NCBI RefSeq assembly: GCF_019931195.1
Contig: NZ_JAIOUO010000003.1
Coordinates: 682,001-746,000, forward strand
DNA from: Marinobacter sp. F4216
GTDB taxonomy: Bacteria; Pseudomonadota; Gammaproteobacteria; Pseudomonadales; Oleiphilaceae
Direction of reading: 5' to 3'
Length of the DNA stretch: 64,000 nt
Shown: piece by piece, positions 1-64,000 of the stretch
Position numbering within the stretch: the stretch's first letter is position 1
Layout of the letters: each line of letters opens with the position of its first letter
Program-made: the position numbers and the translations under genes
Notes under the pieces: model-generated
The model's input: the letters and a program-made list of their open reading frames with translations, nothing else
Database searches by the model: none
What the model was told of the DNA's origin: nothing

Positions 1-206
1 TCAACATCCTGGCCCCGGGCGTTCAGGAGTGGCATGTCACTGGTGGTTTCACTCACAACCTCACCGCAGATCTGCAGTTGTCCGGCATGGTGTTCTATTC
101 ACCAGCCAAAGAAGTGAAGGGCCCCAATCCGCTGTCACCTAACCAGACCATTGCTCTGGAGATGTACCAGGTCGGCGCCTCCGCCAGCGTCGGCTGGAGC
201 TTCTAG
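1..206 (+). CDS. FadL/OmpP1-type outer membrane transport protein, C-terminal end
   Basis: Partial gene entering from the left edge, read in the frame that starts at base 3; 67 residues remain before the TAG stop at 204-206. The fragment contains APGVQEWHVTGGFTH, a stretch with SPNQTIALEMYQVG, and ends in GWSF. Alternating hydrophobic residues and a terminal Phe are typical of the last strands of an outer membrane beta-barrel. The wording matches FadL/OmpP1 porins, which carry long-chain fatty acids or hydrocarbons across the outer membrane. The family assignment is from the tail only, so substrate cannot be inferred. An intrinsic terminator follows about 40 bases downstream. Confidence 0.7.
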   Translation, partial: NILAPGVQEWHVTGGFTHNLTADLQLSGMVFYSPAKEVKGPNPLSPNQTIALEMYQVGASASVGWSF

Positions 207-247
207 GACGGTATAGAAATTGAGATAAACAACGGACGATCTCACTC

Positions 248-273
248 GCCCCGGCACTGCCGGGGCTTTTTTA
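248..273 (+). terminator. Rho-independent terminator of the FadL-type gene
   Basis: Perfect 8 bp stem GCCCCGGC / GCCGGGGC (248-255 with 259-266), 3-base loop ACT, followed directly by six T residues at 267-272. It lies 41 bases after the porin stop codon and just before the convergent dehydrogenase gene. Confidence 0.9.
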
Positions 274-285
274 TTTGGGCGGCGT

Positions 286-1221
286 CTAGGCGACGGAATT
301 GAGATTGCCCGCTGTGATATTCACGATGCGCTGTCGTGCCTCCCGGCTTGCCCAGGCTGAGTGCGGTGTAACGATGAGATTGGGGATGTCATCCGCCAGC
401 AACGGATTCCCATTGCGGGGCGGCTCTTCGGTCAGCACATCAAATCCTGCACCACCGATCTGGCCTGAACGAAGCGCATCGGCCAGCGCCTGCTCGTCCA
501 CTAACCCACCGCGGCTGGTGTTGATCAGCAACGCGTCGTTTTTCATCATGCCCAGCTCACGGGCGCCGATAAGATTGCGGGTCTCCTCTGTCAGCAAGCA
601 ATGCAGTGACAGTACATCCACTTTCGGCAACAGCTCGTCCAGGGGAACCCGTGGAATGCCATCCACTTCCCCGGCCTCCTGCCCCGGCCTGGCCCCAAGC
701 AGAATATTCATTCCGAAGGCCCTGGCTCGTTCGACCACGCCCTGCCCCAGATCACCGTAACCAATGACCCCCAGTGTCCGGCCTTCCAGCTCTAGAATGG
801 GATGGTCCATCAAACAGAACATATCGCTTTTGGCCCATCGCCCTTCGCGAACGTCCCGGTCGTAATCCAGTAGACGAGTCGCCAATGCCAGCATAAGCGC
901 CAGGGTGTGCTGGGCGACCGTCGAACGGCCATAGTTGGTCACGTTCATCACGCGAATGTCATGGTCCCTGGCGGCCGCCTGATCGATGTTATTCAGACCG
1001 GTGGCGACCACGGCGATGTGCTTCAATTCGGGACAGGTTTCGAAATGGGATCGCTGCAACACCACTTTGTTGGTGATAACAGTGTCGAATCCGCGAATTC
1101 GATCCAACACCTGCTCCGGTGTCGTTCGTCCATGTTTCACCAGCGAACCGGTGGCCTGCTCGATGGGCGACAGGTCGACGTCGCTTCCCAGTGTATCGGC
1201 GTCGAGAAAGACGGCTTTCAT
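286..1221 (-). CDS. D-isomer-specific 2-hydroxyacid dehydrogenase
   Basis: A 311-residue NAD(P)-dependent oxidoreductase of the D-2-hydroxyacid dehydrogenase superfamily, which interconverts 2-keto acids and D-2-hydroxy acids. The Rossmann motif GVIGYGDLGQG is central. The catalytic Arg lies in NTSRGGLVDE, the Glu in LTEEPP and the His in VTPHSAWAS, so the Arg/Glu/His set is intact. Overall similarity resembles glycerate/hydroxypyruvate reductases, but substrate is not determined. The frame is open for 18 codons further upstream. I chose the ATG at 1221 (MKAVFLDADTLG) because GGAGGA lies about 10 bases before it. It is convergent with the FadL-type gene and divergent from the methyltransferase gene. 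Confidence 0.88.
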   Translation of the reverse strand: MKAVFLDADTLGSDVDLSPIEQATGSLVKHGRTTPEQVLDRIRGFDTVITNKVVLQRSHFETCPELKHIAVVATGLNNIDQAAARDHDIRVMNVTNYGRSTVAQHTLALMLALATRLLDYDRDVREGRWAKSDMFCLMDHPILELEGRTLGVIGYGDLGQGVVERARAFGMNILLGARPGQEAGEVDGIPRVPLDELLPKVDVLSLHCLLTEETRNLIGARELGMMKNDALLINTSRGGLVDEQALADALRSGQIGGAGFDVLTEEPPRNGNPLLADDIPNLIVTPHSAWASREARQRIVNITAGNLNSVA

Positions 1222-1298
1222 GCTTTTCTTTTCTCCTCCATTCAGACACGCACAGATTAGGTTAGACTGAAGCAAACGTGCAAATGAGGGCCTCGATC

Positions 1299-1952
1299 AT
1301 GGAGCATCAATTCTGGCACGAGCGCTGGGCTAAAAAGGAAATCGGTTTTCACGAAGGAACGGTGAACCAGTACCTTCACGACCACTGGCCGGATCTGGCC
1401 GGAGCCTCGTCCGATGCGGTTCTTGTTCCACTCTGTGGCAAAGCCCACGACATGTGGTGGCTGCACGACAGGGGCCATCCGGTGATTGGTGTCGAGCTGA
1501 GCCCGGTCGCCTGCAAGGACTTTTTTGAGGAGGGACAGGAGAAAGCCAGGGTGCATCCCGGCGAACCCTTCACCACCTTCAAGCACGATGATCTCGAACT
1601 CTGGTGCGGTGATTTTTTCCAACTGGTGCCGTCGGACCTCAAGCACGTTCGTCTGGTCTATGACCGAGCCGCGCTGATTGCCCTGCCACCCAATATGCGC
1701 AGGGGCTACGTTGAGCATCTGACCGCCATCATTCCGGACGGCACCCGCATCCTGCTGATCACCCTGGACTACGACGGGCAACTGCAAGGCCCTCCGTTCA
1801 ATGTCAGTGACGATGAAGTCCGGGAACTCTACGCCGACGATTACGACATTGAACTCCTGCTCACCAACACCCTGCCCCGGGACCACCCGTTCACCAAGCG
1901 CAAAGGGCTGGATGGCGCTACGGAAAGCGTGTTCCGGCTGATCAAGCAGTAG
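1299..1952 (+). CDS. tpm: Thiopurine S-methyltransferase family protein
   Basis: 217 residues, the usual length for bacterial TPMT. These SAM-dependent enzymes methylate thiopurines in the laboratory and are linked to selenium/tellurium methylation in pseudomonads. The N-terminus MEHQFWHERWAKKEIGFHE and the SAM-binding segment VLVPLCGKAHDMWWLHDRG are family hallmarks, followed by GVELSPVACKDFF. The frame opens at 1278. I prefer ATG 1299 because MEHQFWHERW matches the family start and GAGGG sits just upstream at 1286-1290. Alternative start: 1278. Transcribed divergently from the dehydrogenase; no partner gene follows in the same operon. Confidence 0.88.
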   Translation: MEHQFWHERWAKKEIGFHEGTVNQYLHDHWPDLAGASSDAVLVPLCGKAHDMWWLHDRGHPVIGVELSPVACKDFFEEGQEKARVHPGEPFTTFKHDDLELWCGDFFQLVPSDLKHVRLVYDRAALIALPPNMRRGYVEHLTAIIPDGTRILLITLDYDGQLQGPPFNVSDDEVRELYADDYDIELLLTNTLPRDHPFTKRKGLDGATESVFRLIKQ

Positions 1953-2258
1953 TCCCCTTCGGCGACAGTTTGTCGGGGCGCAGGAATTTTTTGTGCGCCC
2001 CGGCCACAGCGCTACAAAAAGGCGCCGCGCCTAACATATTTTAATGAACCTTAACCACTTCCCTGCTGTCCTAATTTTCGAGCGTGAACTAAGCTCAGGA
2101 TAAGTAGCTGCCACAAGAGCAAAAACGCCAGGCAGCTCGTAAACACCTTCCTTTTCACCCATAACGAAACAGACCGCCCTGAACGGCGGAACCGATGCAA
2201 CGGGGATATTGCGTGAACTGAGTACTGACTTTTTCAGAGAGCAAGCGAGGCGCCATCT
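1953..2258. other. 306-base intergenic region before prkA
   Basis: Contains a perfect 9 bp hairpin CGGGGCGCA / TGCGCCCCG (1974-1982 with 1994-2002). It sits just after the methyltransferase stop and probably terminates or stabilises that transcript, although no T-run follows. The rest is the likely promoter region of the prkA operon. I saw no convincing sigma-54 -24/-12 pair or clear -10/-35 pair. Confidence 0.5.
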
Positions 2259-4181
2259 ATGACCATCATGCAGCACTTCAAGGACCGGTATGCCAGCACC
2301 CAGGAGGAAGAATTTACCCTGGAGGAGTACCTGGAAATCTGCAAAAAGGACCCAACGGCCTATGCCACGGCCGCTGAACGAATGCTGATTGCCATCGGCG
2401 AACCCGAACTGATTGACACCTCACGTGACTCCCGCCTGTCGCGCATCTTTTCCAACAAGGTCATCAAGCGCTACCCGGAGTTTTCCGAGTTCTACGGGAT
2501 GGAGGAAGCAGTCGAAAACATCGTGTCCTTCTTCCGGCATGCTGCCCAGGGCCTGGAAGAAAAGAAACAGATTCTGTATCTGCTTGGCCCCGTCGGCGGC
2601 GGTAAGTCCTCTCTGGCTGAAAAGCTCAAGGCACTCATGCAGAAGGTCCCCTTCTACGCCATCAAAGGCTCGCCGGTGAACGAATCGCCGCTCGGCCTGT
2701 TCGACCCGGCCGAAGACGCGCAGATTCTTGAAGAAGAATACGGCATTCCCTCCCGCTACCTGACGTCCATTATGTCCCCCTGGGCCGTCAAACGGCTCCA
2801 CGAATACGGGGGTGACGTCAGCCAGTTCCGGGTCGTGAAACGTTACCCGTCCGTGCTCGATCAGGTGGGCGTGTCCAAAACCGAGCCGGGCGATGACAAC
2901 AACCAGGACATCTCCGCCCTGGTGGGCAAGGTCAACATCCGCATGCTGGAAGATTTTTCCCAGGACGATCCGGATGCCTACAGCTTCAGCGGTGGCCTGT
3001 GCAAGGCCAACCAGGGCCTGCTGGAATTCGTGGAGATGTTCAAGGCACCGATCAAGGTTCTGCATCCCCTGCTGACCGCCACCCAGGAAGGCAACTACAA
3101 CACCACCGAGGGCATGGGTTCTGTGCCCTTCGATGGCGTGATTCTCGCCCACTCCAACGAATCCGAGTGGCAGACCTTCCGTAACAACAAACACAATGAG
3201 GCATTCCTGGATCGGGTATACATCGTCAAGGTGCCCTACTGTGTGCGGGTAACAGAAGAGATCGAGATCTACAAGAAGCTGCTCAAGAACAGTTCACTGT
3301 CCGGCGCGCCCTGTGCCCCGGACACCCTGGACATGCTGGCCCAGTTTTCCGTGCTCTCACGTGTTAAGGAGCCGGATAATTCCAGTATTTTCTCCAAGAT
3401 GCGTGTATACGATGGCCAGAACATCAAGGACACCGATCCCAAGGCCAAGTCCATTCAGGAGTACCGGGACTCTGCCGGTGTGAACGAGGGCATGGACGGT
3501 CTGTCGACCCGCTTTGCGTTCAAGATCCTGTCCAAGGTCTTCAACTTCGACACCACCGAAGTGGCCGCCAACCCGGTCCACCTGCTGTATGTCCTCGAGA
3601 AGCAGATCGAGCAGGAACAGTTCCCGACCGAAACCCAGGAGCGCTACCTGCGCTACATCAAGGAGTTTCTGGCGCCCCACTACGTCGAATTCATCGGCAA
3701 GGAAATCCAGACCGCGTATCTGGAAAGCTACAGTGAGTATGGCCAGAACCTGTTCGACCGTTACGTCACCTATGCGGACTTCTGGATTCAGGATCAGGAA
3801 TACCGGGATCCGGAAACCGGGGAGATTCTCGACCGTTCTTCCATCAATGACGAACTGGAAAAAATTGAGAAGCCGGCCGGCATCAGCAACCCGAAAGACT
3901 TCCGCAACGAGGTGGTCAACTTTGTTCTGCGGGCTCGGGCCAACAATCAGGGCCGCAACCCGTCCTGGCTCAGCTACGAAAAGCTGCGCGCTGTGATCGA
4001 GAAGAAGATGTTCTCCAATACCGAGGATCTGCTTCCTGTCATCTCGTTCAACCCGAAAGCAAGTCAGGAAGACCAGAAAAAGCACAAGCAATTCGTGGAA
4101 CGCATGGTCGACCGGGGTTATACCGAGAAGCAGGTACGCCTGCTGGCCGAGTGGTACTTGCGGGTTCGCAAGTCTCACTAA
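2259..4181 (+). CDS. prkA: PrkA family serine protein kinase (YeaG)
   Basis: 640 residues, close to E. coli YeaG (about 644). PrkA proteins join an AAA-type ATPase core to a C-terminal kinase-like region and act in stationary-phase, nutrient-stress and (in Bacillus) sporulation physiology. The N-terminus MTIMQHFKDRY followed by EEFTLEEYLEICKKDP aligns with YeaG. The Walker A motif GPVGGGKSS is at about residues 109-117. The start at 2259 is supported by the YeaG-like N-terminus and GAGG about 10 bases upstream. It is first in a three-gene operon with yeaH (33 bases downstream) and spoVR, the standard set in non-sporulating proteobacteria. Confidence 0.95.
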   Translation: MTIMQHFKDRYASTQEEEFTLEEYLEICKKDPTAYATAAERMLIAIGEPELIDTSRDSRLSRIFSNKVIKRYPEFSEFYGMEEAVENIVSFFRHAAQGLEEKKQILYLLGPVGGGKSSLAEKLKALMQKVPFYAIKGSPVNESPLGLFDPAEDAQILEEEYGIPSRYLTSIMSPWAVKRLHEYGGDVSQFRVVKRYPSVLDQVGVSKTEPGDDNNQDISALVGKVNIRMLEDFSQDDPDAYSFSGGLCKANQGLLEFVEMFKAPIKVLHPLLTATQEGNYNTTEGMGSVPFDGVILAHSNESEWQTFRNNKHNEAFLDRVYIVKVPYCVRVTEEIEIYKKLLKNSSLSGAPCAPDTLDMLAQFSVLSRVKEPDNSSIFSKMRVYDGQNIKDTDPKAKSIQEYRDSAGVNEGMDGLSTRFAFKILSKVFNFDTTEVAANPVHLLYVLEKQIEQEQFPTETQERYLRYIKEFLAPHYVEFIGKEIQTAYLESYSEYGQNLFDRYVTYADFWIQDQEYRDPETGEILDRSSINDELEKIEKPAGISNPKDFRNEVVNFVLRARANNQGRNPSWLSYEKLRAVIEKKMFSNTEDLLPVISFNPKASQEDQKKHKQFVERMVDRGYTEKQVRLLAEWYLRVRKSH

Positions 4182-4214
4182 GCCTGTGACCGAGCGCTGA
4201 ACGGGAGTTACGCT

Positions 4215-5507
4215 ATGGGTATGACTCACGTCGTCGACCGGCGACTGAACGGCAAGAACAAGAGCGCTGTGAACCGGGAACGGTTTCTGCGCCGCTACCG
4301 GCACCACATCAAGAAAGCCGTGTCGGATGCGGTGCAGCGCCGCTCCATCACGGACATTGAGCGGGGTGAGCACGTCAGCATTCCCACCCGGGATATCGAA
4401 GAACCGATCTTCCACCACGGGCAGGGAGGTAGTCGGGAAGTCGTGCATCCGGGCAACCAGGAGTTTGTCGCTGGCGACACCATCCCCAAGCCCGGGGGCG
4501 GTGGCAAAGGCCAGGGACAAGGCAGCGCCAGTCCGGATGGCGAAGGCATGGACGAGTTTGCGTTCCAGATCACCCAGGACGAATTCCTGGACTTCCTGTT
4601 CGATGACCTGGAACTGCCCAACCTTGCCCGTAAAAAGCTCAAGGATACCGAGTCGTTCAAGTACGTCCGCTCGGGCTTCACCACTCAGGGCGTGCCCGCC
4701 AAGCTGGACGTTGTGCGTTCACTCCGTGGCGCCCATGCCCGCCGCCTGGGTCTGGGCGGTGCCCGGAAGAAAAAGATCCGGGAAATGGAAGCGCAGCTGG
4801 AGGCACTGAAAGCCGCCCCGGCGGAGCTGGACCCCGCGTTCAGTCACGAAGATCAGGTGCAGGCGCTGGAGGAAGAAATCGCTCGCCTGAAGGCCAATGT
4901 ACGTCGCATTCCCTTCATTGACGAAATCGACCTGCGCTACCGCCAGCACCTGAAGCACCCCCAGCCGGCCACCAGTGCCGTGATGTTCTGCCTGATGGAT
5001 GTATCCGGGTCCATGACCCAGATGCACAAGGACATTGCCAAGCGTTTTTTCATCCTGCTCTACTTGTTCCTCAAGAAGAACTACAAGAAGATTGACGTTG
5101 TCTTCATTCGCCATCACACCAGCGCCAAGGAAGTGGATGAAGAGGAGTTCTTCTACTCCCGGGAAACCGGCGGCACCATCGTCTCGAGCGCACTGAAGCT
5201 GATGAAGAAAATCGTCGACGCCCGCTACCCGTCTTCAGAGTGGAACATCTATGCCGCCCAGGCATCCGATGGCGACAACTGGAATGACGATTCCCCCGTG
5301 TGCAGCAAGATTCTGGCAGAAAGCCTGCTGCCGCTGGTTCAGTACTACGCCTATATTGAGATAACGCCGCAGGATCACCAGATGCTCTGGTACGAGTACG
5401 AAAAGATCATGCAGGAGTTCCCACAAAGTTTTGCCATGCAGCAGATAGCCGACCCGGGCGAGATTTACCCGGTGTTCCGCCAGTTGTTTGAGAGGAAAGC
5501 CGCATGA
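4215..5507 (+). CDS. yeaH: DUF444 family protein (YeaH/YhbH)
   Basis: 430 residues. Member of the YeaH/YhbH family, which travels with PrkA and SpoVR. The molecular role is unknown, but the C-terminal half carries a von Willebrand A-type MIDAS motif, DVSGSM, near residue 260 in [15 protein letters not shown], suggesting metal-dependent protein binding. A charged central segment with coiled-coil character ([12 protein letters not shown] and [10 protein letters not shown]) precedes it. Glycine-rich linker near residues 95-110. It overlaps spoVR by 4 bases (ATGA), so the two are probably translationally coupled. Confidence 0.93.
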
Positions 5508-7069
5508 CCGATTTCGTGGATCGCCCCAACGCTCCGGAGGAGCCGGGGCAACCCAGAGCCAATGAGCCGATATCCAGCAGCTCCGAATGGACCTTCGAAC
5601 TGATTCAGCAGTACGACGAGGAAATCGCCAGGTGCGCACAGGAGTTCGGGCTGGACACCTACCCCAATCAGATTGAAGTGATCAGCGCCGAACAGATGAT
5701 GGACGCTTACAGCTCCGTGGGCATGCCAGTGGGCTATCACCACTGGTCATTCGGCAAGCAGTTCCTGAGCACTTCCAAGAGCTACCAGCGCGGGCAGATG
5801 GGGCTGGCCTACGAGATCGTGATCAACTCAAACCCCTGCATCGCCTACCTGATGGAGGAAAACACCCTGCCCATGCAGGCGCTGGTGATTGCCCACGCCT
5901 GTTACGGCCACAACTCCTTTTTCAAGGGCAATTACCTGTTCCGTACCTGGACCGATGCCAGCGCGATCATTGATTACCTCGTATTCGCCCGGAACTTTGT
6001 TGCCGAGTGCGAGGAACGCCACGGCGTCGAAGCGGTGGAGGAAATCCTGGATTCCTGCCATGCGCTGATGAACTACGGCGTGGACCGGTACAAGCGCCCG
6101 GCCCCGATTTCTGCCGTGGAAGAGCAGCGCCGACAGCAGGAACGGGAGGAGTACCAACAGCGCAGGATCAACGATCTCTGGCGCACCATTCCTCACCACG
6201 ATGACATTGATCCCGTCGAGCAGAAAAAGCGGTTCCCCGAGGAACCCCACGAGAACATTCTCTATTTCATCGAAAAGAACGCGCCTCTGCTGGAAACCTG
6301 GCAGCGGGAGATTGTCCGTATCGTTCGCAAGCTGGGGCAGTACTTCTACCCCCAGCGCCAGACCCAGGTCATGAACGAGGGCTGGGCTACCTTCTGGCAT
6401 TACACCCTCACCCACCGGATGTACGAGAAAGGGCTGGTCAACGACGGCTTCATGATGGAGTTCCTGCAAAGCCACACGGCCGTGGTATACCAACCTCCGT
6501 TCAACAGCCCCTGGTATTCGGGCATCAACCCCTACACCCTGGGTTTTTCCATCTTCACCGATCTGCGCCGGATCTGTGAAAATCCTACCGAGGAAGATCG
6601 GGAGTGGTTTCCCGACATCGCGGGTTCAAACTGGTTGGAAACCCTGCACTTCGCCATGAAGAACTTCAAGGACGAGAGTTTTATCCTGCAGTTCCTGTCA
6701 CCCAAAGTCATGCGGGATCTGAAGCTGTTTTCGGTTCAGAACGATGATCAGGAAGACGTTTACCGCGTTACCGCCATCCATGACGATCCGGGCTATCGAC
6801 CGCTGCGGGAAAAGCTGGCCCGCCAGTACAACCTCAGCTACCGGGAGCCCAACATCCAGGTCTGGAACGTCGATGTGCGCGGCGACCGGTCACTGACCCT
6901 GCGTCACGTTCCCGTTGACCGGGTGCCACTGGGCGAAGATACCGATGAAGTGCTGCGCCACGTGCACCGTCTGTGGGGATTCGATGTGCATCTGGAGAGC
7001 GTCGACAACGACAAGGTTGTGGAGGAGTTTCACTGCCCTCAGTCACAGGCCAATGCCCCAACCGACTGA
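5504..7069 (+). CDS. SpoVR family protein (YcgB-like)
   Basis: 521 residues, the normal length of the SpoVR/YcgB family. Bacillus SpoVR is involved in spore cortex formation. In non-sporulators the protein is co-transcribed with prkA and yeaH, and its biochemical activity is unsettled. Recognisable family stretches are [58 protein letters not shown] and [18 protein letters not shown]. The EGWATFWHY segment contains Glu and His residues that could bind metal, which is inference. It overlaps yeaH by 4 bases and is the last gene of the operon. A convergent lrgB-like gene ends 9 bases beyond it. Confidence 0.93.
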
Positions 7070-7078
7070 GTTTCTTAC

Positions 7079-7813
7079 TCACAACAGACTTTGGAGCCAG
7101 TCCACCATCCAGGGCACGATCAGGGCGGTGGCAAATGCGGACAAGGCCATCGCCAATCCCGAGAAAGCCCCCATCTGGGAGCTGACCTGAAACGCCCGGG
7201 CCGTCCCAATACCGTGGGCGGCAACCCCCATGGCAATGCCTTTGGCGGTGTCATCCTTGATACGCAGCCACTCAAACAGCTTGGTGCCCAGAACCGCTCC
7301 AGTGATGCCTGTAATCACCACCAGCACAGCCGTCAGTGAGGGCAGCCCGCCAATTTTCTCCGAGATCCCCATGGCCACCGGAGCCGTTGCCGACTTGGGT
7401 GCCAGGGACATCTGGATTTCCGTCGAGCCACCCAGTAACCAGGCCAGCCCTATGGAGCTGCCGGCCGCAATAATTACACCGCACACCAGCGAAATGGTAA
7501 CGGGAAGCCACAGTTGCTGAAGCCGACTGAATTGCTCGTAAAGCGGCACCGCCAGGGCCACTGTCGCAGGCCCCAGCAGGAAGTGCACAAACTGCCCGCC
7601 TTCGAAATAATCGTCGTAGGAGGTCCCAGTCAGCAGCAAGACACCAATGAGCATGGCCACGGACGTGACCACCGGATTGGTCAGCGGATTGGAGTTGGCA
7701 CGAAGATACAACCGATAGGCGAGCGCGTAGGCCACCATAGTGATGGTCAGTCCAAGCAGCGGCGATGCGGACAGGTAAACCCAGATATCCCTCAGGTTCG
7801 GATCAGTCATCAT
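7079..7813 (-). CDS. lrgB: LrgB/CidB family membrane protein
   Basis: 244 residues, almost entirely hydrophobic, with about seven predicted membrane segments. LrgB proteins pair with LrgA. They were first linked to murein hydrolase control, and later work on relatives points to carboxylate transport (pyruvate in Bacillus, glycolate in plastids). Family motifs visible are LLGPATVALAVPLYEQ, LAPKSATAPVAMGI and GMAAHGIGTARAFQ-like GVAAHGIGTARAFQ near the C-terminus. The start at 7813 overlaps the upstream lrgA-like gene by 11 bases, so both are one transcription unit. The cargo cannot be deduced from sequence alone. Confidence 0.93.
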   Translation of the reverse strand: MMTDPNLRDIWVYLSASPLLGLTITMVAYALAYRLYLRANSNPLTNPVVTSVAMLIGVLLLTGTSYDDYFEGGQFVHFLLGPATVALAVPLYEQFSRLQQLWLPVTISLVCGVIIAAGSSIGLAWLLGGSTEIQMSLAPKSATAPVAMGISEKIGGLPSLTAVLVVITGITGAVLGTKLFEWLRIKDDTAKGIAMGVAAHGIGTARAFQVSSQMGAFSGLAMALSAFATALIVPWMVDWLQSLL

Positions 7814-8186
7814 CAGCTCCCGCCCCGTTATCCTGAGGCCGTGCCAGCCAGCGGGTGGTCAACTGCATGATCAACGCGGTAGCGACCATGGTAAGGACAG
7901 TGCTCAGTAGCAAGGCAATGGTGATCGGCAACCACTCTGCGGCGATGCGATCAAAGTGCACCATCATTCCCACGCCCGCCGGCACGAACAGCAGGGAAAG
8001 GTGGGAAAGCAATGCCGACGAAGCCTGATCCAGTGACTCCGCCGTTCGCCCCCGAATCCACAGGGTAATAAACAACAACACCATGCCGAGCACCGGCCCC
8101 GGAATGGGGACGTCCGCAAGACGCACCGTCACTTCACCGATCAACTGGTAAACCAGTAACCAGGTAATGCCATGGATAAATGACAT
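7803..8186 (-). CDS. lrgA: CidA/LrgA family holin-like protein
   Basis: 127 residues with four hydrophobic segments, the usual size and topology of CidA/LrgA proteins. Family signatures are IPGPVLGMVLLF and LFVPAGVGMMVHFD. It is expected to form an inner membrane complex with the LrgB-type protein encoded immediately downstream (11-base overlap). An acidic C-terminal tail (GAGADDD) follows the last helix. No LysR- or LytTR-type regulator, the common partner elsewhere, is adjacent here. Confidence 0.9.
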   Translation of the reverse strand: MSFIHGITWLLVYQLIGEVTVRLADVPIPGPVLGMVLLFITLWIRGRTAESLDQASSALLSHLSLLFVPAGVGMMVHFDRIAAEWLPITIALLLSTVLTMVATALIMQLTTRWLARPQDNGAGADDD

Positions 8187-8341
8187 AGGCAGAAGGCCTG
8201 TTCGCTAAGAAAGTCCTTTATGATCAGAGCATAGCCGGACAAGGCACTGGCGAACAGCAAATAGGGGCATTTGCGACAACTGTGAAATGTCGAAAAACCC
8301 TATCGGATTATCGACCGCATCATCGTGAACCGATCTTGATA

Positions 8342-8353
8342 TCAGTATACTGA
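8342..8353. promoter_or_regulatory. Perfect 12-bp palindrome upstream of the wax ester synthase
   Basis: TCAGTATACTGA is a perfect inverted repeat about 46 bases before the start codon of the wax ester synthase gene. A palindrome in this position could be an operator for a dimeric regulator. No matching consensus is recognised, so the role is inferred from location and symmetry only. Confidence 0.3.
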
Positions 8354-8399
8354 GGGAACACACCTTTTAACTTTTAATATTCGTGGAGTAAGACAAGGA

Positions 8400-9836
8400 A
8401 TGAAACGCCTGGGAACATTGGATGCCTCATGGCTGGCAGTTGAATCTGAAGACACCCCCATGCACGTGGGCAACCTGCAGATTTTTTCACTGCCAGAAGG
8501 CGCTCCCGATACCTTTCTGCGGGACATGGTGACCCGCATGAAAGAAGCTGGTGATGTCGCACCGCCCTGGAGCTACAAGCTGGCCTGGCCTGGAGCCTTC
8601 GGTAAGTTAGTGGCCCCCGCCTGGAAAGAAGACAAGGCCATTGATCTGGATTACCACGTGCGCCACTCGGCCCTGCCCCGCCCCGGCGGCGAACGGGAAC
8701 TGGGGATACTGGTATCGCGCCTGCACTCCAACCCGCTGGATTTCCACCGGCCACTCTGGGAGTGTCACGTAATTGAGGGGCTGGAAAATAACCGCTTCGC
8801 GCTCTATACCAAGATGCATCACTCCCTGATCGATGGTATCAGCGGCGTCAGGCTTTTGCAGCGAGTGCTGACCACCGATCCAAACAAAACCAACATGACC
8901 CCGCCATGGTGTGTAAAACCCGCATCCCGGCGCGCCAGCAAAACCGATACCGAAGCCAGCATTCCTGCCGCCGTTTCTCAGGCAATGGAAGCCCTGAAGC
9001 TTCAGGCAGGTATGGCCCCGCGGCTTGTAAAGGCAGGCAGCCGGCTTCTGCATTCGGCACGCCACCCGGAAGATGGGCTGCCATTCCCGTTCATGGGCCC
9101 GGTTTCCAAGCTGAATCATCGTGTCACCGGTCAGCGTCGCTTTGCTACCCAGCATTATCAGCTGGAGCGGATCAAGGAGCTGGCCCGCGAGTCCGGAGGC
9201 TCGCTGAACGACATCGTACTGTACCTGTGCGGTACGGCCCTGCGCCGCTTCCTGCTGGAACAGGGTGAACTGCCGGATACGTCCCTGACGGCAGGCATTC
9301 CAGTGAACGTCCGTCCGGCGGACGATCAGGGCACGGGCACCCAGATCAGCTTCATGATTGCGTCGCTGGCGACGGACGAGCCAGACCCGCTGAATCGCCT
9401 GCAGCAGATCAAGAATTCCACCCGTATAGCCAAGGAGCACCTGCAGAAACTGCCGAAAGCGGCGCTCACCCAGTACACCATGTTGATGATGTCGCCTTAC
9501 ATCCTGCAGCTGATGTCCGGGCTTGGCGGGCGCATGCGTCCGGCGTTCAACGTCACTATTTCGAACGTACCGGGCCCACAGGAAAGCCATTACTACGAGG
9601 GCGCCAAACTGGAAGCCATGTACCCGGTGTCCCTGATCACCCATGGCGGCGCACTCAACATTACCTGCCTGAGCTACCATGGTTCCCTGAACTTTGGCTA
9701 CACCGGCTGCCGGGACACCTTGCCCAGCATGCAGAAGCTGGCGGTGTACACCGGTGAAGCACTGGATGAACTGGAAAGCCTGGTGATGCCGCCGAAACCT
9801 AAGCAGACCCGGAGAAAGGCACGCAAATCGGCCTAA
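8400..9836 (+). CDS. Wax ester synthase / acyl-CoA:diacylglycerol acyltransferase (WS/DGAT)
   Basis: 478 residues, typical of bacterial WS/DGAT enzymes, which join acyl-CoA to fatty alcohols or diacylglycerol to make storage wax esters and triacylglycerols at the inner membrane. The catalytic HHxxxDG motif is present in KMHHSLIDGISG near residues 139-145. The PLWECHVIEGL segment precedes it, and the conserved SLNDIVLYL (Asn-Asp near residue 270) and NVTISNVPGP segments follow. Start ATG 8400 has AAGGA immediately upstream. Marinobacter species are known for several WS/DGAT paralogues; this copy stands alone, directly next to the unsaturated-fatty-acid regulator and desaturase genes. Its stop overlaps the convergent TetR gene by 4 bases. 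Confidence 0.95.
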   Translation: MKRLGTLDASWLAVESEDTPMHVGNLQIFSLPEGAPDTFLRDMVTRMKEAGDVAPPWSYKLAWPGAFGKLVAPAWKEDKAIDLDYHVRHSALPRPGGERELGILVSRLHSNPLDFHRPLWECHVIEGLENNRFALYTKMHHSLIDGISGVRLLQRVLTTDPNKTNMTPPWCVKPASRRASKTDTEASIPAAVSQAMEALKLQAGMAPRLVKAGSRLLHSARHPEDGLPFPFMGPVSKLNHRVTGQRRFATQHYQLERIKELARESGGSLNDIVLYLCGTALRRFLLEQGELPDTSLTAGIPVNVRPADDQGTGTQISFMIASLATDEPDPLNRLQQIKNSTRIAKEHLQKLPKAALTQYTMLMMSPYILQLMSGLGGRMRPAFNVTISNVPGPQESHYYEGAKLEAMYPVSLITHGGALNITCLSYHGSLNFGYTGCRDTLPSMQKLAVYTGEALDELESLVMPPKPKQTRRKARKSA

Positions 9837-10462
9837 CCCGTGCCACTCTGCCAATGATTGGCACCGACAAAGATCAGTTGAAGGAAGCGGATCGTCCGCT
9901 TCCGGATCTGATCCATCTGGTAGTCATCGTTGGCAGACACCCTCAGTAGATCCGTCAGGCTGAATGCAACGGTTCGAACCACCAGATCACAGGCCATATC
10001 CAAATCGCCGTCGCTCAGATGATCAAGCAGCTTTAATCGTCTGAGATCATTCGCCAGTTCAGTGGCAAAGAACCGAATCTCGCTTCGAATGCCATCCTGA
10101 ACCGCCCGGCTTTCGCCGGCCAGCCCCTGGGCCATAAACAGGAAGAAACTCTGATTCGCCCGTCCGTGGCTGATAAAAATATCCACCGACTCGGCGATTA
10201 ACTTGTCTGCCTGTGACACGTGCGCCCGGGCTTCCCGCATCATCCGGCGTAATACCAGCCCAAGCTCGTCCACCAGCTGCAAGCCAAGGTCGTCCATGCT
10301 TCGGAAATGCCGGTAAAAAGAGGTTGGCACCACACCCGCCTGGCGGGTCACCTCCCGAATCCCCAGGCTGTCAAAATGACGCCCACTCCCCACCAGGCTC
10401 AGCGCCGCGCCCATCAGTTTTTCGCGGGTTTCTCCCGGTTTCCTGCGCCTTTTTTCCGCCAT
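9833..10462 (-). CDS. desT: TetR family repressor, DesT/FabR-like
   Basis: 209 residues. N-terminal helix-turn-helix at about residues 20-65 with the recognition segment VVPTSFYRHFRSMDDLG; PTSFYRHF is characteristic of the FabR/DesT branch. DesT of Pseudomonas aeruginosa senses the saturated/unsaturated acyl-CoA ratio and represses the divergent desC-desB genes. Exactly that arrangement is seen here, with a ferredoxin reductase and a desaturase divergent from it. Two tandem operator-like palindromes lie between the genes, and a related site precedes the trhA-like gene at 28885. Symbol given on context and the PTSFYRHF motif. FabR is the alternative name. Confidence 0.85.
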   Translation of the reverse strand: MAEKRRRKPGETREKLMGAALSLVGSGRHFDSLGIREVTRQAGVVPTSFYRHFRSMDDLGLQLVDELGLVLRRMMREARAHVSQADKLIAESVDIFISHGRANQSFFLFMAQGLAGESRAVQDGIRSEIRFFATELANDLRRLKLLDHLSDGDLDMACDLVVRTVAFSLTDLLRVSANDDYQMDQIRKRTIRFLQLIFVGANHWQSGTG

Positions 10463-10586
10463 GAACTGCTCACATCAGTTATCAACAAAACAACGTAACA
10501 AGTGTACACATCCGCCTGGAGAAATGAACCGGCGACTTGTCATTCCACGCCAAAAACTGCGTCCTTGTTGTTGCTCGACCAATCCC

Positions 10587-10604
10587 TGTGTACAGTCGTA
10601 CACA
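10587..10604. promoter_or_regulatory. DesT-like operator 1 upstream of desC
   Basis: The 18-mer TGTGTACAGTCGTACACA has perfect 7 bp arms (TGTGTAC / GTACACA). It lies between the DesT-like repressor and desC, 51 bases before the desC start codon. Its architecture matches the NNNGTACA-N2-TGTNCNNN operators of FabR/DesT proteins as I remember them. Confidence 0.6.
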
Positions 10605-10606
10605 TA

Positions 10607-10624
10607 AGTGAACAACTGTACACT
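10607..10624. promoter_or_regulatory. DesT-like operator 2 upstream of desC
   Basis: AGTGAACAACTGTACACT is an imperfect palindrome (AGTGnACAnnTGTnCACT) centred 20 bases, two helical turns, from operator 1. It is very like the recalled DesT (AGTGAAC...GTTCACT) and FabR operators. An additional 8-bp palindrome GTGTACAC sits at 10502-10509 nearer the repressor gene. Confidence 0.65.
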
Positions 10625-10654
10625 AGAGTGCAGGCAATACCATGGAGAAACGCG

Positions 10655-11758
10655 ATGTTAGCGAGAGAGAAACCAAGCAAAGCACTCCGGTGGCTGGGCA
10701 AGCAACTGTTTAACCGGGAAAATCCCGCTGCCTTTTTTGACCCACTACTGGAAAGCCTCAACCCGATGTGGGTGCGTGGTTACACACCGGCAAGGGTAGA
10801 ACAGGTCCTTAAGGAAACCGCAGAAACCAAGACCTTCATTCTGAAACCAACTCAACGCTGGAGCGGATTCGAAGCGGGACAGCATGTGAACATCTGTACC
10901 GAAATTGATGGCAGACGCCATACCCGCCCATTCAGCCTGTCCAGTTCACCGGTTCTCTGGCAAGAGCAGGGCGTGATAACGCTGACCATCAAGCGCCTGC
11001 CCGGAGGGCTGGTGACCAACTGGCTGCACGATCGGCTAGAGGTGGGTGCCGTACTGGGGATGAGCGACGCCTTTGGTGACTTTCTGATTCCGGAACCCGC
11101 CGCCCCGGTGCTGTTCATTGCCGGCGGCAGCGGGATCACACCGATTCTGAGTCAGTTGGAAACCATGGCGACGCAGGATTACCGGGCACCGATCACCCTG
11201 CTCTATTTCGTGCGAACCCACGAAGATGTGATTGCCGGTTCCCAGCTAAATGCCCTGGCAGCCCGTTACCCGGCCCTCACCCTGAACATCGTCGCCACCC
11301 ACTTGGGTGCATCCCCACGCTACCTGTCGGACAAGGATCTGGATACCGTGCCCGGACTGAAAGCCCGCAAGGCCTTCCTGTGCGGCCCCAGAGGACTGAT
11401 GGAACTGGCGGAACATCTGCTCAGGGGTCGTGGCATCCGACAGAGCGACATTCATTGCACGTTCTTCGCTGCGCCCAGTGCCGGGCTTTCAGATCAAGCC
11501 GTCGGCGGCCAGGTGCAGTTCACTGAAAGCAGCCTGGAAGTCGGCTCCCAAGGCGACGCCAATCTGCTGGAGATTGCCGAGGCCGCCGGCCTGTCACCAC
11601 GCTACGGTTGCCGCATGGGCATCTGCCATCAGTGCAGCTGCAGAAAGACCAGCGGCACCGTCATCAACCGGCTGACGGGCCAACCATCCGGCCGCGGCGA
11701 AGAGATGGTCCAACTATGTATTTCGGTACCCCAGGGTCCGGTTTCCATTGAAGCCTAG
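10655..11758 (+). CDS. desC: Ferredoxin reductase / NADPH-dependent electron donor of the desaturase (DesC)
   Basis: 367 residues. An N-terminal FAD-binding ferredoxin-NADP reductase module (HTRPFSLSSSP for flavin and FIAGGSGITPILSQLE for nicotinamide binding) is fused to a C-terminal plant-type 2Fe-2S domain with CRMGICHQCSCRK and a final Cys in VQLCISV. It passes electrons from NAD(P)H to the membrane desaturase encoded just downstream. The frame is open from 10502. I placed the start at ATG 10655 (MLAREKPSK) because GGAGA precedes it and because the operators would otherwise lie inside the gene. It forms an operon with desB, 53 bases apart. Confidence 0.9.
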   Translation: MLAREKPSKALRWLGKQLFNRENPAAFFDPLLESLNPMWVRGYTPARVEQVLKETAETKTFILKPTQRWSGFEAGQHVNICTEIDGRRHTRPFSLSSSPVLWQEQGVITLTIKRLPGGLVTNWLHDRLEVGAVLGMSDAFGDFLIPEPAAPVLFIAGGSGITPILSQLETMATQDYRAPITLLYFVRTHEDVIAGSQLNALAARYPALTLNIVATHLGASPRYLSDKDLDTVPGLKARKAFLCGPRGLMELAEHLLRGRGIRQSDIHCTFFAAPSAGLSDQAVGGQVQFTESSLEVGSQGDANLLEIAEAAGLSPRYGCRMGICHQCSCRKTSGTVINRLTGQPSGRGEEMVQLCISVPQGPVSIEA

Positions 11759-11811
11759 CCCCTCAGCGAATACCAACGCGGTGCAACTGAAGCACCACAA
11801 GGAGTAAGACA

Positions 11812-12903
11812 ATGAAACGGATGACCGAAGCACAGCTCAGCGAACTGGAGCAGGATTTCAATGCCATTCGCGACCAGGTTGTCGCGGATCTTGGCGAGCG
11901 GGACGCGACCTATATACGCCGCATTGTCCGTCTGCATCGCACCCTGGAAGTGGCCGGTCGGATTACCATGCCCTTTGGTTTCATTCCGCCGGTCTTTGTC
12001 GGCGCAACCCTCGCACTGGGCCTTTCCAAAATCATCGAGAACATGGAAATCGGCCACAACGTCATGCACGGCCAGTACGACTGGATGAACGATTCCAGCC
12101 TGCACTCGCAGAGCTACGAATGGGACACCGTCTGTACCGGCGAATCCTGGCGCCGGACCCACAACTACGAACACCACACCTACACCAACATCATCGGTAA
12201 AGACCGGGACTACGGCTACGCATTGCTGCGTTTGGACGATGACGAACAATGGCGCCCAAGGCACAGCCTCCAGTTCATCAACTACATCCTGCTGAGTGTC
12301 TTCTTTCAGTGGGGCGTGGGTTTGCACGAACTGGAAAGCGAGCGCATTCGTCGGGGCGAAATCCGCGTGAAGGACAAGCTGCCATTCCTGAAAGACTTCT
12401 TTCGCAAAGGCGGGCGCCAGGCGTTCAAGGATTACGTGTTCTTTCCCCTGGTGACCCTGCCGGTTGCCCCCATTGTCCTGGCCGGGAACATCGGCGCCAA
12501 CCTCATTCGCAACCTGTGGTCATCCACGGTCATTTTCTGCGGGCACTTCACCCAGCAAGCCGAGACGTTTACCGAGGCGGAGTGTGAAGGTGAAAGCCGG
12601 GGGCACTGGTACCTGCGCCAGCTTACCGGTTCGTCCAACTTTACCGGTGGCAAGTGGGTTCATCTGCTGAGCGGCCATCTGAGTTTCCAGGTCGAACATC
12701 ACCTGTTCCCGGACCTGCCCGCGCACCGCTATCCGGAGATCTCGGAGCAGGTCCAGGCCGTGTGCCAAAAGCACGGCCTGCCCTACAACACCGGCAGTTT
12801 TGCCCGACAATACGGTTCCGTCCTCAAACGAATTGCCGCCTTTTCTCTGCCCGACCGGATTCGCACCCGGCTGCCCGCCCTGAGCATGGCTCATGCCACG
12901 TGA
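11812..12903 (+). CDS. desB: Acyl-CoA delta-9 fatty acid desaturase (DesB-like)
   Basis: 363 residues. Integral membrane di-iron desaturase that introduces double bases of unsaturation into acyl chains in an O2-dependent reaction. Three histidine boxes bind the iron pair: HNVMH in GHNVMHGQYDW (about 81-91), HNYEHH (about 117-122) and QVEHH in FQVEHHLFPDLPAHRYP (about 293-297). Hydrophobic segments lie near residues 45-75 and 210-245. RBS AAGGAG about 9 bases upstream of the start. It is partnered with DesC and controlled by the DesT-like repressor. Its end overlaps the convergent nsrR by 13 bases. Confidence 0.92.
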   Translation: MKRMTEAQLSELEQDFNAIRDQVVADLGERDATYIRRIVRLHRTLEVAGRITMPFGFIPPVFVGATLALGLSKIIENMEIGHNVMHGQYDWMNDSSLHSQSYEWDTVCTGESWRRTHNYEHHTYTNIIGKDRDYGYALLRLDDDEQWRPRHSLQFINYILLSVFFQWGVGLHELESERIRRGEIRVKDKLPFLKDFFRKGGRQAFKDYVFFPLVTLPVAPIVLAGNIGANLIRNLWSSTVIFCGHFTQQAETFTEAECEGESRGHWYLRQLTGSSNFTGGKWVHLLSGHLSFQVEHHLFPDLPAHRYPEISEQVQAVCQKHGLPYNTGSFARQYGSVLKRIAAFSLPDRIRTRLPALSMAHAT

Positions 12904-13328
12904 AGCAGCCGTAACAGCTGAGGCCGGTGATGATCCTGGATCACATCGGCCAGCGTGTAGTTATCCAGTACATCCAGAAAAGCCTGCAGGGCCTCCGCAA
13001 ACATAGGTTTCAGGCCACAGACCGGGGCAATCCTGCAGGCGGTCTTGGGTGCGAAGCACTCCACCATTTTGAGATCCTGTTCGGTTTCCCGCACCAGCAC
13101 TCCGATATTGATATCAGGAGGCTCCATATTGAGCCGCATGCCCCCTTTCTTGCCGCGAACCGTTTCGATGTAGCCGTGCCTGTTAAGCTGGTGAACCACT
13201 TTCATCAGATGGTTCCTGGAAATGTCGTACTGGTTGGCAATTTCCTGGATGGTGACCAGCCGGCTTTTCTGGACTGCGAGGTAAATAAGTACGCGTAATG
13301 AATAATCGGTATAGCGGGTGATGTGCAT
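12891..13328 (-). CDS. nsrR: Rrf2 family nitric oxide-sensitive repressor NsrR
   Basis: 145 residues, the normal length of NsrR. N-terminal winged helix-turn-helix (MHITRYTDYSLRVLIYLAV and ISRNHLMKVVHQLNRHGYIETVRGK) followed by three cysteines at 91, 98 and 104 (ECFAPKTACRIAPVCGL) that would bind a 4Fe-4S or 2Fe-2S cluster. Loss of the cluster on NO exposure relieves repression of nitrosative-stress and denitrification genes. The HTH and cysteine spacing distinguish it from IscR. No obvious NO-detoxification gene is adjacent; the divergent neighbour is moaA, which makes a cofactor precursor needed by nitrate reductases. Confidence 0.92.
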   Translation of the reverse strand: MHITRYTDYSLRVLIYLAVQKSRLVTIQEIANQYDISRNHLMKVVHQLNRHGYIETVRGKKGGMRLNMEPPDINIGVLVRETEQDLKMVECFAPKTACRIAPVCGLKPMFAEALQAFLDVLDNYTLADVIQDHHRPQLLRLLHVA

Positions 13329-13582
13329 CGGATGCCTCCCCGATTTCTGAACAGATGAGTCTGAGCCCCTTTGGTCTCAACTTCCCTGGCAGAGCAAAAC
13401 CGGACACTGCGGCACCGCCAAATAAAAGGAATACCTTAAAAGCAGAATATCACCTCTCCGGGATTTTGCCCGAAATGGGTCAGAATTCTTCCTTTTCGAA
13501 CGTCCCCTCAACGCGCTAACCTGCCATATATCAGCTATGCTTCGGTAAAGTGACCCGTTAACCTGGACAGGAATGCGACATA

Positions 13583-14575
13583 ATGGCACGGACCCCGCTG
13601 ACAGATCGTTTTGGTCGCACGGTAAACTACGTGCGCCTGTCGGTGACTGACCGATGTGATTTCCGGTGTGTCTACTGCATGTCAGAAGACATGACATTCG
13701 TTCCCCGAGAGCAGGTTCTGACCCTGGAAGAGCTTGCCAAAGTGGCTCGTACCTTCGTTGACCTTGGTACCCAGAAAATACGCCTGACCGGAGGCGAGCC
13801 CCTGGTACGCAGGGACATTCTCGAACTGGTCAGGGAAATAGGTACCTTTGGTTTACGTGATTTCGCCATGACCACCAACGGCAGTCAGCTGCCCACCATG
13901 GCGGAGTCACTCAGGGAAGCGGGACTGAAGCGCCTGAACATCAGCCTCGACTCACTGGACGCCGACAAATTCCACCGCATCACCCGCACCGGCAAGCTGT
14001 CGCAGGTGCTGGATGGTATTGACGCTGCCCGGGAAGCGGGTTTTGAAGGCATCAAGCTCAACACGGTGGTTCTGAAAGGTCGTAACCACGAAGAGATCCC
14101 GGATCTGGTGGATTTCGCCCGGCAAAAGAACATCGACATTACCTTCATCGAGGAAATGCCCCTGGGCGAGATTTCCGAGCACGACCGCGGCCTGACCCTG
14201 TGCACCAGCGATGAAGTCCGGGACATCATCCGCGAACGACACGAACTGATCCCCACCGCAGAAGACTCCGGAGGCCCGGCCCGCTACTACCGGATGCCTG
14301 ACAGCAACACCAAAGTGGGTTTTATCTCGCCCCACTCCCACAACTTCTGCTCGACCTGTAACCGTGTACGGGTCACCGTGGAAGGACGGCTGCTGCTGTG
14401 CCTGGGCAATGAGCACTCGATGGACTTGCGACGGGTATTGCGAAGCCATCCGGATTCGGACGACAAACTGCGGCAAACGATCATCGAAGCGATGGATCTC
14501 AAGCCCGAACGCCACCACTTTGCCAGTAATGGGGACGTTCAGATCCTGCGATTCATGAACATGACCGGCGGCTGA
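13583..14575 (+). CDS. moaA: GTP 3',8-cyclase (molybdenum cofactor biosynthesis protein A)
   Basis: 330 residues. Radical-SAM enzyme that converts GTP to 3',8-cyclo-7,8-dihydro-GTP, the first step of molybdenum cofactor synthesis. N-terminal cluster motif CDFRCVYC (Cys 25, 29, 32). Second cluster ligands are FCSTCNRVR with a following LLLCLG. The C-terminal MTGG carries the double Gly tail required for catalysis. The other moa genes are not in the window. A GC-rich hairpin overlaps the stop codon. Confidence 0.95.
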
Positions 14576-14584
14576 TCCGCCGGT
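14564..14584. terminator. Hairpin between convergent moaA and hemN
   Basis: Perfect 8 bp stem ACCGGCGG / CCGCCGGT (14564-14571 with 14577-14584) spanning the moaA stop codon, loop CTGAT. There is no long T-run on either strand. A role in terminating or protecting both converging transcripts is inferred. Confidence 0.4.
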
Positions 14585-16003
14585 TCAGATGATTCGGGAA
14601 AAGCGCTGGCTGGCGCCTTCCTTTCGGTACAGATCAAAAATCTGGCAAATCGCCCTAATCAGCAACCGGCCTGCGGGCTGCACCCTCAATGCCGTGCCAA
14701 GATCGGCTACCAGACCATCCTCCATCATCGGCTGAAGCCGGCTCAGCTCATCGGCAAAGTACCGATCGAAGTCCTCATTCCACTGCGCTGAAAACTGGCT
14801 TCGATCCAGCCCGAACTGGCAGATCAACTGCCCGATGACCCAGCGGCGAATGCGATCATCCCGTGACAACCCCACACCTCGGGTAATCGCCAACTGGCCT
14901 GCATCGACGGCCGATTCCCAGGCCGATAAATCATGATGATTCTGGAAATAGGCGTCGTCGGTCTGCCCGATGGCCGAGACCCCCAGGGATACCAGATCGC
15001 AATCCGAGTGGGTGGTGTAACCCTGGAAATTCCGGTGCAACCGGCCCTCGCGCTGTGCCACCGAGAGACTGTCGTCCGGCTTGGCGAAATGATCCATGCC
15101 GATGTAATCGTAACCTGCCTCCAGCAACCGGTTGATCGTGTTGTGCAGAATAGTCAACTTCTGCTGGGGACTGGGTAGAGTGTCCGCCTGAATGCGCGTC
15201 TGGGGATAGAACCGATCCGGCAGGTGCGCATAACTGAACACGGACAACCGATCCGGTGACATGTCGATCACCGCGTCCAGCGTCTCCGCGAAGCTCTCCG
15301 GCGTCTGGTGCGGCAGCCCGTAGATCAGGTCGAGATTGATAGACCGGAAACCAATTCGACGAGCTTCATTCAGCACCGCCTCGGTCATGTCCTGGGGCTG
15401 AACCCGGTTCACCGCTTTCTGAACCGCCGGATTCACATCCTGTACACCCAGACTGATACGGTTGAAGCCCAGCTCCCACAGGGTGGAGAGGGTATCGTGA
15501 TCCACTTCCCGCGGATCGATTTCCACGCTGTAATCCCGCTCATCCGAGGTTTGCAGGTTGAACAGCTCACCATAGCCGGCCATGAGGTGACGCATGACAT
15601 CGGTGGGTAGGAACGTGGGTGTACCGCCGCCCCAGTGAAGCTGGCTCACCGGCCGGTCGGCACCGAACATTTTTGCCTGCATGGCCGCTTCTTTCAGCAG
15701 GCGCTCCACGTAAGGCATCGCCTTGTCCCGCTTCTTGGTAATCACCTTGTTACAGGCGCAGTAGTAGCAGAGGTGAGCGCAGAACGGCAGGTGGGTATAG
15801 AGTGAAATGGCTCCGCCTTTGGCGCGACTCCGGCCCGCCGCTTTGACCATATCCTCAATACCGAATTTGGGAGTGAACTCCACCGCCGTCGGGTAGGACG
15901 TGTAACGAGGCCCGCTGAGGTCATAACGGCGGATCAGGGCATCGTCCCAGAGAAAATCCGGAAGTTCATTGGAAACGGCAACGGCTGCGGAATCAGGGGC
16001 CAT
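14585..16003 (-). CDS. hemN: Oxygen-independent coproporphyrinogen III oxidase
   Basis: 472 residues. Radical-SAM enzyme for anaerobic haem synthesis, decarboxylating coproporphyrinogen III. Motifs: RYDLSGPRYTSYPTAVEF at the N-terminus, the cluster site CAHLCYYCAC, and WGGGTPTFL. The frame is open to ATG 16054. I prefer ATG 16003 because an Anr-type box centred near 16087 would place transcription initiation at about 16045, downstream of the longer start. A GACAAT -10-like element at 16057-16052 on the minus strand fits this. Start 16054 (489 residues) remains possible. Convergent with moaA. Confidence 0.92.
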   Translation of the reverse strand: MAPDSAAVAVSNELPDFLWDDALIRRYDLSGPRYTSYPTAVEFTPKFGIEDMVKAAGRSRAKGGAISLYTHLPFCAHLCYYCACNKVITKKRDKAMPYVERLLKEAAMQAKMFGADRPVSQLHWGGGTPTFLPTDVMRHLMAGYGELFNLQTSDERDYSVEIDPREVDHDTLSTLWELGFNRISLGVQDVNPAVQKAVNRVQPQDMTEAVLNEARRIGFRSINLDLIYGLPHQTPESFAETLDAVIDMSPDRLSVFSYAHLPDRFYPQTRIQADTLPSPQQKLTILHNTINRLLEAGYDYIGMDHFAKPDDSLSVAQREGRLHRNFQGYTTHSDCDLVSLGVSAIGQTDDAYFQNHHDLSAWESAVDAGQLAITRGVGLSRDDRIRRWVIGQLICQFGLDRSQFSAQWNEDFDRYFADELSRLQPMMEDGLVADLGTALRVQPAGRLLIRAICQIFDLYRKEGASQRFSRII

Positions 16004-16080
16004 AGAAAACTCGGTATGGTTAAGTGAATGGTGTGCATTAACAAGGGCCGCCATTGTCGCCTAATCCCGTGCTGACGCAC

Positions 16081-16094
16081 TTGACCAGAGTCAG
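16081..16094 (-). promoter_or_regulatory. Anr/FNR-type box upstream of hemN
   Basis: On the plus strand TTGACCAGAGTCAG fits TTGAY-N4-RTCAA with one mismatch in the last base. FNR/Anr activators turn on hemN under low oxygen in pseudomonads, and the position fits a class II promoter for hemN on the minus strand. Confidence 0.55.
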
Positions 16095-16206
16095 ATGCGC
16101 AACACTTTGGGCATCGCCCCCAAGCACTTCGCCTGAACCAGCAGCGCACAATGGGCGTACTCTGGCTAGCCTTACTTCCATAGTGTAGACGCCGGAGCCT
16201 CACCCG

Positions 16207-17739
16207 ATGGCCAACCTGATTCTGATCCTCGGCGACCAGCTCAGCCCGCAGATCAGTGCCCTTGAAAATGCGAATCCCGCGGGTGACCGTATCGTGATGG
16301 CTGAAGTGGCCGACGAGGCCGGCTATACCAATCACCACAAGAAGAAGCTGGTTCTGCTGTTCAGCGCCATGCGCCACTTTGCAGAGCAACTGAAAGCGGA
16401 TGGCTGGCGAGTCCACTACCATGACTTTGCAGCGGACTCAGAGTATAAAAGCCTGGAAGACGTGGTTGCCGGACAGCTGACGGCACAGTCCTGCGAACGA
16501 GTCATTACCACCGAGTGCGGCGAATGGCGCCTGCACGAACAGATCAGCCAATGGCACACCCGGCTCGGTGTGCCGGTGGAAATCCGACCGGACACCCGCT
16601 TCATCGCCGGCAAAAAGGAGTTCGCCGACTGGGCCGAGGGCAGGAAACAGCTACGGATGGAGTTTTTCTACCGGGAGATGCGCCGCAAGACTGGACTGCT
16701 GATGACCGCCGACGGTGACCCGGAAGGCGGCCATTGGAACTTCGACGCCGACAACCGGAAGAAGTGGACAGGCAAGCCCGCCGCACCCGCCCCCTTCCGG
16801 GTGGAACCGGATGACATCACCCGGCAAGTCATCGAACTGGTGAACAGGCACTTTGCCGACCACTTCGGCACCACCGAAGACTTTCACTTTGCGGTCACCC
16901 GAAAAGATGCCGAGGCCGCTCTGGAACATTTCATTGACTACGCCCTGCCCTGTTTCGGCGACTACCAGGACGCCATCTCCGATACCGAGGACTGGCTGTT
17001 CCACGCCATTCTCTCCCCCTACATCAACTGCGGCCTGCTGGACCCGCTGGCGGCATGTGAAGCCGCCGCTCAAGCCTGGTATTCCGGTCGCGCGCCAATC
17101 AACGCAGTGGAAGGATTTATACGTCAGATCATCGGCTGGCGGGAGTTCGTCCGTGGTATCTACTGGCTGCATATGCCCGATTACGCGAAGGAAAACCGTC
17201 TGGGGAATAGCCGACCCCTTCCCTGGCTCTATTGGACCGGGAAAACCCACATGCGCTGCATGCACAAAGCCATCGATGCCACCCGCCGAAATGCCTACGC
17301 CCATCATATCCAACGTCTGATGGTCACCGGCAATTTCGCCCTGCTAACCGGCATCAAGCCCGAAGAAATCTGCGACTGGTATCTGGCGGTGTATGCCGAC
17401 GCCTACGACTGGGTGGAGCTGCCCAACGTGCTGGGTATGGTGATGCACGCCGATGGAGGACATCTGGGCTCCAAGCCCTACGCCGCCAGCGGCAAGTACA
17501 TCCATCGCATGTCCGATCACTGCGCCAACTGCCACTACAACGTCAACAAAAGCACCGAGGACGACGCCTGCCCGTTCAACGCCCTTTACTGGCATTTCAT
17601 CGACCGGCACCGGGATGACTTCGAAAACAACCCCCGCATGGGCATGATGTACCGCAACTGGGACAAGCAGAGCCCAGATCGGCGGGAGGCGTTACTAACA
17701 AGAGCGGAATGGCTCTTGGACAACGTAGAGAACCTTTGA
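16207..17739 (+). CDS. Cryptochrome/photolyase-related protein with 4Fe-4S cluster (FeS-BCP, PhrB-type)
   Basis: 510 residues. Member of the iron-sulfur bacterial cryptochrome/photolyase group, whose studied members repair (6-4) photoproducts using FAD and a 4Fe-4S cluster. N-terminus LILILGDQLSPQISAL and the segment INAVEGFIRQIIGWREFVRG are typical. Cysteines at about 389 (EEICDWY), 439, 442 (HCANCHYNV) and 455 (DACPFNALYW) match the four-Cys spacing recalled for Agrobacterium PhrB (350, 438, 441, 454). Its YWTG and NRMGTxxYA-type equivalents follow the same fold. Divergent from hemN; a second, unrelated photolyase lies at 24721. Confidence 0.92.
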   Translation: MANLILILGDQLSPQISALENANPAGDRIVMAEVADEAGYTNHHKKKLVLLFSAMRHFAEQLKADGWRVHYHDFAADSEYKSLEDVVAGQLTAQSCERVITTECGEWRLHEQISQWHTRLGVPVEIRPDTRFIAGKKEFADWAEGRKQLRMEFFYREMRRKTGLLMTADGDPEGGHWNFDADNRKKWTGKPAAPAPFRVEPDDITRQVIELVNRHFADHFGTTEDFHFAVTRKDAEAALEHFIDYALPCFGDYQDAISDTEDWLFHAILSPYINCGLLDPLAACEAAAQAWYSGRAPINAVEGFIRQIIGWREFVRGIYWLHMPDYAKENRLGNSRPLPWLYWTGKTHMRCMHKAIDATRRNAYAHHIQRLMVTGNFALLTGIKPEEICDWYLAVYADAYDWVELPNVLGMVMHADGGHLGSKPYAASGKYIHRMSDHCANCHYNVNKSTEDDACPFNALYWHFIDRHRDDFENNPRMGMMYRNWDKQSPDRREALLTRAEWLLDNVENL

Positions 17740-18056
17740 TGCTGCCGGAACACTGGCCGGCATGGAAGGTTATGCCGCCATATTGTGGCCGTCCCTCTAT
17801 TTTCTTACCGAATCTAAACAGAAGCGGACATTGGGTCAGTGGATTTATCGATGAGGTCTGGTACAGGCTGGAACAGAGCGGAGAAAGACGATAGACCTCG
17901 TGGGCATCAGGAACAATGAAGGAAGTCTATCTCTCGGCAGAATCACGGATACGCTCGCTATGTCCCGTTTCGGTCGTGGATAAGGCTGATGTGAGCAAGT
18001 GCAGTGCAACGTGGTCGGCACACTCCCGGCGCAAAAGGCACCGAGAGCTTTTTCAT
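17740..18056. other. Gene-free stretch after the photolyase
   Basis: About 317 bases with only short unsupported frames. No repeat, RNA gene or terminator with a T-run was recognised. It starts a patch of visibly less GC-rich sequence that runs to about 20030. Confidence 0.4.
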
Positions 18057-18833
18057 TTAGAACTTGTAGCGAATGCCGAGATTATATTGGCTGCCATCAT
18101 CATAGAAGTTGCCACCAAGCTGGAGCCCCAAGCTTGTAGTCAGGAAATAGACACCTTGCATGGTGAACTCGGTGGAAGAATCTCCTACCGTGTAGTGGTC
18201 TGCTCGCAAATCCAGCTCAAGCGTGTCAGTGAGGTTTCGTCGGTATCCAATGGATAGAATTGCGCCGGAATCATCGCCACTTTCAGATCCTGCGCCTGAA
18301 TCCCAACGGCCGGGCGGATTGGTAACCCTGTCGCCGTTCGCATCCCGGTACACAATGGTGTAGGTAAGTTCGGTTTCGACTTCTGTGTGTGCGTAGCCGC
18401 CCGCAAGGTAGGCGCTGCTCAGGTCATCTTGGAAGAAACGGTAGCCTGCGGATATCGTCACCAACGAGCCGCTAAGATCAAAGTCAATAACTTGTTGCAT
18501 TAATGTCGCCCCCGGAGGTAGAGAGCCCGGAGCGAAACTGCTGAGCGGCGTTTCAATGATGTGATCGGCGTCACCGGTGATTTCCTGGAAACGGGCTTGC
18601 CCAAACCAGTTGTTTCCGAAATCGAAGCTGGCCGTTAGCTGAAAGCCATCAAACGTCACATCTTTGTCAGGTATCGAGACAAACGTCCCGATATTGAGTG
18701 GCACATCTTGTAGTTCGGTCCTCAGGTAGTCAACCGAGACAAAGCTATAAGAAGGCGACACAGCCTGTGTGTTGGTGGAAAAAAGAGTCAGTGCTATGAA
18801 TGTTAATGCAAAACGTTTGTTGGCAGACTTCAT
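18057..18833 (-). CDS. Outer membrane beta-barrel protein of unknown function
   Basis: 258 residues. Cleavable signal peptide (MKSANKRFALTFIALTLFSTNTQA), then alternating beta-strand-like sequence ending in GIRYKF with a terminal Phe, the outer membrane insertion signal. Strand-like segments include FDGFQLTASFDFG, LVTISAGYRFF and LGLQLGGNFYDDG, suggesting an 8- to 12-stranded barrel like those of OmpW/OprF-type porins. Start ATG 18833 chosen because the signal peptide begins there; the open frame extends to 18914. No specific family is recognised. Codon use looks less GC-rich than the flanking repair genes, and it stands alone, so transfer is possible. Confidence 0.75.
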   Translation of the reverse strand: MKSANKRFALTFIALTLFSTNTQAVSPSYSFVSVDYLRTELQDVPLNIGTFVSIPDKDVTFDGFQLTASFDFGNNWFGQARFQEITGDADHIIETPLSSFAPGSLPPGATLMQQVIDFDLSGSLVTISAGYRFFQDDLSSAYLAGGYAHTEVETELTYTIVYRDANGDRVTNPPGRWDSGAGSESGDDSGAILSIGYRRNLTDTLELDLRADHYTVGDSSTEFTMQGVYFLTTSLGLQLGGNFYDDGSQYNLGIRYKF

Positions 18834-19434
18834 TTGGGCTCCTTGCCGGCAGTTCCTCTGGGGCGACATTACACTCAACATTTCGGCCGCCAGATATGTC
18901 TCTTTTGAAGGCAAATATCGATTTGCCGCACCGTTTTATACCAAATTTTGGAACTTGGGTTACGCCTCTAACTGAGGCGTTTGTTGTTTTTGAGTGCTTT
19001 TTCAAAGAAATAGTGCTGGATGTCCATGCTTAAGCACTGAAAGCGTGGGTACAATTCGCAACGATCGGTGTCCGGGCTGGCACCGAGTGCTCTGGGTTTT
19101 GCCTGTTGGGGGCGGTTTCGCACACTCTCAATGTCCGCTTTGCGACCGGCGGCTCCTCTGATGAAGAAGCTCCAGGCGATTACGTTCAAGTACACACCGA
19201 TCCGGTTTTAGATGCGCTGCCAATGCTATTAATAAAGGCCATTCCACTGTAAACGGCATGGTGGTGGGGCACCGTTCAGAGGAGGGAAAGTTGATTTTCG
19301 TCCTATAGGACATAGCCATACCTGCTTTGACTGGCGACCTTGCGGAAGTAAATCGCCAAGCGAGTTGGCCCTGGCTAAGTGCGCTGAACGAGCGATGGGC
19401 TGCTATCCTGTCATAGTCTTTCATCGTCACAAGG
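18834..19434. other. About 600 bases without a supported gene; orphan hairpin
   Basis: Holds the barrel gene promoter region and, at 18962-18980, a perfect 7 bp stem ACGCCTC / GAGGCGT with a 5-base loop. The stem is followed on the plus strand by TTGTTGTTTTT, which looks like an intrinsic terminator with no plus-strand gene before it. A few short frames (for example minus strand 18968-19195) have no recognisable content and may be gene debris. Confidence 0.4.
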
Positions 19435-19839
19435 ATGTCTCTATCCATGGTTACCTACCTGTATTGGTTCATTATTCTTGCCCTCGTGTGTGGCGCCCTG
19501 TTTGGAATCGGTGTCAGGCTGGGGAAGTGGCAACTGGCAGTGATTCTGGCGGTGGTCATCGCGATGCTCGGCACCATGGCCTATTACTTTTGGCTTCAGC
19601 AGATATTCGTGAAGCGCTATGGCGGCGTGATGAGTATTACTATCCCTCAGGGCCTGCAGCATATTGGCTCCACCTGGAAGGACGATAACCTTTGGATTGA
19701 GGACTACAACCCGGAAACTAACGAATGCATTTTCCGGGAATACTCTCGGGGCGACCTGTTGCAAGGGCGTGTCGTGCTTAAGAACTGTCATCCGCTGGGG
19801 GCTTCGCCGTCAGTTTCTGTACCGGCCACCAACGAGTAA
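19435..19839 (+). CDS. Small membrane protein of unknown function
   Basis: 134 residues (122-130 if a later Met is used; MVTYLYW at 19447 is an alternative start). Two hydrophobic segments at about residues 6-28 and 33-52 (WFIILALVCGALFGIGV and LAVILAVVIAMLGTMAYYF) are followed by a soluble tail of about 80 residues with two cysteines (NECIF and LKNCHPL). The topology suggests a hairpin anchor with an exposed domain. I do not recognise the family. It lies in the lower-GC patch with no operon partner; a short AAAGC / GCTTT hairpin overlaps the region just after its stop. Confidence 0.6.
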   Translation: MSLSMVTYLYWFIILALVCGALFGIGVRLGKWQLAVILAVVIAMLGTMAYYFWLQQIFVKRYGGVMSITIPQGLQHIGSTWKDDNLWIEDYNPETNECIFREYSRGDLLQGRVVLKNCHPLGASPSVSVPATNE

Positions 19840-20032
19840 AGCGGAGCCGCTTTCTTAGCCCCCTGTATCAATCGGACAATAAACTTCCTGGACTGTTCCG
19901 GGCCAGGTTTATGGCACCAATGGGTAAGATCCCATTTCTGTACAAATTGCAGCTGAAGACCCTGGCGTCTGAGGTGTTTCTCGATATGGACTGAGTGCTG
20001 TATTGGTGGGCCGGAATTCGTCCCTCTTAACC

Positions 20033-20647
20033 CTACATAAAGGTGTCCAATGCTGCCCGCATTTCCTCAGCGAGTGACGCCCGGCTACGGGGGGTGCCCG
20101 TGACCTGGTTTTGCAGCTGGTAGCGGAAGAGGCCGTCAATCAGTGCATAACCAATTTCGGCATTGGTTTTTTCATTGCTGCCGGAACGGCTAGCGGCAAG
20201 AGCGACCATATCAATCAACGTTCTCTCGATATCCTTGACCACCGGCCGGAAGGCAGGGTCGAACAGAGCCTGGCTCCGCAGGTCATACCAGAGCCGGTGT
20301 ATCAGGGCATCATCAGCAATGCTGTTGGCCAGTGCATTGGTCAGGGTGTCCAGCACCTGTTCCCGGCCCTCTGCGCCGCTGATGGCATCTGCGAGCTGCG
20401 AGGTGAATGACGTTTTGTAGGCGGTTACGCAGTACAGGATCAGTTCTGTGCGATCTTCGAAGTAGTAGTGCAGCATGCCAAGCGACAGATTGGCTTTCTC
20501 GGCAATATCCCTCAGGCTTGTGTTGGCATACCCCAGCTCCTGCAGAGCTTCCAGAGCGCTGCTGGCAATCTGATCCTTCTTCTGCTGTCGCTTACGGCTT
20601 TTGCGCTCGGCGCGGACCAGTAATTTTTCGGACACATCGGAACTCAT
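20033..20647 (-). CDS. TetR family transcriptional regulator
   Basis: 204 residues. The N-terminal TetR helix-turn-helix covers about residues 25-70 (ASSALEALQELGYANTSLRDIAEKANLSLGMLHYYFEDRTELI). The C-terminal ligand domain has no recognised ligand motif. Start ATG 20647 (MSSDVSEK) is preferred because GAGGA lies 8 bases upstream; the frame extends five codons further through that site. It follows the GMC oxidoreductase gene on the same strand 93 bases later, so the two may be co-transcribed, with the palindrome at 22560 as a possible operator. Confidence 0.85.
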   Translation of the reverse strand: MSSDVSEKLLVRAERKSRKRQQKKDQIASSALEALQELGYANTSLRDIAEKANLSLGMLHYYFEDRTELILYCVTAYKTSFTSQLADAISGAEGREQVLDTLTNALANSIADDALIHRLWYDLRSQALFDPAFRPVVKDIERTLIDMVALAASRSGSNEKTNAEIGYALIDGLFRYQLQNQVTGTPRSRASLAEEMRAALDTFM

Positions 20648-20740
20648 TGGGTATTTCCTCAAACGGATGATGCGGCGTGGGGCGCTTCAGTACCCTGATG
20701 GGGCGCGAACCTCCCCATCCTTAACCCATTGGCGAATCAG

Positions 20741-22375
20741 TCACATTGGGGCCTTTGAATCATTCGCTTTCTCCGGAATAAACGACATGGCTCGTTCCGC
20801 AAGTGCTGTGATGGTCAGGCTCGGATTCACACCCAGGTTGGCCGATAGCATCGAGGCATCCACCACATAAAGATTCTGATAATTGAATACCCGGTTTTGG
20901 GCGTCGATCACTCCGTTCTCCGGTGAGTCCGCCATGGCGCAACCACCCATGCAATGCGCGGTCATGGGTACGTTGAACAGAATCTCGCTCATGGAGCTGA
21001 GGCCCACCCCCCCGGTGGCCTTGGCCGCCTTCTCCGCAAAGGCATTGGCTTCCGGGATGAACGTGGGAATACGATCGCCCTCGGTCGCCAGCCGTTTGGT
21101 GAATGGCCAGTACCACGCCCGTTTCCAGCGCATGTTGATGTGACCGTCGAGGGTCTGCATGACCAGGAAAATCACCGTTTCAGAAGCCCACCGATAGGGC
21201 AGCATACTGCGGATGCCAGTGATACCCCGGGTGGCGATCAGCTTGGTGAGAGCGCCCATCCAGTTCAGTATCCGGGTCGGCCCCGGTCGGCCACCGGTCA
21301 ACACGGTGAACAGACTGCTCATCAGGTTGGAGCCCTCGGGATAACGAACCGCCTCGATATGAGTGTGCTCGTCAACATAGATGCCAGAGCCAATGGCGAT
21401 TCCACGGGACATATCCTCGTCGGTGCCGGGGTAGCGAACCCCAAGGATCGACTCGGAATTGGTGCGGACCCGCTTGCCAAGGTCGTCGGACACGTTTGGC
21501 AGCGACCCGGACTCCTTCAGCTTGAACAGGAGTTGCTGGGTACCCAGGGAAGAGGCGGCAAAAACGACGCTCTTGGCGGTGATACGGGTCTTGGGGCGGT
21601 TAAAGCGTTTGAACGCCGGGGCCGTGATCACCTCGTAACCCTCCGAGCCATCTGAGGCGCCCAAGGGTCGAACATCCACGCATTCGGTTTCCGCCCGCAC
21701 TTCCGTACCCAGTTTTTCAGCCAGATACAGGTAATTTTTGTCCAGGGTATTCTTGGCATTGTAGCGGCAGCCCACCATGCAGCCGCCGCAGCCGATGCAG
21801 GAATTCCGCGCCGGACCCTCGCCGCCGAAATACGGATCTGGATGCTCGGTGCCCTCAGGCTCGTCGTCGTTGCCGAAAAATACCCCCACGTCGGTGTAGT
21901 AGAAACTGTCCTCGATGTTGGCGGCTTTCGCCATTTCGCGGAGTTTATGATCCGCCGGTCCGGGGCGACGGTTTTCGGTGACGCCCAGCATCTGCTTGGC
22001 GGTCTGGTAGTGGGCAGGCATGGTGCCTTTCCAGTCATCCAGCCCGGCCCAGTTGCCATCGCTCCAAACGCTGTCCTTGGGGACAAGCAGTGTCTGGGCG
22101 TACGTGATAGAACCACCACCGACGGCATTGCCATGGAGAACCATAACGTGTTTGAAGAGTCGAAGGCTCAGGAATCCCTTCAGGCCGAGGAAGGGGCGCC
22201 AGAGGTAATCCCAGGCTTTCCAGTTGGTGCGGGGCAGGTTCTCGGGAGTCCATCGGCGCCCTTGTTCCAATACCAGGACCCGATAGCCTTTCTGGCTCAG
22301 ACGATAGGCTGAAACGCTGCCGCCAAACCCGGAACCAACGACGACGTAATCATAATCATGCTGTTCGTTTTTCAT
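20741..22375 (-). CDS. GMC family FAD oxidoreductase (cholesterol oxidase-like) with CxxCxxCxxxC motif
   Basis: 544 residues. FAD-dependent alcohol or sterol oxidoreductase of the glucose-methanol-choline superfamily. N-terminal dinucleotide-binding motif VVVGSGFGGSVSAYRL (about 11-26), flavin-contact segment GNAVGGGSITYAQTL (about 82-96), and C-terminal MGGCAMADSPENGVID plus GVNPSLTITALAERA. Residues 193, 196, 199 and 203 form Cys-x2-Cys-x2-Cys-x3-Cys (SCIGCGGCMVGCRYN), the spacing of a ferredoxin 4Fe-4S site, unusual for a GMC enzyme. There is no signal peptide, so it is likely cytoplasmic. Substrate unknown; TetR regulator downstream. Confidence 0.88.
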   Translation of the reverse strand: MKNEQHDYDYVVVGSGFGGSVSAYRLSQKGYRVLVLEQGRRWTPENLPRTNWKAWDYLWRPFLGLKGFLSLRLFKHVMVLHGNAVGGGSITYAQTLLVPKDSVWSDGNWAGLDDWKGTMPAHYQTAKQMLGVTENRRPGPADHKLREMAKAANIEDSFYYTDVGVFFGNDDEPEGTEHPDPYFGGEGPARNSCIGCGGCMVGCRYNAKNTLDKNYLYLAEKLGTEVRAETECVDVRPLGASDGSEGYEVITAPAFKRFNRPKTRITAKSVVFAASSLGTQQLLFKLKESGSLPNVSDDLGKRVRTNSESILGVRYPGTDEDMSRGIAIGSGIYVDEHTHIEAVRYPEGSNLMSSLFTVLTGGRPGPTRILNWMGALTKLIATRGITGIRSMLPYRWASETVIFLVMQTLDGHINMRWKRAWYWPFTKRLATEGDRIPTFIPEANAFAEKAAKATGGVGLSSMSEILFNVPMTAHCMGGCAMADSPENGVIDAQNRVFNYQNLYVVDASMLSANLGVNPSLTITALAERAMSFIPEKANDSKAPM

Positions 22376-22737
22376 ATGGAAGGCTCACCGATTAATTGTT
22401 GTATGTAGCCTCCGAACTCCGCCGCGCCAGCGACGATGTCGGGTCTGGCTCGCTGGCTTTGCGCCCAGAACGCAGGTGGCGCCCCACCACTGCTGTCAGT
22501 TCGTTAGTGGCGGACAACCCTTGGTTTTCCGATTGTGCTTTTAGCTAATCATTTTTTCTGGACAGTTGTCCAATTAATTTGACCTGTTTGGAGTGCCAGA
22601 TGTAGTAGTTGCCCGGAGAGAACCCGTCATTAAACCTGGATGGATTCGCCAGAAACGACAACCGACCTGAAGCGAAACCAGACGTAAAATGAATGGCCGG
22701 CCATGCCGAAGAAGCCGCTGTTCAACGTGGCAAACCG
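22376..22737. other. Intergenic region upstream of the GMC oxidoreductase
   Basis: About 360 bases with no supported gene. It contains the GMC promoter region and the palindrome at 22560-22573. Small frames near 22690-22900 are shadows of the HAD gene end. Confidence 0.4.
22560..22573. promoter_or_regulatory. Candidate TetR operator, perfect inverted repeat
   Basis: TGGACAGTTGTCCA has perfect 6 bp arms around two bases. A further half site (GGACAA) occurs at about 22513. On the minus strand it overlaps a TTGGAC -35-like element. Location upstream of the GMC-tetR pair suggests autoregulation by that TetR protein (inference). Confidence 0.4.
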
Positions 22738-24426
22738 TCAAGGAGGACCGATCTCACAGGCCAGTACCAGCGCCCAGAACTCGGAAAAATCGTTTACCAC
22801 CACATCCGGTTTGTGGGGGTGCTTGTGGGTGCCGGGAAAGATCCGGTTCAGCCAGGGCTGGTCCCACTGGGCACCGTTGAAGAACACTGACGTCATGCCG
22901 GCCTGCTTGGCGGCAATCACATCCGTGGTGCTGTCGCCCACGTACCAGACGCTCGGGTCCGGCGGATAATCCAGCCTCTGTACCGCCAGAAGAAGCTGAT
23001 CCGGATGGGGTTTCCTCAGCGGTGTATCGTCCCCGCAGACGTTCACATCGAACAGGTGTGTCCAGCCGGTTTCCTCGACTGCCGCCAGCTCGTGTTCGAA
23101 AAACTCCCGGTCCCGGTTGGTGATCACCCCCACCTGCATATGCAGCCGGTGCAGCCCTTCGAGCACATCCCGCACCCGGGGTTCAAAGGCTTTCACCGTG
23201 CCGTAATGGGTACGGTAGTGGTAATTGAAGGCCTTGTGGGCAATCTGCTTGGCTTCCTGATCCTCACCAAACAGCACTTCAAAGATATCGGTGCGGGAAA
23301 TTTTACGGTCCGCCTTCACCTTGGGGTGCAGCCGGGCGAACTCCCGGACGTAGGCCACCAGCCGGGCGTCTTCCGGCGTCTTGCTGTCCTCCGGTGCCAC
23401 CATACGCCCCATCAGGTCGAGCTTGTGGAAATCCGGCAGCATGTCATCCACGGCGTGGTACATGGCGTCCAGGGTATCCACCAGCGTGGCGTGCCAGTCG
23501 AACAGCACCACCGACGGGCGGATCAGCTTGACCAGTGCCGGGTGCCAATCGGCCTCGATCCGGGGCTCCGGGCGCTCGGGTGGTGGGAAGGGCCTGGGGC
23601 GCACCTCGGCCGGGGTCTGCTGGAACGCACGGGGCTCCTGGCGCTCCAGCAAGGCCAACAGATCCAGCAATTCTTCGAAGCTTTCAAGAATGGCGGCCGG
23701 AGCATCCTTGGAAGAAAACCAGCTGTCGATCCGGGCCTGATCCCAGCCGGCGCCATTGTAGAATACGCCGGCCACACCCGCCCGGTGTGCGGTCAGCATG
23801 TCGACGAAACTGTCGCCCACATACCAGGCCCGTTCGTCCGCCGGAACGCCGAGCTGCTCAAGCACTTTCAGAATCACCTGAGGGTCAGGTTTGTACTCGG
23901 TCACATCGTCCGCGCAGACCGTAGCGTCGAACAGGTGCTGCCAGCGCCCTTCATCGACCGTGCGAAGCTCCTTGTCCAGGAATTCCCGGTTACGGTTGGT
24001 GGACACCGCCAGCCTGATCCCCATTTCCTTGAGGGCAGACAGGTATTCATAGGCACCGGGCTGGAACGGTTTCACCTGCCCAAAGAAGCGCCGGTAAGCG
24101 GTGTTGTAGGCTTTGTGGGCGATGAGTTTGGCGTCCCGGTCCTCGCCGAAAATGGCATTAAAGATATCGGTCCGGGAAACCCGGCGTTCGGCCAGTATCC
24201 GTGGGTGCAGCCGGCGGAAGATCCGGATGTAACGCACCAGCCGGGCATCGTCTTCGGTGCGGCACTGGTCTTCCGGCAGCAGCCGCTCCACCAGATTCAG
24301 CTCTTCCAGCTGGGGCAGCATTTCTTCCATAGCGCTGAACATGGCGTCGTGGGTATCCACCAGGGTGCCATGCCAGTCGAAGATCAGCACCGACGGTGCC
24401 GGAAGGGATTCGGAAAATCGGGCCAT
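22738..24426 (-). CDS. Tandem two-domain HAD family protein
   Basis: 562 residues made of two homologous haloacid dehalogenase-like domains (about 10-270 and 305-555). Each has motif I ([10 protein letters not shown] and [10 protein letters not shown]), motif II (STNRNRE and ITNRDRE) and motif IV (VGDSFVDM and VGDSTTDV), with matching internal blocks such as [14 protein letters not shown] / [14 protein letters not shown] and LIAHKAYN / QIAHKAFN. In both copies the usual second motif I Asp (DxD) is His (DWH), removing the general acid/base of phosphatases, so activity may differ from simple phosphomonoesterases. The frame is open to 24609; ATG 24426 ([12 protein letters not shown]) starts just before motif I with GGGAGA upstream. 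Stands alone; divergent from the DUF2256 gene. Confidence 0.9.
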
Positions 24427-24580
24427 ACACTGTCTCCCTGCAGGAACCGGCCGGACTCGTAACAACCTGTCCGTAAAGATAAACACAGTTGCCGTTCCTT
24501 GCACATTCGACCGGCGGGTAATCCCCGCCCAGTGCCACAACGTAATTGCTCTAGAAGCCACCAATGAACGACGGAGTGCC

Positions 24581-24724
24581 GTGCACACCAAATCCCACCT
24601 TCCCTCCAAACTCTGCCCGGTATGCCACCGACCGTTCAGCTGGCGAAAGAAATGGGCCAGAGACTGGGAGCAGGTTCGCTATTGCAGCGAGCGCTGCCGG
24701 CGTGACCGGAGCCGCGCATCATGA
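24581..24724 (+). CDS. DUF2256 small zinc-finger-like protein
   Basis: 47 residues starting at GTG 24581 with CGGAG just upstream. The core [20 protein letters not shown] plus [11 protein letters not shown] is the DUF2256 signature, with paired cysteines (CPVC and CSERC) that probably bind zinc. DUF2256 proteins are unstudied but are repeatedly found beside photolyase/cryptochrome genes. Here the stop overlaps the photolyase start by 4 bases (ATGA), which implies translational coupling. No in-frame ATG is available, so the GTG start is the best choice. Confidence 0.85.
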
Positions 24725-26244
24725 CCACGCTGGTCTGGTTTAAACGGGACCTGAGAATTGACGACCATGGCCCTCTGACTGCCGCTGCCGAGCTGAATGA
24801 AGCCGTCATCCCCCTGTACATCGTGGAGCCAGACTACTGGCAACTGCCCGATACCTCCGCCCGCCAATGGGCGTTTATTGAAGAATCCCTGGATGATCTG
24901 CGCCGACAACTGCGCGGCCTTGGCACCGATCTGCTGGTACTGACAGGGAATGCCCGGGACGTGCTGGCGCAGCTGCACCGCTCAATGCCTTTCCGCCGGG
25001 TCTTTTGTCATCAGGAGACGGGCGGGCACTGGACCTTCGAGCGGGATAAAGCGGTGATTGGCTGGTGCCAGGAACAGAACATCGAGTTTCGGGAATGGCA
25101 GCCCTACGGCGTGGTTCGGCGCCTGCAGGACAGAGACCTCTGGGATCGTGCCTGGAACAGCCTGATGAAGCAGGCACTGTTATCGCCCCCCAACCACCTG
25201 GCCAAACCCGATGGTCTCGACCCTCTGATCCAGCCGATCGAAACGCCCCAACTGGCAGATGCGTCACCCTGCCCGGACCGCCAGATCGGCGGCAGTCAGC
25301 ATGCCCGAAAACTGCTTAACTCCTTTCTGGAGCGGCGCTGTGTGGGTTACCAGTACAACATTTCCAGCCCGCTCACCGCCGTGCGGTCCTGTTCCCGCCT
25401 GAGCCCGCATCTGGCTTATGGGACACTGAGCCTGCGCGAGGTCTATCAGGCCGCCAAGGCCGCGGGACAAGACGCCGGCAGCCTGCCCAGAAAAAAGCGC
25501 AGCCTGACCAGTTTCCGTTCCCGACTGCACTGGCACTGCCACTTTATCCAGAAGCTGGAAGATGAACCGGAACTGGAATTCCGCGCCATGCACCGGGAAC
25601 TGGAGCATCTGAAAACGGCAGGGGATGAATCGGAACGCCTTCAGCGCTGGCAGGAGGGAGAAACGGGCTGGCCGCTGGTGGACGCCAGTATGCGGGCACT
25701 GCAGCACACCGGCTGGATCAACTTCCGTATGCGAGCCATGTTAATGGCGGTTGCCAGCTACCATCTCTGGCTGCACTGGCGGGCGCCGGCGCTTCACCTG
25801 GCCCGGCAGTTCACCGACTTTGAGCCCGGCATCCATTACCCACAGGCACAGATGCAGTCCGGGCTGACTGGCATCAACGTCTGGCGCATTTACAATCCCG
25901 TTTTACAGAGCCAGAAACTGGATCCGGAGGGCGAGTTTATCCGTCGCTGGGTGCCAGAACTCCAGGGCCTGCCCACCGAATTCGTTCACACTCCCTGGCT
26001 CATGACACCTCCGCAGAAAAAACGCCACGGCGGCAACACCTACGTTCCGCCGGTGAGTGACCACGAACAGGCCGCACGGGCCGCCCGCAAGGCTATGGGG
26101 GCGTTCTATAAAGCCCGCGTGTCACGGGAGGAAACCCAGCGGGTACTGCAACGCCACGGTAGCCGGAGGGGGCCGACCCAACGCAGGCCCCGGCCACCGT
26201 CGAACAAGACGTCTGCCGACTCACAGCTGTCCCTGTTCGACTAA
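24721..26244 (+). CDS. Deoxyribodipyrimidine photolyase / cryptochrome family protein
   Basis: 507 residues. N-terminal antenna-binding domain ([19 protein letters not shown]) and C-terminal FAD domain with [40 protein letters not shown] and [23 protein letters not shown]. Blue-light enzymes of this family split cyclobutane pyrimidine dimers or act as photoreceptors; which applies here cannot be told from sequence. The canonical DLRxxDN at the N-terminus reads DLRIDDH. The C-terminus ends with a basic tail and SQLSLFD, like a short sliding-clamp-binding motif (QLSLF). Overlaps the DUF2256 gene by 4 bases. Confidence 0.9.
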
Positions 26245-26299
26245 CCCTCTGGCTTTCAGTTCTGTGCAACGGTGAGGTTGAGCTAAGCAGTCACGACAT

Positions 26300-26788
26300 T
26301 CAGTTCTGGTGCATCTGCTGTTGACGGCGGAACATCTGCTCCATCATCAACTGCATCTGGTTCATGCGCTCTTCCATCATCCGCATTCGCTGATCGACGC
26401 TCGGCTGATTAGCACCCTTAGACTGTTTACCCGATTCAGGCTGCCCTTGCATCATGCCTTGGCCCTGATTACCGTGCATCATCCCATGTCCGCTCTGTCC
26501 CATCATTCCCGGGCCCATCATGCCTTCGTGCATCAAGCCCATCTGTTCCTCCATAGCCTTCCAATGCTCTTCCATCAGGCGCTGGCGTTCATCCGCAGAG
26601 CTGTTGGGAATTTGCTGCATCATCTCGTCCATGCGTGACCAGTTCTGATGCATCTGCTCCATTTGTTCCGGGTTCATCATCATGCCGGGCCCATGGCCCG
26701 AGGCAGGCCCTTCACTGCCATGAGCCAGCACCAGCACCGGCACAACGGCCAGGGCACCGACAGCGATAAAGCGCATTACGGTATTCAT
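26300..26788 (-). CDS. Met/His-rich periplasmic protein
   Basis: 162 residues. Signal peptide MNTVMRFIAVGALAVVPVLVLA, then a low-complexity mature region dominated by Met, Gln, His and Glu with motifs such as GPGMMMNPEQMEQMHQ, GMMGPGMMGQSGHGMMHG and MMEERMNQMQLMMEQM. Such Met/His-rich periplasmic proteins commonly bind Cu(I) or other soft metals, and the amphipathic helices recall CpxP/Spy- or CopK-like proteins. ATG 26788 is preferred over a TTG two codons earlier because AAGGAG sits 7 bases upstream. Divergent from the metal-transporter-like gene at 27023. Metal binding is inferred from composition. Confidence 0.8.
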   Translation of the reverse strand: MNTVMRFIAVGALAVVPVLVLAHGSEGPASGHGPGMMMNPEQMEQMHQNWSRMDEMMQQIPNSSADERQRLMEEHWKAMEEQMGLMHEGMMGPGMMGQSGHGMMHGNQGQGMMQGQPESGKQSKGANQPSVDQRMRMMEERMNQMQLMMEQMFRRQQQMHQN

Positions 26789-27022
26789 GTTCAATCTCCT
26801 TGCCTACGGCTGTTTCTGTCACTCAAGAGTAGATGCCAACTGCGGAACCGAAAATGCAAGAATGCACCCGATTGACTCAGGCTTGATCTGCGTCAGTTAT
26901 GACATGGGCAGGACCGCCCGCCACCATCGACGGCTCCCTGTCTTGCTTGTGTGTTGTTCCAAAAATCACGGAGCGCTATGGTTGTAGACACACGGCTCCA
27001 AACTTTCAGTAGGAGATGTTTC

Positions 27023-27688
27023 ATGGCGTGCAGTTGTTCCGCTCCAGAGTCCAATTCACCGGCCCCAGGATTTCGGCGGGCTCTGTGGATCGCACTTTGG
27101 GTCAACCTTGCCATGTTCGTGGTCGAGGGCGTGGCCAGCTTCCAATCCGGTTCCGTCTCTCTACTAGCCGATGCCATCGACTTTTTTGGCGACAGCGCCA
27201 ACTACATTTTGTCCCTGAGTGTGCTGTCCATGGGTATGCTGTGGCGCAGTCGTGCGGCCATGGTCAAGGGGCTGACCATGGCGATATTTGGCCTGGTGGT
27301 CTGGGGGCGAGCAATCTGGATTGCCAACAGCGGCACAACGCCCGAACCTTTGACCATGGGAGCCGTGGGTCTGCTTGCATTATTTGCAAACGTGAACGTT
27401 GCTCTGCTGCTGTACAAGTTCCGGGAAGGTGATTCGGATATGCGCTCAGTGTGGCTGTGCAGCCGCAATGACGCCATCGGAAACCTGGCCGTCATGGCCG
27501 CCGCATTTGGCGTATTCGGCACCGGCAGCGCCTGGCCCGACCTGATCGTCGCCGCGATCATGGGTACCCTCGCCGTCACCGCCGGAATCAGTGTGGTGCG
27601 TCACGCCCGCACGGATGCTGCAAACGCCCGAGCCACAGCCAGTTCTGTGCAAGTTGAACCCTGCAGCTCGTCAGCCGGCACAAACTAG
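27023..27688 (+). CDS. Cation diffusion facilitator-like transporter
   Basis: 221 residues, about six membrane segments, of the CDF family which exports divalent metals by proton antiport. Short N-terminal Cys motif MACSCSAPE. In TM2 the metal-site motif reads ADAIDFFGDSANYILSL, so the usual HxxxD is DxxxD, and in TM5 CSRNDAIGNLAVM gives Asp and Asn instead of two acids. No long C-terminal cytoplasmic domain is present, only a tail with CSSS. Start ATG 27023 with AGGAG upstream. Its stop overlaps the convergent AEC gene by 4 bases. Metal is unknown; the Met-rich neighbour hints at copper or another soft metal. Confidence 0.8.
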   Translation: MACSCSAPESNSPAPGFRRALWIALWVNLAMFVVEGVASFQSGSVSLLADAIDFFGDSANYILSLSVLSMGMLWRSRAAMVKGLTMAIFGLVVWGRAIWIANSGTTPEPLTMGAVGLLALFANVNVALLLYKFREGDSDMRSVWLCSRNDAIGNLAVMAAAFGVFGTGSAWPDLIVAAIMGTLAVTAGISVVRHARTDAANARATASSVQVEPCSSSAGTN

Positions 27689-28602
27689 AAGGCCAGTGAA
27701 ACCATCACCGGGATATAAACCAGCGCAAACAGAGTGGTCAATAGTACGGTACCCGCGACTTGTCTGGGATGAGTATCCAGCAGCGTGGCAATGACCACCG
27801 CATTGGCGGCAATCGGAGTGATGGAAATCAGGAACAGCGCCTGATGCACGGCGGGCTCGTACAAACCCAGTACGTGGACATCCAGCCACCAGAACAGCCC
27901 AACCAGAATCGGCCAAGAGGCAAACTTGCCCCAGAAGGCCAGTGCCGTGAATTTGATGTTGCCCGCCAGCCCCCGGAAACTGGAAATGCTCATACCGATG
28001 ATCATCATCCCCAGCACGCTGTACGCCCCGCGTAGATTGTCGAACAGAGGAACAAAGGTTTCCGGAATGCCCGCACCCGAGAGATTCAGGACAACGGCCA
28101 GCACAAAGGCATAGACCGCGGGCAACCGCGCAACCCGCAGCAGGGCATCCTTGAAGTCGTAGCGCCCGCGCGCCGCCAGATAAAAACCCACCGACGTTTC
28201 GAACAGAGTGCAACCGAGCATGCACACAATATAAAGCGCCAGGCCCTCTTCCCCGAACAGCAGCAACGCCACCGGTATCCCGAAATAACCGGTATTGCCT
28301 GACCCCACACACAGAGCCAGGATACGCTCGCTGCCATCGCCAAGCACCGACTGCCCAAGCTTGAGGTGGATCACCGCCAGCAGTGAAGCAATACCGAAGA
28401 CCAGAAACGGCAGAAAAATCACTTCAAGCGAGAGTGGCGCAGCCATAACACCGGAGAACACCACCGACGGGGTGACGATGTACAGCATGATCCCGGCGAT
28501 ATGCTTACCGCTGGCCTCCAGAAAGCGACCCGCGATCCATCCGAGCACCACGGTGACATACAGGGGAATCAGCTTAATGAACAAAGCCAGCGCGGCGGTC
28601 AT
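27685..28602 (-). CDS. AEC (auxin efflux carrier) family transporter
   Basis: 305 residues with about ten hydrophobic segments, typical of bacterial AEC permeases for organic acids such as malate or malonate. Family segments: LALCVGSGNTGYFGIPVALLLFGEEGLALYI and SVLGMMIIGMSISSFRG, plus ITPIAANAVVIATLLDTHP. ATG 28602 (MTAALALFIKLIPLYV) is chosen because GGAG lies about 8 bases upstream; a GTG eight codons earlier is possible but lacks a clear site. The cargo cannot be assigned. Confidence 0.88.
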   Translation of the reverse strand: MTAALALFIKLIPLYVTVVLGWIAGRFLEASGKHIAGIMLYIVTPSVVFSGVMAAPLSLEVIFLPFLVFGIASLLAVIHLKLGQSVLGDGSERILALCVGSGNTGYFGIPVALLLFGEEGLALYIVCMLGCTLFETSVGFYLAARGRYDFKDALLRVARLPAVYAFVLAVVLNLSGAGIPETFVPLFDNLRGAYSVLGMMIIGMSISSFRGLAGNIKFTALAFWGKFASWPILVGLFWWLDVHVLGLYEPAVHQALFLISITPIAANAVVIATLLDTHPRQVAGTVLLTTLFALVYIPVMVSLAF

Positions 28603-28691
28603 GGGGGCTCCGGTAAAACCAATCACGAAGGAAGCGCGCAGTTTAACGCGATCTTGAAATTAGCTACACACAGTCGTCACCGGCCACACAT

Positions 28692-28719
28692 AAAAAAGGC
28701 GGCAGGAGAGCCTGCCGCC
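28692..28719 (-). terminator. Orphan intrinsic terminator on the minus strand
   Basis: Perfect 9 bp stem GGCGGCAGG / CCTGCCGCC (28698-28706 with 28711-28719), loop AGAG. On the minus strand it is followed by six U residues (A-run at 28692-28697). No annotated minus-strand gene ends here; the next plus-strand gene starts at 28919. Confidence 0.8.
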
Positions 28720-28884
28720 AGGGGTACACAACAAACAACGCACAGAGGTCAACGCACTTCATGGTGGATCTACTAACCTTATACGCAGGTGCTCGCCAAA
28801 TGAGATCAACATCACAAAATGAAAATTCAGGGTGCCTTGATCAAAGTTTCTGAGCAAGTGAACACCTCGTCATCAAAAACAGTT

Positions 28885-28902
28885 TGCGTACAAGTGTACG
28901 CT
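28885..28902. promoter_or_regulatory. FabR/DesT-like operator upstream of the trhA-like gene
   Basis: TGCGTACAAGTGTACGCT contains a perfect 7+2+7 inverted repeat (GCGTACA-AG-TGTACGC), 17 bases before the start codon. It matches the E. coli FabR consensus AGCGTACAnnTGTTCGCT almost base for base as recalled, and resembles the two operators at desC. It suggests that the DesT-like repressor at 9833-10462 also controls this gene. Confidence 0.65.
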
Positions 28903-28918
28903 CAAGTAGGGTGCACTT

Positions 28919-29602
28919 ATGAATCAACAAAACCCGGAATCCATGCCTGACTCTCCAGCCAACTCCATACACCATCGCATCGAAGAATGGCTGAACAGCG
29001 CCACTCATGGGATTGGCGCACTCCTGAGTGTCATCGGAACCATTGTGCTCGTGGTCGGTGCCAGCCAGCTGGAAGACAACTGGAAGCTGGTCAGCTTCAG
29101 CATCTTCGGCGCATCCCTGATCCTGCTCTACCTGGCGTCCACCCTGTACCACGGCACCCGGCACCCGGAGCTTAAAAAGTTATTCAAAACTCTCGATCAT
29201 TGCGCCATCTTTTTATTGATCGCCGGAACCTACACCCCCTTTCTTCTGGTCAACATGCGGGGAACGGTGGGATGGACCCTGTTTGCGATCATCTGGTCAC
29301 TTGCGATAACCGGGGTGGTACTGAAGATCATCTTCAAGAACCGCTATGAGCTGGCACGGGTTGGCATCTATATCGCCATGGGCTGGCTGATTATCTTTGC
29401 CTCCTCAGACCTCGTCGCAAGTCTCAGCGACACGGCCCTGACACTGATGATCGCCGGCGGAATCGCGTACACCGGGGGCGTGGCGTTTTACCTGGCCGAT
29501 CGCATCCCTTACATGCACGCCGTATGGCACCTGTTCGTCATTGGCGGCAGCGCTTGCCACTTCAGTGCCGTGTATTACGGGGTACTGCCCCACGTTGCCT
29601 GA
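28919..29602 (+). CDS. trhA: Hemolysin III / PAQR family membrane protein (TrhA-like)
   Basis: 227 residues, seven predicted membrane helices. Family motifs: EEWLNSATHGIGALLSVIG, LLYLASTLYHGT, FKTLDHCAIFLLIAGTYTPFLL and IPYMHAVWHLFVIGGSACHF. The Ser/His/Asp/His residues match the metal site of PAQR proteins. Despite the haemolysin name, bacterial members (YqfA/TrhA) are linked to membrane lipid homeostasis, as are eukaryotic AdipoR/PAQR proteins. The operator in front supports that role here, because FabR-family sites govern unsaturated fatty acid genes. Single-gene unit; an EVE-domain gene follows 74 bases later on the same strand. Confidence 0.92.
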   Translation: MNQQNPESMPDSPANSIHHRIEEWLNSATHGIGALLSVIGTIVLVVGASQLEDNWKLVSFSIFGASLILLYLASTLYHGTRHPELKKLFKTLDHCAIFLLIAGTYTPFLLVNMRGTVGWTLFAIIWSLAITGVVLKIIFKNRYELARVGIYIAMGWLIIFASSDLVASLSDTALTLMIAGGIAYTGGVAFYLADRIPYMHAVWHLFVIGGSACHFSAVYYGVLPHVA

Positions 29603-29676
29603 TCCCGGTTACCAGGTTTAATCCTGCAAACCGGGATCCGCTATACTCCGCCCAGAATCAACGGACGGAACGCGCA

Positions 29677-30132
29677 ATGGCAAAGTGGCTGGTTAAATCG
29701 GAACCGGATGAGTGCGGTATTGACGACTTCGCACAGTCACCGGAATCCGTCATCCCGTGGGATGGCGTACGGAACTACCAGGCCCGTAATTTCCTGGCAC
29801 AGATGGCAGTAGACGACGAAGTATTCCTGTACCACTCCAGCTGCAAGCACATCGGCATCGCCGGCATCGTCAAAGTAGTCCGAGACGCCTACCCGGACCC
29901 GGCCCAGTTCAATGCAAACTCTCCCTACCACGACCCGAAGAGCACACCGGAGAACCCCCGCTGGCAGGCGGTCGATTTTGCCTTCGTCAAAAAGCTCCCG
30001 AGACTGATTCCTCTGGATGAGCTCAAATCTCTGCCCGGGCTTGAGCAACTGCCGCTGGTTCGCAAAGTTAACCGCCTGTCGGTTATGCCCGTCAGTGAGG
30101 AGGAATGGCAGATCATCCTTCAACAGGTCTAG
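29677..30132 (+). CDS. EVE domain-containing protein
   Basis: 151 residues covering one EVE (PUA-like) domain: MAKWLVKSEPDECGIDDF, WDGVRNYQARNFL, VDDEVFLYHSSC, IAGIVKVV and PRWQAVDFAFVKKL are the conserved segments. EVE domains bind modified bases in DNA or RNA. The nearest studied relative is human thymocyte nuclear protein 1, and bacterial function is unknown. The frame is open from 29524, but ATG 29677 gives the canonical MAKWLVKSEP start with GGA upstream. Confidence 0.92.
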   Translation: MAKWLVKSEPDECGIDDFAQSPESVIPWDGVRNYQARNFLAQMAVDDEVFLYHSSCKHIGIAGIVKVVRDAYPDPAQFNANSPYHDPKSTPENPRWQAVDFAFVKKLPRLIPLDELKSLPGLEQLPLVRKVNRLSVMPVSEEEWQIILQQV

Positions 30133-30269
30133 CGGCCAGCTTTCTCCAACAAGGCTTTCAGATGCCCAGCGGCGCGGACACTGAACCCGGAGTATCCGGG
30201 ACTATCAGCCCAACGGGTCACATCAAACCCACTCGACTCAAACACAGACAGTTGAAGAGAACTCAAACT

Positions 30270-30659
30270 ATGATGACCACTCTCAGAAACGGTGCGGCGG
30301 CTGCGCTCCTTAGCCTGATCGCTGGATGCTCAACGGCTCACCCGGGGGCCGGAGGCAACACAGAAGGTTTCACAGAAACCGGCCAAGCATCGTTTTACGC
30401 GGACAAATTTCAGGGTCGACAGACAGCCAGCGGCGCCCTTTACAAGCACGACCTTTATACCGCCGCACATAAGACCTTACCGTTTGGCTCGACGGTCCGA
30501 GTCACCAACACCACGAATGGCAAGAGTGTCGTGGTTGAAGTGAATGATCGGGGCCCGTTTGTTAAAGGCCGCATCATCGATCTCTCAAAATCGGCGTTTA
30601 AGAGCATTGGAAATACGTCGCTCGGTTTGATTGATGTGAAAATTGAAGTGCTGCGTTAA
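30270..30659 (+). CDS. RlpA-like lipoprotein (double-psi beta-barrel), short form
   Basis: 129 residues. Lipoprotein signal with lipobox LIAGC near residue 20, then one DPBB domain: GQASFYADKFQGRQTASGALY, AAHKTLPFGSTVRVTNTTNG, VEVNDRGPFVKGRIIDLSKSAF and the last strand GLIDVKIEVL. RlpA proteins cleave naked peptidoglycan strands at the septum. The catalytic Asp of VNDRGPF and the His of AAHKTLPFG are present. It lacks the C-terminal SPOR domain of full-length RlpA, so septal targeting must differ. Start ATG 30270 (MMTTL) begins the signal peptide. Confidence 0.9.
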   Translation: MMTTLRNGAAAALLSLIAGCSTAHPGAGGNTEGFTETGQASFYADKFQGRQTASGALYKHDLYTAAHKTLPFGSTVRVTNTTNGKSVVVEVNDRGPFVKGRIIDLSKSAFKSIGNTSLGLIDVKIEVLR

Positions 30660-30762
30660 TGCGTAGCGACCTGTTCGCGCAGCCACCCCGACATCCCCGC
30701 TCTAGAATGCCCTTTCAAGGATCATTAGAATTGCCCGTTCCGACGTTACCTGGAGTTCCCGC

Positions 30763-31578
30763 ATGTCCCCGGAAATGAGTCCCTCGCAGGGCTTCAACCA
30801 ATTGCGCCGCATAGAATCGAGCAAGATCTTTCAGAGCGTCGTCATCGCCATCATCATCCTGTCGGCCCTGACGATCGGTGCAAAAACCTACGACCTTCCG
30901 GTCTGGGCTGAGCAGAGCCTGATCCTGACGGACAACGCCATTACCCTGTTCTTTCTGGTAGAGATCCTCTTCCGGTTCGCCGCCTGCCCCAATAAGCGCA
31001 AGTTCCTGCTGGATGGCTGGAACCTGTTCGACACCATTGTGGTGATTGGTAGTTTGATTCCGCTGGACAACTCCGAAGCGGTCCTGCTCGGCCGGCTGCT
31101 TCGGGTGTTCCGGGTACTGCGTCTGGTATCGGTGGTGCCGGAACTGAGGCAACTGATCAACGCCCTGCTCAAGGCCATTCCGCGCATGGGCTACATCGCC
31201 CTGCTGATGTTCATCATCTTCTACATCTACGCCGCCATGGGCGCGATCTTCTTCGCCGAGGTGGATCAGGAATTGTGGGGAGACGTGGCCATTTCCATGC
31301 TGACCCTGTTCCGGGTGGCCACCTTTGAGGACTGGACCGACGTCATGTACGCCACCATGGAACAGTACCCGATGAGCTGGCTGTACTACCTGACCTTTAT
31401 CTTCCTCACGGCCTTCGTGTTCCTTAACATGATGATCGGCGCGATTCTGGAAGTAATGGGCGAGGAGCAGAACGCCCAGCAGGCGCAGAAAGCCCATGAC
31501 GAACGGGACGAAATCGTGAAACAGCTGCACGCCGTTCAGCGCAAGCTGGATGAGCTGTCCCAAAGGCTGGAACGATAG
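30763..31578 (+). CDS. Voltage-gated ion channel, NaChBac-type single domain, with acidic FEDWTD filter
   Basis: 271 residues, the size of a bacterial single-domain six-TM channel. S4 has four arginines spaced by three (R111, R114, R117, R120 in GRLLRVFRVLR). The pore carries TLFRVATFEDWTDVM, so the filter is TFEDWTD at about residues 187-193, compared with TLESW in NaChBac and TLDDWSD in the engineered calcium-selective CavAb. The C-terminal KAHDERDEIVKQLHAVQRK region forms a tetramerising coiled coil. It should make a homotetrameric inner-membrane channel; Ca2+ rather than Na+ selectivity is inferred from the filter. ATG 30763 with GGAG upstream. Confidence 0.9.
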   Translation: MSPEMSPSQGFNQLRRIESSKIFQSVVIAIIILSALTIGAKTYDLPVWAEQSLILTDNAITLFFLVEILFRFAACPNKRKFLLDGWNLFDTIVVIGSLIPLDNSEAVLLGRLLRVFRVLRLVSVVPELRQLINALLKAIPRMGYIALLMFIIFYIYAAMGAIFFAEVDQELWGDVAISMLTLFRVATFEDWTDVMYATMEQYPMSWLYYLTFIFLTAFVFLNMMIGAILEVMGEEQNAQQAQKAHDERDEIVKQLHAVQRKLDELSQRLER

Positions 31579-31598
31579 ACACTCACCGTTGAGCTTCA

Positions 31599-31635
31599 GG
31601 GAATCCCATCGCTCCCGTATGGTGATGGGATTCCC
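31599..31635. terminator. Strong hairpin between convergent genes
   Basis: 12 bp stem GGGAATCCCATC / GATGGGATTCCC (31599-31610 with 31624-31635), 13-base loop, between the channel gene and the convergent coiled-coil gene. No T-run; possibly a bidirectional transcript stop. Confidence 0.45.
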
Positions 31636-31644
31636 ACATCGCCC

Positions 31645-32535
31645 CTAGCGTTTTTCCGACCGGTGCAGAAACCACCCCCCTTCCGAATCCCGGCAAATCT
31701 GCAGCTCGGTTTGCTTGAACAGCTCATCCCCCTTGCGGCTTCTGAGTGCCACGAGCCGACAATCCATTCCGTCGATCACCCGATTGGAAAGCAGTTCGTA
31801 CTGCAGGGAAATGTTTGGATCTTCGGTCACAAAGGTCTGCATATCGCCGATCTCCGCGGTATTCACAAACCCTCGCATGCGATTTTTGAGTTCAGCCTCA
31901 TCGCTGTCCGACAGCTTGGCGTTCGAGGGCAGCAGAAAGTCCGTGACATTCCCCAGAAGTTTGACCGGTGCCTTGAAGATACCCGAGATCATGCCGGTGA
32001 AGACGTTCTCGCCAGCCGATGAGGCAATTTCATCGGCTTCCAGAACAATCCCTTCGATCCGATTAAGCGTTGGCGGGATGGTTTCGCGAATACGTCGGCT
32101 TTCGTCCAGTACCTGAGGCACCAGAAGCCGATAGGCCTCTGCTTCGATGATCAAATCCGGAATCTGCGCACGGATCCGGGCGGCCTCGGCCCGAATCTGC
32201 TCCGCTTCCTTCCTCATCAAGTCCGTTTGCTCCAGAATAGCCGGCAGACTCTGCCGGATGGCGGCCGATTCATCCAGCACATCCGGAACCAGCAAGCGGA
32301 CCGCCTCCACCTCGGCAACCGCATCTTCGGCCAGACTCCTGGCCTGTTTCGCTTCCTCAAGAAAATCCGGCACCAGCTCAACCACTGGAGTCAGGGATTC
32401 CACAACCCCCTCAGACTGCGTCACGATCAGTTCAACCCGGTCTGCGGTCTGGAGCAAGGCATAGCCGAGGTAGAAAATGGACGCTGCCAACAGCACGATG
32501 CAGAGTGAATTGAAGCCCTGTAGGATCGTCTTCAC
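31645..32535 (-). CDS. Membrane-anchored coiled-coil protein of unknown function
   Basis: 296 residues. N-terminal hydrophobic segment (LCIVLLAASIFYLGYALL) anchors a long coiled-coil region in which a degenerate module recurs: VPDFLEEAKQAR, VPDVLDESAAIRQSLP, IPDLIIEAEAYR and VPQVLDESRRIRETIP, roughly every 35-40 residues. The C-terminal third (about 190-296) is globular, with LQICRDSEGGWFLHRSEKR at the end. The heptad-like spacing suggests a rod projecting into the periplasm, possibly scaffolding an envelope complex. I do not recognise a family. Followed at 34041 by unrelated envelope genes on the same strand. Confidence 0.75.
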   Translation of the reverse strand: MKTILQGFNSLCIVLLAASIFYLGYALLQTADRVELIVTQSEGVVESLTPVVELVPDFLEEAKQARSLAEDAVAEVEAVRLLVPDVLDESAAIRQSLPAILEQTDLMRKEAEQIRAEAARIRAQIPDLIIEAEAYRLLVPQVLDESRRIRETIPPTLNRIEGIVLEADEIASSAGENVFTGMISGIFKAPVKLLGNVTDFLLPSNAKLSDSDEAELKNRMRGFVNTAEIGDMQTFVTEDPNISLQYELLSNRVIDGMDCRLVALRSRKGDELFKQTELQICRDSEGGWFLHRSEKR

Positions 32536-32673
32536 AGGCCAGTCTCCGGTGGGTCCACGCTTTGCAGCGGGATCAGAAAAGCCTAGTTCAATCCCCCAGA
32601 ACCGTCCAAACCCGGGCGCGGTGATGATGTTGCAACCCCAGAGTTCTGAGTTCTTGCAGTTCGACCACCCGAC

Positions 32674-34041
32674 TTATTCTGAAGGGGCTTGATCTCCCTC
32701 TGCCCAGTCAGGATTCAGGCGCTGGATGTTGCCCCAAAGGCGGGATATGTAATCCGGCGGAAAGGTGTAGACGGGCAGATCGGTTTGCCGAACCAGGCCT
32801 CGCTGCTCGGGCTCCAGCCCGTAGTAAAGCGTCATCAGAATGTCGCTGCTGGCCCAGGGGCTTTGCCGGAAATAGTGATGTCCATTTCCATCGGTTGCGC
32901 CCTCGGCTTCCGTCACGTTGATAAAGCTCATCTGCCCCCGCAGGTTTTCCAGCGCCTGCCGCGCTTGCGGGTGTATCTCGTTGCCATCCCCCGTCCAGAG
33001 TTCGCCAAGGCGTCGTTTATTGGTCAGGAATCTGGAAATGCCCAAAGCCTTGTCTTCTGCGGATACGTAGACGGAGAGATGCCGGCACACCTTCAGCAAA
33101 CCGTCCGCCAGCGAGTTGCCGAAGGCGGCCCGGTCAATATCGCTGCCCAGCAGAATCACGTTGCCGATACGAAGGGTTTCCTGAATCTCTTCCTCAGTCC
33201 GGTGCTGGTTAATGAGCGCCAACTGTTCCAGAGCCTGTACCACCAAGCGGGTGCCGTTGCTGTAGCCGATGATGTGAATTTCTTCGGCGTTGGTTTTCTC
33301 CGCCAGTACTTCAAGCAGCAGCCGCAGATTTCGAGCATAGCCCACAGCCGTATCCGAGTCCTTGATGTAGGCCAGCCGGTGCGGTGTCGACGGCCAGGCG
33401 TAGGCAATAAACGCCCCTCGATAGCCCAAGAAGTGCCAGAGCTCCGCCGATACCAGCAGCGGATTAACGAACGTCACCAGATAACCGTGGGTATACAGGT
33501 AGATATCTTTCGAGTCCGAATTCGCCAGTTGGTCGTTAATGGCTTGTGCAAACTGATCGACTGCATCCGGGGGCAGCGGGGCTTCTTCGGGTAAACCGGC
33601 ATCCACCCAGTAGGGAATGGTCTCACCGACAATGCCCCACTCCGTGACCTTGCCAATCTTCACCGGAAATTCCGCCGTTCTCGCTTTCAACAGCGAAACC
33701 TGCCTTGCTTGCTCCCAGGTCAGGTCGCCCTCGCCCATCTGGATTTCCGCGTAACCCAAACGCAGCACCTGCCCACGCTCGTTGCGATAGAAGAGCTCTT
33801 CGTCGTCAGGGCCCGCCGGCTCGCGATCGGTGGCGTAGAGAATGCCGTCGTAGGGAATATCCAGGAAGGGATTGCTCTTGGGCAATGGATTAAACAACCC
33901 ATCACCATAAACGTCCGGTGGCGGCATGAGCTCCAGTTGGCCGACAGGCTTCTGAGCGCAAGCAACAACCAGCTGCAACAGCAGAACCAGAAGGGAGCCC
34001 CGCAAAAACCTCTGGCAGTCAACGGCGTTACTGCACCTCAT
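32674..34041 (-). CDS. Alpha/beta-hydrolase lipoprotein (DUF900-type)
   Basis: 455 residues. Lipoprotein signal ending VVAC, then a mature alpha/beta hydrolase. YLYTHGY supplies the oxyanion region, HIIGYSNGTRLVV carries the nucleophile Ser (GYSNG), and GNGHHYF near the C-terminus likely supplies the His. The segment ILYATDREP and WPSTPHRLAY matches DUF900/Pfam DUF-style esterases. Substrate unknown. The open frame begins with a GTG two codons earlier; ATG 34041 is chosen with GGGAGA about 9 bases upstream. Confidence 0.85.
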   Translation of the reverse strand: MRCSNAVDCQRFLRGSLLVLLLQLVVACAQKPVGQLELMPPPDVYGDGLFNPLPKSNPFLDIPYDGILYATDREPAGPDDEELFYRNERGQVLRLGYAEIQMGEGDLTWEQARQVSLLKARTAEFPVKIGKVTEWGIVGETIPYWVDAGLPEEAPLPPDAVDQFAQAINDQLANSDSKDIYLYTHGYLVTFVNPLLVSAELWHFLGYRGAFIAYAWPSTPHRLAYIKDSDTAVGYARNLRLLLEVLAEKTNAEEIHIIGYSNGTRLVVQALEQLALINQHRTEEEIQETLRIGNVILLGSDIDRAAFGNSLADGLLKVCRHLSVYVSAEDKALGISRFLTNKRRLGELWTGDGNEIHPQARQALENLRGQMSFINVTEAEGATDGNGHHYFRQSPWASSDILMTLYYGLEPEQRGLVRQTDLPVYTFPPDYISRLWGNIQRLNPDWAEGDQAPSE

Positions 34042-34106
34042 GGCCACTCTCCCAAATGCCCGCCATCAAGCACGGGGGTGCGGTTCGCGGGATTGTACGT
34101 TCGTCG

Positions 34107-34439
34107 TCAGTAGGCGATAGCCTCGACGGTTATACACTGCTCCAGATACCCAATCTGCCAGTTCGTACGATCGTCGATCGCTATATCGGCGAGGTATTGA
34201 GTTCCGTCGCGGGCATTCTTGGCCGCCAGAACCGCTTCGCTGGTCGAAACGCCTTCCCCCATGGGCAACACATAGAGGAACTTTGTCTGACAGCTACTGC
34301 CCTCTACCTTGCCCAGCGGCTCTGACCCTTCGATAACACCGCCGGCAACGTAGCTGATGGGCGCGTAGGAGCCATGAAAAGAGGAGGAGCATGCAGTCAA
34401 CGCAAACACGATAAACAAGATGACACCACTCTTTTCCAT
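34107..34439 (-). CDS. Small lipoprotein of unknown function
   Basis: 110 residues. Type II signal MEKSGVILFIVFALTAC with lipobox LTAC. The mature part has two Cys (GSSCQTKFLY and LEQCITVEA), and a glycine/valine-rich middle with VLPMGEGVSTSEAVLAAKNARDG. It resembles TRL-like lipoproteins in layout, but the match is not strong. GAGAGGGA just upstream supports the start at 34439. It lies on the same strand as the hydrolase and DUF3604 genes and may be part of that envelope cluster. Confidence 0.7.
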   Translation of the reverse strand: MEKSGVILFIVFALTACSSSFHGSYAPISYVAGGVIEGSEPLGKVEGSSCQTKFLYVLPMGEGVSTSEAVLAAKNARDGTQYLADIAIDDRTNWQIGYLEQCITVEAIAY

Positions 34440-34507
34440 TCCCTCTCACCTCAGCGGCCAAGTCCGTTTAAAACAGATTGGACAACATTGTTCCAAAGCG
34501 CAAAGCA

Positions 34508-36439
34508 TCAACCACCGGGCGTGTACCAGACCGGTGACGTATACGCCCGCTCCTGATGGGTGGGCTCGACGTCCTCTGGCAAATCAACACCGAAAAACGC
34601 CGCGTCGTAGGTGCTCCAGCGCGGGGTTGGAATCTCCAGCACGCGCACGTAGTAGAACGCACGTTGCTGGGCGTCAAAGTCAGGATCCTTCCAGTACGCC
34701 AACATCAGCGCGTCACCAATGCTGTTGCTGTAGGTCGCCTCTTCCACGTCAACGGTATTGCCAACCGGCTTTTCGCATTGATGCTGATCGTTGGTCGCTC
34801 GGTCGTCCGAACACAGCACGTCATACACCTGCTCATGCAGTTCGCCATCGCCATCCATCCAGCCTTTAACGATCAGGATACGATCCAGATTGGCGCCGTC
34901 CACATCGCGCAGTGCCCGGATCATAAAGGTGGGTGCCTTGCCGTCCGGTGCATTTTTCAGGTCTCCGCCCATGGGCACGCCGCGGACATACCCCGTTTTG
35001 GCAAAGTCCGGCCGTTGCACTTCGGATTCTTCGAAGTCCCACCCGGCGAACATCCGCACGGTGATGCGTGTGCCGGTGGTGGCGTACACTTCTTTGCGGT
35101 TCAGGGCATCCCAGATCGCTTCGCGGGTATTATCCGTCGCCCAGACCGCCGCCAAGCCCGAAGACAGTGAGTTCAGATGGCGAATGGTGACATCCGGGCC
35201 GCCGGGCTCCTGCAAGAAGCCGGTGATTTTTTCCTCGAAACGTTCAGGGCTTGCCGTCGGCTCTACCGGCGTGGCTTTGCCGAAATAATTGTTCTCTTCG
35301 GTTGTCGCCAGCGAGGTATGGCTATCGGTGGAACCGATCATGCCGAACTTGAACGGATTAACGCCCAGATCTTCTTCGTACTGCAACCCTCGTTTGTAGG
35401 CTTCCCGGGCATATTCACGGGGCAACATGTCCTGCGTCTTGGGTTCCGTGCCAAAACTGCCTTTATCCCAGGTGCCATAATCGGCGAACTCGTCATTCGG
35501 TGACAAAGCCGGGTGGGCCTCACCGTCGCCCTTCATTTGCGTGACTTCGTACACGGGTTCCCAGCGCATCCGCCGCTCGGCGTAATCACGGTCGATGCCT
35601 TTGCCGGAGAGTGTTTCATCGTCGAACATCAGGCCGTTGGAAAGGTTACCATTGTGCGGGATAGCCAACGCCCGGCCACCGGTTTTTTCCTCGTAAGCCT
35701 GCATCCAGGCCCAGAGATCTTCGGGGTCTGAGGAGTCGTAATTGGAGATAGGAACAATCTGGTCCGCCTCGTCCTTGCCATCCCGGAAGATCACATTTCG
35801 ATGCATGTTGTTCCCGTTAGGGCTCGCCGTCCACTCAAAGCCAATCAGCGCGGTGAACTTGCCGGGATCATTGTACTGTTCCGCCGCTTTTGTCACCCGC
35901 TCCCACATGGTACGGAGCAGTTCGGTTTCCTCGGCCAGCGGGTCCTCGCCCAGGGTCATGCCTTCTCCCCAGAGCGCATAGGCATCGCCAAATTTGCCAT
36001 CGTAAACCAGTTGGGCAATCTTCCGGCCGAAGTCCGTTGCCAGCAAGTCCGGGTTACGCTCGGCGATCATTGGGGCCAGCCCGAGGTTCTCGGCGTGATC
36101 GGCCACAACCAGGAAATCCAGTGGGCGCTGCAGCCGGGCCCGGACACCGTTACTCGCCACAACCATGTCGCCCAGCGCAAAGCGGTACGCCTCTTCCAGC
36201 CCAAGGGTATTGCCGACCATACCGGCATCCGTTGAAAGGGCTGTGTGCAGGTGAGTGTCGCCCCAGAACACACGTTGGGGATAACCGATATTCAGGTAAG
36301 GCGAGTACTCTTTCTCGCCGACATGATCCTTCTCTGTGGGCCCCGAGCCATAGCCGGCGTAGGAATCTTCCGCCGATGCCCATGGCACAAACAGCATCGT
36401 CAAAGCGGGGATCAGGCAGGTTCTGAGTGTCACGTTCAC
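34508..36439 (-). CDS. DUF3604 family secreted protein
   Basis: 643 residues. Signal peptide ending WASA, then the DUF3604 pattern: NIGYPQRVFWGDTHLHTALSTDAG, LDFLVVADHAENLGL, FEWTASPNGNNMHRNV, IPHNGNLSNGL and MIGSTDSHTSLATTEENNY. The DTHLHT and DSH motifs resemble metal ligands of PHP-type hydrolases, so a periplasmic phosphoesterase-like role is possible but unproven. The ORF has an upstream ATG, but GTG 36439, preceded by AAGGAG at about 6 bases, gives a normal signal peptide. DUF3604 and DUF1254 genes are adjacent here as in other marine bacteria. Confidence 0.85.
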   Translation of the reverse strand: MNVTLRTCLIPALTMLFVPWASAEDSYAGYGSGPTEKDHVGEKEYSPYLNIGYPQRVFWGDTHLHTALSTDAGMVGNTLGLEEAYRFALGDMVVASNGVRARLQRPLDFLVVADHAENLGLAPMIAERNPDLLATDFGRKIAQLVYDGKFGDAYALWGEGMTLGEDPLAEETELLRTMWERVTKAAEQYNDPGKFTALIGFEWTASPNGNNMHRNVIFRDGKDEADQIVPISNYDSSDPEDLWAWMQAYEEKTGGRALAIPHNGNLSNGLMFDDETLSGKGIDRDYAERRMRWEPVYEVTQMKGDGEAHPALSPNDEFADYGTWDKGSFGTEPKTQDMLPREYAREAYKRGLQYEEDLGVNPFKFGMIGSTDSHTSLATTEENNYFGKATPVEPTASPERFEEKITGFLQEPGGPDVTIRHLNSLSSGLAAVWATDNTREAIWDALNRKEVYATTGTRITVRMFAGWDFEESEVQRPDFAKTGYVRGVPMGGDLKNAPDGKAPTFMIRALRDVDGANLDRILIVKGWMDGDGELHEQVYDVLCSDDRATNDQHQCEKPVGNTVDVEEATYSNSIGDALMLAYWKDPDFDAQQRAFYYVRVLEIPTPRWSTYDAAFFGVDLPEDVEPTHQERAYTSPVWYTPGG

Positions 36440-36518
36440 GTTTCGCTCCTTGTTTCGCAATCGAAATTCAGGCTGAACGAAACACCACACTTCTCCGTAG
36501 GCGGCCTGCAGTATTGTT

Positions 36519-38024
36519 CTATAACTTTTTCGCCTTCGCCGGCGACCAACTCTCGTACTGTTCGAGGTCTGGCGAGTACAGCCGCATGATCAGACCCAGG
36601 TCCTCATCCTTACGCTCGATGGGCAGCCAGTTTTCCTCTGGCACCCCCTCCGGTTGTTCGGCCGCAATCACAATGCGGATGCCACCCTCCTCGTCGAGCT
36701 GAAAACCGGCGTTCTCGCCGACGCTGTATTTCTTGCGGGCGTTAGGGATGAAAAAACCGTTATCCAGGTCGTACAGCGTGACCGACCAGAACGCCTTGAC
36801 CGGCGGAAGATCCTCGGCGGCCATGACCAGTTCATAATCGAACATCGCATTCATCGGCGCACCGTCCTCCGTGCCGATGGGCGGATAGAGCGCCTCACGG
36901 GCAGGTTGGCCAATCGGCCCAATGACCGACTGGAGCGCCAGCAATTCTGCGGTCATCTGCCCCTTGGGCTGGAACAGTTTCGTGAGGTTGCTAGAGGTGA
37001 ATTCCGCGTCGTCCATGCTCGCAAGGCGCTGGGTCGCGAAGTCCTCGGCCACCGAACGCAGCGCGGCACCATCGATCTGTGCCACGGCATCGGGGTCAAA
37101 CACCTTACCCGGTTCAACACCCAGGGGCTTGAGGGCATCAAGCAGCGCCTGGTCCAGTTCGTTTTCGGGATCAAAGGTGGTGTGATTGACCACAAATTGC
37201 ATCACTTCCAGGAAGCGATCCTCAAAGATCTCGAAATCCGAGCCAAACTCCGGGAAACGAGCAAGGTCCTCTTTCACATCCAGATTTCTTGCGATGCCGG
37301 ATGGGCTGTCCCAGGGCACGAAATGACTTTCATTGCCGCGCCGGCCAAGAAACTCGGATAGCGGCTCCACATCGACGCTGCGCATGGCGGCCAGGTTGGC
37401 CTTCAGCCGCTCAGGCTCAGCGGCGTGCGGCATCACCCGGAACACAGCACTGACAAAATCACCGGTGACCTCAAACACCTCGTCCACACCGTCGACCGGT
37501 TCGCCCTGGTAGCCTGGCGTGCGCTGGCTGTAGAACAACATCGTGGCCGGCTCATCGAAGTCACCCTGCCCGGTGGACATCGGGATATTCACGTAATGAT
37601 CATAGGCCGTGACCATCAGTGACACGTACGTGGAGTCGAAGGCGGGAATCTCCAGCACAACGGGCTCCGCCGTGACATCGATCATAGCCCCGATATAGAG
37701 AGTGTCGTTGTTCGGACGCGCAATGCCCTTGAGCGTGTGATCCGCCAGCGCCGTGTTGGCTTTCACCCGGTTGTAGCCACCGGTATTCATTGGGTTGCGG
37801 GCATCCAGCGCAAACTTGTTATTGACGTTGAACATGGCTATGTACGGGTAGGATCGGAGTACAAGCTCCTCCATCTCGGCGTCCGACATTTCATATCCCC
37901 GCCCTGACTGGCCCCACGCGATACTGGCCATCATCAGGCCACACAATAGAACCAACTGAATGACCACGTACTTTAAGGTGGAGCCCTTTCCGCCCGGCGT
38001 AGAATCTGAGTAACGGCGACGCAT
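36519..38024 (-). CDS. DUF1254/DUF1214 domain secreted protein
   Basis: 501 residues. N-terminal signal (YVVIQLVLLCGLMMASIAWG), then DUF1254 (ELVLRSYPYIAMFNVNNKFA, TLKGIARPNNDTLYIGAMIDV) and C-terminal DUF1214 (FWSVTLYDLDNGFFIPNARKKYSVG and QPEGVPEENWLP). Proteins of this pair are secreted and of unknown biochemical role. GAGGG lies before ATG 38024. It is followed on the same strand by the DUF3604 gene after 79 bases, so the two are likely co-transcribed. Confidence 0.9.
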   Translation of the reverse strand: MRRRYSDSTPGGKGSTLKYVVIQLVLLCGLMMASIAWGQSGRGYEMSDAEMEELVLRSYPYIAMFNVNNKFALDARNPMNTGGYNRVKANTALADHTLKGIARPNNDTLYIGAMIDVTAEPVVLEIPAFDSTYVSLMVTAYDHYVNIPMSTGQGDFDEPATMLFYSQRTPGYQGEPVDGVDEVFEVTGDFVSAVFRVMPHAAEPERLKANLAAMRSVDVEPLSEFLGRRGNESHFVPWDSPSGIARNLDVKEDLARFPEFGSDFEIFEDRFLEVMQFVVNHTTFDPENELDQALLDALKPLGVEPGKVFDPDAVAQIDGAALRSVAEDFATQRLASMDDAEFTSSNLTKLFQPKGQMTAELLALQSVIGPIGQPAREALYPPIGTEDGAPMNAMFDYELVMAAEDLPPVKAFWSVTLYDLDNGFFIPNARKKYSVGENAGFQLDEEGGIRIVIAAEQPEGVPEENWLPIERKDEDLGLIMRLYSPDLEQYESWSPAKAKKL

Positions 38025-38141
38025 GGCAAATCCCTCTGAGAGAAGTGTCTGTGTGCCCCCACGTGCAGTCGGCGAACTACGTCACCGCCAGAGAGCAATT
38101 AGCCAGTTTAGTACAGCCCTCCTGAAGCACGCTCACGCAGA

Positions 38142-38155
38142 TTGACCTGCATCAA
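38142..38155 (+). promoter_or_regulatory. Anr/FNR-type box 1 upstream of trhP
   Basis: TTGACCTGCATCAA matches TTGAY-N4-ATCAA in nine of ten bases. It is the upstream member of a tandem pair 16 bases apart, in front of trhP and about 120 bases from the divergent DUF1254 gene. Confidence 0.55.
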
Positions 38156-38157
38156 CA

Positions 38158-38171
38158 TTGAGCCAGATCAA
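38158..38171 (+). promoter_or_regulatory. Anr/FNR-type box 2 upstream of trhP
   Basis: TTGAGCCAGATCAA matches TTGAT-N4-ATCAA in nine of ten bases and lies 71 bases before the trhP start codon, a suitable place for activation. Confidence 0.55.
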
Positions 38172-38242
38172 GACCTGAATCTTCGGCCACTGGCAGACTG
38201 GCGCGCTTTTTATTTCCCTGTCCCAGCAATTCCGGAATCACC

Positions 38243-39556
38243 ATGCGAACGCCTGAACTCCTCTGCCCTGCCGGCACCCTTGAGCACCTTGAAACCGCCT
38301 TTGCCTATGGCGCAGATGCCGTCTATGCGGGCCAGCCCCGTTATTCCCTGCGCGCCAGAAACAACAGTTTCAAAACCGTGGACACCCTGGCCACCGGGAT
38401 TGAGCGGGCACGGGCGCTCGGCAAACAGCTATACGTGGTGTCGAATATCGCGCCCCACAACAGCAAGGTGAAAACCTTTGTGGATGACATGGCATCGGTG
38501 ATTGAGCTGAAGCCCGATGCCCTGATTATGTCTGACCCGGGCCTGATCATGATGATCCGGGACAAGTGGCCGGACCAGCCTATTCACCTGTCGGTGCAGG
38601 CCAACACCGTCAACTGGGCGACGGTGGAATTCTGGCGTCGGCAGGGCATCAGCCGGGTGATCCTGTCCCGGGAGCTGGACCTGAAAGAGATCGCCGAGAT
38701 TCGCGAGCGGGTGCCGGAGATGGAACTGGAAGTCTTTGTCCACGGCGCCCTGTGCATGGCCTATTCCGGTCGCTGTCTGCTGTCGGGCTATATGAATCAC
38801 CGGGACGCCAATCAGGGCACCTGCACCAACGCCTGTCGCTGGAATTATCGGGAAGTCCAAAGCACCCATGACCAGAGCGGCGACCTGATTCCGGTACAGC
38901 AGTTCGATCCCGACGCAAACACCCGGGAAATCCTGCTGGAGGAACCCAACCGTCCGGGCAGTTTCATACCTGCCTATGAAGACGAACACGGTACCTACAT
39001 CATGAACTCCCGCGACCTTCGGGCTGTGCAGCATGTGGAAGCCCTGTGCCGGATGGGTGTCCACTCCCTGAAGATTGAAGGCCGCACCAAGAGCCCCTAC
39101 TACGTGGCCCGAACCACCCAGGTGTATCGCCGGGCTATTAACCGCGCCGTGACAGGCCTGCCGTTCGATATGGGCCAGATGGATGAGCTGGAAGCGCTCT
39201 CCAACCGAGGCTACACCGAAGGTTTCCTGCGCCGGCATCTGCCCCAGGAATACCAGACTTACGAGCAGGGCTCCTCGATTCAGGGCACCCAGCAGGTGGT
39301 GGGGCAAATTGTCGACGCCGACGACCAGACCATCACCATTGATGTCAAGAACCGCTTTGGCTGCAACGACCCACTGGAGCTGATGACACCGGACGGCAAC
39401 ATCCGCTTTGCGATCCACAGAATGGAAACCCGCGAAGGAAGGTCTCTGGATTACGCCCCCGGCAGCGGTTATGTTGTTCGAATCCCGCGACCGGAAGGCA
39501 CGCCGGCTAATCTGGAATACAGCTACCTGACCCGCATCCTGAACCAGGAAAGATGA
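38243..39556 (+). CDS. trhP: tRNA 5-hydroxyuridine modification protein TrhP (YegQ, U32 peptidase family)
   Basis: 437 residues, homologous along its length to E. coli YegQ/TrhP (about 453). The enzyme hydroxylates uridine 34 of tRNAs using prephenate-derived material and an iron-sulfur cluster, and works without O2. Characteristic stretches are PELLCPAGTLEHLETAFAYG, DAVYAGQPRYSLRARNNSF, CMAYSGRCLLSGYMNHRD with CTNACRW (cluster cysteines), and GVHSLKIEGRTKSPYYVART. The tandem Anr-like boxes upstream suggest oxygen-responsive expression. It is followed by a hairpin without a T-run at 39564-39585. Confidence 0.93.
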   Translation: MRTPELLCPAGTLEHLETAFAYGADAVYAGQPRYSLRARNNSFKTVDTLATGIERARALGKQLYVVSNIAPHNSKVKTFVDDMASVIELKPDALIMSDPGLIMMIRDKWPDQPIHLSVQANTVNWATVEFWRRQGISRVILSRELDLKEIAEIRERVPEMELEVFVHGALCMAYSGRCLLSGYMNHRDANQGTCTNACRWNYREVQSTHDQSGDLIPVQQFDPDANTREILLEEPNRPGSFIPAYEDEHGTYIMNSRDLRAVQHVEALCRMGVHSLKIEGRTKSPYYVARTTQVYRRAINRAVTGLPFDMGQMDELEALSNRGYTEGFLRRHLPQEYQTYEQGSSIQGTQQVVGQIVDADDQTITIDVKNRFGCNDPLELMTPDGNIRFAIHRMETREGRSLDYAPGSGYVVRIPRPEGTPANLEYSYLTRILNQER

Positions 39557-39723
39557 AGCCATCCGCCAGCAGGCAATGGCTGGCGACTGGTCGGCGTAAG
39601 CTACTCAACCGATCTGCAAGACCTCTACGAAATCGTTGACTGAGCGCCACAGGGCCCGCTTCGGTTTTCACGCCTTGGTACCCGCGCCTCCGGATGCGGT
39701 ATAATCCGGCCACGCACGATTTA

Positions 39724-39748
39724 ATACCTGACTAAATTACTATGGTAT
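39724..39748 (+). promoter_or_regulatory. IscR type 1 binding site of the suf operon
   Basis: The 25-base element begins ATACCTGACTAAATTACTAT and ends GGTAT. It fits the type 1 IscR consensus (ATAsYTGACTAAATTAGTCRGKTAT) closely, with ATA...GACT...TAT arms. It overlaps the -35 of the promoter, consistent with repression when cells have sufficient iron-sulfur clusters. No iscR gene lies in the window. Confidence 0.75.
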
Positions 39749-39756
39749 TGTATAAT
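39728..39756 (+). promoter_or_regulatory. Sigma-70 promoter of the suf operon
   Basis: -35 CTGACT at 39728-39733 and consensus -10 TATAAT at 39751-39756, separated by 17 bases. The -35 lies inside the IscR site. A long untranslated leader of about 220 bases follows before sufB. Confidence 0.75.
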
Positions 39757-39980
39757 CGCTCGCCAGAACTGACGGGCGCGCCGGTTTTTTATGCTTTTTT
39801 AGCACTGCAGCCGGCCTTTCACGAACCCGTCATCCAAAAAACGATTGCAGGGCGTACTCACAAGATGAGCGACCACTGCAACACCCAAACTTAAGACATC
39901 CGCCCGGCGGCCAGACACCAAAGGCCGGCGGCACACCAAGGGCGACAGCGCCCGCGATGAGAGAATACGGAGCGACGATC

Positions 39981-41429
39981 ATGGCGACCACCGATCAAGA
40001 GGTGAACGAGCTGATCAAAAAAGGGTACGAGCACGGTTTCGTAACCGAGATTGAGGCCGATACCTTCGAACCCGGCCTGAACGAAGACGTCATTGCCCGG
40101 CTTTCCCAGATTAAGGGTGAGCCCGAGTGGATGCTGGAGTGGCGTCTGAAAGCCTATCGTCGTTGGCTCGAAATGGACGAGCCGGACTGGGCCCACGTTG
40201 GCTATCCGAAAATCGATTACAACGCGATCTCCTACTACTCGGCGCCCAAGCGCAAAGAGGACATGCCTCAGAGCCTGGATGAAGTGGATCCGGAGCTGCT
40301 CAAGACCTATGAAAAGCTGGGCATCCCCCTGCACGAGCGGGAAAAGCTCGCCGGTGTTGCGGTCGATGCGGTCTTCGATTCCGTCTCCGTTGCGACAACC
40401 TTTAAAGAGCCGCTGGCCAAGGCCGGCGTGGTGTTCTGCTCCATCTCCGAAGCCATTCGCGATTATCCGGAACTCGTGCAGAAGTACCTCGGTTCGGTGG
40501 TTCCCCAGGGTGACAACTTCTTCGCCGCCCTGAACTCCGCGGTATTCTCAGATGGTACCTTCGTGTATGTGCCCAAGGGCGTTCGCTGCCCGATGGAGCT
40601 GTCAACCTACTTCCGGATAAACGCCGCCAATACCGGTCAGTTCGAACGCACGCTGATCATTGCCGAAGACAGCAGCTACGTCAGCTACCTGGAAGGTTGC
40701 ACCGCGCCTATGCGGGATGAAAATCAGCTGCACGCGGCGGTGGTAGAGTTGGTGGCGCTGGACGATGCCCAGATCAAGTACTCCACCGTGCAGAACTGGT
40801 ACCCGGGCGACGAGAACGGCAAAGGCGGTATCTACAACTTCGTTACCAAGCGGGGCGCCTGCATCGGCAGGAACAGCAAGATCTCCTGGACCCAGGTAGA
40901 AACCGGTTCCGCCGTCACCTGGAAGTACCCCAGCTGTGTGCTGCGGGGCGAGAACAGCGTGGGCGAGTTCTACTCCGTGGCGCTGACCAACAACTTCCAG
41001 CAGGCCGACACCGGTACCAAGATGGTCCATCTGGGCAAGAACACCCGTAGCACCATCATTTCCAAGGGTATTTCGGCCGGCAAGAGCTCCAACGCTTACC
41101 GCGGCCTGGTGAAATTTGGCCCGGGCGCCGAAGGTGCCCGCAACTTCACCCAGTGCGACTCCTTGCTGATCGGTGATCGTTGTGCGGCGCACACCTTCCC
41201 GTACATCGAGAGCAAGAACAAGTCGGCCATCGTTGAGCACGAGGCCACTACCTCCAAGGTCAGTGACGAGCAGATGTTTCTGTGCCGTCAACGTGGTATC
41301 GACCCGGAGCAGGCGGTGTCCATGATCGTCAACGGCTTCTGTAAGGAAGTATTCAAAGAGCTGCCCATGGAGTTCGCCGTAGAAGCCGGCAAGCTGCTGG
41401 AAGTCAGCCTGGAAGGTTCCGTGGGCTAA
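39981..41429 (+). CDS. sufB: Fe-S cluster assembly scaffold protein SufB
   Basis: 482 residues. SufB forms the SufBC2D scaffold on which clusters are built from persulfide delivered by SufS-SufE. Family stretches: [54 protein letters not shown], the persulfide-accepting Cys region [13 protein letters not shown], and a C-terminal [18 protein letters not shown]. The open frame starts 8 codons earlier; ATG 39981 ([12 protein letters not shown]) is preferred with GGAG upstream. First gene of the operon, behind the IscR-regulated promoter. Confidence 0.96.
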
Positions 41430-41490
41430 AGGCCGCGAACAAACGCCGACACACGAATTCAAAGAGTTTAAAACAGAGAGAACCCCATAC

Positions 41491-42264
41491 ATGCTGAGCA
41501 TCAAAAACCTGCACGCATCGGTTGAGGGCAAAGAGATCCTCAAGGGCATCAACCTGGAAGTAAAGGCGGGCGAAGTACACGCCATCATGGGCCCGAACGG
41601 TTCCGGCAAAAGCACCCTGTCCCAGGTGCTGGCAGGCAACGAAGCGTATGAGGTCACCGGCGGTGAAATCACCCTCAACGGCAAAAACCTGCTGGAGCAG
41701 GAAACCGAGGAGCGCGCCCGCGAAGGCATCTTCCTGGCGTTCCAGTACCCGGTGGAAATCCCCGGCGTCAGCAACCTTCAGTTCCTGCGTACTGCGGTGA
41801 ACGCCATGCGCACGCACAGGGGTGAGCCGGAAATCAACGCCGCTGAATTCATGAAGCTGGCGAAAGAAGTTTCCAAGCAGGTGGACCTGGATCCGGCGTT
41901 CCTGAAGCGCGGCGTGAACGAAGGTTTCTCCGGTGGCGAAAAGAAGCGTAACGAAATCATGCAGGCCCTGCTGCTGCAGCCGAAGCTGGCCATTCTGGAC
42001 GAAACCGACTCCGGCCTGGACATTGACGCCCTAAAAGTCGTGTCCGACGGTGTCAACGCTCTGCGTTCCGAAGATCGTGCGATCCTGATGGTGACCCACT
42101 ACCAGCGTCTGCTGAATCACATTGTGCCGGACCACGTTCATGTACTGGCCGGAGGCAGGATCATCAAGTCCGGTGGCCGCGAACTGGCCCTGGAACTGGA
42201 AGAGCGCGGCTACGGCTGGCTCGGCATCCGGGACGAAGATACAGCCAACGAGACGGGTCAGTAA
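41491..42264 (+). CDS. sufC: Fe-S cluster assembly ATPase SufC
   Basis: 257 residues, ABC-type ATPase of the SUF complex. Walker A GPNGSGKST (about 33-41), ABC signature NEGFSGGEKKRNEIMQA, Walker B LAILDETDSGLD and a D-loop/His switch in MVTHYQR. ATP hydrolysis drives conformational change of SufBC2D. It follows sufB by 61 bases with a GAGAG site, and precedes sufD by 12 bases. Confidence 0.96.
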   Translation: MLSIKNLHASVEGKEILKGINLEVKAGEVHAIMGPNGSGKSTLSQVLAGNEAYEVTGGEITLNGKNLLEQETEERAREGIFLAFQYPVEIPGVSNLQFLRTAVNAMRTHRGEPEINAAEFMKLAKEVSKQVDLDPAFLKRGVNEGFSGGEKKRNEIMQALLLQPKLAILDETDSGLDIDALKVVSDGVNALRSEDRAILMVTHYQRLLNHIVPDHVHVLAGGRIIKSGGRELALELEERGYGWLGIRDEDTANETGQ

Positions 42265-42276
42265 GGAGGTCACGGA

Positions 42277-43563
42277 ATGAAACCAGCCCCGACTCTCTCA
42301 TCGGCCTTTCTGAAGCCGGGCGGGCAATCTCTGCCGGCTCCGCTGCTGGCACTGCGCGAAGAGCGCGGCACTGGCCTTGTGGACATGCCGCTGCCGACGC
42401 GCAAAACCGAGAACTGGAAGTACTCCAGCAAATACCTGAAGCTGGCCGACGAGATGGCCACTTCTCTCTCGAATGAGGGCAAGCCCGGCCCGAGCCTTCC
42501 TGCGCCCGGCTACAAGGTGGTTTTCCTGAACGGCGTGATGATGCCGGAGGCCAGCGATTACCCGGATCTGGACGACATTCGAATTCGCAGCTTCAGGGAC
42601 CTGTCGGATGACGAGGCCAAAACGCTCGCCTCGCGACTGGACAGCACCCTGGACACCGATGCCGTACAGATGGCGCGCCTGAATTCGGCCCGGTTTGAAG
42701 ACGGCCTGCTGATTCAGCTGAAGCCGGAGGCCCGGCTCGACCAGCCGCTGTTCATCGTGCACGAAGTGACAGCCGACGCCAGCGGCTCTGCATTCCCGCG
42801 CATTTTCGTCGAGGCGGCGCGCCACAGCCAGATCACCCTGGTGGAAGAATACATCTCCAGCGGCAGCGAGCCGGTGATGGTCAACACCGTGACCGAGTTT
42901 GACCTGGCCGACGGCGCCAGCATCACCAGTGTGCGCCTGAATACCGAAGGCGACAGCGTTCAGCACATTGGCGCCACCGGCGTTCGTCAGCAACGCGACT
43001 CCCGCTTTGAAAGCCACACCGTTGGCTTCGGCGGCCCCCTGCGCCGCCATGACCTGCAGGTTCGCCTGGAAGGCGAAGGTGCCGAATGCAAGCTGAACGG
43101 CGTGGTGGTGACCCAGGACAAGCAGCATTACGACAACCACACCTGCATCGAGCATGTGGCCGCCCACTGCAACAGCGAGGAAACCTACCGCAATATTGCG
43201 GCAGATACCTCCCACGCGGTGTTCAACGGTCGCATTCACATCCATCAGGATGCGCAGAAGTCCAATGCGGACATGAACAACAAGAACCTGTTGTTGTCCA
43301 ACGGTGCAGAAATCGATACGAAGCCCGAGCTGGAAATCTACGCAGACGATGTGAAATGTGCCCACGGTGCCACCATCGGCCAGCTGGACGAAACCTCACT
43401 GTTCTATCTGGTGTCTCGCGGCATTGGCAGGCGAGAGGCCAATGTGCTGCTGACCATGGCGTTTATTAATGAACTGGTGGAAGAGATTCCGGTGGACGCC
43501 GTGAAGGAAACGGTTCAAGTGCAGCTCAACCAGTTCTTCGAACACACCTTTCAGGAGGCGTAA
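42277..43563 (+). CDS. sufD: Fe-S cluster assembly protein SufD
   Basis: 428 residues. SufD is the SufB paralogue of the SUF scaffold complex. The C-terminal half carries the SufB/SufD beta-helix pattern (ENVLVNTVTEFDL-like repeats, SEETYRNIAADTSHAVFNGRIHIHQDAQKS, NMNNKNLLLSNGAEIDTKPELEIYADDVKCAHGAT). The conserved Cys/His of KCAHGATIG is present. A strong RBS AAGGAGG precedes ATG 42277. It lies between sufC and sufS in one operon. Confidence 0.95.
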   Translation: MKPAPTLSSAFLKPGGQSLPAPLLALREERGTGLVDMPLPTRKTENWKYSSKYLKLADEMATSLSNEGKPGPSLPAPGYKVVFLNGVMMPEASDYPDLDDIRIRSFRDLSDDEAKTLASRLDSTLDTDAVQMARLNSARFEDGLLIQLKPEARLDQPLFIVHEVTADASGSAFPRIFVEAARHSQITLVEEYISSGSEPVMVNTVTEFDLADGASITSVRLNTEGDSVQHIGATGVRQQRDSRFESHTVGFGGPLRRHDLQVRLEGEGAECKLNGVVVTQDKQHYDNHTCIEHVAAHCNSEETYRNIAADTSHAVFNGRIHIHQDAQKSNADMNNKNLLLSNGAEIDTKPELEIYADDVKCAHGATIGQLDETSLFYLVSRGIGRREANVLLTMAFINELVEEIPVDAVKETVQVQLNQFFEHTFQEA

Positions 43564-43569
43564 CCGGGT

Positions 43570-44823
<1,254 letters not shown>

Positions 44824-44836
44824 GGGAGGTCGACCC

Positions 44837-45190
44837 ATGACAGCCGAAGTCTTTACACCGACCGTCGCCGTGACCATGACCGATAGCGCGGTTAAGCATG
44901 TACGCAAGCAGCTGGAGAAAAAGCCAGAGGCCAAGGGCATTCGCCTGGCCATCAGGAAAAGCGGCTGCTCCGGCTTCAAGTACGAGACGCTCTGGGCAGA
45001 GTCCATCGAGGCCGATGACCGGGTGTTCCATGTGGACGGTGTGGACATCATCGTGAAGGAAGAACACCTGCCACTGGTGAACGGCATCGAGATTGATTTC
45101 GTCACCGTCGGCGTAAACTCTATGTTCCAGTATCGCAATCCCAACGCCACCGCCGAATGTGGCTGCGGGGAAAGTTTTACCGTTGCCTGA
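44837..45190 (+). CDS. sufA: A-type Fe-S carrier SufA (HesB/IscA family)
   Basis: 117 residues. A-type carrier that moves clusters from the SUF scaffold to targets. The three conserved cysteines are in SGCSGFKY (one) and ECGCGESF (two). The start is ATG 44837 (MTAEVFTPTV) with GGGAGG upstream; the frame also opens earlier inside sufS. In this operon the A-type gene is between sufS and sufT, rather than first as in E. coli sufABCDSE. Confidence 0.93.
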   Translation: MTAEVFTPTVAVTMTDSAVKHVRKQLEKKPEAKGIRLAIRKSGCSGFKYETLWAESIEADDRVFHVDGVDIIVKEEHLPLVNGIEIDFVTVGVNSMFQYRNPNATAECGCGESFTVA

Positions 45191-45234
45191 GCCTGCTCGG
45201 GTAGCCAACTGACATCAGCGAGGCCATTTTGGGC

Positions 45235-45777
45235 ATGCAAGAACGGGAAGTGGTCCTGACCAAGCGCGAAGTAGAGGCGCGCCTTGTCCCTGCCGGCACC
45301 GAAATCATGATTCCGGCGGACACCTTTGTGACCATCACACAGTCACTGGGCGGTAGCTTTACCGTCGCGGTCAACGGCAACCTGGCCCGCATCGAAGGCC
45401 ACAATGCCGACGCCCTGGGCAAGAAGCCGCTGGAAAGCAGCTTCGACACCCCGGAAGACGGATCCATCAATGAAAACCAGGTGTGGGAAGCACTCCGTAA
45501 CTGCTACGACCCGGAAATTCCCGTGAACGTCGTGGATCTGGGCCTGATCTACGAATGCAAGATCGAAAACGGCACCGACGATGGCAACCACGTCTACATC
45601 AAGATGACGCTGACCGCCGCCGGTTGCGGCATGGGACCGGTGATCTGCGATGATGTGAAACGCAAGACCGAGCATGTTCCCAACGTGGACAAGGTGACGG
45701 TGGAACTGACCTTCGACCCGCCCTGGAGCAACGACATGCTCACCGACGAAGCCAAGCTTGAACTGGGAATGCTCTGA
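45235..45777 (+). CDS. sufT: Fe-S cluster assembly/maturation protein SufT
   Basis: 180 residues. DUF59/MIP18-type protein that assists target maturation of Fe-S proteins in SUF-containing bacteria. N-terminal EREVVLTKREVEARLVPAGTE segment, then the MIP18 core VWEALRNCYDPEIPVNVVDLGLIYECKI and MTLTAAGCGMGPVICDDV. The C at GCGMGP is the conserved Cys. I use ATG 45235; a TTG at 45229 has better spacing to GAGG and could be the true start (182 residues). Overlaps sufE by one base (TGATG). Confidence 0.92.
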   Translation: MQEREVVLTKREVEARLVPAGTEIMIPADTFVTITQSLGGSFTVAVNGNLARIEGHNADALGKKPLESSFDTPEDGSINENQVWEALRNCYDPEIPVNVVDLGLIYECKIENGTDDGNHVYIKMTLTAAGCGMGPVICDDVKRKTEHVPNVDKVTVELTFDPPWSNDMLTDEAKLELGML

Positions 45778-46235
45778 TGACCGCAAGCGAACAGGATTTC
45801 AAGAACAACCCGCTGGGCACCAAGACGACCCTGGAAGACGTCACCGACGCTTTCGAATTCCTGGATGACTGGGAAGAGCGTTACGCCTACATCATCGATC
45901 TGGGCAAGCAGCTACCGGCGTTCCCCGATGACGCCCGGATGGAAGAGAATTACGTGCACGGCTGTCAAAGCCAGGTGTGGCTGATTCACCACTACGACGA
46001 AGACACCGGCAAGCTGTACCTGCTGATCGATTCCGACGCTATGATCGTGCGCGGCCTGGCCGCCATCATCCTGGTGGCGCTGAATGGCAAGTCCCCAAGG
46101 GAACTGCTCACCACGGACATCGATGAATTGTTCGAAGAGCTGGACCTGTTCCGCCACATCTCCCCGACTCGCGGTAACGGGTTGCGGGCCATGGTTAGCA
46201 AGATCCGGGATATTGCTGCAGCTCAGGCTGCCTGA
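45777..46235 (+). CDS. sufE: Cysteine desulfuration protein SufE
   Basis: 152 residues. Accepts the persulfide from SufS on its active Cys and relays it to SufB. The active Cys is in YVHGCQSQVWL, preceded by the SufE pattern DWEERYAYIIDLGKQLPAFPDDAR and followed by IVRGLAAIILVALNGKSP. Last gene of the suf operon, started within the sufT stop codon (TGATG). Confidence 0.95.
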   Translation: MTASEQDFKNNPLGTKTTLEDVTDAFEFLDDWEERYAYIIDLGKQLPAFPDDARMEENYVHGCQSQVWLIHHYDEDTGKLYLLIDSDAMIVRGLAAIILVALNGKSPRELLTTDIDELFEELDLFRHISPTRGNGLRAMVSKIRDIAAAQAA

Positions 46236-46313
46236 GCCGCAGCGGTAAACATTACCCGACGACCATCAATCCGAGCCATTCGAGCCATTCACGACTGACT
46301 GGACAGCCTGTCC

Positions 46314-46559
46314 GTGGTGGCTCAACCCACCTCCACTAACGCCTTGACCTTACTGCCAGTCAGCCCTCGGCCTCAGCCCCAACTGCGCGTTGGTGTTCGC
46401 CAGAACCTGGCCAGCAATGACGACAACGACGGCATTGCCGAAGAAACCCAGTTTACCGCAGGCCTGGGCGTCAACCTGATGGGCGTCCGATTCGACCTGG
46501 GCGCACTCTACAGCGATGCCGATGTGGGCGCCGCCCTGGAGTTTGGCACCGCGTTCTGA
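46314..46559 (+). pseudogene. TraF-like outer membrane protein remnant (C-terminal)
   Basis: 81 codons open from a GTG. The last 57 residues (LRVGVRQNLASNDDNDGIAEE, then TAGLGVNLMGVRFDLGALYS and ALEFGTAF with terminal Phe) resemble the end of conjugal-transfer TraF/OmpP1-like barrels as I remember them. The first 25 residues are unlike that family and no full N-terminus or signal peptide is present, so I read this as a truncated leftover. It is immediately followed by a terminator. A small real protein is a less likely alternative. Confidence 0.5.
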
Positions 46560-46580
46560 TTTTCCGACGGAAACAGCCAG

Positions 46581-46612
46581 AGCCCGCCCGGCCACGCCGC
46601 GCGGGCTTTTTT
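46581..46612 (+). terminator. Rho-independent terminator downstream of suf / TraF-like remnant
   Basis: Stem AGCCCGC (46581-46587) / GCGGGCT (46601-46607) with a 13-base loop, followed by six T residues at 46607-46612. It ends transcription before cca. Confidence 0.8.
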
Positions 46613-46691
46613 ATGCTGATTCCGGGTTTGCCTCTGGACACGTCGAACCGGATAATTCCCGGACCATCTTTAATCAGGGAACAGACCTTCC

Positions 46692-47813
46692 ATGCACACT
46701 TATCTGGTTGGCGGCGCCGTCCGAGATGAACTTCTTGGCCTTGAGGTCAAAGACCGGGACTGGGTGGTTGTCGGTGCAACACCGGACCAGATGCTGGCAG
46801 AGGGTTTCAAGCAAGTAGGCGCTGACTTCCCCGTCTTCCTTCACCCCGGAAGCCGGGAGGAATACGCCCTGGCCCGCACTGAACGGAAGCAGGGGCATGG
46901 CTACCATGGCTTTGAGATCTACAGTGCGCCGGACGTCACCCTGGAAGAAGACCTGAAGCGGCGGGACCTCACGATCAACGCCATGGCCCGGGACAACCAG
47001 GGCCATATCATCGACCCGTTCAACGGCCAGCAAGACATCCGGGACCGTCAGTTGCGCCACGTGTCGGAGGCCTTTGCCGAGGACCCACTGCGGATACTGC
47101 GAATCGCCCGGTTTGCCGCCCGGTTTGCCCCCATGGGCTTCGAGGTGTGCCAGAACACCATGGAACTGATGCAAACCATGGTCAACGATGGCGAGGTGCA
47201 TCATCTGGTGGCCGAACGGGTTTGGCAGGAAATCCAGAGAGCTCTGCAGGAGAAAGAGCCCGGAACCTTTTTTGAGGTACTTCGGGCCTGTGGTGCCCTC
47301 GACGTGCTGATCCCGGAACTCAGCCCGCCTGAGCGTTTCGATGCCGCCATGGCCGCCCTGCACTGCGTCCACCGCCACGACGGAAACCTGACCCAGCGCT
47401 TTGCCGCTTTGATGTCTCCGGTTCCACCACAGGAGATGTCTGAACGAGCCAGGGCACTGAAAGCACCCAACGACTGCACCGCCCTGGCACAGCTACTGGC
47501 CACGACCCAACCGATACTTGGCGAAAGCACCGGCACAGCTCCCGGTGCCAGTGAATTGCTTGATCTGCTCGACCGCGCCGATGTCTGGCGCCGGGCTGAC
47601 CGGTTTCACACCCTGCTGGAGGTCCTGAGGTGTACGTTGCCGGAAATGGCCATCACCAACCTTGATGCGCTTCAGCGAGCAGCGACGGCAGCCGCAGGGG
47701 TCGAACCAAGGCAGCTCCTGGACAAAGGGTTCAAAGGCAAAGCCCTGGGCCAGGCCATTCAGCAGGAACGGCTGAAATGCGTTGAACAGGCACTGACGGG
47801 TAAGAACCGCTAA
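46692..47813 (+). CDS. cca: tRNA CCA-adding enzyme (tRNA nucleotidyltransferase), HD motif lost
   Basis: 373 residues; E. coli Cca is about 412. Adds the 3'-CCA to tRNAs without template. Catalytic head motifs [58 protein letters not shown] and [24 protein letters not shown] are intact. The C-terminal HD hydrolase region of gammaproteobacterial Cca is shortened and degraded: where E. coli has the CHDLGKG segment, this protein reads [11 protein letters not shown]. So nucleotide addition should be retained, but phosphatase/cyclic phosphodiesterase activity probably not. Single gene. Confidence 0.93.
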
Positions 47814-47920
47814 CCACACCGGCTACCTTGGGCCGGGTGCAACTTTCCGGCTACAATGCCGTCATTCTAAAACTTGCGCGAATGGAGCCAGACCCGCGCC
47901 CAGCGAATCGGAGAGATCTT

Positions 47921-49099
47921 ATGCGTGATGTTGTCATTGTTGCCGCCAAACGTACCGCCATTGGCGCCTTTGGTGGCGCCCTGTCCAGCCTCAAGGCCGA
48001 TCAGCTTGGCACCACAGTGATCAAAGCCCTGATGGAAGAAACGGGGATTGCCGGCGACCAGGTAAACGAGGTGATTCTCGGTCAGGTTCTAACTGCCGGC
48101 TGCGGCCAGAATCCGGCTCGCCAGGCCTCTATCAACGCGGGGCTGCCGGCTTCTGTGCCCGCCATGACCATCAACAAGGTGTGCGGCTCCGGCCTGAAAG
48201 CGGTTCACATGGCCGTTCAGGCGATCAGCTGCGGCGATGCTGAGCTACTGATTGCCGGTGGCCAGGAAAGCATGAGCCAGTCGCCCCACGTTCTGCCCAA
48301 CAGCCGCAACGGCCAGCGCATGGGCAACTGGAGCATGGTCGACACCATGATCACCGACGGACTCTGGGATGCCTTCAACGACTACCACATGGGCATCACC
48401 GCCGAGAACATCGTGGAAAAGTATGGAATCAGCCGGGACGAGCAGGACGCCTTCGCCGCAGCCTCCCAGCAGAAGGCGGTTGCCGCCCAGTCTGCCGGAC
48501 ACTTCGACAGCCAGATTGTGCCGGTTTCCGTGCCTCAGCGTAAAGGCGACCCGATCGTGGTCGACAAGGACGAATGTCCGCGCGATGGCGTGACCGGCGA
48601 CGGGCTGGGCAAGCTCCGCCCCGCCTTCAAGAAGGACGGTTCCGTGACCGCCGGCAACGCCTCCTCCCTGAACGATGGTGCTGCGGCGGTGATGGTCTGC
48701 AGCGCCGACAAGGCCCGCGAACTGGGCCTGACACCACTGGTCACCATCAAGGCGTATGCGAACGCGGGGGTCGACCCCACGATCATGGGCACCGGTCCGA
48801 TTCCGGCCAGTCAGCGCTGTCTGCAGCGTGCCGGCTGGAGCGTGGATGACCTGGACCTGATCGAAGCTAACGAAGCGTTCGCTGCCCAGGCGATCTCTGT
48901 GAACCGGGACCTGGGTTGGGATACGGACAAAGTGAATGTGAATGGCGGTGCCATCGCCCTGGGTCACCCCATTGGTGCCTCCGGCTGCCGCATTCTGGTC
49001 ACCCTGCTGCACGAAATGGTGCGCCGGGACGCCAACAAAGGCCTGGCCACCCTGTGCATTGGTGGCGGTATGGGCGTTGCCCTGGCGGTCGAGCGGTAA
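47921..49099 (+). CDS. Acetyl-CoA C-acetyltransferase (thiolase)
   Basis: 392 residues. Thiolase II that condenses two acetyl-CoA, or degrades acetoacetyl-CoA, as in polyhydroxybutyrate or fatty acid metabolism. Active-site Cys in [11 protein letters not shown], catalytic His in [18 protein letters not shown], and the C-terminal [14 protein letters not shown]. Start ATG 47921 ([12 protein letters not shown]) with GGAGAG before it; the frame extends further upstream to a TTG. No PHB genes are adjacent. The stop is 5 bases before trmL. Confidence 0.93.
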
Positions 49100-49104
49100 C
49101 CTTG

Positions 49105-49569
49105 ATGCTGAACGTGGTGCTGTACGAGCCGGAGATTCCGCCCAACACAGGTAACATCATCCGGCTCTGTGCCAACACAGGCTGTCAGCTGCATCTGATT
49201 GAACCGCTGGGGTTCAACCTCGAGGACAAACAGATGCGGCGCGCGGGGCTGGATTACAGCGAATACGCCACGGTGAAGGTACACCCGGACTATGACGCCT
49301 TTCTGGAGGCCGAACGCCCAACCCGGCTGTTCGGGTTCACGACCAAAGGCCAGCGCCATTACCATGAAGTGGCGTTCGAAGACGGTGATTACCTGATGTT
49401 CGGCCCGGAAACCCGGGGGCTGCCGATTGAGGTTCGGGAGGCATTACCCGCCGGAAACCGGCTAAGGGTGCCCATGCGACCGGAAAGCCGTAGCCTGAAC
49501 CTGTCCAACACGGCAGCGCTCGTGGTCTATGAAGCCTGGCGTCAAATGGGATTTGCCGGCTCGATCTGA
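49105..49569 (+). CDS. trmL: tRNA (cytidine(34)-2'-O)-methyltransferase TrmL
   Basis: 154 residues, a minimal SPOUT methyltransferase that 2'-O-methylates nucleotide 34 of tRNA-Leu. Typical [27 protein letters not shown]-terminus, and the knot region [36 protein letters not shown]. The ATG 49105 start is 5 bases after the thiolase stop, so it is probably co-transcribed. It is followed by a bidirectional terminator. Confidence 0.95.
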
Positions 49570-49594
49570 CTCTGCACGCCTGGAACGCCAGCAC

Positions 49595-49623
49595 AAAAAA
49601 ACCGGCCACAAGGCCGGTTTTTT
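49595..49623. terminator. Bidirectional intrinsic terminator between trmL and secB
   Basis: Stem AACCGGCC / GGCCGGTT (49600-49607 with 49612-49619) flanked by an A-run at 49595-49601 and a T-run at 49618-49623, so it can act in both directions for the convergent trmL and secB transcripts. Confidence 0.9.
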
Positions 49624-49642
49624 CTATACGGAAGAACGCGAA

Positions 49643-50149
49643 TCAGTGTGTCTGCGACTCTTGCTTGCCCGCTTCTTCGCCACCCTCTTCCTGCTTGCGC
49701 TTCAGCGCCTGGGCGTAGATGGCATCAAAGTTGACCGGTGCCAGCATAAGGGCCGGGAAGCTGCCCTTGCCGACGATGCCGTCGATGGCTTCGCGGGCGT
49801 AGGGAAACAGAATGTTCGGGCAGTAGGCACCGAGCATCTGACCCAGCTGAGGGCCTTCAATACCACTCACCAGGAAAACACCGGCCTGCTGGATCTCAAC
49901 CAGGTACGCGGTTTTCTCGCCGATCTTGGCAGTAACCGTCAGTGACAGAACCACTTCGTACTGGTTGTCGCTCAGTTTGTTGTGAGACGTGTTGAGATCG
50001 AGGTTCACCTGAGGCTTCCACTGCTCCTGAAACACCAGTGGGGAGTTTGGTGATTCAAAGGACAGGTCCTTCACGTAGATGCGCTGAAGGGCAAACTGGG
50101 GTTGGTTCTCGTTTTGACTGCCTGCGGCGGCCTGCTGGTTCTCAGCCAT
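49643..50149 (-). CDS. secB: Protein-export chaperone SecB
   Basis: 168 residues. Tetrameric cytoplasmic chaperone that keeps presecretory proteins unfolded and delivers them to SecA. Family stretches: [75 protein letters not shown] and [12 protein letters not shown]. Acidic and Gln-rich tail ([15 protein letters not shown]). The usual grxC between secB and the rhodanese gene of pseudomonads is absent here. Confidence 0.95.
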
Positions 50150-50290
50150 GGTCTTTCCTTTTGTTCTCTTTCGTGGGCCTGACGCCCTTGTTAATAAAAT
50201 GTGCTACCGGAGCCGTGTACCGACTGGCTCCGCCGACTGATGTGAAACAGTGCGGCAGAATGCGCTCCAGATCAAGGCCTCTTGCACGCC

Positions 50291-50707
50291 TTACTTTTTC
50301 ACCAGCGGCAGATTGTTGGCTTTCCAATCGGTGATCCCACCGTTCAGGCGCGCCACATTGGTGAAACCTTCGGCGTTCAGCTGCTTCACCGCCATGGCCG
50401 AATGCTGGCCCATCTTGTCCGCCACAATGATCTGTTTGTCCTTGTGCTTGGACAGCTCACTCACCCGGCTTTTCAGACTGTTGAGAGGGATGTTGATGGC
50501 ACCGGTGATACGCCCCTCGCCATATTCCTTGCGATCCCGGATATCCAGCACCACCGCCTGATCACCGTTAATCAGCCGGATCACTTCCTGTGCCGATACT
50601 TTGCTGCCACCACGACGGGATTCCAGAATGACGATAGCAACCAGAAAGGCAACAAACAGTGAAGCAAGGATGTAATGGTTAACAACGAACTCGAAAAAGC
50701 GATCCAT
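50291..50707 (-). CDS. Membrane-anchored rhodanese-like protein lacking the catalytic Cys
   Basis: 138 residues. N-terminal membrane segment (ILASLFVAFLVAIVILE) then one rhodanese domain (QEVIRLINGDQAVVLDIRDRKEYGEGRITGAINIPLNSL). The catalytic loop reads IIVADKMGQHSA; Cys-containing relatives in pseudomonads have C in place of this Asp (VCKMGQHS as recalled), so sulfur transfer is not expected. Start ATG 50707 (MDRFFEFVV) fits the anchor; the frame extends 13 codons upstream. Divergent from gpmI. Confidence 0.88.
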   Translation of the reverse strand: MDRFFEFVVNHYILASLFVAFLVAIVILESRRGGSKVSAQEVIRLINGDQAVVLDIRDRKEYGEGRITGAINIPLNSLKSRVSELSKHKDKQIIVADKMGQHSAMAVKQLNAEGFTNVARLNGGITDWKANNLPLVKK

Positions 50708-50850
50708 GAAAATACCCTGAAGAAAAATTTTGGCTGGATTATACACGCACCGGCCGAGTCACAGAAGGCAGGCAGCATGGCTTGTCTGTGCCAAACCGGT
50801 TAGAATCCGGGGTCTCTATTTTCCCATTTTTTATTCGATCGGAAGGACTG

Positions 50851-52398
50851 ATGACCGCGACGCGCAAGCCGACTGCACTGATTATCCTGGATGGCTGGGG
50901 CCACCGTGACCCGGCTGAAGACAATGCCATCAGCAACGCCAACACGCCGTTCTGGGACAAACTCTGGCAATCCCAGCCAAAGACCCTGATCAACACCTCC
51001 GGCATGTTCGTGGGGCTGCCCCAGGGTCAGATGGGCAACTCGGAAGTGGGCCACATGAACCTGGGCGCGGGACGCGTGGTGTATCAGAGCCTGACCCGTA
51101 TCGACAAAGAACTGGAAGACGGCAGCTTCCAGAAAAATGAGACGCTGTGTGCCGCCATCGACAAAGCCGTCAGCGGTGGTCGGGCGGTTCACCTGATGGG
51201 CCTGCTGTCACCAGGTGGCGTTCACAGCCACGAAGATCACATTCTCGCTGCTGCCGAGATGGCGGCGAATCGCGGAGCGAAAGAAGTCTACATCCACGCC
51301 TTCCTCGATGGCCGGGACATGCCGCCGCGCAGCGCCAAACCATCCCTGGAAAAGGCCGCAGCCAAGCTGGAAAGCCTGGGCGTGGGGCGCGTTGCCTCCA
51401 TCGTCGGCCGCTACTTTGCCATGGACCGGGACAACCGCTGGGACCGTGTCGAAGGCGCCTACAACCTGATGACCCAGGGCAAAGCAGCGTTCACCGCAAC
51501 CGACCCGGTCAGCGCCCTTGAGCAAGCCTATGCCAGGGAAGAGAACGACGAGTTCGTGCAACCGACCCGAATTTATTCCGCGGGTCAGCCGGAAGGCACC
51601 ATCAACGACGGCGACACGGTTCTGTTCATGAACTTCCGGGCCGACCGTGCCCGGGAAATGACCCGCGCGTTCGTCGAGCAGGATTTCGATGGTTTTGATC
51701 GGATCAAGCATCCTGAACTGGCGGATTTCGTCATGCTCACTGAGTATGCGGCAGACATCAAAACCAGCTGCGCCTACCCGCCCGAGCAGCTGTCCAATGG
51801 CCTCGGCGAGTACATGGCCAAGCTGAACAAGACCCAGCTTCGCATCTCCGAAACCGAAAAGTACGCTCACGTGACTTTCTTCTTCAACGGCGGAATGGAA
51901 ACTCCGTTTGACGGCGAAGACCGCATTCTGGTCCCCTCCCCTCAGGTGGCCACCTATGACCTGAAGCCGGAAATGAGCGCACCGGAAGTCACCGACAAGC
52001 TGGTGGACGCCATCAAGAGCGGGAAGTATGACCTGATCGTGTGCAACTACGCCAACGGCGACATGGTCGGACACACCGGCAAGCTGGATGCCGCCATCAA
52101 GGCAGCTGAATGCCTCGACACCTGCGTGAAGCGCGTTATTGAAGCGCTTGACGAGGTCGGCGGCGAGGCCCTGATTACGGCCGACCATGGCAACTGCGAG
52201 CAGATGACCGATCCGGAAACCGGACAGGTTCACACGGCCCACACCAGCGATCCTGTGCCGCTGGTCTACACCGGCCCGCGCAAGGTTTCCTTGCTGGATG
52301 ATGGCAGCCTGAGCGACGTAGCGCCCACGCTCCTGGCCCTGATGGGACTGGAGCAGCCCAGCGAAATGACCGGGCACAGCCTGGTAAAAGCTGACTGA
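50851..52398 (+). CDS. gpmI: 2,3-bisphosphoglycerate-independent phosphoglycerate mutase
   Basis: 515 residues, Mn-dependent glycolytic enzyme interconverting 3- and 2-phosphoglycerate. Alkaline-phosphatase superfamily metal-site motifs: [36 protein letters not shown] (Ser nucleophile NSEVGH), [16 protein letters not shown] and [11 protein letters not shown]. Start ATG 50851 has GGAAGGA upstream; the frame extends 23 codons earlier. It begins the gpmI-envC-ctpA-yibQ operon-like row. Confidence 0.96.
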
Positions 52399-52417
52399 CC
52401 GCTGCGAACTGACAGCC

Positions 52418-53554
52418 GTGTTGCGGTTAATACCGGCTCTGCTCATCACGCTTCTGGCAGGCACCTCGGCAGCTCTGGCCCAGGATGAGGTTACGCCGTC
52501 CCAGGTGCGAGAACTGAAGGAACGCATAGCGGGCATCGACGAGTGGCTGAGCGATGCAGAACGAGATCGCTCAGCGCTTGAACGCCAGCTTGCTGCAACG
52601 GAGCGGAAAATAGGCCGCCTGACCCGTGAGCGCCGGGATCTGGAGCAACGCACGGAAAAACTGAAGGCCCGCCTGAAAGAACTGGAGCAGGAAGAACGCC
52701 AGCTCGTTACCAACCTGAATCGACAGCGGGACAGCCTGAAACGTCAGATCCGGGCCGCCTGGATGGAAGGTGACACTCCGGCCATCAAGGTTCTGCTTAA
52801 TGAAGTCGATCCGGACCGGGTCGCTCGCACCATGACCTACTACGAGTATCTCAGCCGGCATACGGTTGAGAGCCTGGAAGCCTTCCGCGCCAGTCTCCGG
52901 GAACTGAAAGACGCCAGAGCCAGCATCCAGACCACTCGCACCAACCTGGCCCGCACCGCCGCAGACATTGCCAGCCGGCAAGCCGAGCTGGACGAAAGCC
53001 GCAAGGAACGCCAGCAAACCCTGGCCAAACTCAACAGCGACATCCGTACCCGTAAAAGCGAGCGGGAGAATCTGGAAGCTGACCGCCAGCGGCTGGAAAA
53101 GCTGCTCAGGGAAGTCCAGCAGGCGATCGCCAACATCCCTGCCCCCAACGAATCCCAGCCATTCAGCTCATTGCGCAACAAGCTTCCCTGGCCCGTGCAG
53201 GGCAAAATCGTCAGTAACTACGGCGATCAATACGCCGGTGGCAAGCTGAAACGAAGCGGCCTGCTGATCGGCACCGGCGAGGGCACCGAGATCAGGGCCA
53301 TCCACTACGGACGAGTCGTTTTTGCCAACTGGCTTCGTGGCTTCGGCTTGATGACCATCATTGATCATGGCGATGGCTACATGACACTCTACGGCCATAA
53401 CAGCAGCCTGTTCACCAGCCCGGGCGACTGGGTGGCAGCAGGCGAGCCCATCGCTGTTGCAGGGCGTACCGGCGAGGCTGAAAGCCCCGCGGTGTACTTT
53501 GAAGTTCGCCACAATGGCAAGCCGGTCAATCCCAGGCGCTGGCTTGCGAACTGA
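52418..53554 (+). CDS. envC: Murein hydrolase activator EnvC
   Basis: 378 residues, read from GTG 52418. Signal peptide MLRLIPALLITLLAGTSAALA, a long coiled coil (about 25-235), and a C-terminal degenerate LytM/M23 domain (DHGDGYMTLYGHNSSLFTSPGDWVAAG and SPAVYFEVRHNGKPVNPRRWL). EnvC does not cut peptidoglycan itself; it activates AmiA/AmiB amidases during cell division at the septum. Coiled-coil content and the missing metal ligands in LytM are typical. 19 bases after gpmI; ctpA follows 97 bases later. Confidence 0.92.
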   Translation: MLRLIPALLITLLAGTSAALAQDEVTPSQVRELKERIAGIDEWLSDAERDRSALERQLAATERKIGRLTRERRDLEQRTEKLKARLKELEQEERQLVTNLNRQRDSLKRQIRAAWMEGDTPAIKVLLNEVDPDRVARTMTYYEYLSRHTVESLEAFRASLRELKDARASIQTTRTNLARTAADIASRQAELDESRKERQQTLAKLNSDIRTRKSERENLEADRQRLEKLLREVQQAIANIPAPNESQPFSSLRNKLPWPVQGKIVSNYGDQYAGGKLKRSGLLIGTGEGTEIRAIHYGRVVFANWLRGFGLMTIIDHGDGYMTLYGHNSSLFTSPGDWVAAGEPIAVAGRTGEAESPAVYFEVRHNGKPVNPRRWLAN

Positions 53555-53651
53555 GTACTCCCAACAGGGCTGACAAACGAAGCGCTGGACGCCATACTGT
53601 CTGACATCAGGGAAACAAGTCCAACTATTGGAATAAAAACAGGATATGTGA

Positions 53652-55061
53652 ATGAAGCGGGCCAGACGTCCATCCCATGCTCTTCCTCTGAGTGCCATTG
53701 TCCTAAGCACTTTTTTTACCGCTATCCCCGGACTGGCACTTGCCCAGGATCAGGAAGATGATGGTAGTCAGACCTACCAAGGCACCGTTAATGGACAGCA
53801 GGTCGAAGTCACCCTGCCGGACCCGGAGAAGCAGCTTCCGCTGGAAGACCTGCGCAAGTTCACCGAGGTCTTTGCCCGTATCAAGGATGCTTATGTGGAA
53901 GAGGTGGATGACCAGCAACTGCTGGAAAGCGCCATCAAGGGCATGCTTTCCGACCTGGACCCGCACTCCACCTACCTTGCCCCCAAAGACTACGAGGAAC
54001 TGGAGGAAAGCACCTCCGGCGAATTTGGTGGCCTGGGCATTGAGGTTGGCATGGAGAACGGCTTCGTCAAAGTCATCGCACCGATTGATGACACCCCGGC
54101 CCAGAAGGCCGGCGTGCAGGCCGGCGACCTGATCATCAAGCTGGACGAGAAGCCAGTTAAGGGCATGACCCTCGAAGAGGCCGTGTCATTGATGCGGGGC
54201 AAACCAGGCAGCATCCTCACCCTGACCATCATGCGCGAGGGTGAAAGCGCCCCAATCGAAATCGATGTCGAGCGGGACATCATCAAGGTCACCAGCGTGA
54301 AATCCCGCATGATCGAGAACGGCTACGGCTACGTCCGCATCACCCAGTTCCAGGCCGAAACCGGCAACCAGTTCCGCCAGGCACTTGAGTCGCTGGAAGA
54401 AGAGAATGGCAACACCCTGGACGGGCTGATTATTGATCTGCGCAACAACCCGGGCGGCGTCCTCCAGGCTGCGGTTGAGACCGCCGATGCCCTGCTGGAC
54501 CAGGGATTGATCGTTTACACCGAAGGCCGTATCCAGAGCTCCCGCCTGCGCTTCAGTGCAACTGCAGGAGATTTCATGCCAAGCACGCCGGTGGTTGTGC
54601 TGATCAACGGCGGATCCGCGTCTGCCTCCGAAATTCTGGCCGGCGCTCTCCAAGACCATGGACGTGCCGTGATCATGGGCACCCAATCCTTTGGCAAGGG
54701 CAGCGTACAGACGGTTATCCCGCTGGACGAGGCTCACGCCATCAAGATGACCACCGCCCGTTACTACACCCCCGATGGTCGCTCCATTCAGGCTACCGGA
54801 ATCAAGCCGGACATCGAGGTTCGCCCGGCTGAACTGACAGAGCTCGACAGCCAGCCCTTCTTTACCGAGGCGGACCTGAGCGGCCATCTGGAGGGCCAGA
54901 ACGAAAACAAGGATGGCGAGACAGCCAAGGAAAAAAACGGCCCTTCGCCAGCTGAACAGGATTATCAGCTTCGCTCCGCCCTGAACCTGTTGAAGGGCCT
55001 TCATATTTTTGGCAGTAAAGATGGAAACACCGCCATAGAGGGACAGGATATCAGCCAGTGA
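53652..55061 (+). CDS. ctpA: Carboxyl-terminal processing protease (S41)
   Basis: 469 residues. Signal peptide ends ALAQ. A PDZ domain (GGLGIEVGMENGFVKVIAPIDDTPAQKAG...GDLIIKLDEKPVKGM) is followed by the S41 catalytic core with GLIIDLRNNPGGVLQAAVETADALL, NGGSASASEILAGALQDHGRAV (catalytic Ser) and GTQSFGKGSVQT (catalytic Lys). Such periplasmic proteases trim C-termini, including those of cell-wall enzymes. RBS AGGA 8 bases upstream. The stop overlaps the deacetylase start by 4 bases. Confidence 0.93.
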   Translation: MKRARRPSHALPLSAIVLSTFFTAIPGLALAQDQEDDGSQTYQGTVNGQQVEVTLPDPEKQLPLEDLRKFTEVFARIKDAYVEEVDDQQLLESAIKGMLSDLDPHSTYLAPKDYEELEESTSGEFGGLGIEVGMENGFVKVIAPIDDTPAQKAGVQAGDLIIKLDEKPVKGMTLEEAVSLMRGKPGSILTLTIMREGESAPIEIDVERDIIKVTSVKSRMIENGYGYVRITQFQAETGNQFRQALESLEEENGNTLDGLIIDLRNNPGGVLQAAVETADALLDQGLIVYTEGRIQSSRLRFSATAGDFMPSTPVVVLINGGSASASEILAGALQDHGRAVIMGTQSFGKGSVQTVIPLDEAHAIKMTTARYYTPDGRSIQATGIKPDIEVRPAELTELDSQPFFTEADLSGHLEGQNENKDGETAKEKNGPSPAEQDYQLRSALNLLKGLHIFGSKDGNTAIEGQDISQ

Positions 55062-55891
55062 AGTTGTTCCGCCTTACGACGGTCCTGGCGGCCATACTGG
55101 CCGCCCCATTCGCAACGGGTAACTCAGATACCCCGGACAAACCAGCCGACAAGGCCCTGCTTCCGACCATCGCCATCATCATCGATGATATGGGGCACAA
55201 CCGGGAACAGGGCGAACGCCTGGCCAATATGGAACAGCCCCTGACGCTGGCGTTCCTGCCCTTCCGCCGCCACACCGTGTCGCTGGCTGAGCTGGCACAC
55301 CGTCAGCGCAAGGAAATCATGCTGCACTCCCCCATGGCCAACACCCGAAACTTCTCACTGGGTGCCGGCGGACTGACCTCCGACATGGATGAAGCCAGCA
55401 TTGCCACCACCCTTCGTCGTTCCCTGCAGGCTATTCCCCATGTGCGGGGCGTGAACAATCATATGGGCAGCCTGCTGACCCAGAGGCTGGAAATGATGGA
55501 CTGGGTAATGAAGGAGCTGACCAAGTACCCGGTCTACTTCGTGGATAGTCGCACCATCGCTACTTCGATCGCCGGGGACGTGGCTCAGGCCTACCAGATT
55601 CCGAGCATGACCCGGGATATCTTCCTCGACCACGAGCAGTCTGAAGAATTCGTTGACCGTCAATTCAAGAAGCTGATCCGGCGCGCGAAGGAAAATGGCA
55701 CCGCCATTGGCATCGGTCATCCACACAAGGTGACGGTCGATTACCTGGATAAACACCTGCCCGAGCTGGATGCCCAGGGCGTAGCCATTGCGACCATCAG
55801 TGGCCTGTGGGCGATTCGGAATGGTAATCGGGAAATGTTCGCCGACGGGGAAAAGCAGGCCATTTCGCCTGCCCTGGCCCGGAATCCGTAG
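55058..55891 (+). CDS. Divergent polysaccharide deacetylase family protein (YibQ)
   Basis: 277 residues from GTG 55058, which overlaps the ctpA stop. Signal peptide MKLFRLTTVLAAILAAPFATG. The deacetylase-like fold is visible in PTIAIIIDDMGHNREQGERLANM, LTLAFLPFRRHTVSLAELAHRQRKEIMLHSPMAN and GIGHPHKVTVDYLDKHLPELDAQGV. The family (DUF610/YibQ) often follows envC/ctpA, suggesting a peptidoglycan or division-linked role; activity unproven. It is convergent with hisF. Confidence 0.88.
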   Translation: MKLFRLTTVLAAILAAPFATGNSDTPDKPADKALLPTIAIIIDDMGHNREQGERLANMEQPLTLAFLPFRRHTVSLAELAHRQRKEIMLHSPMANTRNFSLGAGGLTSDMDEASIATTLRRSLQAIPHVRGVNNHMGSLLTQRLEMMDWVMKELTKYPVYFVDSRTIATSIAGDVAQAYQIPSMTRDIFLDHEQSEEFVDRQFKKLIRRAKENGTAIGIGHPHKVTVDYLDKHLPELDAQGVAIATISGLWAIRNGNREMFADGEKQAISPALARNP

Positions 55892-55900
55892 AGGAAAGCC

Positions 55901-56674
55901 TCAGTCCCGGACTTCAATCCCCTGATTTTTCATGAAGGCCTTGGCCTCGGGAATGGTGTGCTGGCCAAAGTGGAAAATGGACGCCGCCAGCACCGCATCG
56001 GCACCCCCTTTGGTGACCCCGTCCGCCAGATGCTGGAGCTCTCCGACGCCACCTGAGGCAATCACCGGAACACTGACGGCATCACTGATAGCCCGCGTCA
56101 GGCCGAGATCGAAACCAATTTTGGTGCCATCACGGTCCATACTGGTTAACAGAAGCTCGCCCGCACCCAGTTCGACCATTTTCCTTGCCCAATCCACAGC
56201 ATCCAGGCCAGTTGGCTTGCGGCCACCGTGGGTAAAGATTTCCCAGCGCGGCTTTTCGCCCTCGGCGCTCACCTGCTTGGCATCAATGGCCACGACAATG
56301 CACTGACTGCCAAACCGGTCGGCAGCCTCACGAACGAACTCCGGATTGAACACCGCCGCAGTGTTGATGGACACCTTGTCGGCACCCGCATTCAGTAGCT
56401 TGCGGATGTCATCGACGGTACGCACGCCCCCACCCACGGTCAGTGGAATAAAGACTTCCGCCGCCATGCGCTCGACGGTTTCGTACGTGGTATCGCGACT
56501 CTCATGACTGGCCGTGATATCGAGAAAGGTAATTTCATCGGCGCCCTGTTCGTTGTAGCGACGGGCCACCTCAACCGGATCTCCGGCGTCACGGATATCA
56601 ACAAAGTTAACACCCTTGACCACCCGGCCCTTATCAACATCCAGACATGGAATAATGCGCTTTGCCAGTGCCAT
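55901..56674 (-). CDS. hisF: Imidazole glycerol phosphate synthase cyclase subunit
   Basis: 257 residues, (beta/alpha)8 barrel that with HisH makes imidazoleglycerol phosphate and AICAR. Motifs: [22 protein letters not shown] (catalytic Asp), [39 protein letters not shown], and [18 protein letters not shown]. The stop end faces the yibQ-type gene, 10 bases away. Last of a hisB-hisH-hisA-hisF row on the minus strand. Confidence 0.97.
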
Positions 56675-56685
56675 GACAGCCCCCC

Positions 56686-57423
56686 TTACGCCTTCAGGCT
56701 ATCGCAGTAGGCCTGAGCTTCCGCCACGTCCAGTGTGCCTTCGTAAATCGCTCGCCCGGTGATGGCGCCCAGCACGCCCTGATCGGCCACCGTGGCCAGG
56801 CGCTTCAGGTCATCCATATTGGTTACACCACCGGATGCAATAACGGGAATGCCGCCTTCGCGGGCCAGTGCGGCAGTGGCCTCCACGTTCACGCCCTGCA
56901 TCATGCCATCGCGGCTGATGTCGGTATAAACAATGGAATCGACGCCGTCGTCAGCAAATCGCTTGGCCAGGTCAGTCGCCATCACTTCGGACACTTCCGC
57001 CCAGCCGTCGGTGGCGACCCGCCCGTCCTTGGCATCCAGGCCCACAATAATGTGGCCTGGAAAACGCTTGCACATCTCGGTTACGAATTCGGGCTCTTTG
57101 ACAGCCTTGGTGCCGATAATCACCCACTGGACACCGGCTTTAAGGTAAGCCTCGATGGTGTCCACCGAGCGGATACCGCCACCAATCTGAATGGGCAGGT
57201 CGGGGTATTTGCGCGCGATCGCCTGAACGATCTCACCGTTGACCGGCTCACCGGCAAAGGCGCCGTTCAGATCCACCAGGTGCAGTCGGCGGGCTCCAGC
57301 GTCTACCCAGCGGGTAGCCATATCAACCGGGTCATCACCAAACACCGTGGAATCGTCCATTCGGCCCTGGCGCAAACGAACGCATTTGCCGTCTTTGAGA
57401 TCAATGGCGGGAATAATCAGCAT
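56686..57423 (-). CDS. hisA: Phosphoribosylformimino-5-aminoimidazole carboxamide ribotide isomerase
   Basis: 245 residues. Barrel enzyme acting just before HisF/HisH. Motifs: [68 protein letters not shown], and [14 protein letters not shown]. It ends 11 bases before hisF. Confidence 0.97.
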
Positions 57424-57459
57424 AAAACAGAATCCGTGTTAGCGAGTCAGACCGTCCGG

Positions 57460-58098
57460 TTACTGACCGGACCAGTCAACGAAGTTTTTCAGAAGCTGGA
57501 GACCGGCGCGGGCGCTTTTTTCGGGGTGAAACTGCACCGCGAAGATATTCTCCCGGGCAACGGCCACCGCCAGGTCGACGCCGTAATGACTCCGGCCCGC
57601 CATGTCGGCATTGCCTTCGGCCTCGGCATAATAGCTGTGCACGAAGTAGAAACGGTCACCATCCGGAATGTTATGCCACAGGGGATGATCGACGGTCTGG
57701 TAAACCTCGTTCCACCCCATGTGCGGCACTTTCAGGCGTTCACCGTCCTCAACCAGGTTGTCACCGAAGAAACGGACCTCTGACGGGAACAGACCGATAC
57801 CCTCGACACCACCGTTTTCTTCGCTGCGGGACATGAGCGCCTGCATACCAACACAGATGCCGAGAAACGGGCGGTCCCGGGAAACTTCCCGAACCAGCAC
57901 ATCCACGCCCAGCCGGCGAATTTCGTGCATACAGTCACGGATGGCGCCGACGCCGGGCAGGATCACATGGTCGGCTTCACGGATCTGGTCGGCGTTATCG
58001 GTAACCAGCACGTTCACATCGGGTGCAACGTGCTCGACCGCTTTTCGGGCAGAGTGCAGATTCCCCATACCGTAATCGATAATGGCAACGGTTTTCAT
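57460..58098 (-). CDS. hisH: Imidazole glycerol phosphate synthase glutaminase subunit
   Basis: 212 residues. Class I glutamine amidotransferase that supplies ammonia to HisF. Catalytic Cys in [18 protein letters not shown], His and Glu in [15 protein letters not shown], and the N-terminal [18 protein letters not shown]. The frame extends upstream; ATG 58098 ([13 protein letters not shown]) is the family start. Between hisB and hisA. Confidence 0.97.
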
Positions 58099-58123
58099 AG
58101 TGCGCTTCGCTGTCCTTGAACGA

Positions 58124-58717
58124 TTACAGGGAGCCCTTGGTGGACGGTGTAATACCGGCCATCCGCTCATCCATCTCGATGGCCATACGCAGGGCGCGAC
58201 CAAAGGCCTTGAAGACCGTCTCGATCTGGTGGTGGGTATTCTTGCCCTTCAGGTTGTCAATGTGGAGGGTCACCATGGAGTGGTTCACGAAGCCCTGGAA
58301 AAACTCGCCAAACAGATCCACGTCGAAGCCACCCACCACCGCACGGGTGTAGGGCACATCCATCAACAGGCCGGGGCGGCCAGACAGGTCCATCACCACC
58401 CGTGACAGGGCCTCATCCAGCGGAACATAGGCGTGACCGTAACGGCGAATACCTTTTTTATCCCCGACGGCCTGTTTGAAGGCCTGACCCAGCGTGATAC
58501 CGATGTCTTCCACGGTGTGGTGATCGTCGATGTGCAGGTCGCCTTTGCAGACGATGTTGAGATCGACCAGCCCGTGACGGGCGATCTGATCCATCATGTG
58601 TTCGAGGAAGGGAACGCCGGTATCAAAAGTAGCCTTACCGGTGCCGTCGAGATCAATCTCAACGGTAATCTGGGTTTCAAGGGTATTACGCTCTACCCGA
58701 GCCTTGCGTTCGGCCAT
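58124..58717 (-). CDS. hisB: Imidazoleglycerol-phosphate dehydratase
   Basis: 197 residues, the monofunctional bacterial form (no phosphatase domain). Signatures: [62 protein letters not shown] and the final [18 protein letters not shown] 58717 has GGAG 6 bases upstream, so it is preferred over a GTG five codons earlier. First gene of the his row. Confidence 0.97.
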
Positions 58718-58834
58718 TAGGGACTCCGTCACTTTTGGGCGACATAATGCCGCAAAGTTTCAATCCGCGGATTATACAGTCTAAGCCCGCCGGAGTCCCA
58801 CAGGCTGATCAACCACGCTGTTTGACCAGCGGTT

Positions 58835-59296
58835 TTAGAACGCCGACTTCAGGTTGTTCATGTAGATATCAACCAGACCGTTGAACTCGTGCTTCACCAC
58901 CGGGCTGATGGCAAGCTTGAGCAGGCTCGGCAGCGGGAGGGTCAGCTCCGCATTGGTGCGGAACTTGGCAACAGTGGCGTTATCGCCCTTGGCGCTCAGC
59001 TCCCAGGCTCCGCGGACAATACCGTTACCCTCGCCCTTGATGGGCTCCCAGGTAATCCTGCCGGCGTCTTTGTCCGCGTGATACTTGCACGCGTAAACAG
59101 ACTGAATCGCGTGTTTGTCGATCCCCACTTTTTCCATTTCCCAGCGGTAGGTGTTATCCCCCAGATCGGTCAGCTGATGAACTTTGGGGAAATGACTGGC
59201 AGAACGGGGAACATCCGCCAGCAGCTCAAACACCTCGTCAAAGCCGCCTGGTATTTCAATTTCCCGATTCAGCTCGATGGTTACAGTAATGGCCAC
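58835..59296 (-). CDS. SRPBCC (START-like) family protein
   Basis: 153 residues. Predicted small helix-grip ligand-binding protein: MAITVTIELNREIEIPGGFDEVFELLADVPRSASHFPKVHQLTDLGDNTYRWEMEKVGID, then a second half with FRTNAELTLPLPSLLKLAISPVVKHEF. Proteins of this type bind hydrophobic ligands; the ligand here is unknown. GTG 59296 is taken as start because AAAGGAG lies 6 bases upstream; the frame extends 11 codons further. Divergent from the AsmA-like gene. Confidence 0.82.
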   Translation of the reverse strand: MAITVTIELNREIEIPGGFDEVFELLADVPRSASHFPKVHQLTDLGDNTYRWEMEKVGIDKHAIQSVYACKYHADKDAGRITWEPIKGEGNGIVRGAWELSAKGDNATVAKFRTNAELTLPLPSLLKLAISPVVKHEFNGLVDIYMNNLKSAF

Positions 59297-59486
59297 GGTC
59301 GCTCCTTTTATTGTGCTTATACGCATCAAACTTGTTGAAAATAAGAAGGTTCGTATTGTGACTTAACACTACCGCATTTTCATACTCCCCCGCTGTTAAT
59401 TTGTTAACCCTGCGGTATCCTTTCGTTAATCGGCGACCACCGTCGCACACTTGGCAACACATTCCCGGGAAAAGGAAGCCACGATC

Positions 59487-61673
59487 ATGAAAGTTGTTCG
59501 TTATTTGCTGATCGCCATTGTTGCACTGATCGTCCTCGCCGCAGTGGCAATTGCCATCGCCATGGCAGTGATCGACCCCAACAATTACAAACCACAAATT
59601 GAAAATGCGGTGGAAAAACACACCAACCTGGACCTGGTACTGGACGGCGACATCAGCTGGTCCTTTATCCCTCTTGGCATCGAACTGAACGATGTGGAAG
59701 CCAATCTTGAGGGTGGTCGCCTGGTGGCACTGGAACAACTGGTGGCGCAGGTGGATTTCATGTCCCTTGTCACCATGTCGCCCCGGGTCGGCACCTTTGC
59801 CCTGAGTGGGCTGGATGCCCGCCTGGAAGTCAATGAGCAGGGCGAAGGCAACTGGACACGGATCATGCCGGAAGGCACAAGCACCGCCGAGGCCGAACAG
59901 CCGGCGCAGGAGCAGCCCGCCGAAACAGACAGTGAACCGGCTCAGGAGTCCGGCGGCGAACCCCTGGCGTTCAACGTCGAGAACATTGAAATCACCAACG
60001 CCCAGGTACATTACACGGATAAGCGCACAGGCCAGGCCGTCACGCTGGAGAACTTCACCGTGAATGCCAGTGACATTGCGCTGGATTCCGAATTCCCTCT
60101 GGATGTGACCTTCCGTGTCGAAACCGCCAAGCCCCAGTTCGAGCTGGACGGCGACATCAGCACCCGCATTGAAGCCAACGAAGCACTCAATGCCTTCGCC
60201 ATTTCCGGACTGAAAGCGGTGTTCGATATGGCGGGAGAACCCTTGGGCGGCAAGTCCGTGACCGCCGAACTCGAAGGCTCCGCCAGCGCTGATCTTGAAA
60301 ATGAAACCGCGACTTTGAGCGACTTCACCCTTGGCCTGGCCAACCTCTCCGTTACCACCGATCTAAACGTGAAAGGCTTTGGCGACAAACCCACGGTCAG
60401 CGGCACCTTCGCCCTGAACGAATTCTCTCCGAAGGCCTTGCTGGAAACCCTGGGCCAGGCACCGATCGAAACGCGAGATCCGGACGTGCTTGAGTCCGTG
60501 GCATTTTCAACCAGCATCGGTGGCGCCGAGGGCAACATCGAAATGTCCGATATCAAGCTGGCACTGGACGACACCACGTTTGAGGGCTCAGGCAGCTTCA
60601 ACCTGACCAACCAGGCGACAACCCTGAACCTGACCGGCGACAAGCTGAACCTTGACCGTTACCTGGCACCGGAGGCGGAAGGCGACACCACCGAGCCGGC
60701 ACCTGAAGAGACAGCAACCAGCAAGACCGCCAGCAGCAACTCCGGAGAATCCGACCTCCTGCCGCTGGAAGCCCTGCGCGCCCTGCTGCTGGATATCGAC
60801 CTCGGCCTCGGTGAACTGATCGCCAGCAACCTCACCATCAATGACATCAAGGCCAGCACCACTGCCAAAGACGGCTTGCTGAAAGTCGACGAGTTCAGCG
60901 GCAAGCTTTACGACGGTAGCTTCGGCGCCAACGTCACGCTGGATGCGCGCAACGATGCCCCCGACTGGAAAGTAAGCGCTAACGTCACCAATGTGCAGAC
61001 CCTGACATTGCTGACCGACCTGGCGGAAGTGGACATGCTCGCCGGGGGCGCCAATCTGAAGGTCAACGTCACCACCAAAGGAAACCGGACTACCGTGCTT
61101 CGTGATAACGCGAAAGGCGAGATCGGATTCAATCTGGCCGAAGGTGAGTTCCGCAGAATGAACCTTACCCGCATGGCCTGCCAGGGCATTGCACTGGCCA
61201 ATCAGGAAAGCCTCGGCAACAGTGGCTGGGGCACCACTACCCCGTTCAACGACATGCGCGGTACCCTGAAGATCGATGGCAGCACCCTTGAAAACACCGA
61301 CCTGGTAGCCGCCCTCGCCGGCATGACGCTGGAAGGTGACGGCACTGTAAACCTCGAGCAGAAAAACCTGGATTACGAGGCCGGCCTTCGCATCACCGGC
61401 GAAATCCACCGGGACGAAGCCTGCCGCGTCAGCGATGTCGTCCAGAACGTGGTTATCCCGGTTGAATGCCGGGGCAGTCTGACCGACGACCCTGCCAAGC
61501 TGTGCTCTTTTGACGGTTCCCGTTTCCGCGACACACTCAAGGATATGGCCGCCAATGCCGCCAAGGCCAAAGCGGAAGAAGAGCTGGACCGCGCCCAAGA
61601 AAAAGCCGAAAAGAAAATCCAGGAAAAGCTCGAGGAGGAGCTGGGTGACAAACTGAAAGGTCTGTTCAAGTAA
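59487..61673 (+). CDS. AsmA family inner membrane protein
   Basis: 728 residues. N-terminal membrane anchor (YLLIAIVALIVLAAVAIAIAMAVI) and an AsmA-type periplasmic repeat region, starting DPNNYKPQIENAVEKHTNLDLVLDGDISW. AsmA-like proteins bridge the envelope and are implicated in phospholipid or outer membrane homeostasis. A Pro/Glu/Ala-rich linker near residues 130-160 and another near 395-425 separate beta-rich parts. The C-terminus ends in a lysine/glutamate-rich helix (AKAEEELDRAQEKAEKKIQE). ATG 59487 with AGGAAG upstream; the frame opens 12 codons earlier. Its stop shares a base with mutY. Confidence 0.87.
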   Translation: MKVVRYLLIAIVALIVLAAVAIAIAMAVIDPNNYKPQIENAVEKHTNLDLVLDGDISWSFIPLGIELNDVEANLEGGRLVALEQLVAQVDFMSLVTMSPRVGTFALSGLDARLEVNEQGEGNWTRIMPEGTSTAEAEQPAQEQPAETDSEPAQESGGEPLAFNVENIEITNAQVHYTDKRTGQAVTLENFTVNASDIALDSEFPLDVTFRVETAKPQFELDGDISTRIEANEALNAFAISGLKAVFDMAGEPLGGKSVTAELEGSASADLENETATLSDFTLGLANLSVTTDLNVKGFGDKPTVSGTFALNEFSPKALLETLGQAPIETRDPDVLESVAFSTSIGGAEGNIEMSDIKLALDDTTFEGSGSFNLTNQATTLNLTGDKLNLDRYLAPEAEGDTTEPAPEETATSKTASSNSGESDLLPLEALRALLLDIDLGLGELIASNLTINDIKASTTAKDGLLKVDEFSGKLYDGSFGANVTLDARNDAPDWKVSANVTNVQTLTLLTDLAEVDMLAGGANLKVNVTTKGNRTTVLRDNAKGEIGFNLAEGEFRRMNLTRMACQGIALANQESLGNSGWGTTTPFNDMRGTLKIDGSTLENTDLVAALAGMTLEGDGTVNLEQKNLDYEAGLRITGEIHRDEACRVSDVVQNVVIPVECRGSLTDDPAKLCSFDGSRFRDTLKDMAANAAKAKAEEELDRAQEKAEKKIQEKLEEELGDKLKGLFK

Positions 61674-62737
61674 TGCCTGACAGCTTCGCCGGGCGCTTGC
61701 TCGAATGGTACGACCAGCACGGCAGGCACGACCTGCCGTGGCACCACAACCGCAATGCTTACCGGGTCTGGGTGTCTGAAATCATGCTTCAGCAAACCCA
61801 GGTGACCACGGTCATCCCCTACTTCAATGCCTTTATGCGGCGTTTCCCGGATGCCCGCGCTCTGGCAGAGGCGCCGGAAGATGATGTGCTCGGCCACTGG
61901 TCCGGACTGGGCTACTACGCCCGCGCCCGGAACCTGCAAAAAGCCGCGAAAACGGTCATGGCTGAGTTCGGAGGTGAATTCCCACAAGATCAGGACAAAC
62001 TCGAGAGCCTGACAGGCATCGGGCGCTCAACCGCCGCCGCTATCCTGGCCCAGGCCTTCGGCAAGCGGGCCGCCATTCTGGATGGCAACGTCAAGCGGGT
62101 TCTGGCCCGCTACCACGCCGTACCCGGATGGCCGGGCCGGACCAGCGTCCTGAACAGGTTGTGGGAATACGCGGAACAACACACGCCACACGATCGTGTG
62201 CGCGACTACACCCAGGCCATCATGGACCTGGGCGCCATGGTGTGCACCCGAACGCGACCACAGTGCGACTCCTGCCCTCTGCAGGCGGACTGCACCGCCT
62301 ACGCTCGTGGGGAGGCCACTCTTTATCCTGGTTCCAAGCCCAAGAAGGCCAAACCGGAAAAAACCACCTGGATGGTCATTTTGGAAGACTCACAAGGCAG
62401 AATTATGCTGGAGCGACGTCCACCGTCCGGCATTTGGGGCGGCCTGTGGAGCCTGCCAGAACTGGACCCGGCTTTCGGCGCAGACGAACTACAGGATGCC
62501 TGTGAGCGGAAGCTCGGCATTGCCTGCGAAACGCCTCAACTGATCAGCGGCTTCCGGCATACCTTCAGCCACTATCATTTGCACATTCAGCCAGCCCGGC
62601 TGCGCGTACACAGCAGCCACGTCGTTGCTGATAGCGACAACCTGCGCTGGCTGCACCGGGACGAAGCGCTTACCCTGGGCTTGCCGGCCCCCATTCGCAC
62701 CCTGCTCACTGACGCCGAACAGGCAGCGCTGCTCTGA
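61673..62737 (+). CDS. mutY: A/G-specific adenine glycosylase MutY
   Basis: 354 residues. Removes adenine mispaired with 8-oxoguanine. Motifs: [44 protein letters not shown], the helix-hairpin-helix [33 protein letters not shown] with the catalytic Asp, and the 4Fe-4S cysteines in [17 protein letters not shown]. The C-terminal NUDIX-like domain ([29 protein letters not shown]) recognises 8-oxoG. Start overlaps the AsmA-like stop (TAATG). Confidence 0.96.
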
Positions 62738-62811
62738 CGCACCGGGGTGCGCCAGAGCCCCTCCCCTTTCTGGTATCATGCCCGCAGATTCATTCACCTG
62801 AAGGAGCGACC

Positions 62812-63084
62812 ATGAGCCGCACCGTTTTCTGCCGCAAGTATCAGAAGGAACTCGAAGGCCTGGACTTCCCCCCCATGCCCGGCAAAAAAGGCCAGGAACT
62901 GTTCGAAACCGTCTCCAAACAGGCGTGGGAAGAATGGCAGTCCCAGCAAACCATGCTGATTAACGAAAAGCACCTGAGCCTGATGGACCCGAACACCCGC
63001 AAATACCTGCAGGCACAGATGGAACACTTCCTCGACAACGAACCGTTCGACAAGGCCGAAGGGTACGTGCCACCGGAGCAATAA
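62812..63084 (+). CDS. yggX: Oxidative damage protection protein YggX
   Basis: 90 residues, the usual length. YggX binds iron and protects Fe-S proteins from superoxide damage; its neighbour MutY is itself an Fe-S repair enzyme. Typical stretches: [69 protein letters not shown] 7 bases before ATG 62812. Likely co-transcribed with mutY, as in many gammaproteobacteria. Confidence 0.96.
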
Positions 63085-63145
63085 CCGCTCATTGGTCAAG
63101 GGCTGAACAGCACCGAAAAGATTCGGATTTTTTTGCCACTCAGCC

Positions 63146-63174
63146 TTGACTCAAAACAGCGAAACCGGTTTAAT
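63146..63174 (+). promoter_or_regulatory. tRNA-Phe promoter
   Basis: -35 TTGACT at 63146-63151 and -10 TTTAAT at 63169-63174, exactly 17 bases apart. The discriminator AGCGCCCC after it is GC-rich, as is usual for stringently controlled stable-RNA promoters. Confidence 0.75.
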
Positions 63175-63205
63175 AGCGCCCCGTTGCACGACAGCACTGC
63201 AACAT

Positions 63206-63281
63206 GCCCGGATAGCTCAGTTGGTAGAGCAGGGGATTGAAAATCCCCGTGTCGGTGGTTCGATTCCGCCTCCGGGCACCA
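63206..63281 (+). tRNA. tRNA-Phe (GAA anticodon)
   Basis: 76 bases with CCA encoded. Acceptor pairs GCCCGGA / TCCGGGC, D-arm region TAGCTCAGTTGGTAGAGCA, anticodon stem GGGGA / TCCCC with loop TTGAAAA giving GAA, and T-arm GGTTCGATTCC. The tRNA-Phe identity follows from the anticodon. Confidence 0.97.
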
Positions 63282-63297
63282 ACGAATTCAGTGAATT

Positions 63298-63322
63298 AGC
63301 CCGCTTTCTAGCGGGCTTTTTC
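63298..63322 (+). terminator. Intrinsic terminator after tRNA-Phe
   Basis: Perfect 8 bp stem AGCCCGCT / AGCGGGCT (63298-63305 with 63310-63317), loop TTCT, followed by five T residues from 63317. Closely follows the tRNA gene. Confidence 0.9.
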
Positions 63323-63471
63323 GTTTCTGGATGGCCTCATGGGACACTGATGGGGCACCACGCTATAACTTAGCCATCCAAATGCGTTCGCCCCCTGCCC
63401 AAATCCCCTCAGCGATTGATACTGCTAGCAGCGCTCGATTACCTGAAACCGATGACTAGTTAAGGCAAGCA

Positions 63472-64000
63472 GTTAATCAGGCGCCCGCGTGGAGCGCGAC
63501 CATGGCTGATGCCGCTTCAATGGTTCCTTTCAGGTTTCTATCCACGCGCCCCGCGAGGCACGACAAATAACCAGTACGGCAGCACCGCCTCGAGGTCGGT
63601 CTGATTTCTATCCATGCGCCCGTGCGGGGAGCGACTGTCCTTCAACCGCATCAGCGATTTGCGCAGGTCGTTTCTATCCGCGCGCCCTCATGGGGCGCGA
63701 CAGCCTCCAAAGCGACGTAGTACGTAGCCCAAGCGAAGTTTCTATCCACGCGCCCACACAGAGCGCGACCTGTTGATCAGATGCACGACTTCGCGGGTGT
63801 GATTGTTTCAATCCACGCGCCCGCATGGGGCACGACCCATGAAGCTTAGCCCGATTGAGGGCGAAGACATGTTTCTACCCACGGCCCCGCGCTACGGGCG
63901 CGACCTTCGATCTTCCTCGGTTGCCCAATCCGGCCGATAGTTTCTATCCACGCGCCCTAACGGAGGCACGACCTTGTAGCGATATTCCGCGTATCGATCC
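63472..64000 (-). CRISPR. Type I-C-like CRISPR array with diverged repeats, continuing beyond the right edge
   Basis: Eight repeat units (starts at about 63472, 63534, 63604, 63670, 63738, 63805, 63871 and 63940), 31-34 bases long except the eroded first one, separated by spacers of 33, 39, 34, 36, 35, 34 and 35 bases; the eighth spacer runs off the edge. The repeats share a GTTTCTATCCACGCGCCC-type beginning and a GCGAC or ACGAC end, matching the type I-C family when read on the minus strand (ending GTGGATTGAAAC), so transcription from right to left is inferred. The unit at 63805 is closest to the classic type I-C repeat. The central hairpin loop differs in every unit, and no two repeats are identical. 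No cas genes lie in the window; leader and cas would be expected to the right. The terminal unit near 63472 is the most degraded, as expected at the leader-distal end. Confidence 0.82.

Follow-up and report, generated by a model that had tools for sequence, protein, structure and literature searches.

The right end of the window (the whole 64,000-nt stretch of Marinobacter sp. F4216 DNA analysed here) lies within a CRISPR array of type I-C; the trailer half is inside the window, and about 500 bp more lie past its edge. Features of the extended locus, L006, are given in its own coordinates, to which 63299 is added to obtain window coordinates. Read in crRNA orientation (minus strand), the complete array has 15 full repeats, none of them identical to another, and a degenerate terminal repeat. 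Seven full repeats (R15 to R9) and their spacers can be read from the sequence within the window at 63534..63972, the repeats lying at 63534-63564, 63604-63635, 63670-63701, 63738-63769, 63805-63836, 63871-63904 and 63940-63972; the other eight (R8-R1, L006:710-1203, minus strand) extend to ~64502 in extended coordinates. The terminal repeat is truncated (GTCGCGCTCCACGCGGGCGCC by direct reading of the minus strand, ~63480-63500) and stands at the trailer end, beside a tRNA-Phe gene; this repeat and the first of the array are the degenerate ones. Units on the minus strand follow the layout GTCGCGCCC-loop-GGGCGCGTGGATAGAAAC, which is the type I-C architecture, with full repeats of 31-34 nt and 14 internal spacers of 30-39 nt, plus one further stretch of 33 nt. 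The array displays the 32-nt hairpin and the 3' end resembling GGATTGAAAC of I-C repeats, together with regular spacers, and its 3' ends, mostly GGATAGAAAC, match those in the live arrays of relatives from the same order. The initial annotation, whose view covered about half of the array, had listed eight units with I-C flanks; these are found where it placed them, as the seven full repeats and the degenerate terminal one. Its quoted variants (e.g. CATGGGG at 63687 and CACAGAG at 63755) were correct on re-reading, as were its seven spacer ranges (63501-63533, 63565-63603, 63636-63669, 63702-63737, 63770-63804, 63837-63870 and 63905-63939), and its statement that every repeat is different extends to the whole array (15/15 distinct, mean pairwise edit distance 6.8).

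The cas genes follow past the window, all on the minus strand. The end of cas7c (L006:1251-2120) is ~47 bp past the first repeat, and next come cas8c (L006:2120-3901), cas5c (L006:3898-4605), cas3 (L006:4615-6834) and a WYL-domain gene (L006:7052-8050). This is the full effector set of type I-C. All four genes are open and have PADLOC and NCBIfam matches, cas7c, cas8c and cas5c to I-C models and cas3 to the PADLOC Cas3c models, without reaching the cut-off of the Cas3 core helicase model of TIGR. Nearly all of Cas5c can be aligned to solved I-C Cas5 proteins, and most of Cas3 to solved Cas3. In a midpoint-rooted tree of concatenated Cas3, Cas5, Cas8 and Cas7 from 20 loci, the root-to-tip distance is smallest for the present locus, on a branch that also spans time before the loss of cas1, and the effector sequences give no sign of relaxed constraint or acceleration. 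Since the adaptation module, cas4-cas1-cas2, was looked for and not found at the locus, what is present should be filed as an interference module of type I-C together with its array and not as a complete system. Nor is there a leader of the usual length, and a simple scan of the stretch where array and cas operon adjoin gave no sigma-70-like promoter. A genome-wide search found no Cas1 gene in the assembly (99.93% complete), while control genomes gave the expected results. According to the initial annotation, this would have been an ordinary array had the repeats further to the right been identical and the cas set there intact; the rightward extension brought four effector genes without cas4, cas1, cas2 or a normal leader, and divergence in all 15 repeats. 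The option it held to be simplest, an old array in which spacer acquisition has ceased, gains support from the absence of cas4, cas1 and cas2 from the locus and of Cas1 from the genome.

The tRNA-Phe (GAA) gene beside the array (63206..63281, plus strand, predicted by ARAGORN) is the target of an integration event. Its last 47 bp (63235-63281), the left attachment repeat, recur as an exact copy of the tRNA 3' end at L006:12705-12751, past the window, which is the right attachment repeat. The ~12.8 kb between them include genes for a tyrosine integrase (L006:9363-10469) and an AlpA-like protein (L006:10911-11120), both on the plus strand, so that the integrase and the direct repeat typical of a tRNA-targeted integrative element are both present; L006 has no second tRNA gene. 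Because the 47-bp copies flank the CRISPR module, with the integrase and AlpA-like protein between them, the module is, judging from this arrangement, cargo of the element. Five other members of the genus have related integrases (71-80% identity), in four of them within loci with tRNA-Phe, and two of those four have type I restriction-modification components: the locus at L173:3718-9431 carries a full set, and that at L176:1692-3422 the specificity subunit, the component tested there. These two loci suggest that such small elements form a family whose defence cargo can be exchanged. No close homologue of the present locus was found in other sequenced members of the genus, and a search of viral contigs gave no closer one. 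The element also contains a 132-aa lipoprotein-like ORF (L006:8555-8953) without PADLOC, NCBIfam or Pfam match, and just to its right (L006:12865-19682) lie ORFs with a resemblance, judged by eye, to O-antigen ligase and Tad pilus genes (TadC, TadB, TadA, TadZ).

The extent of repeat divergence was placed in context by a survey of cas8c-bearing genomes, using an array finder built on I-C-like repeats. Both cas1 and a readable array were present in 91 loci, together providing 93 arrays and 3,737 repeats; the median of the mean pairwise distance between repeats was 0.0 in these arrays, and the highest value 0.76. With a value of 6.76, the present array lacks the near-identical repeats of type I-C. 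Only three loci have an array without local cas1, the remaining loci without cas1 having no recognisable array or being cut off by a contig edge, and all three are divergent, compared with 0/91 of those with cas1 (Fisher P = 7e-6). In Pseudomonas sp. GV085 (L062:11690-13405; mean distance 2.67), as in the present locus, cas1 has been deleted, the effectors are present and the repeats are diverging, but the stage is early: the deletion fused remnants of cas4 and cas2 that are still there, and 11/15 repeats are distinct. No Cas1 was found in that genome, and the phage matches of its spacers are weak. The third locus (L220:5704-6150) belongs to an unrelated proteobacterium (genome G914) and has six repeats, all different (mean distance 8.67), about 8 bp after cas7 in a cas5-cas8-cas7 cluster without adjacent cas3, cas4, cas1 or cas2; this genome has Cas1 elsewhere. 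Its handle, GCGGATTGAAAC, is constant and its stem sequences differ, yet 7/7 hairpins fold, which makes it a stronger case than the present array of divergence with structure kept. Placed side by side, the three loci run from an early to an advanced stage of repeat divergence.

Within the present repeats, change is concentrated in the loop, where the pairwise JC distance is 1.33 (near saturation) compared with 0.22 in the 5' stem strand, 0.10 in the 3' stem strand and 0.11 in the handle (P 1e-5). Divergence in the loops is thus 6-13 times that in stems and handle, and the loops show some length changes as well. The claim of the initial annotation that most hairpins still fold holds, with 93% of stem pairs kept, mostly by absence of change and otherwise by G-U wobbles; there are no compensatory double changes in the stems of this array. 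Stem changes of the C>T type, which keep G-U pairing, outnumber G>A changes, which break the pair, by 9 to 1 (P 0.02), and with a hand count from L062 (6 to 1) the P value becomes 0.002, although common descent of the repeats could exaggerate this bias. When the same changes in stem and handle are placed at random, almost as many pairs survive (P 0.105, not significant), and for this reason the claim of structural constraint rests on the loop contrast. The loop bases may serve as an internal clock for gauging constraint on spacers, stems and handle. As the effector genes are intact, the loss of cas1 could also be more recent than the loops imply.

The repeats are not ordered by age. Serial ageing along the array is rejected by the lack of relation between repeat distance and position (Mantel r 0.055, P 0.34), and mosaic assembly from the arrays of other species is unsupported, in that shuffling columns among repeats leaves their resemblance to natural repeats unchanged (P 0.52). 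The drift pattern appears in four observations: Cas1 is absent, all repeats differ, there is no order along the array, and column states are independent. Since distance is unrelated to position and column shuffling has no effect, the pattern is one of star-like drift from a single ancestor, for which GTCGCGCCCCACGCGGGCGCGTGGATAGAAAC, the live consensus of a same-order relative (L184), is a plausible candidate.

The native contiguous array stretch was searched, and targets were identified for 3/15 spacers (S3, S8 and S11, all on the minus strand) and none for the other 12. The targets lie in mobile DNA, with the 5' TTC PAM of type I-C adjoining for each of the three spacers and TTT in two of the compared targets. 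Spacer S8 (63973..64000, plus 8 bp past the window end) matches MK249129 at 32/36 positions (TTT) and MK249225 at 31/36 (TTC), and S3 (L006:1005-1040) matches MH572327 at 31/36 (TTC). Both are directed at one and the same site of the major capsid gene of Microviridae, namely the GYQERYAEYRYK codons right after a Phe codon, and this conserved codon is the source of the TTC or TTT motif. Spacer S11 (63770..63804) matches at 29/35 positions portal genes of a Cupriavidus and a Klebsiella plasmid and a gene of Stenotrophomonas phage ANB28, with TTC or TTT adjoining, and at 28/35 an IMG/VR contig that encodes the same peptide, NHTREVVHLIN. Spacers S3 and S8 differ at 8 positions, 6/8 of them third codon positions (P 0.02), which disfavours their origin by duplication; because the differences fall mainly there, independent captures from two viruses are favoured. 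An in-frame TAA in S8, which no capsid gene should carry, is a sign of drift in that spacer. The capsid peptide variants that S3 and S8 would encode are absent from IMG/VR, which also suggests spacer drift, and peptide-level IMG/VR scans with S12, S7 and S9 gave no match. Nevertheless, S3, S8 and S11 together differ from the nearest known phage at 15/107 positions (14%), all phage divergence included, against ~40% change in the loops, and the chance that 3/15 spacers would be so preserved at the loop rate is P ~2e-5. These three spacers are recognisable because they are conserved.

The best explanation, which we regard as probable, is a I-C system that is dead for adaptation and has retained interference. 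A I-C module carried on the tRNA-Phe integrative element would have lost cas4-cas1-cas2 and its leader, most simply through one deletion, by which the array came to adjoin cas7. Repeats would no longer be renewed, because there is no Cas1 to copy the leader-proximal repeat, and each would gather its own mutations, loops being free to change while the stem, 3' handle and recognisable spacers change little and the effectors evolve at the ordinary rate. The array is presumably transcribed with the cas operon, the diverged repeats would still be cut by Cas5c, and Cascade-Cas3 could then use the array against conserved phage sites, with the fixed spacers still giving some protection. The outcome would be a memory that is fixed and inherited but no longer adaptive, unable to learn but perhaps still in use.

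That both adaptation and interference have been lost, leaving array and cas genes simply to erode, seems unlikely. In favour of such a dead relic, no two repeats are alike, the first repeat and the terminal one have degenerated, S8 contains a stop codon when read in the frame of its target gene, and other sequenced members of the genus lack a close homologue; against it, the four effector genes are open and without acceleration, stem and handle are conserved relative to the loop, and the spacers are far less changed than the loops. E. coli arrays with decaying cas genes shrink to a few repeats (PMC2886076), whereas 15 spacers are kept here. The loop contrast would say nothing of age, or of constraint elsewhere, if loops were mutation hot spots through hairpin extrusion or template switching, and it is true that the excess change sits in the loop, with some changes of length, and that the inner repeats of cas1-bearing arrays have a 3-4 fold loop excess per site. 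That excess in live arrays is equally explicable by selection, however, and the roughly equal loop and stem rates in L062 (by hand count) do not fit a ten-fold hot spot, so that this explanation too has little to recommend it. As for a non-CRISPR repeat family imitating I-C, an option raised in the initial annotation to which variable repeats and the lack of cas1 might point, it is contradicted by the full and intact I-C effector operon adjoining the array, the canonical 3' handle, spacers of 30-39 nt and phage-matching spacers beside TTC, and is extremely improbable. The effector set, the tRNA-Phe element, the capsid and portal targets and the two other loci with the same pattern had all been out of sight of that annotation.

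A further explanation is that divergence was itself favoured: without Cas1 a lost spacer is irreplaceable, and arrays whose repeats differ, and so recombine less, would survive with their spacers. Exact runs shared by neighbouring repeats are short (5-18 bp at the longest, usually 10 or less), 15 spacers are still in the array, degenerate CreTA repeats have been shown to resist recombination and to surpass a normal array in stability (PMC9458426), and degenerate, polymorphic terminal repeats are known elsewhere, with a proposed role in limiting array collapse (PMC8047081). Plain drift with constraint explains the same pattern, however, only three Cas1-less arrays were found, and up to 20 bp are still common to some non-neighbouring repeats, so favoured divergence is possible but rather doubtful. 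It can act together with the loss of adaptation preferred above. More generally, and just as tentatively, repeated loss of Cas1 might turn I-C systems into a fixed, innate-like immunity, in which spacers against conserved sites are kept long by selection, repeats diverge to the limit set by the RNA hairpin and handle, and divergence guards the memory from recombinational loss.

Compared with known type I-C systems (cas3-cas5c-cas8c-cas7-cas4-cas1-cas2), the present locus agrees in its full effector set, gene order, repeat architecture, spacer length and TTC motif, and differs in lacking cas4, cas1, cas2 and a normal leader and in the fact that all its repeats are different. CRISPR effectors without Cas1 or Cas2 on mobile elements are already known from the minimal I-F systems of Tn7-like transposons, but in those cas3 is missing too and their presumed role is to guide transposition, whereas here cas3 is intact and the carrier has a tyrosine integrase (PMC6360697). 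The present repeats can also be likened to the ectopic repeats of CreTA, which degenerate once freed from adaptation, are still usable by Cascade and recombine less (PMC9458426); in CreTA one or two such repeats guard a toxin, whereas here a whole 15-spacer array contains phage-matching spacers. No description of an interference-complete I-C system with its whole array diverged after Cas1 loss was found in the open-access literature searched. The locus is a natural experiment that bears on the forces keeping CRISPR repeats identical and on the lifetime of an immune memory that is not updated, and its naturally diverse, still foldable I-C repeats are candidate parts for recombination-stable arrays.

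Beside a normal I-C locus, genome G223 has a second, divergent Cas3-Cas5-Cas8-Cas7-like cluster (L125:11798-17601), with no cas1 and no recognisable array. Genome G914 encodes a 630-aa P-loop protein (GTNGTGKTT; L229:16378-18270) downstream of its diverged array, a possible candidate for a further defence gene.
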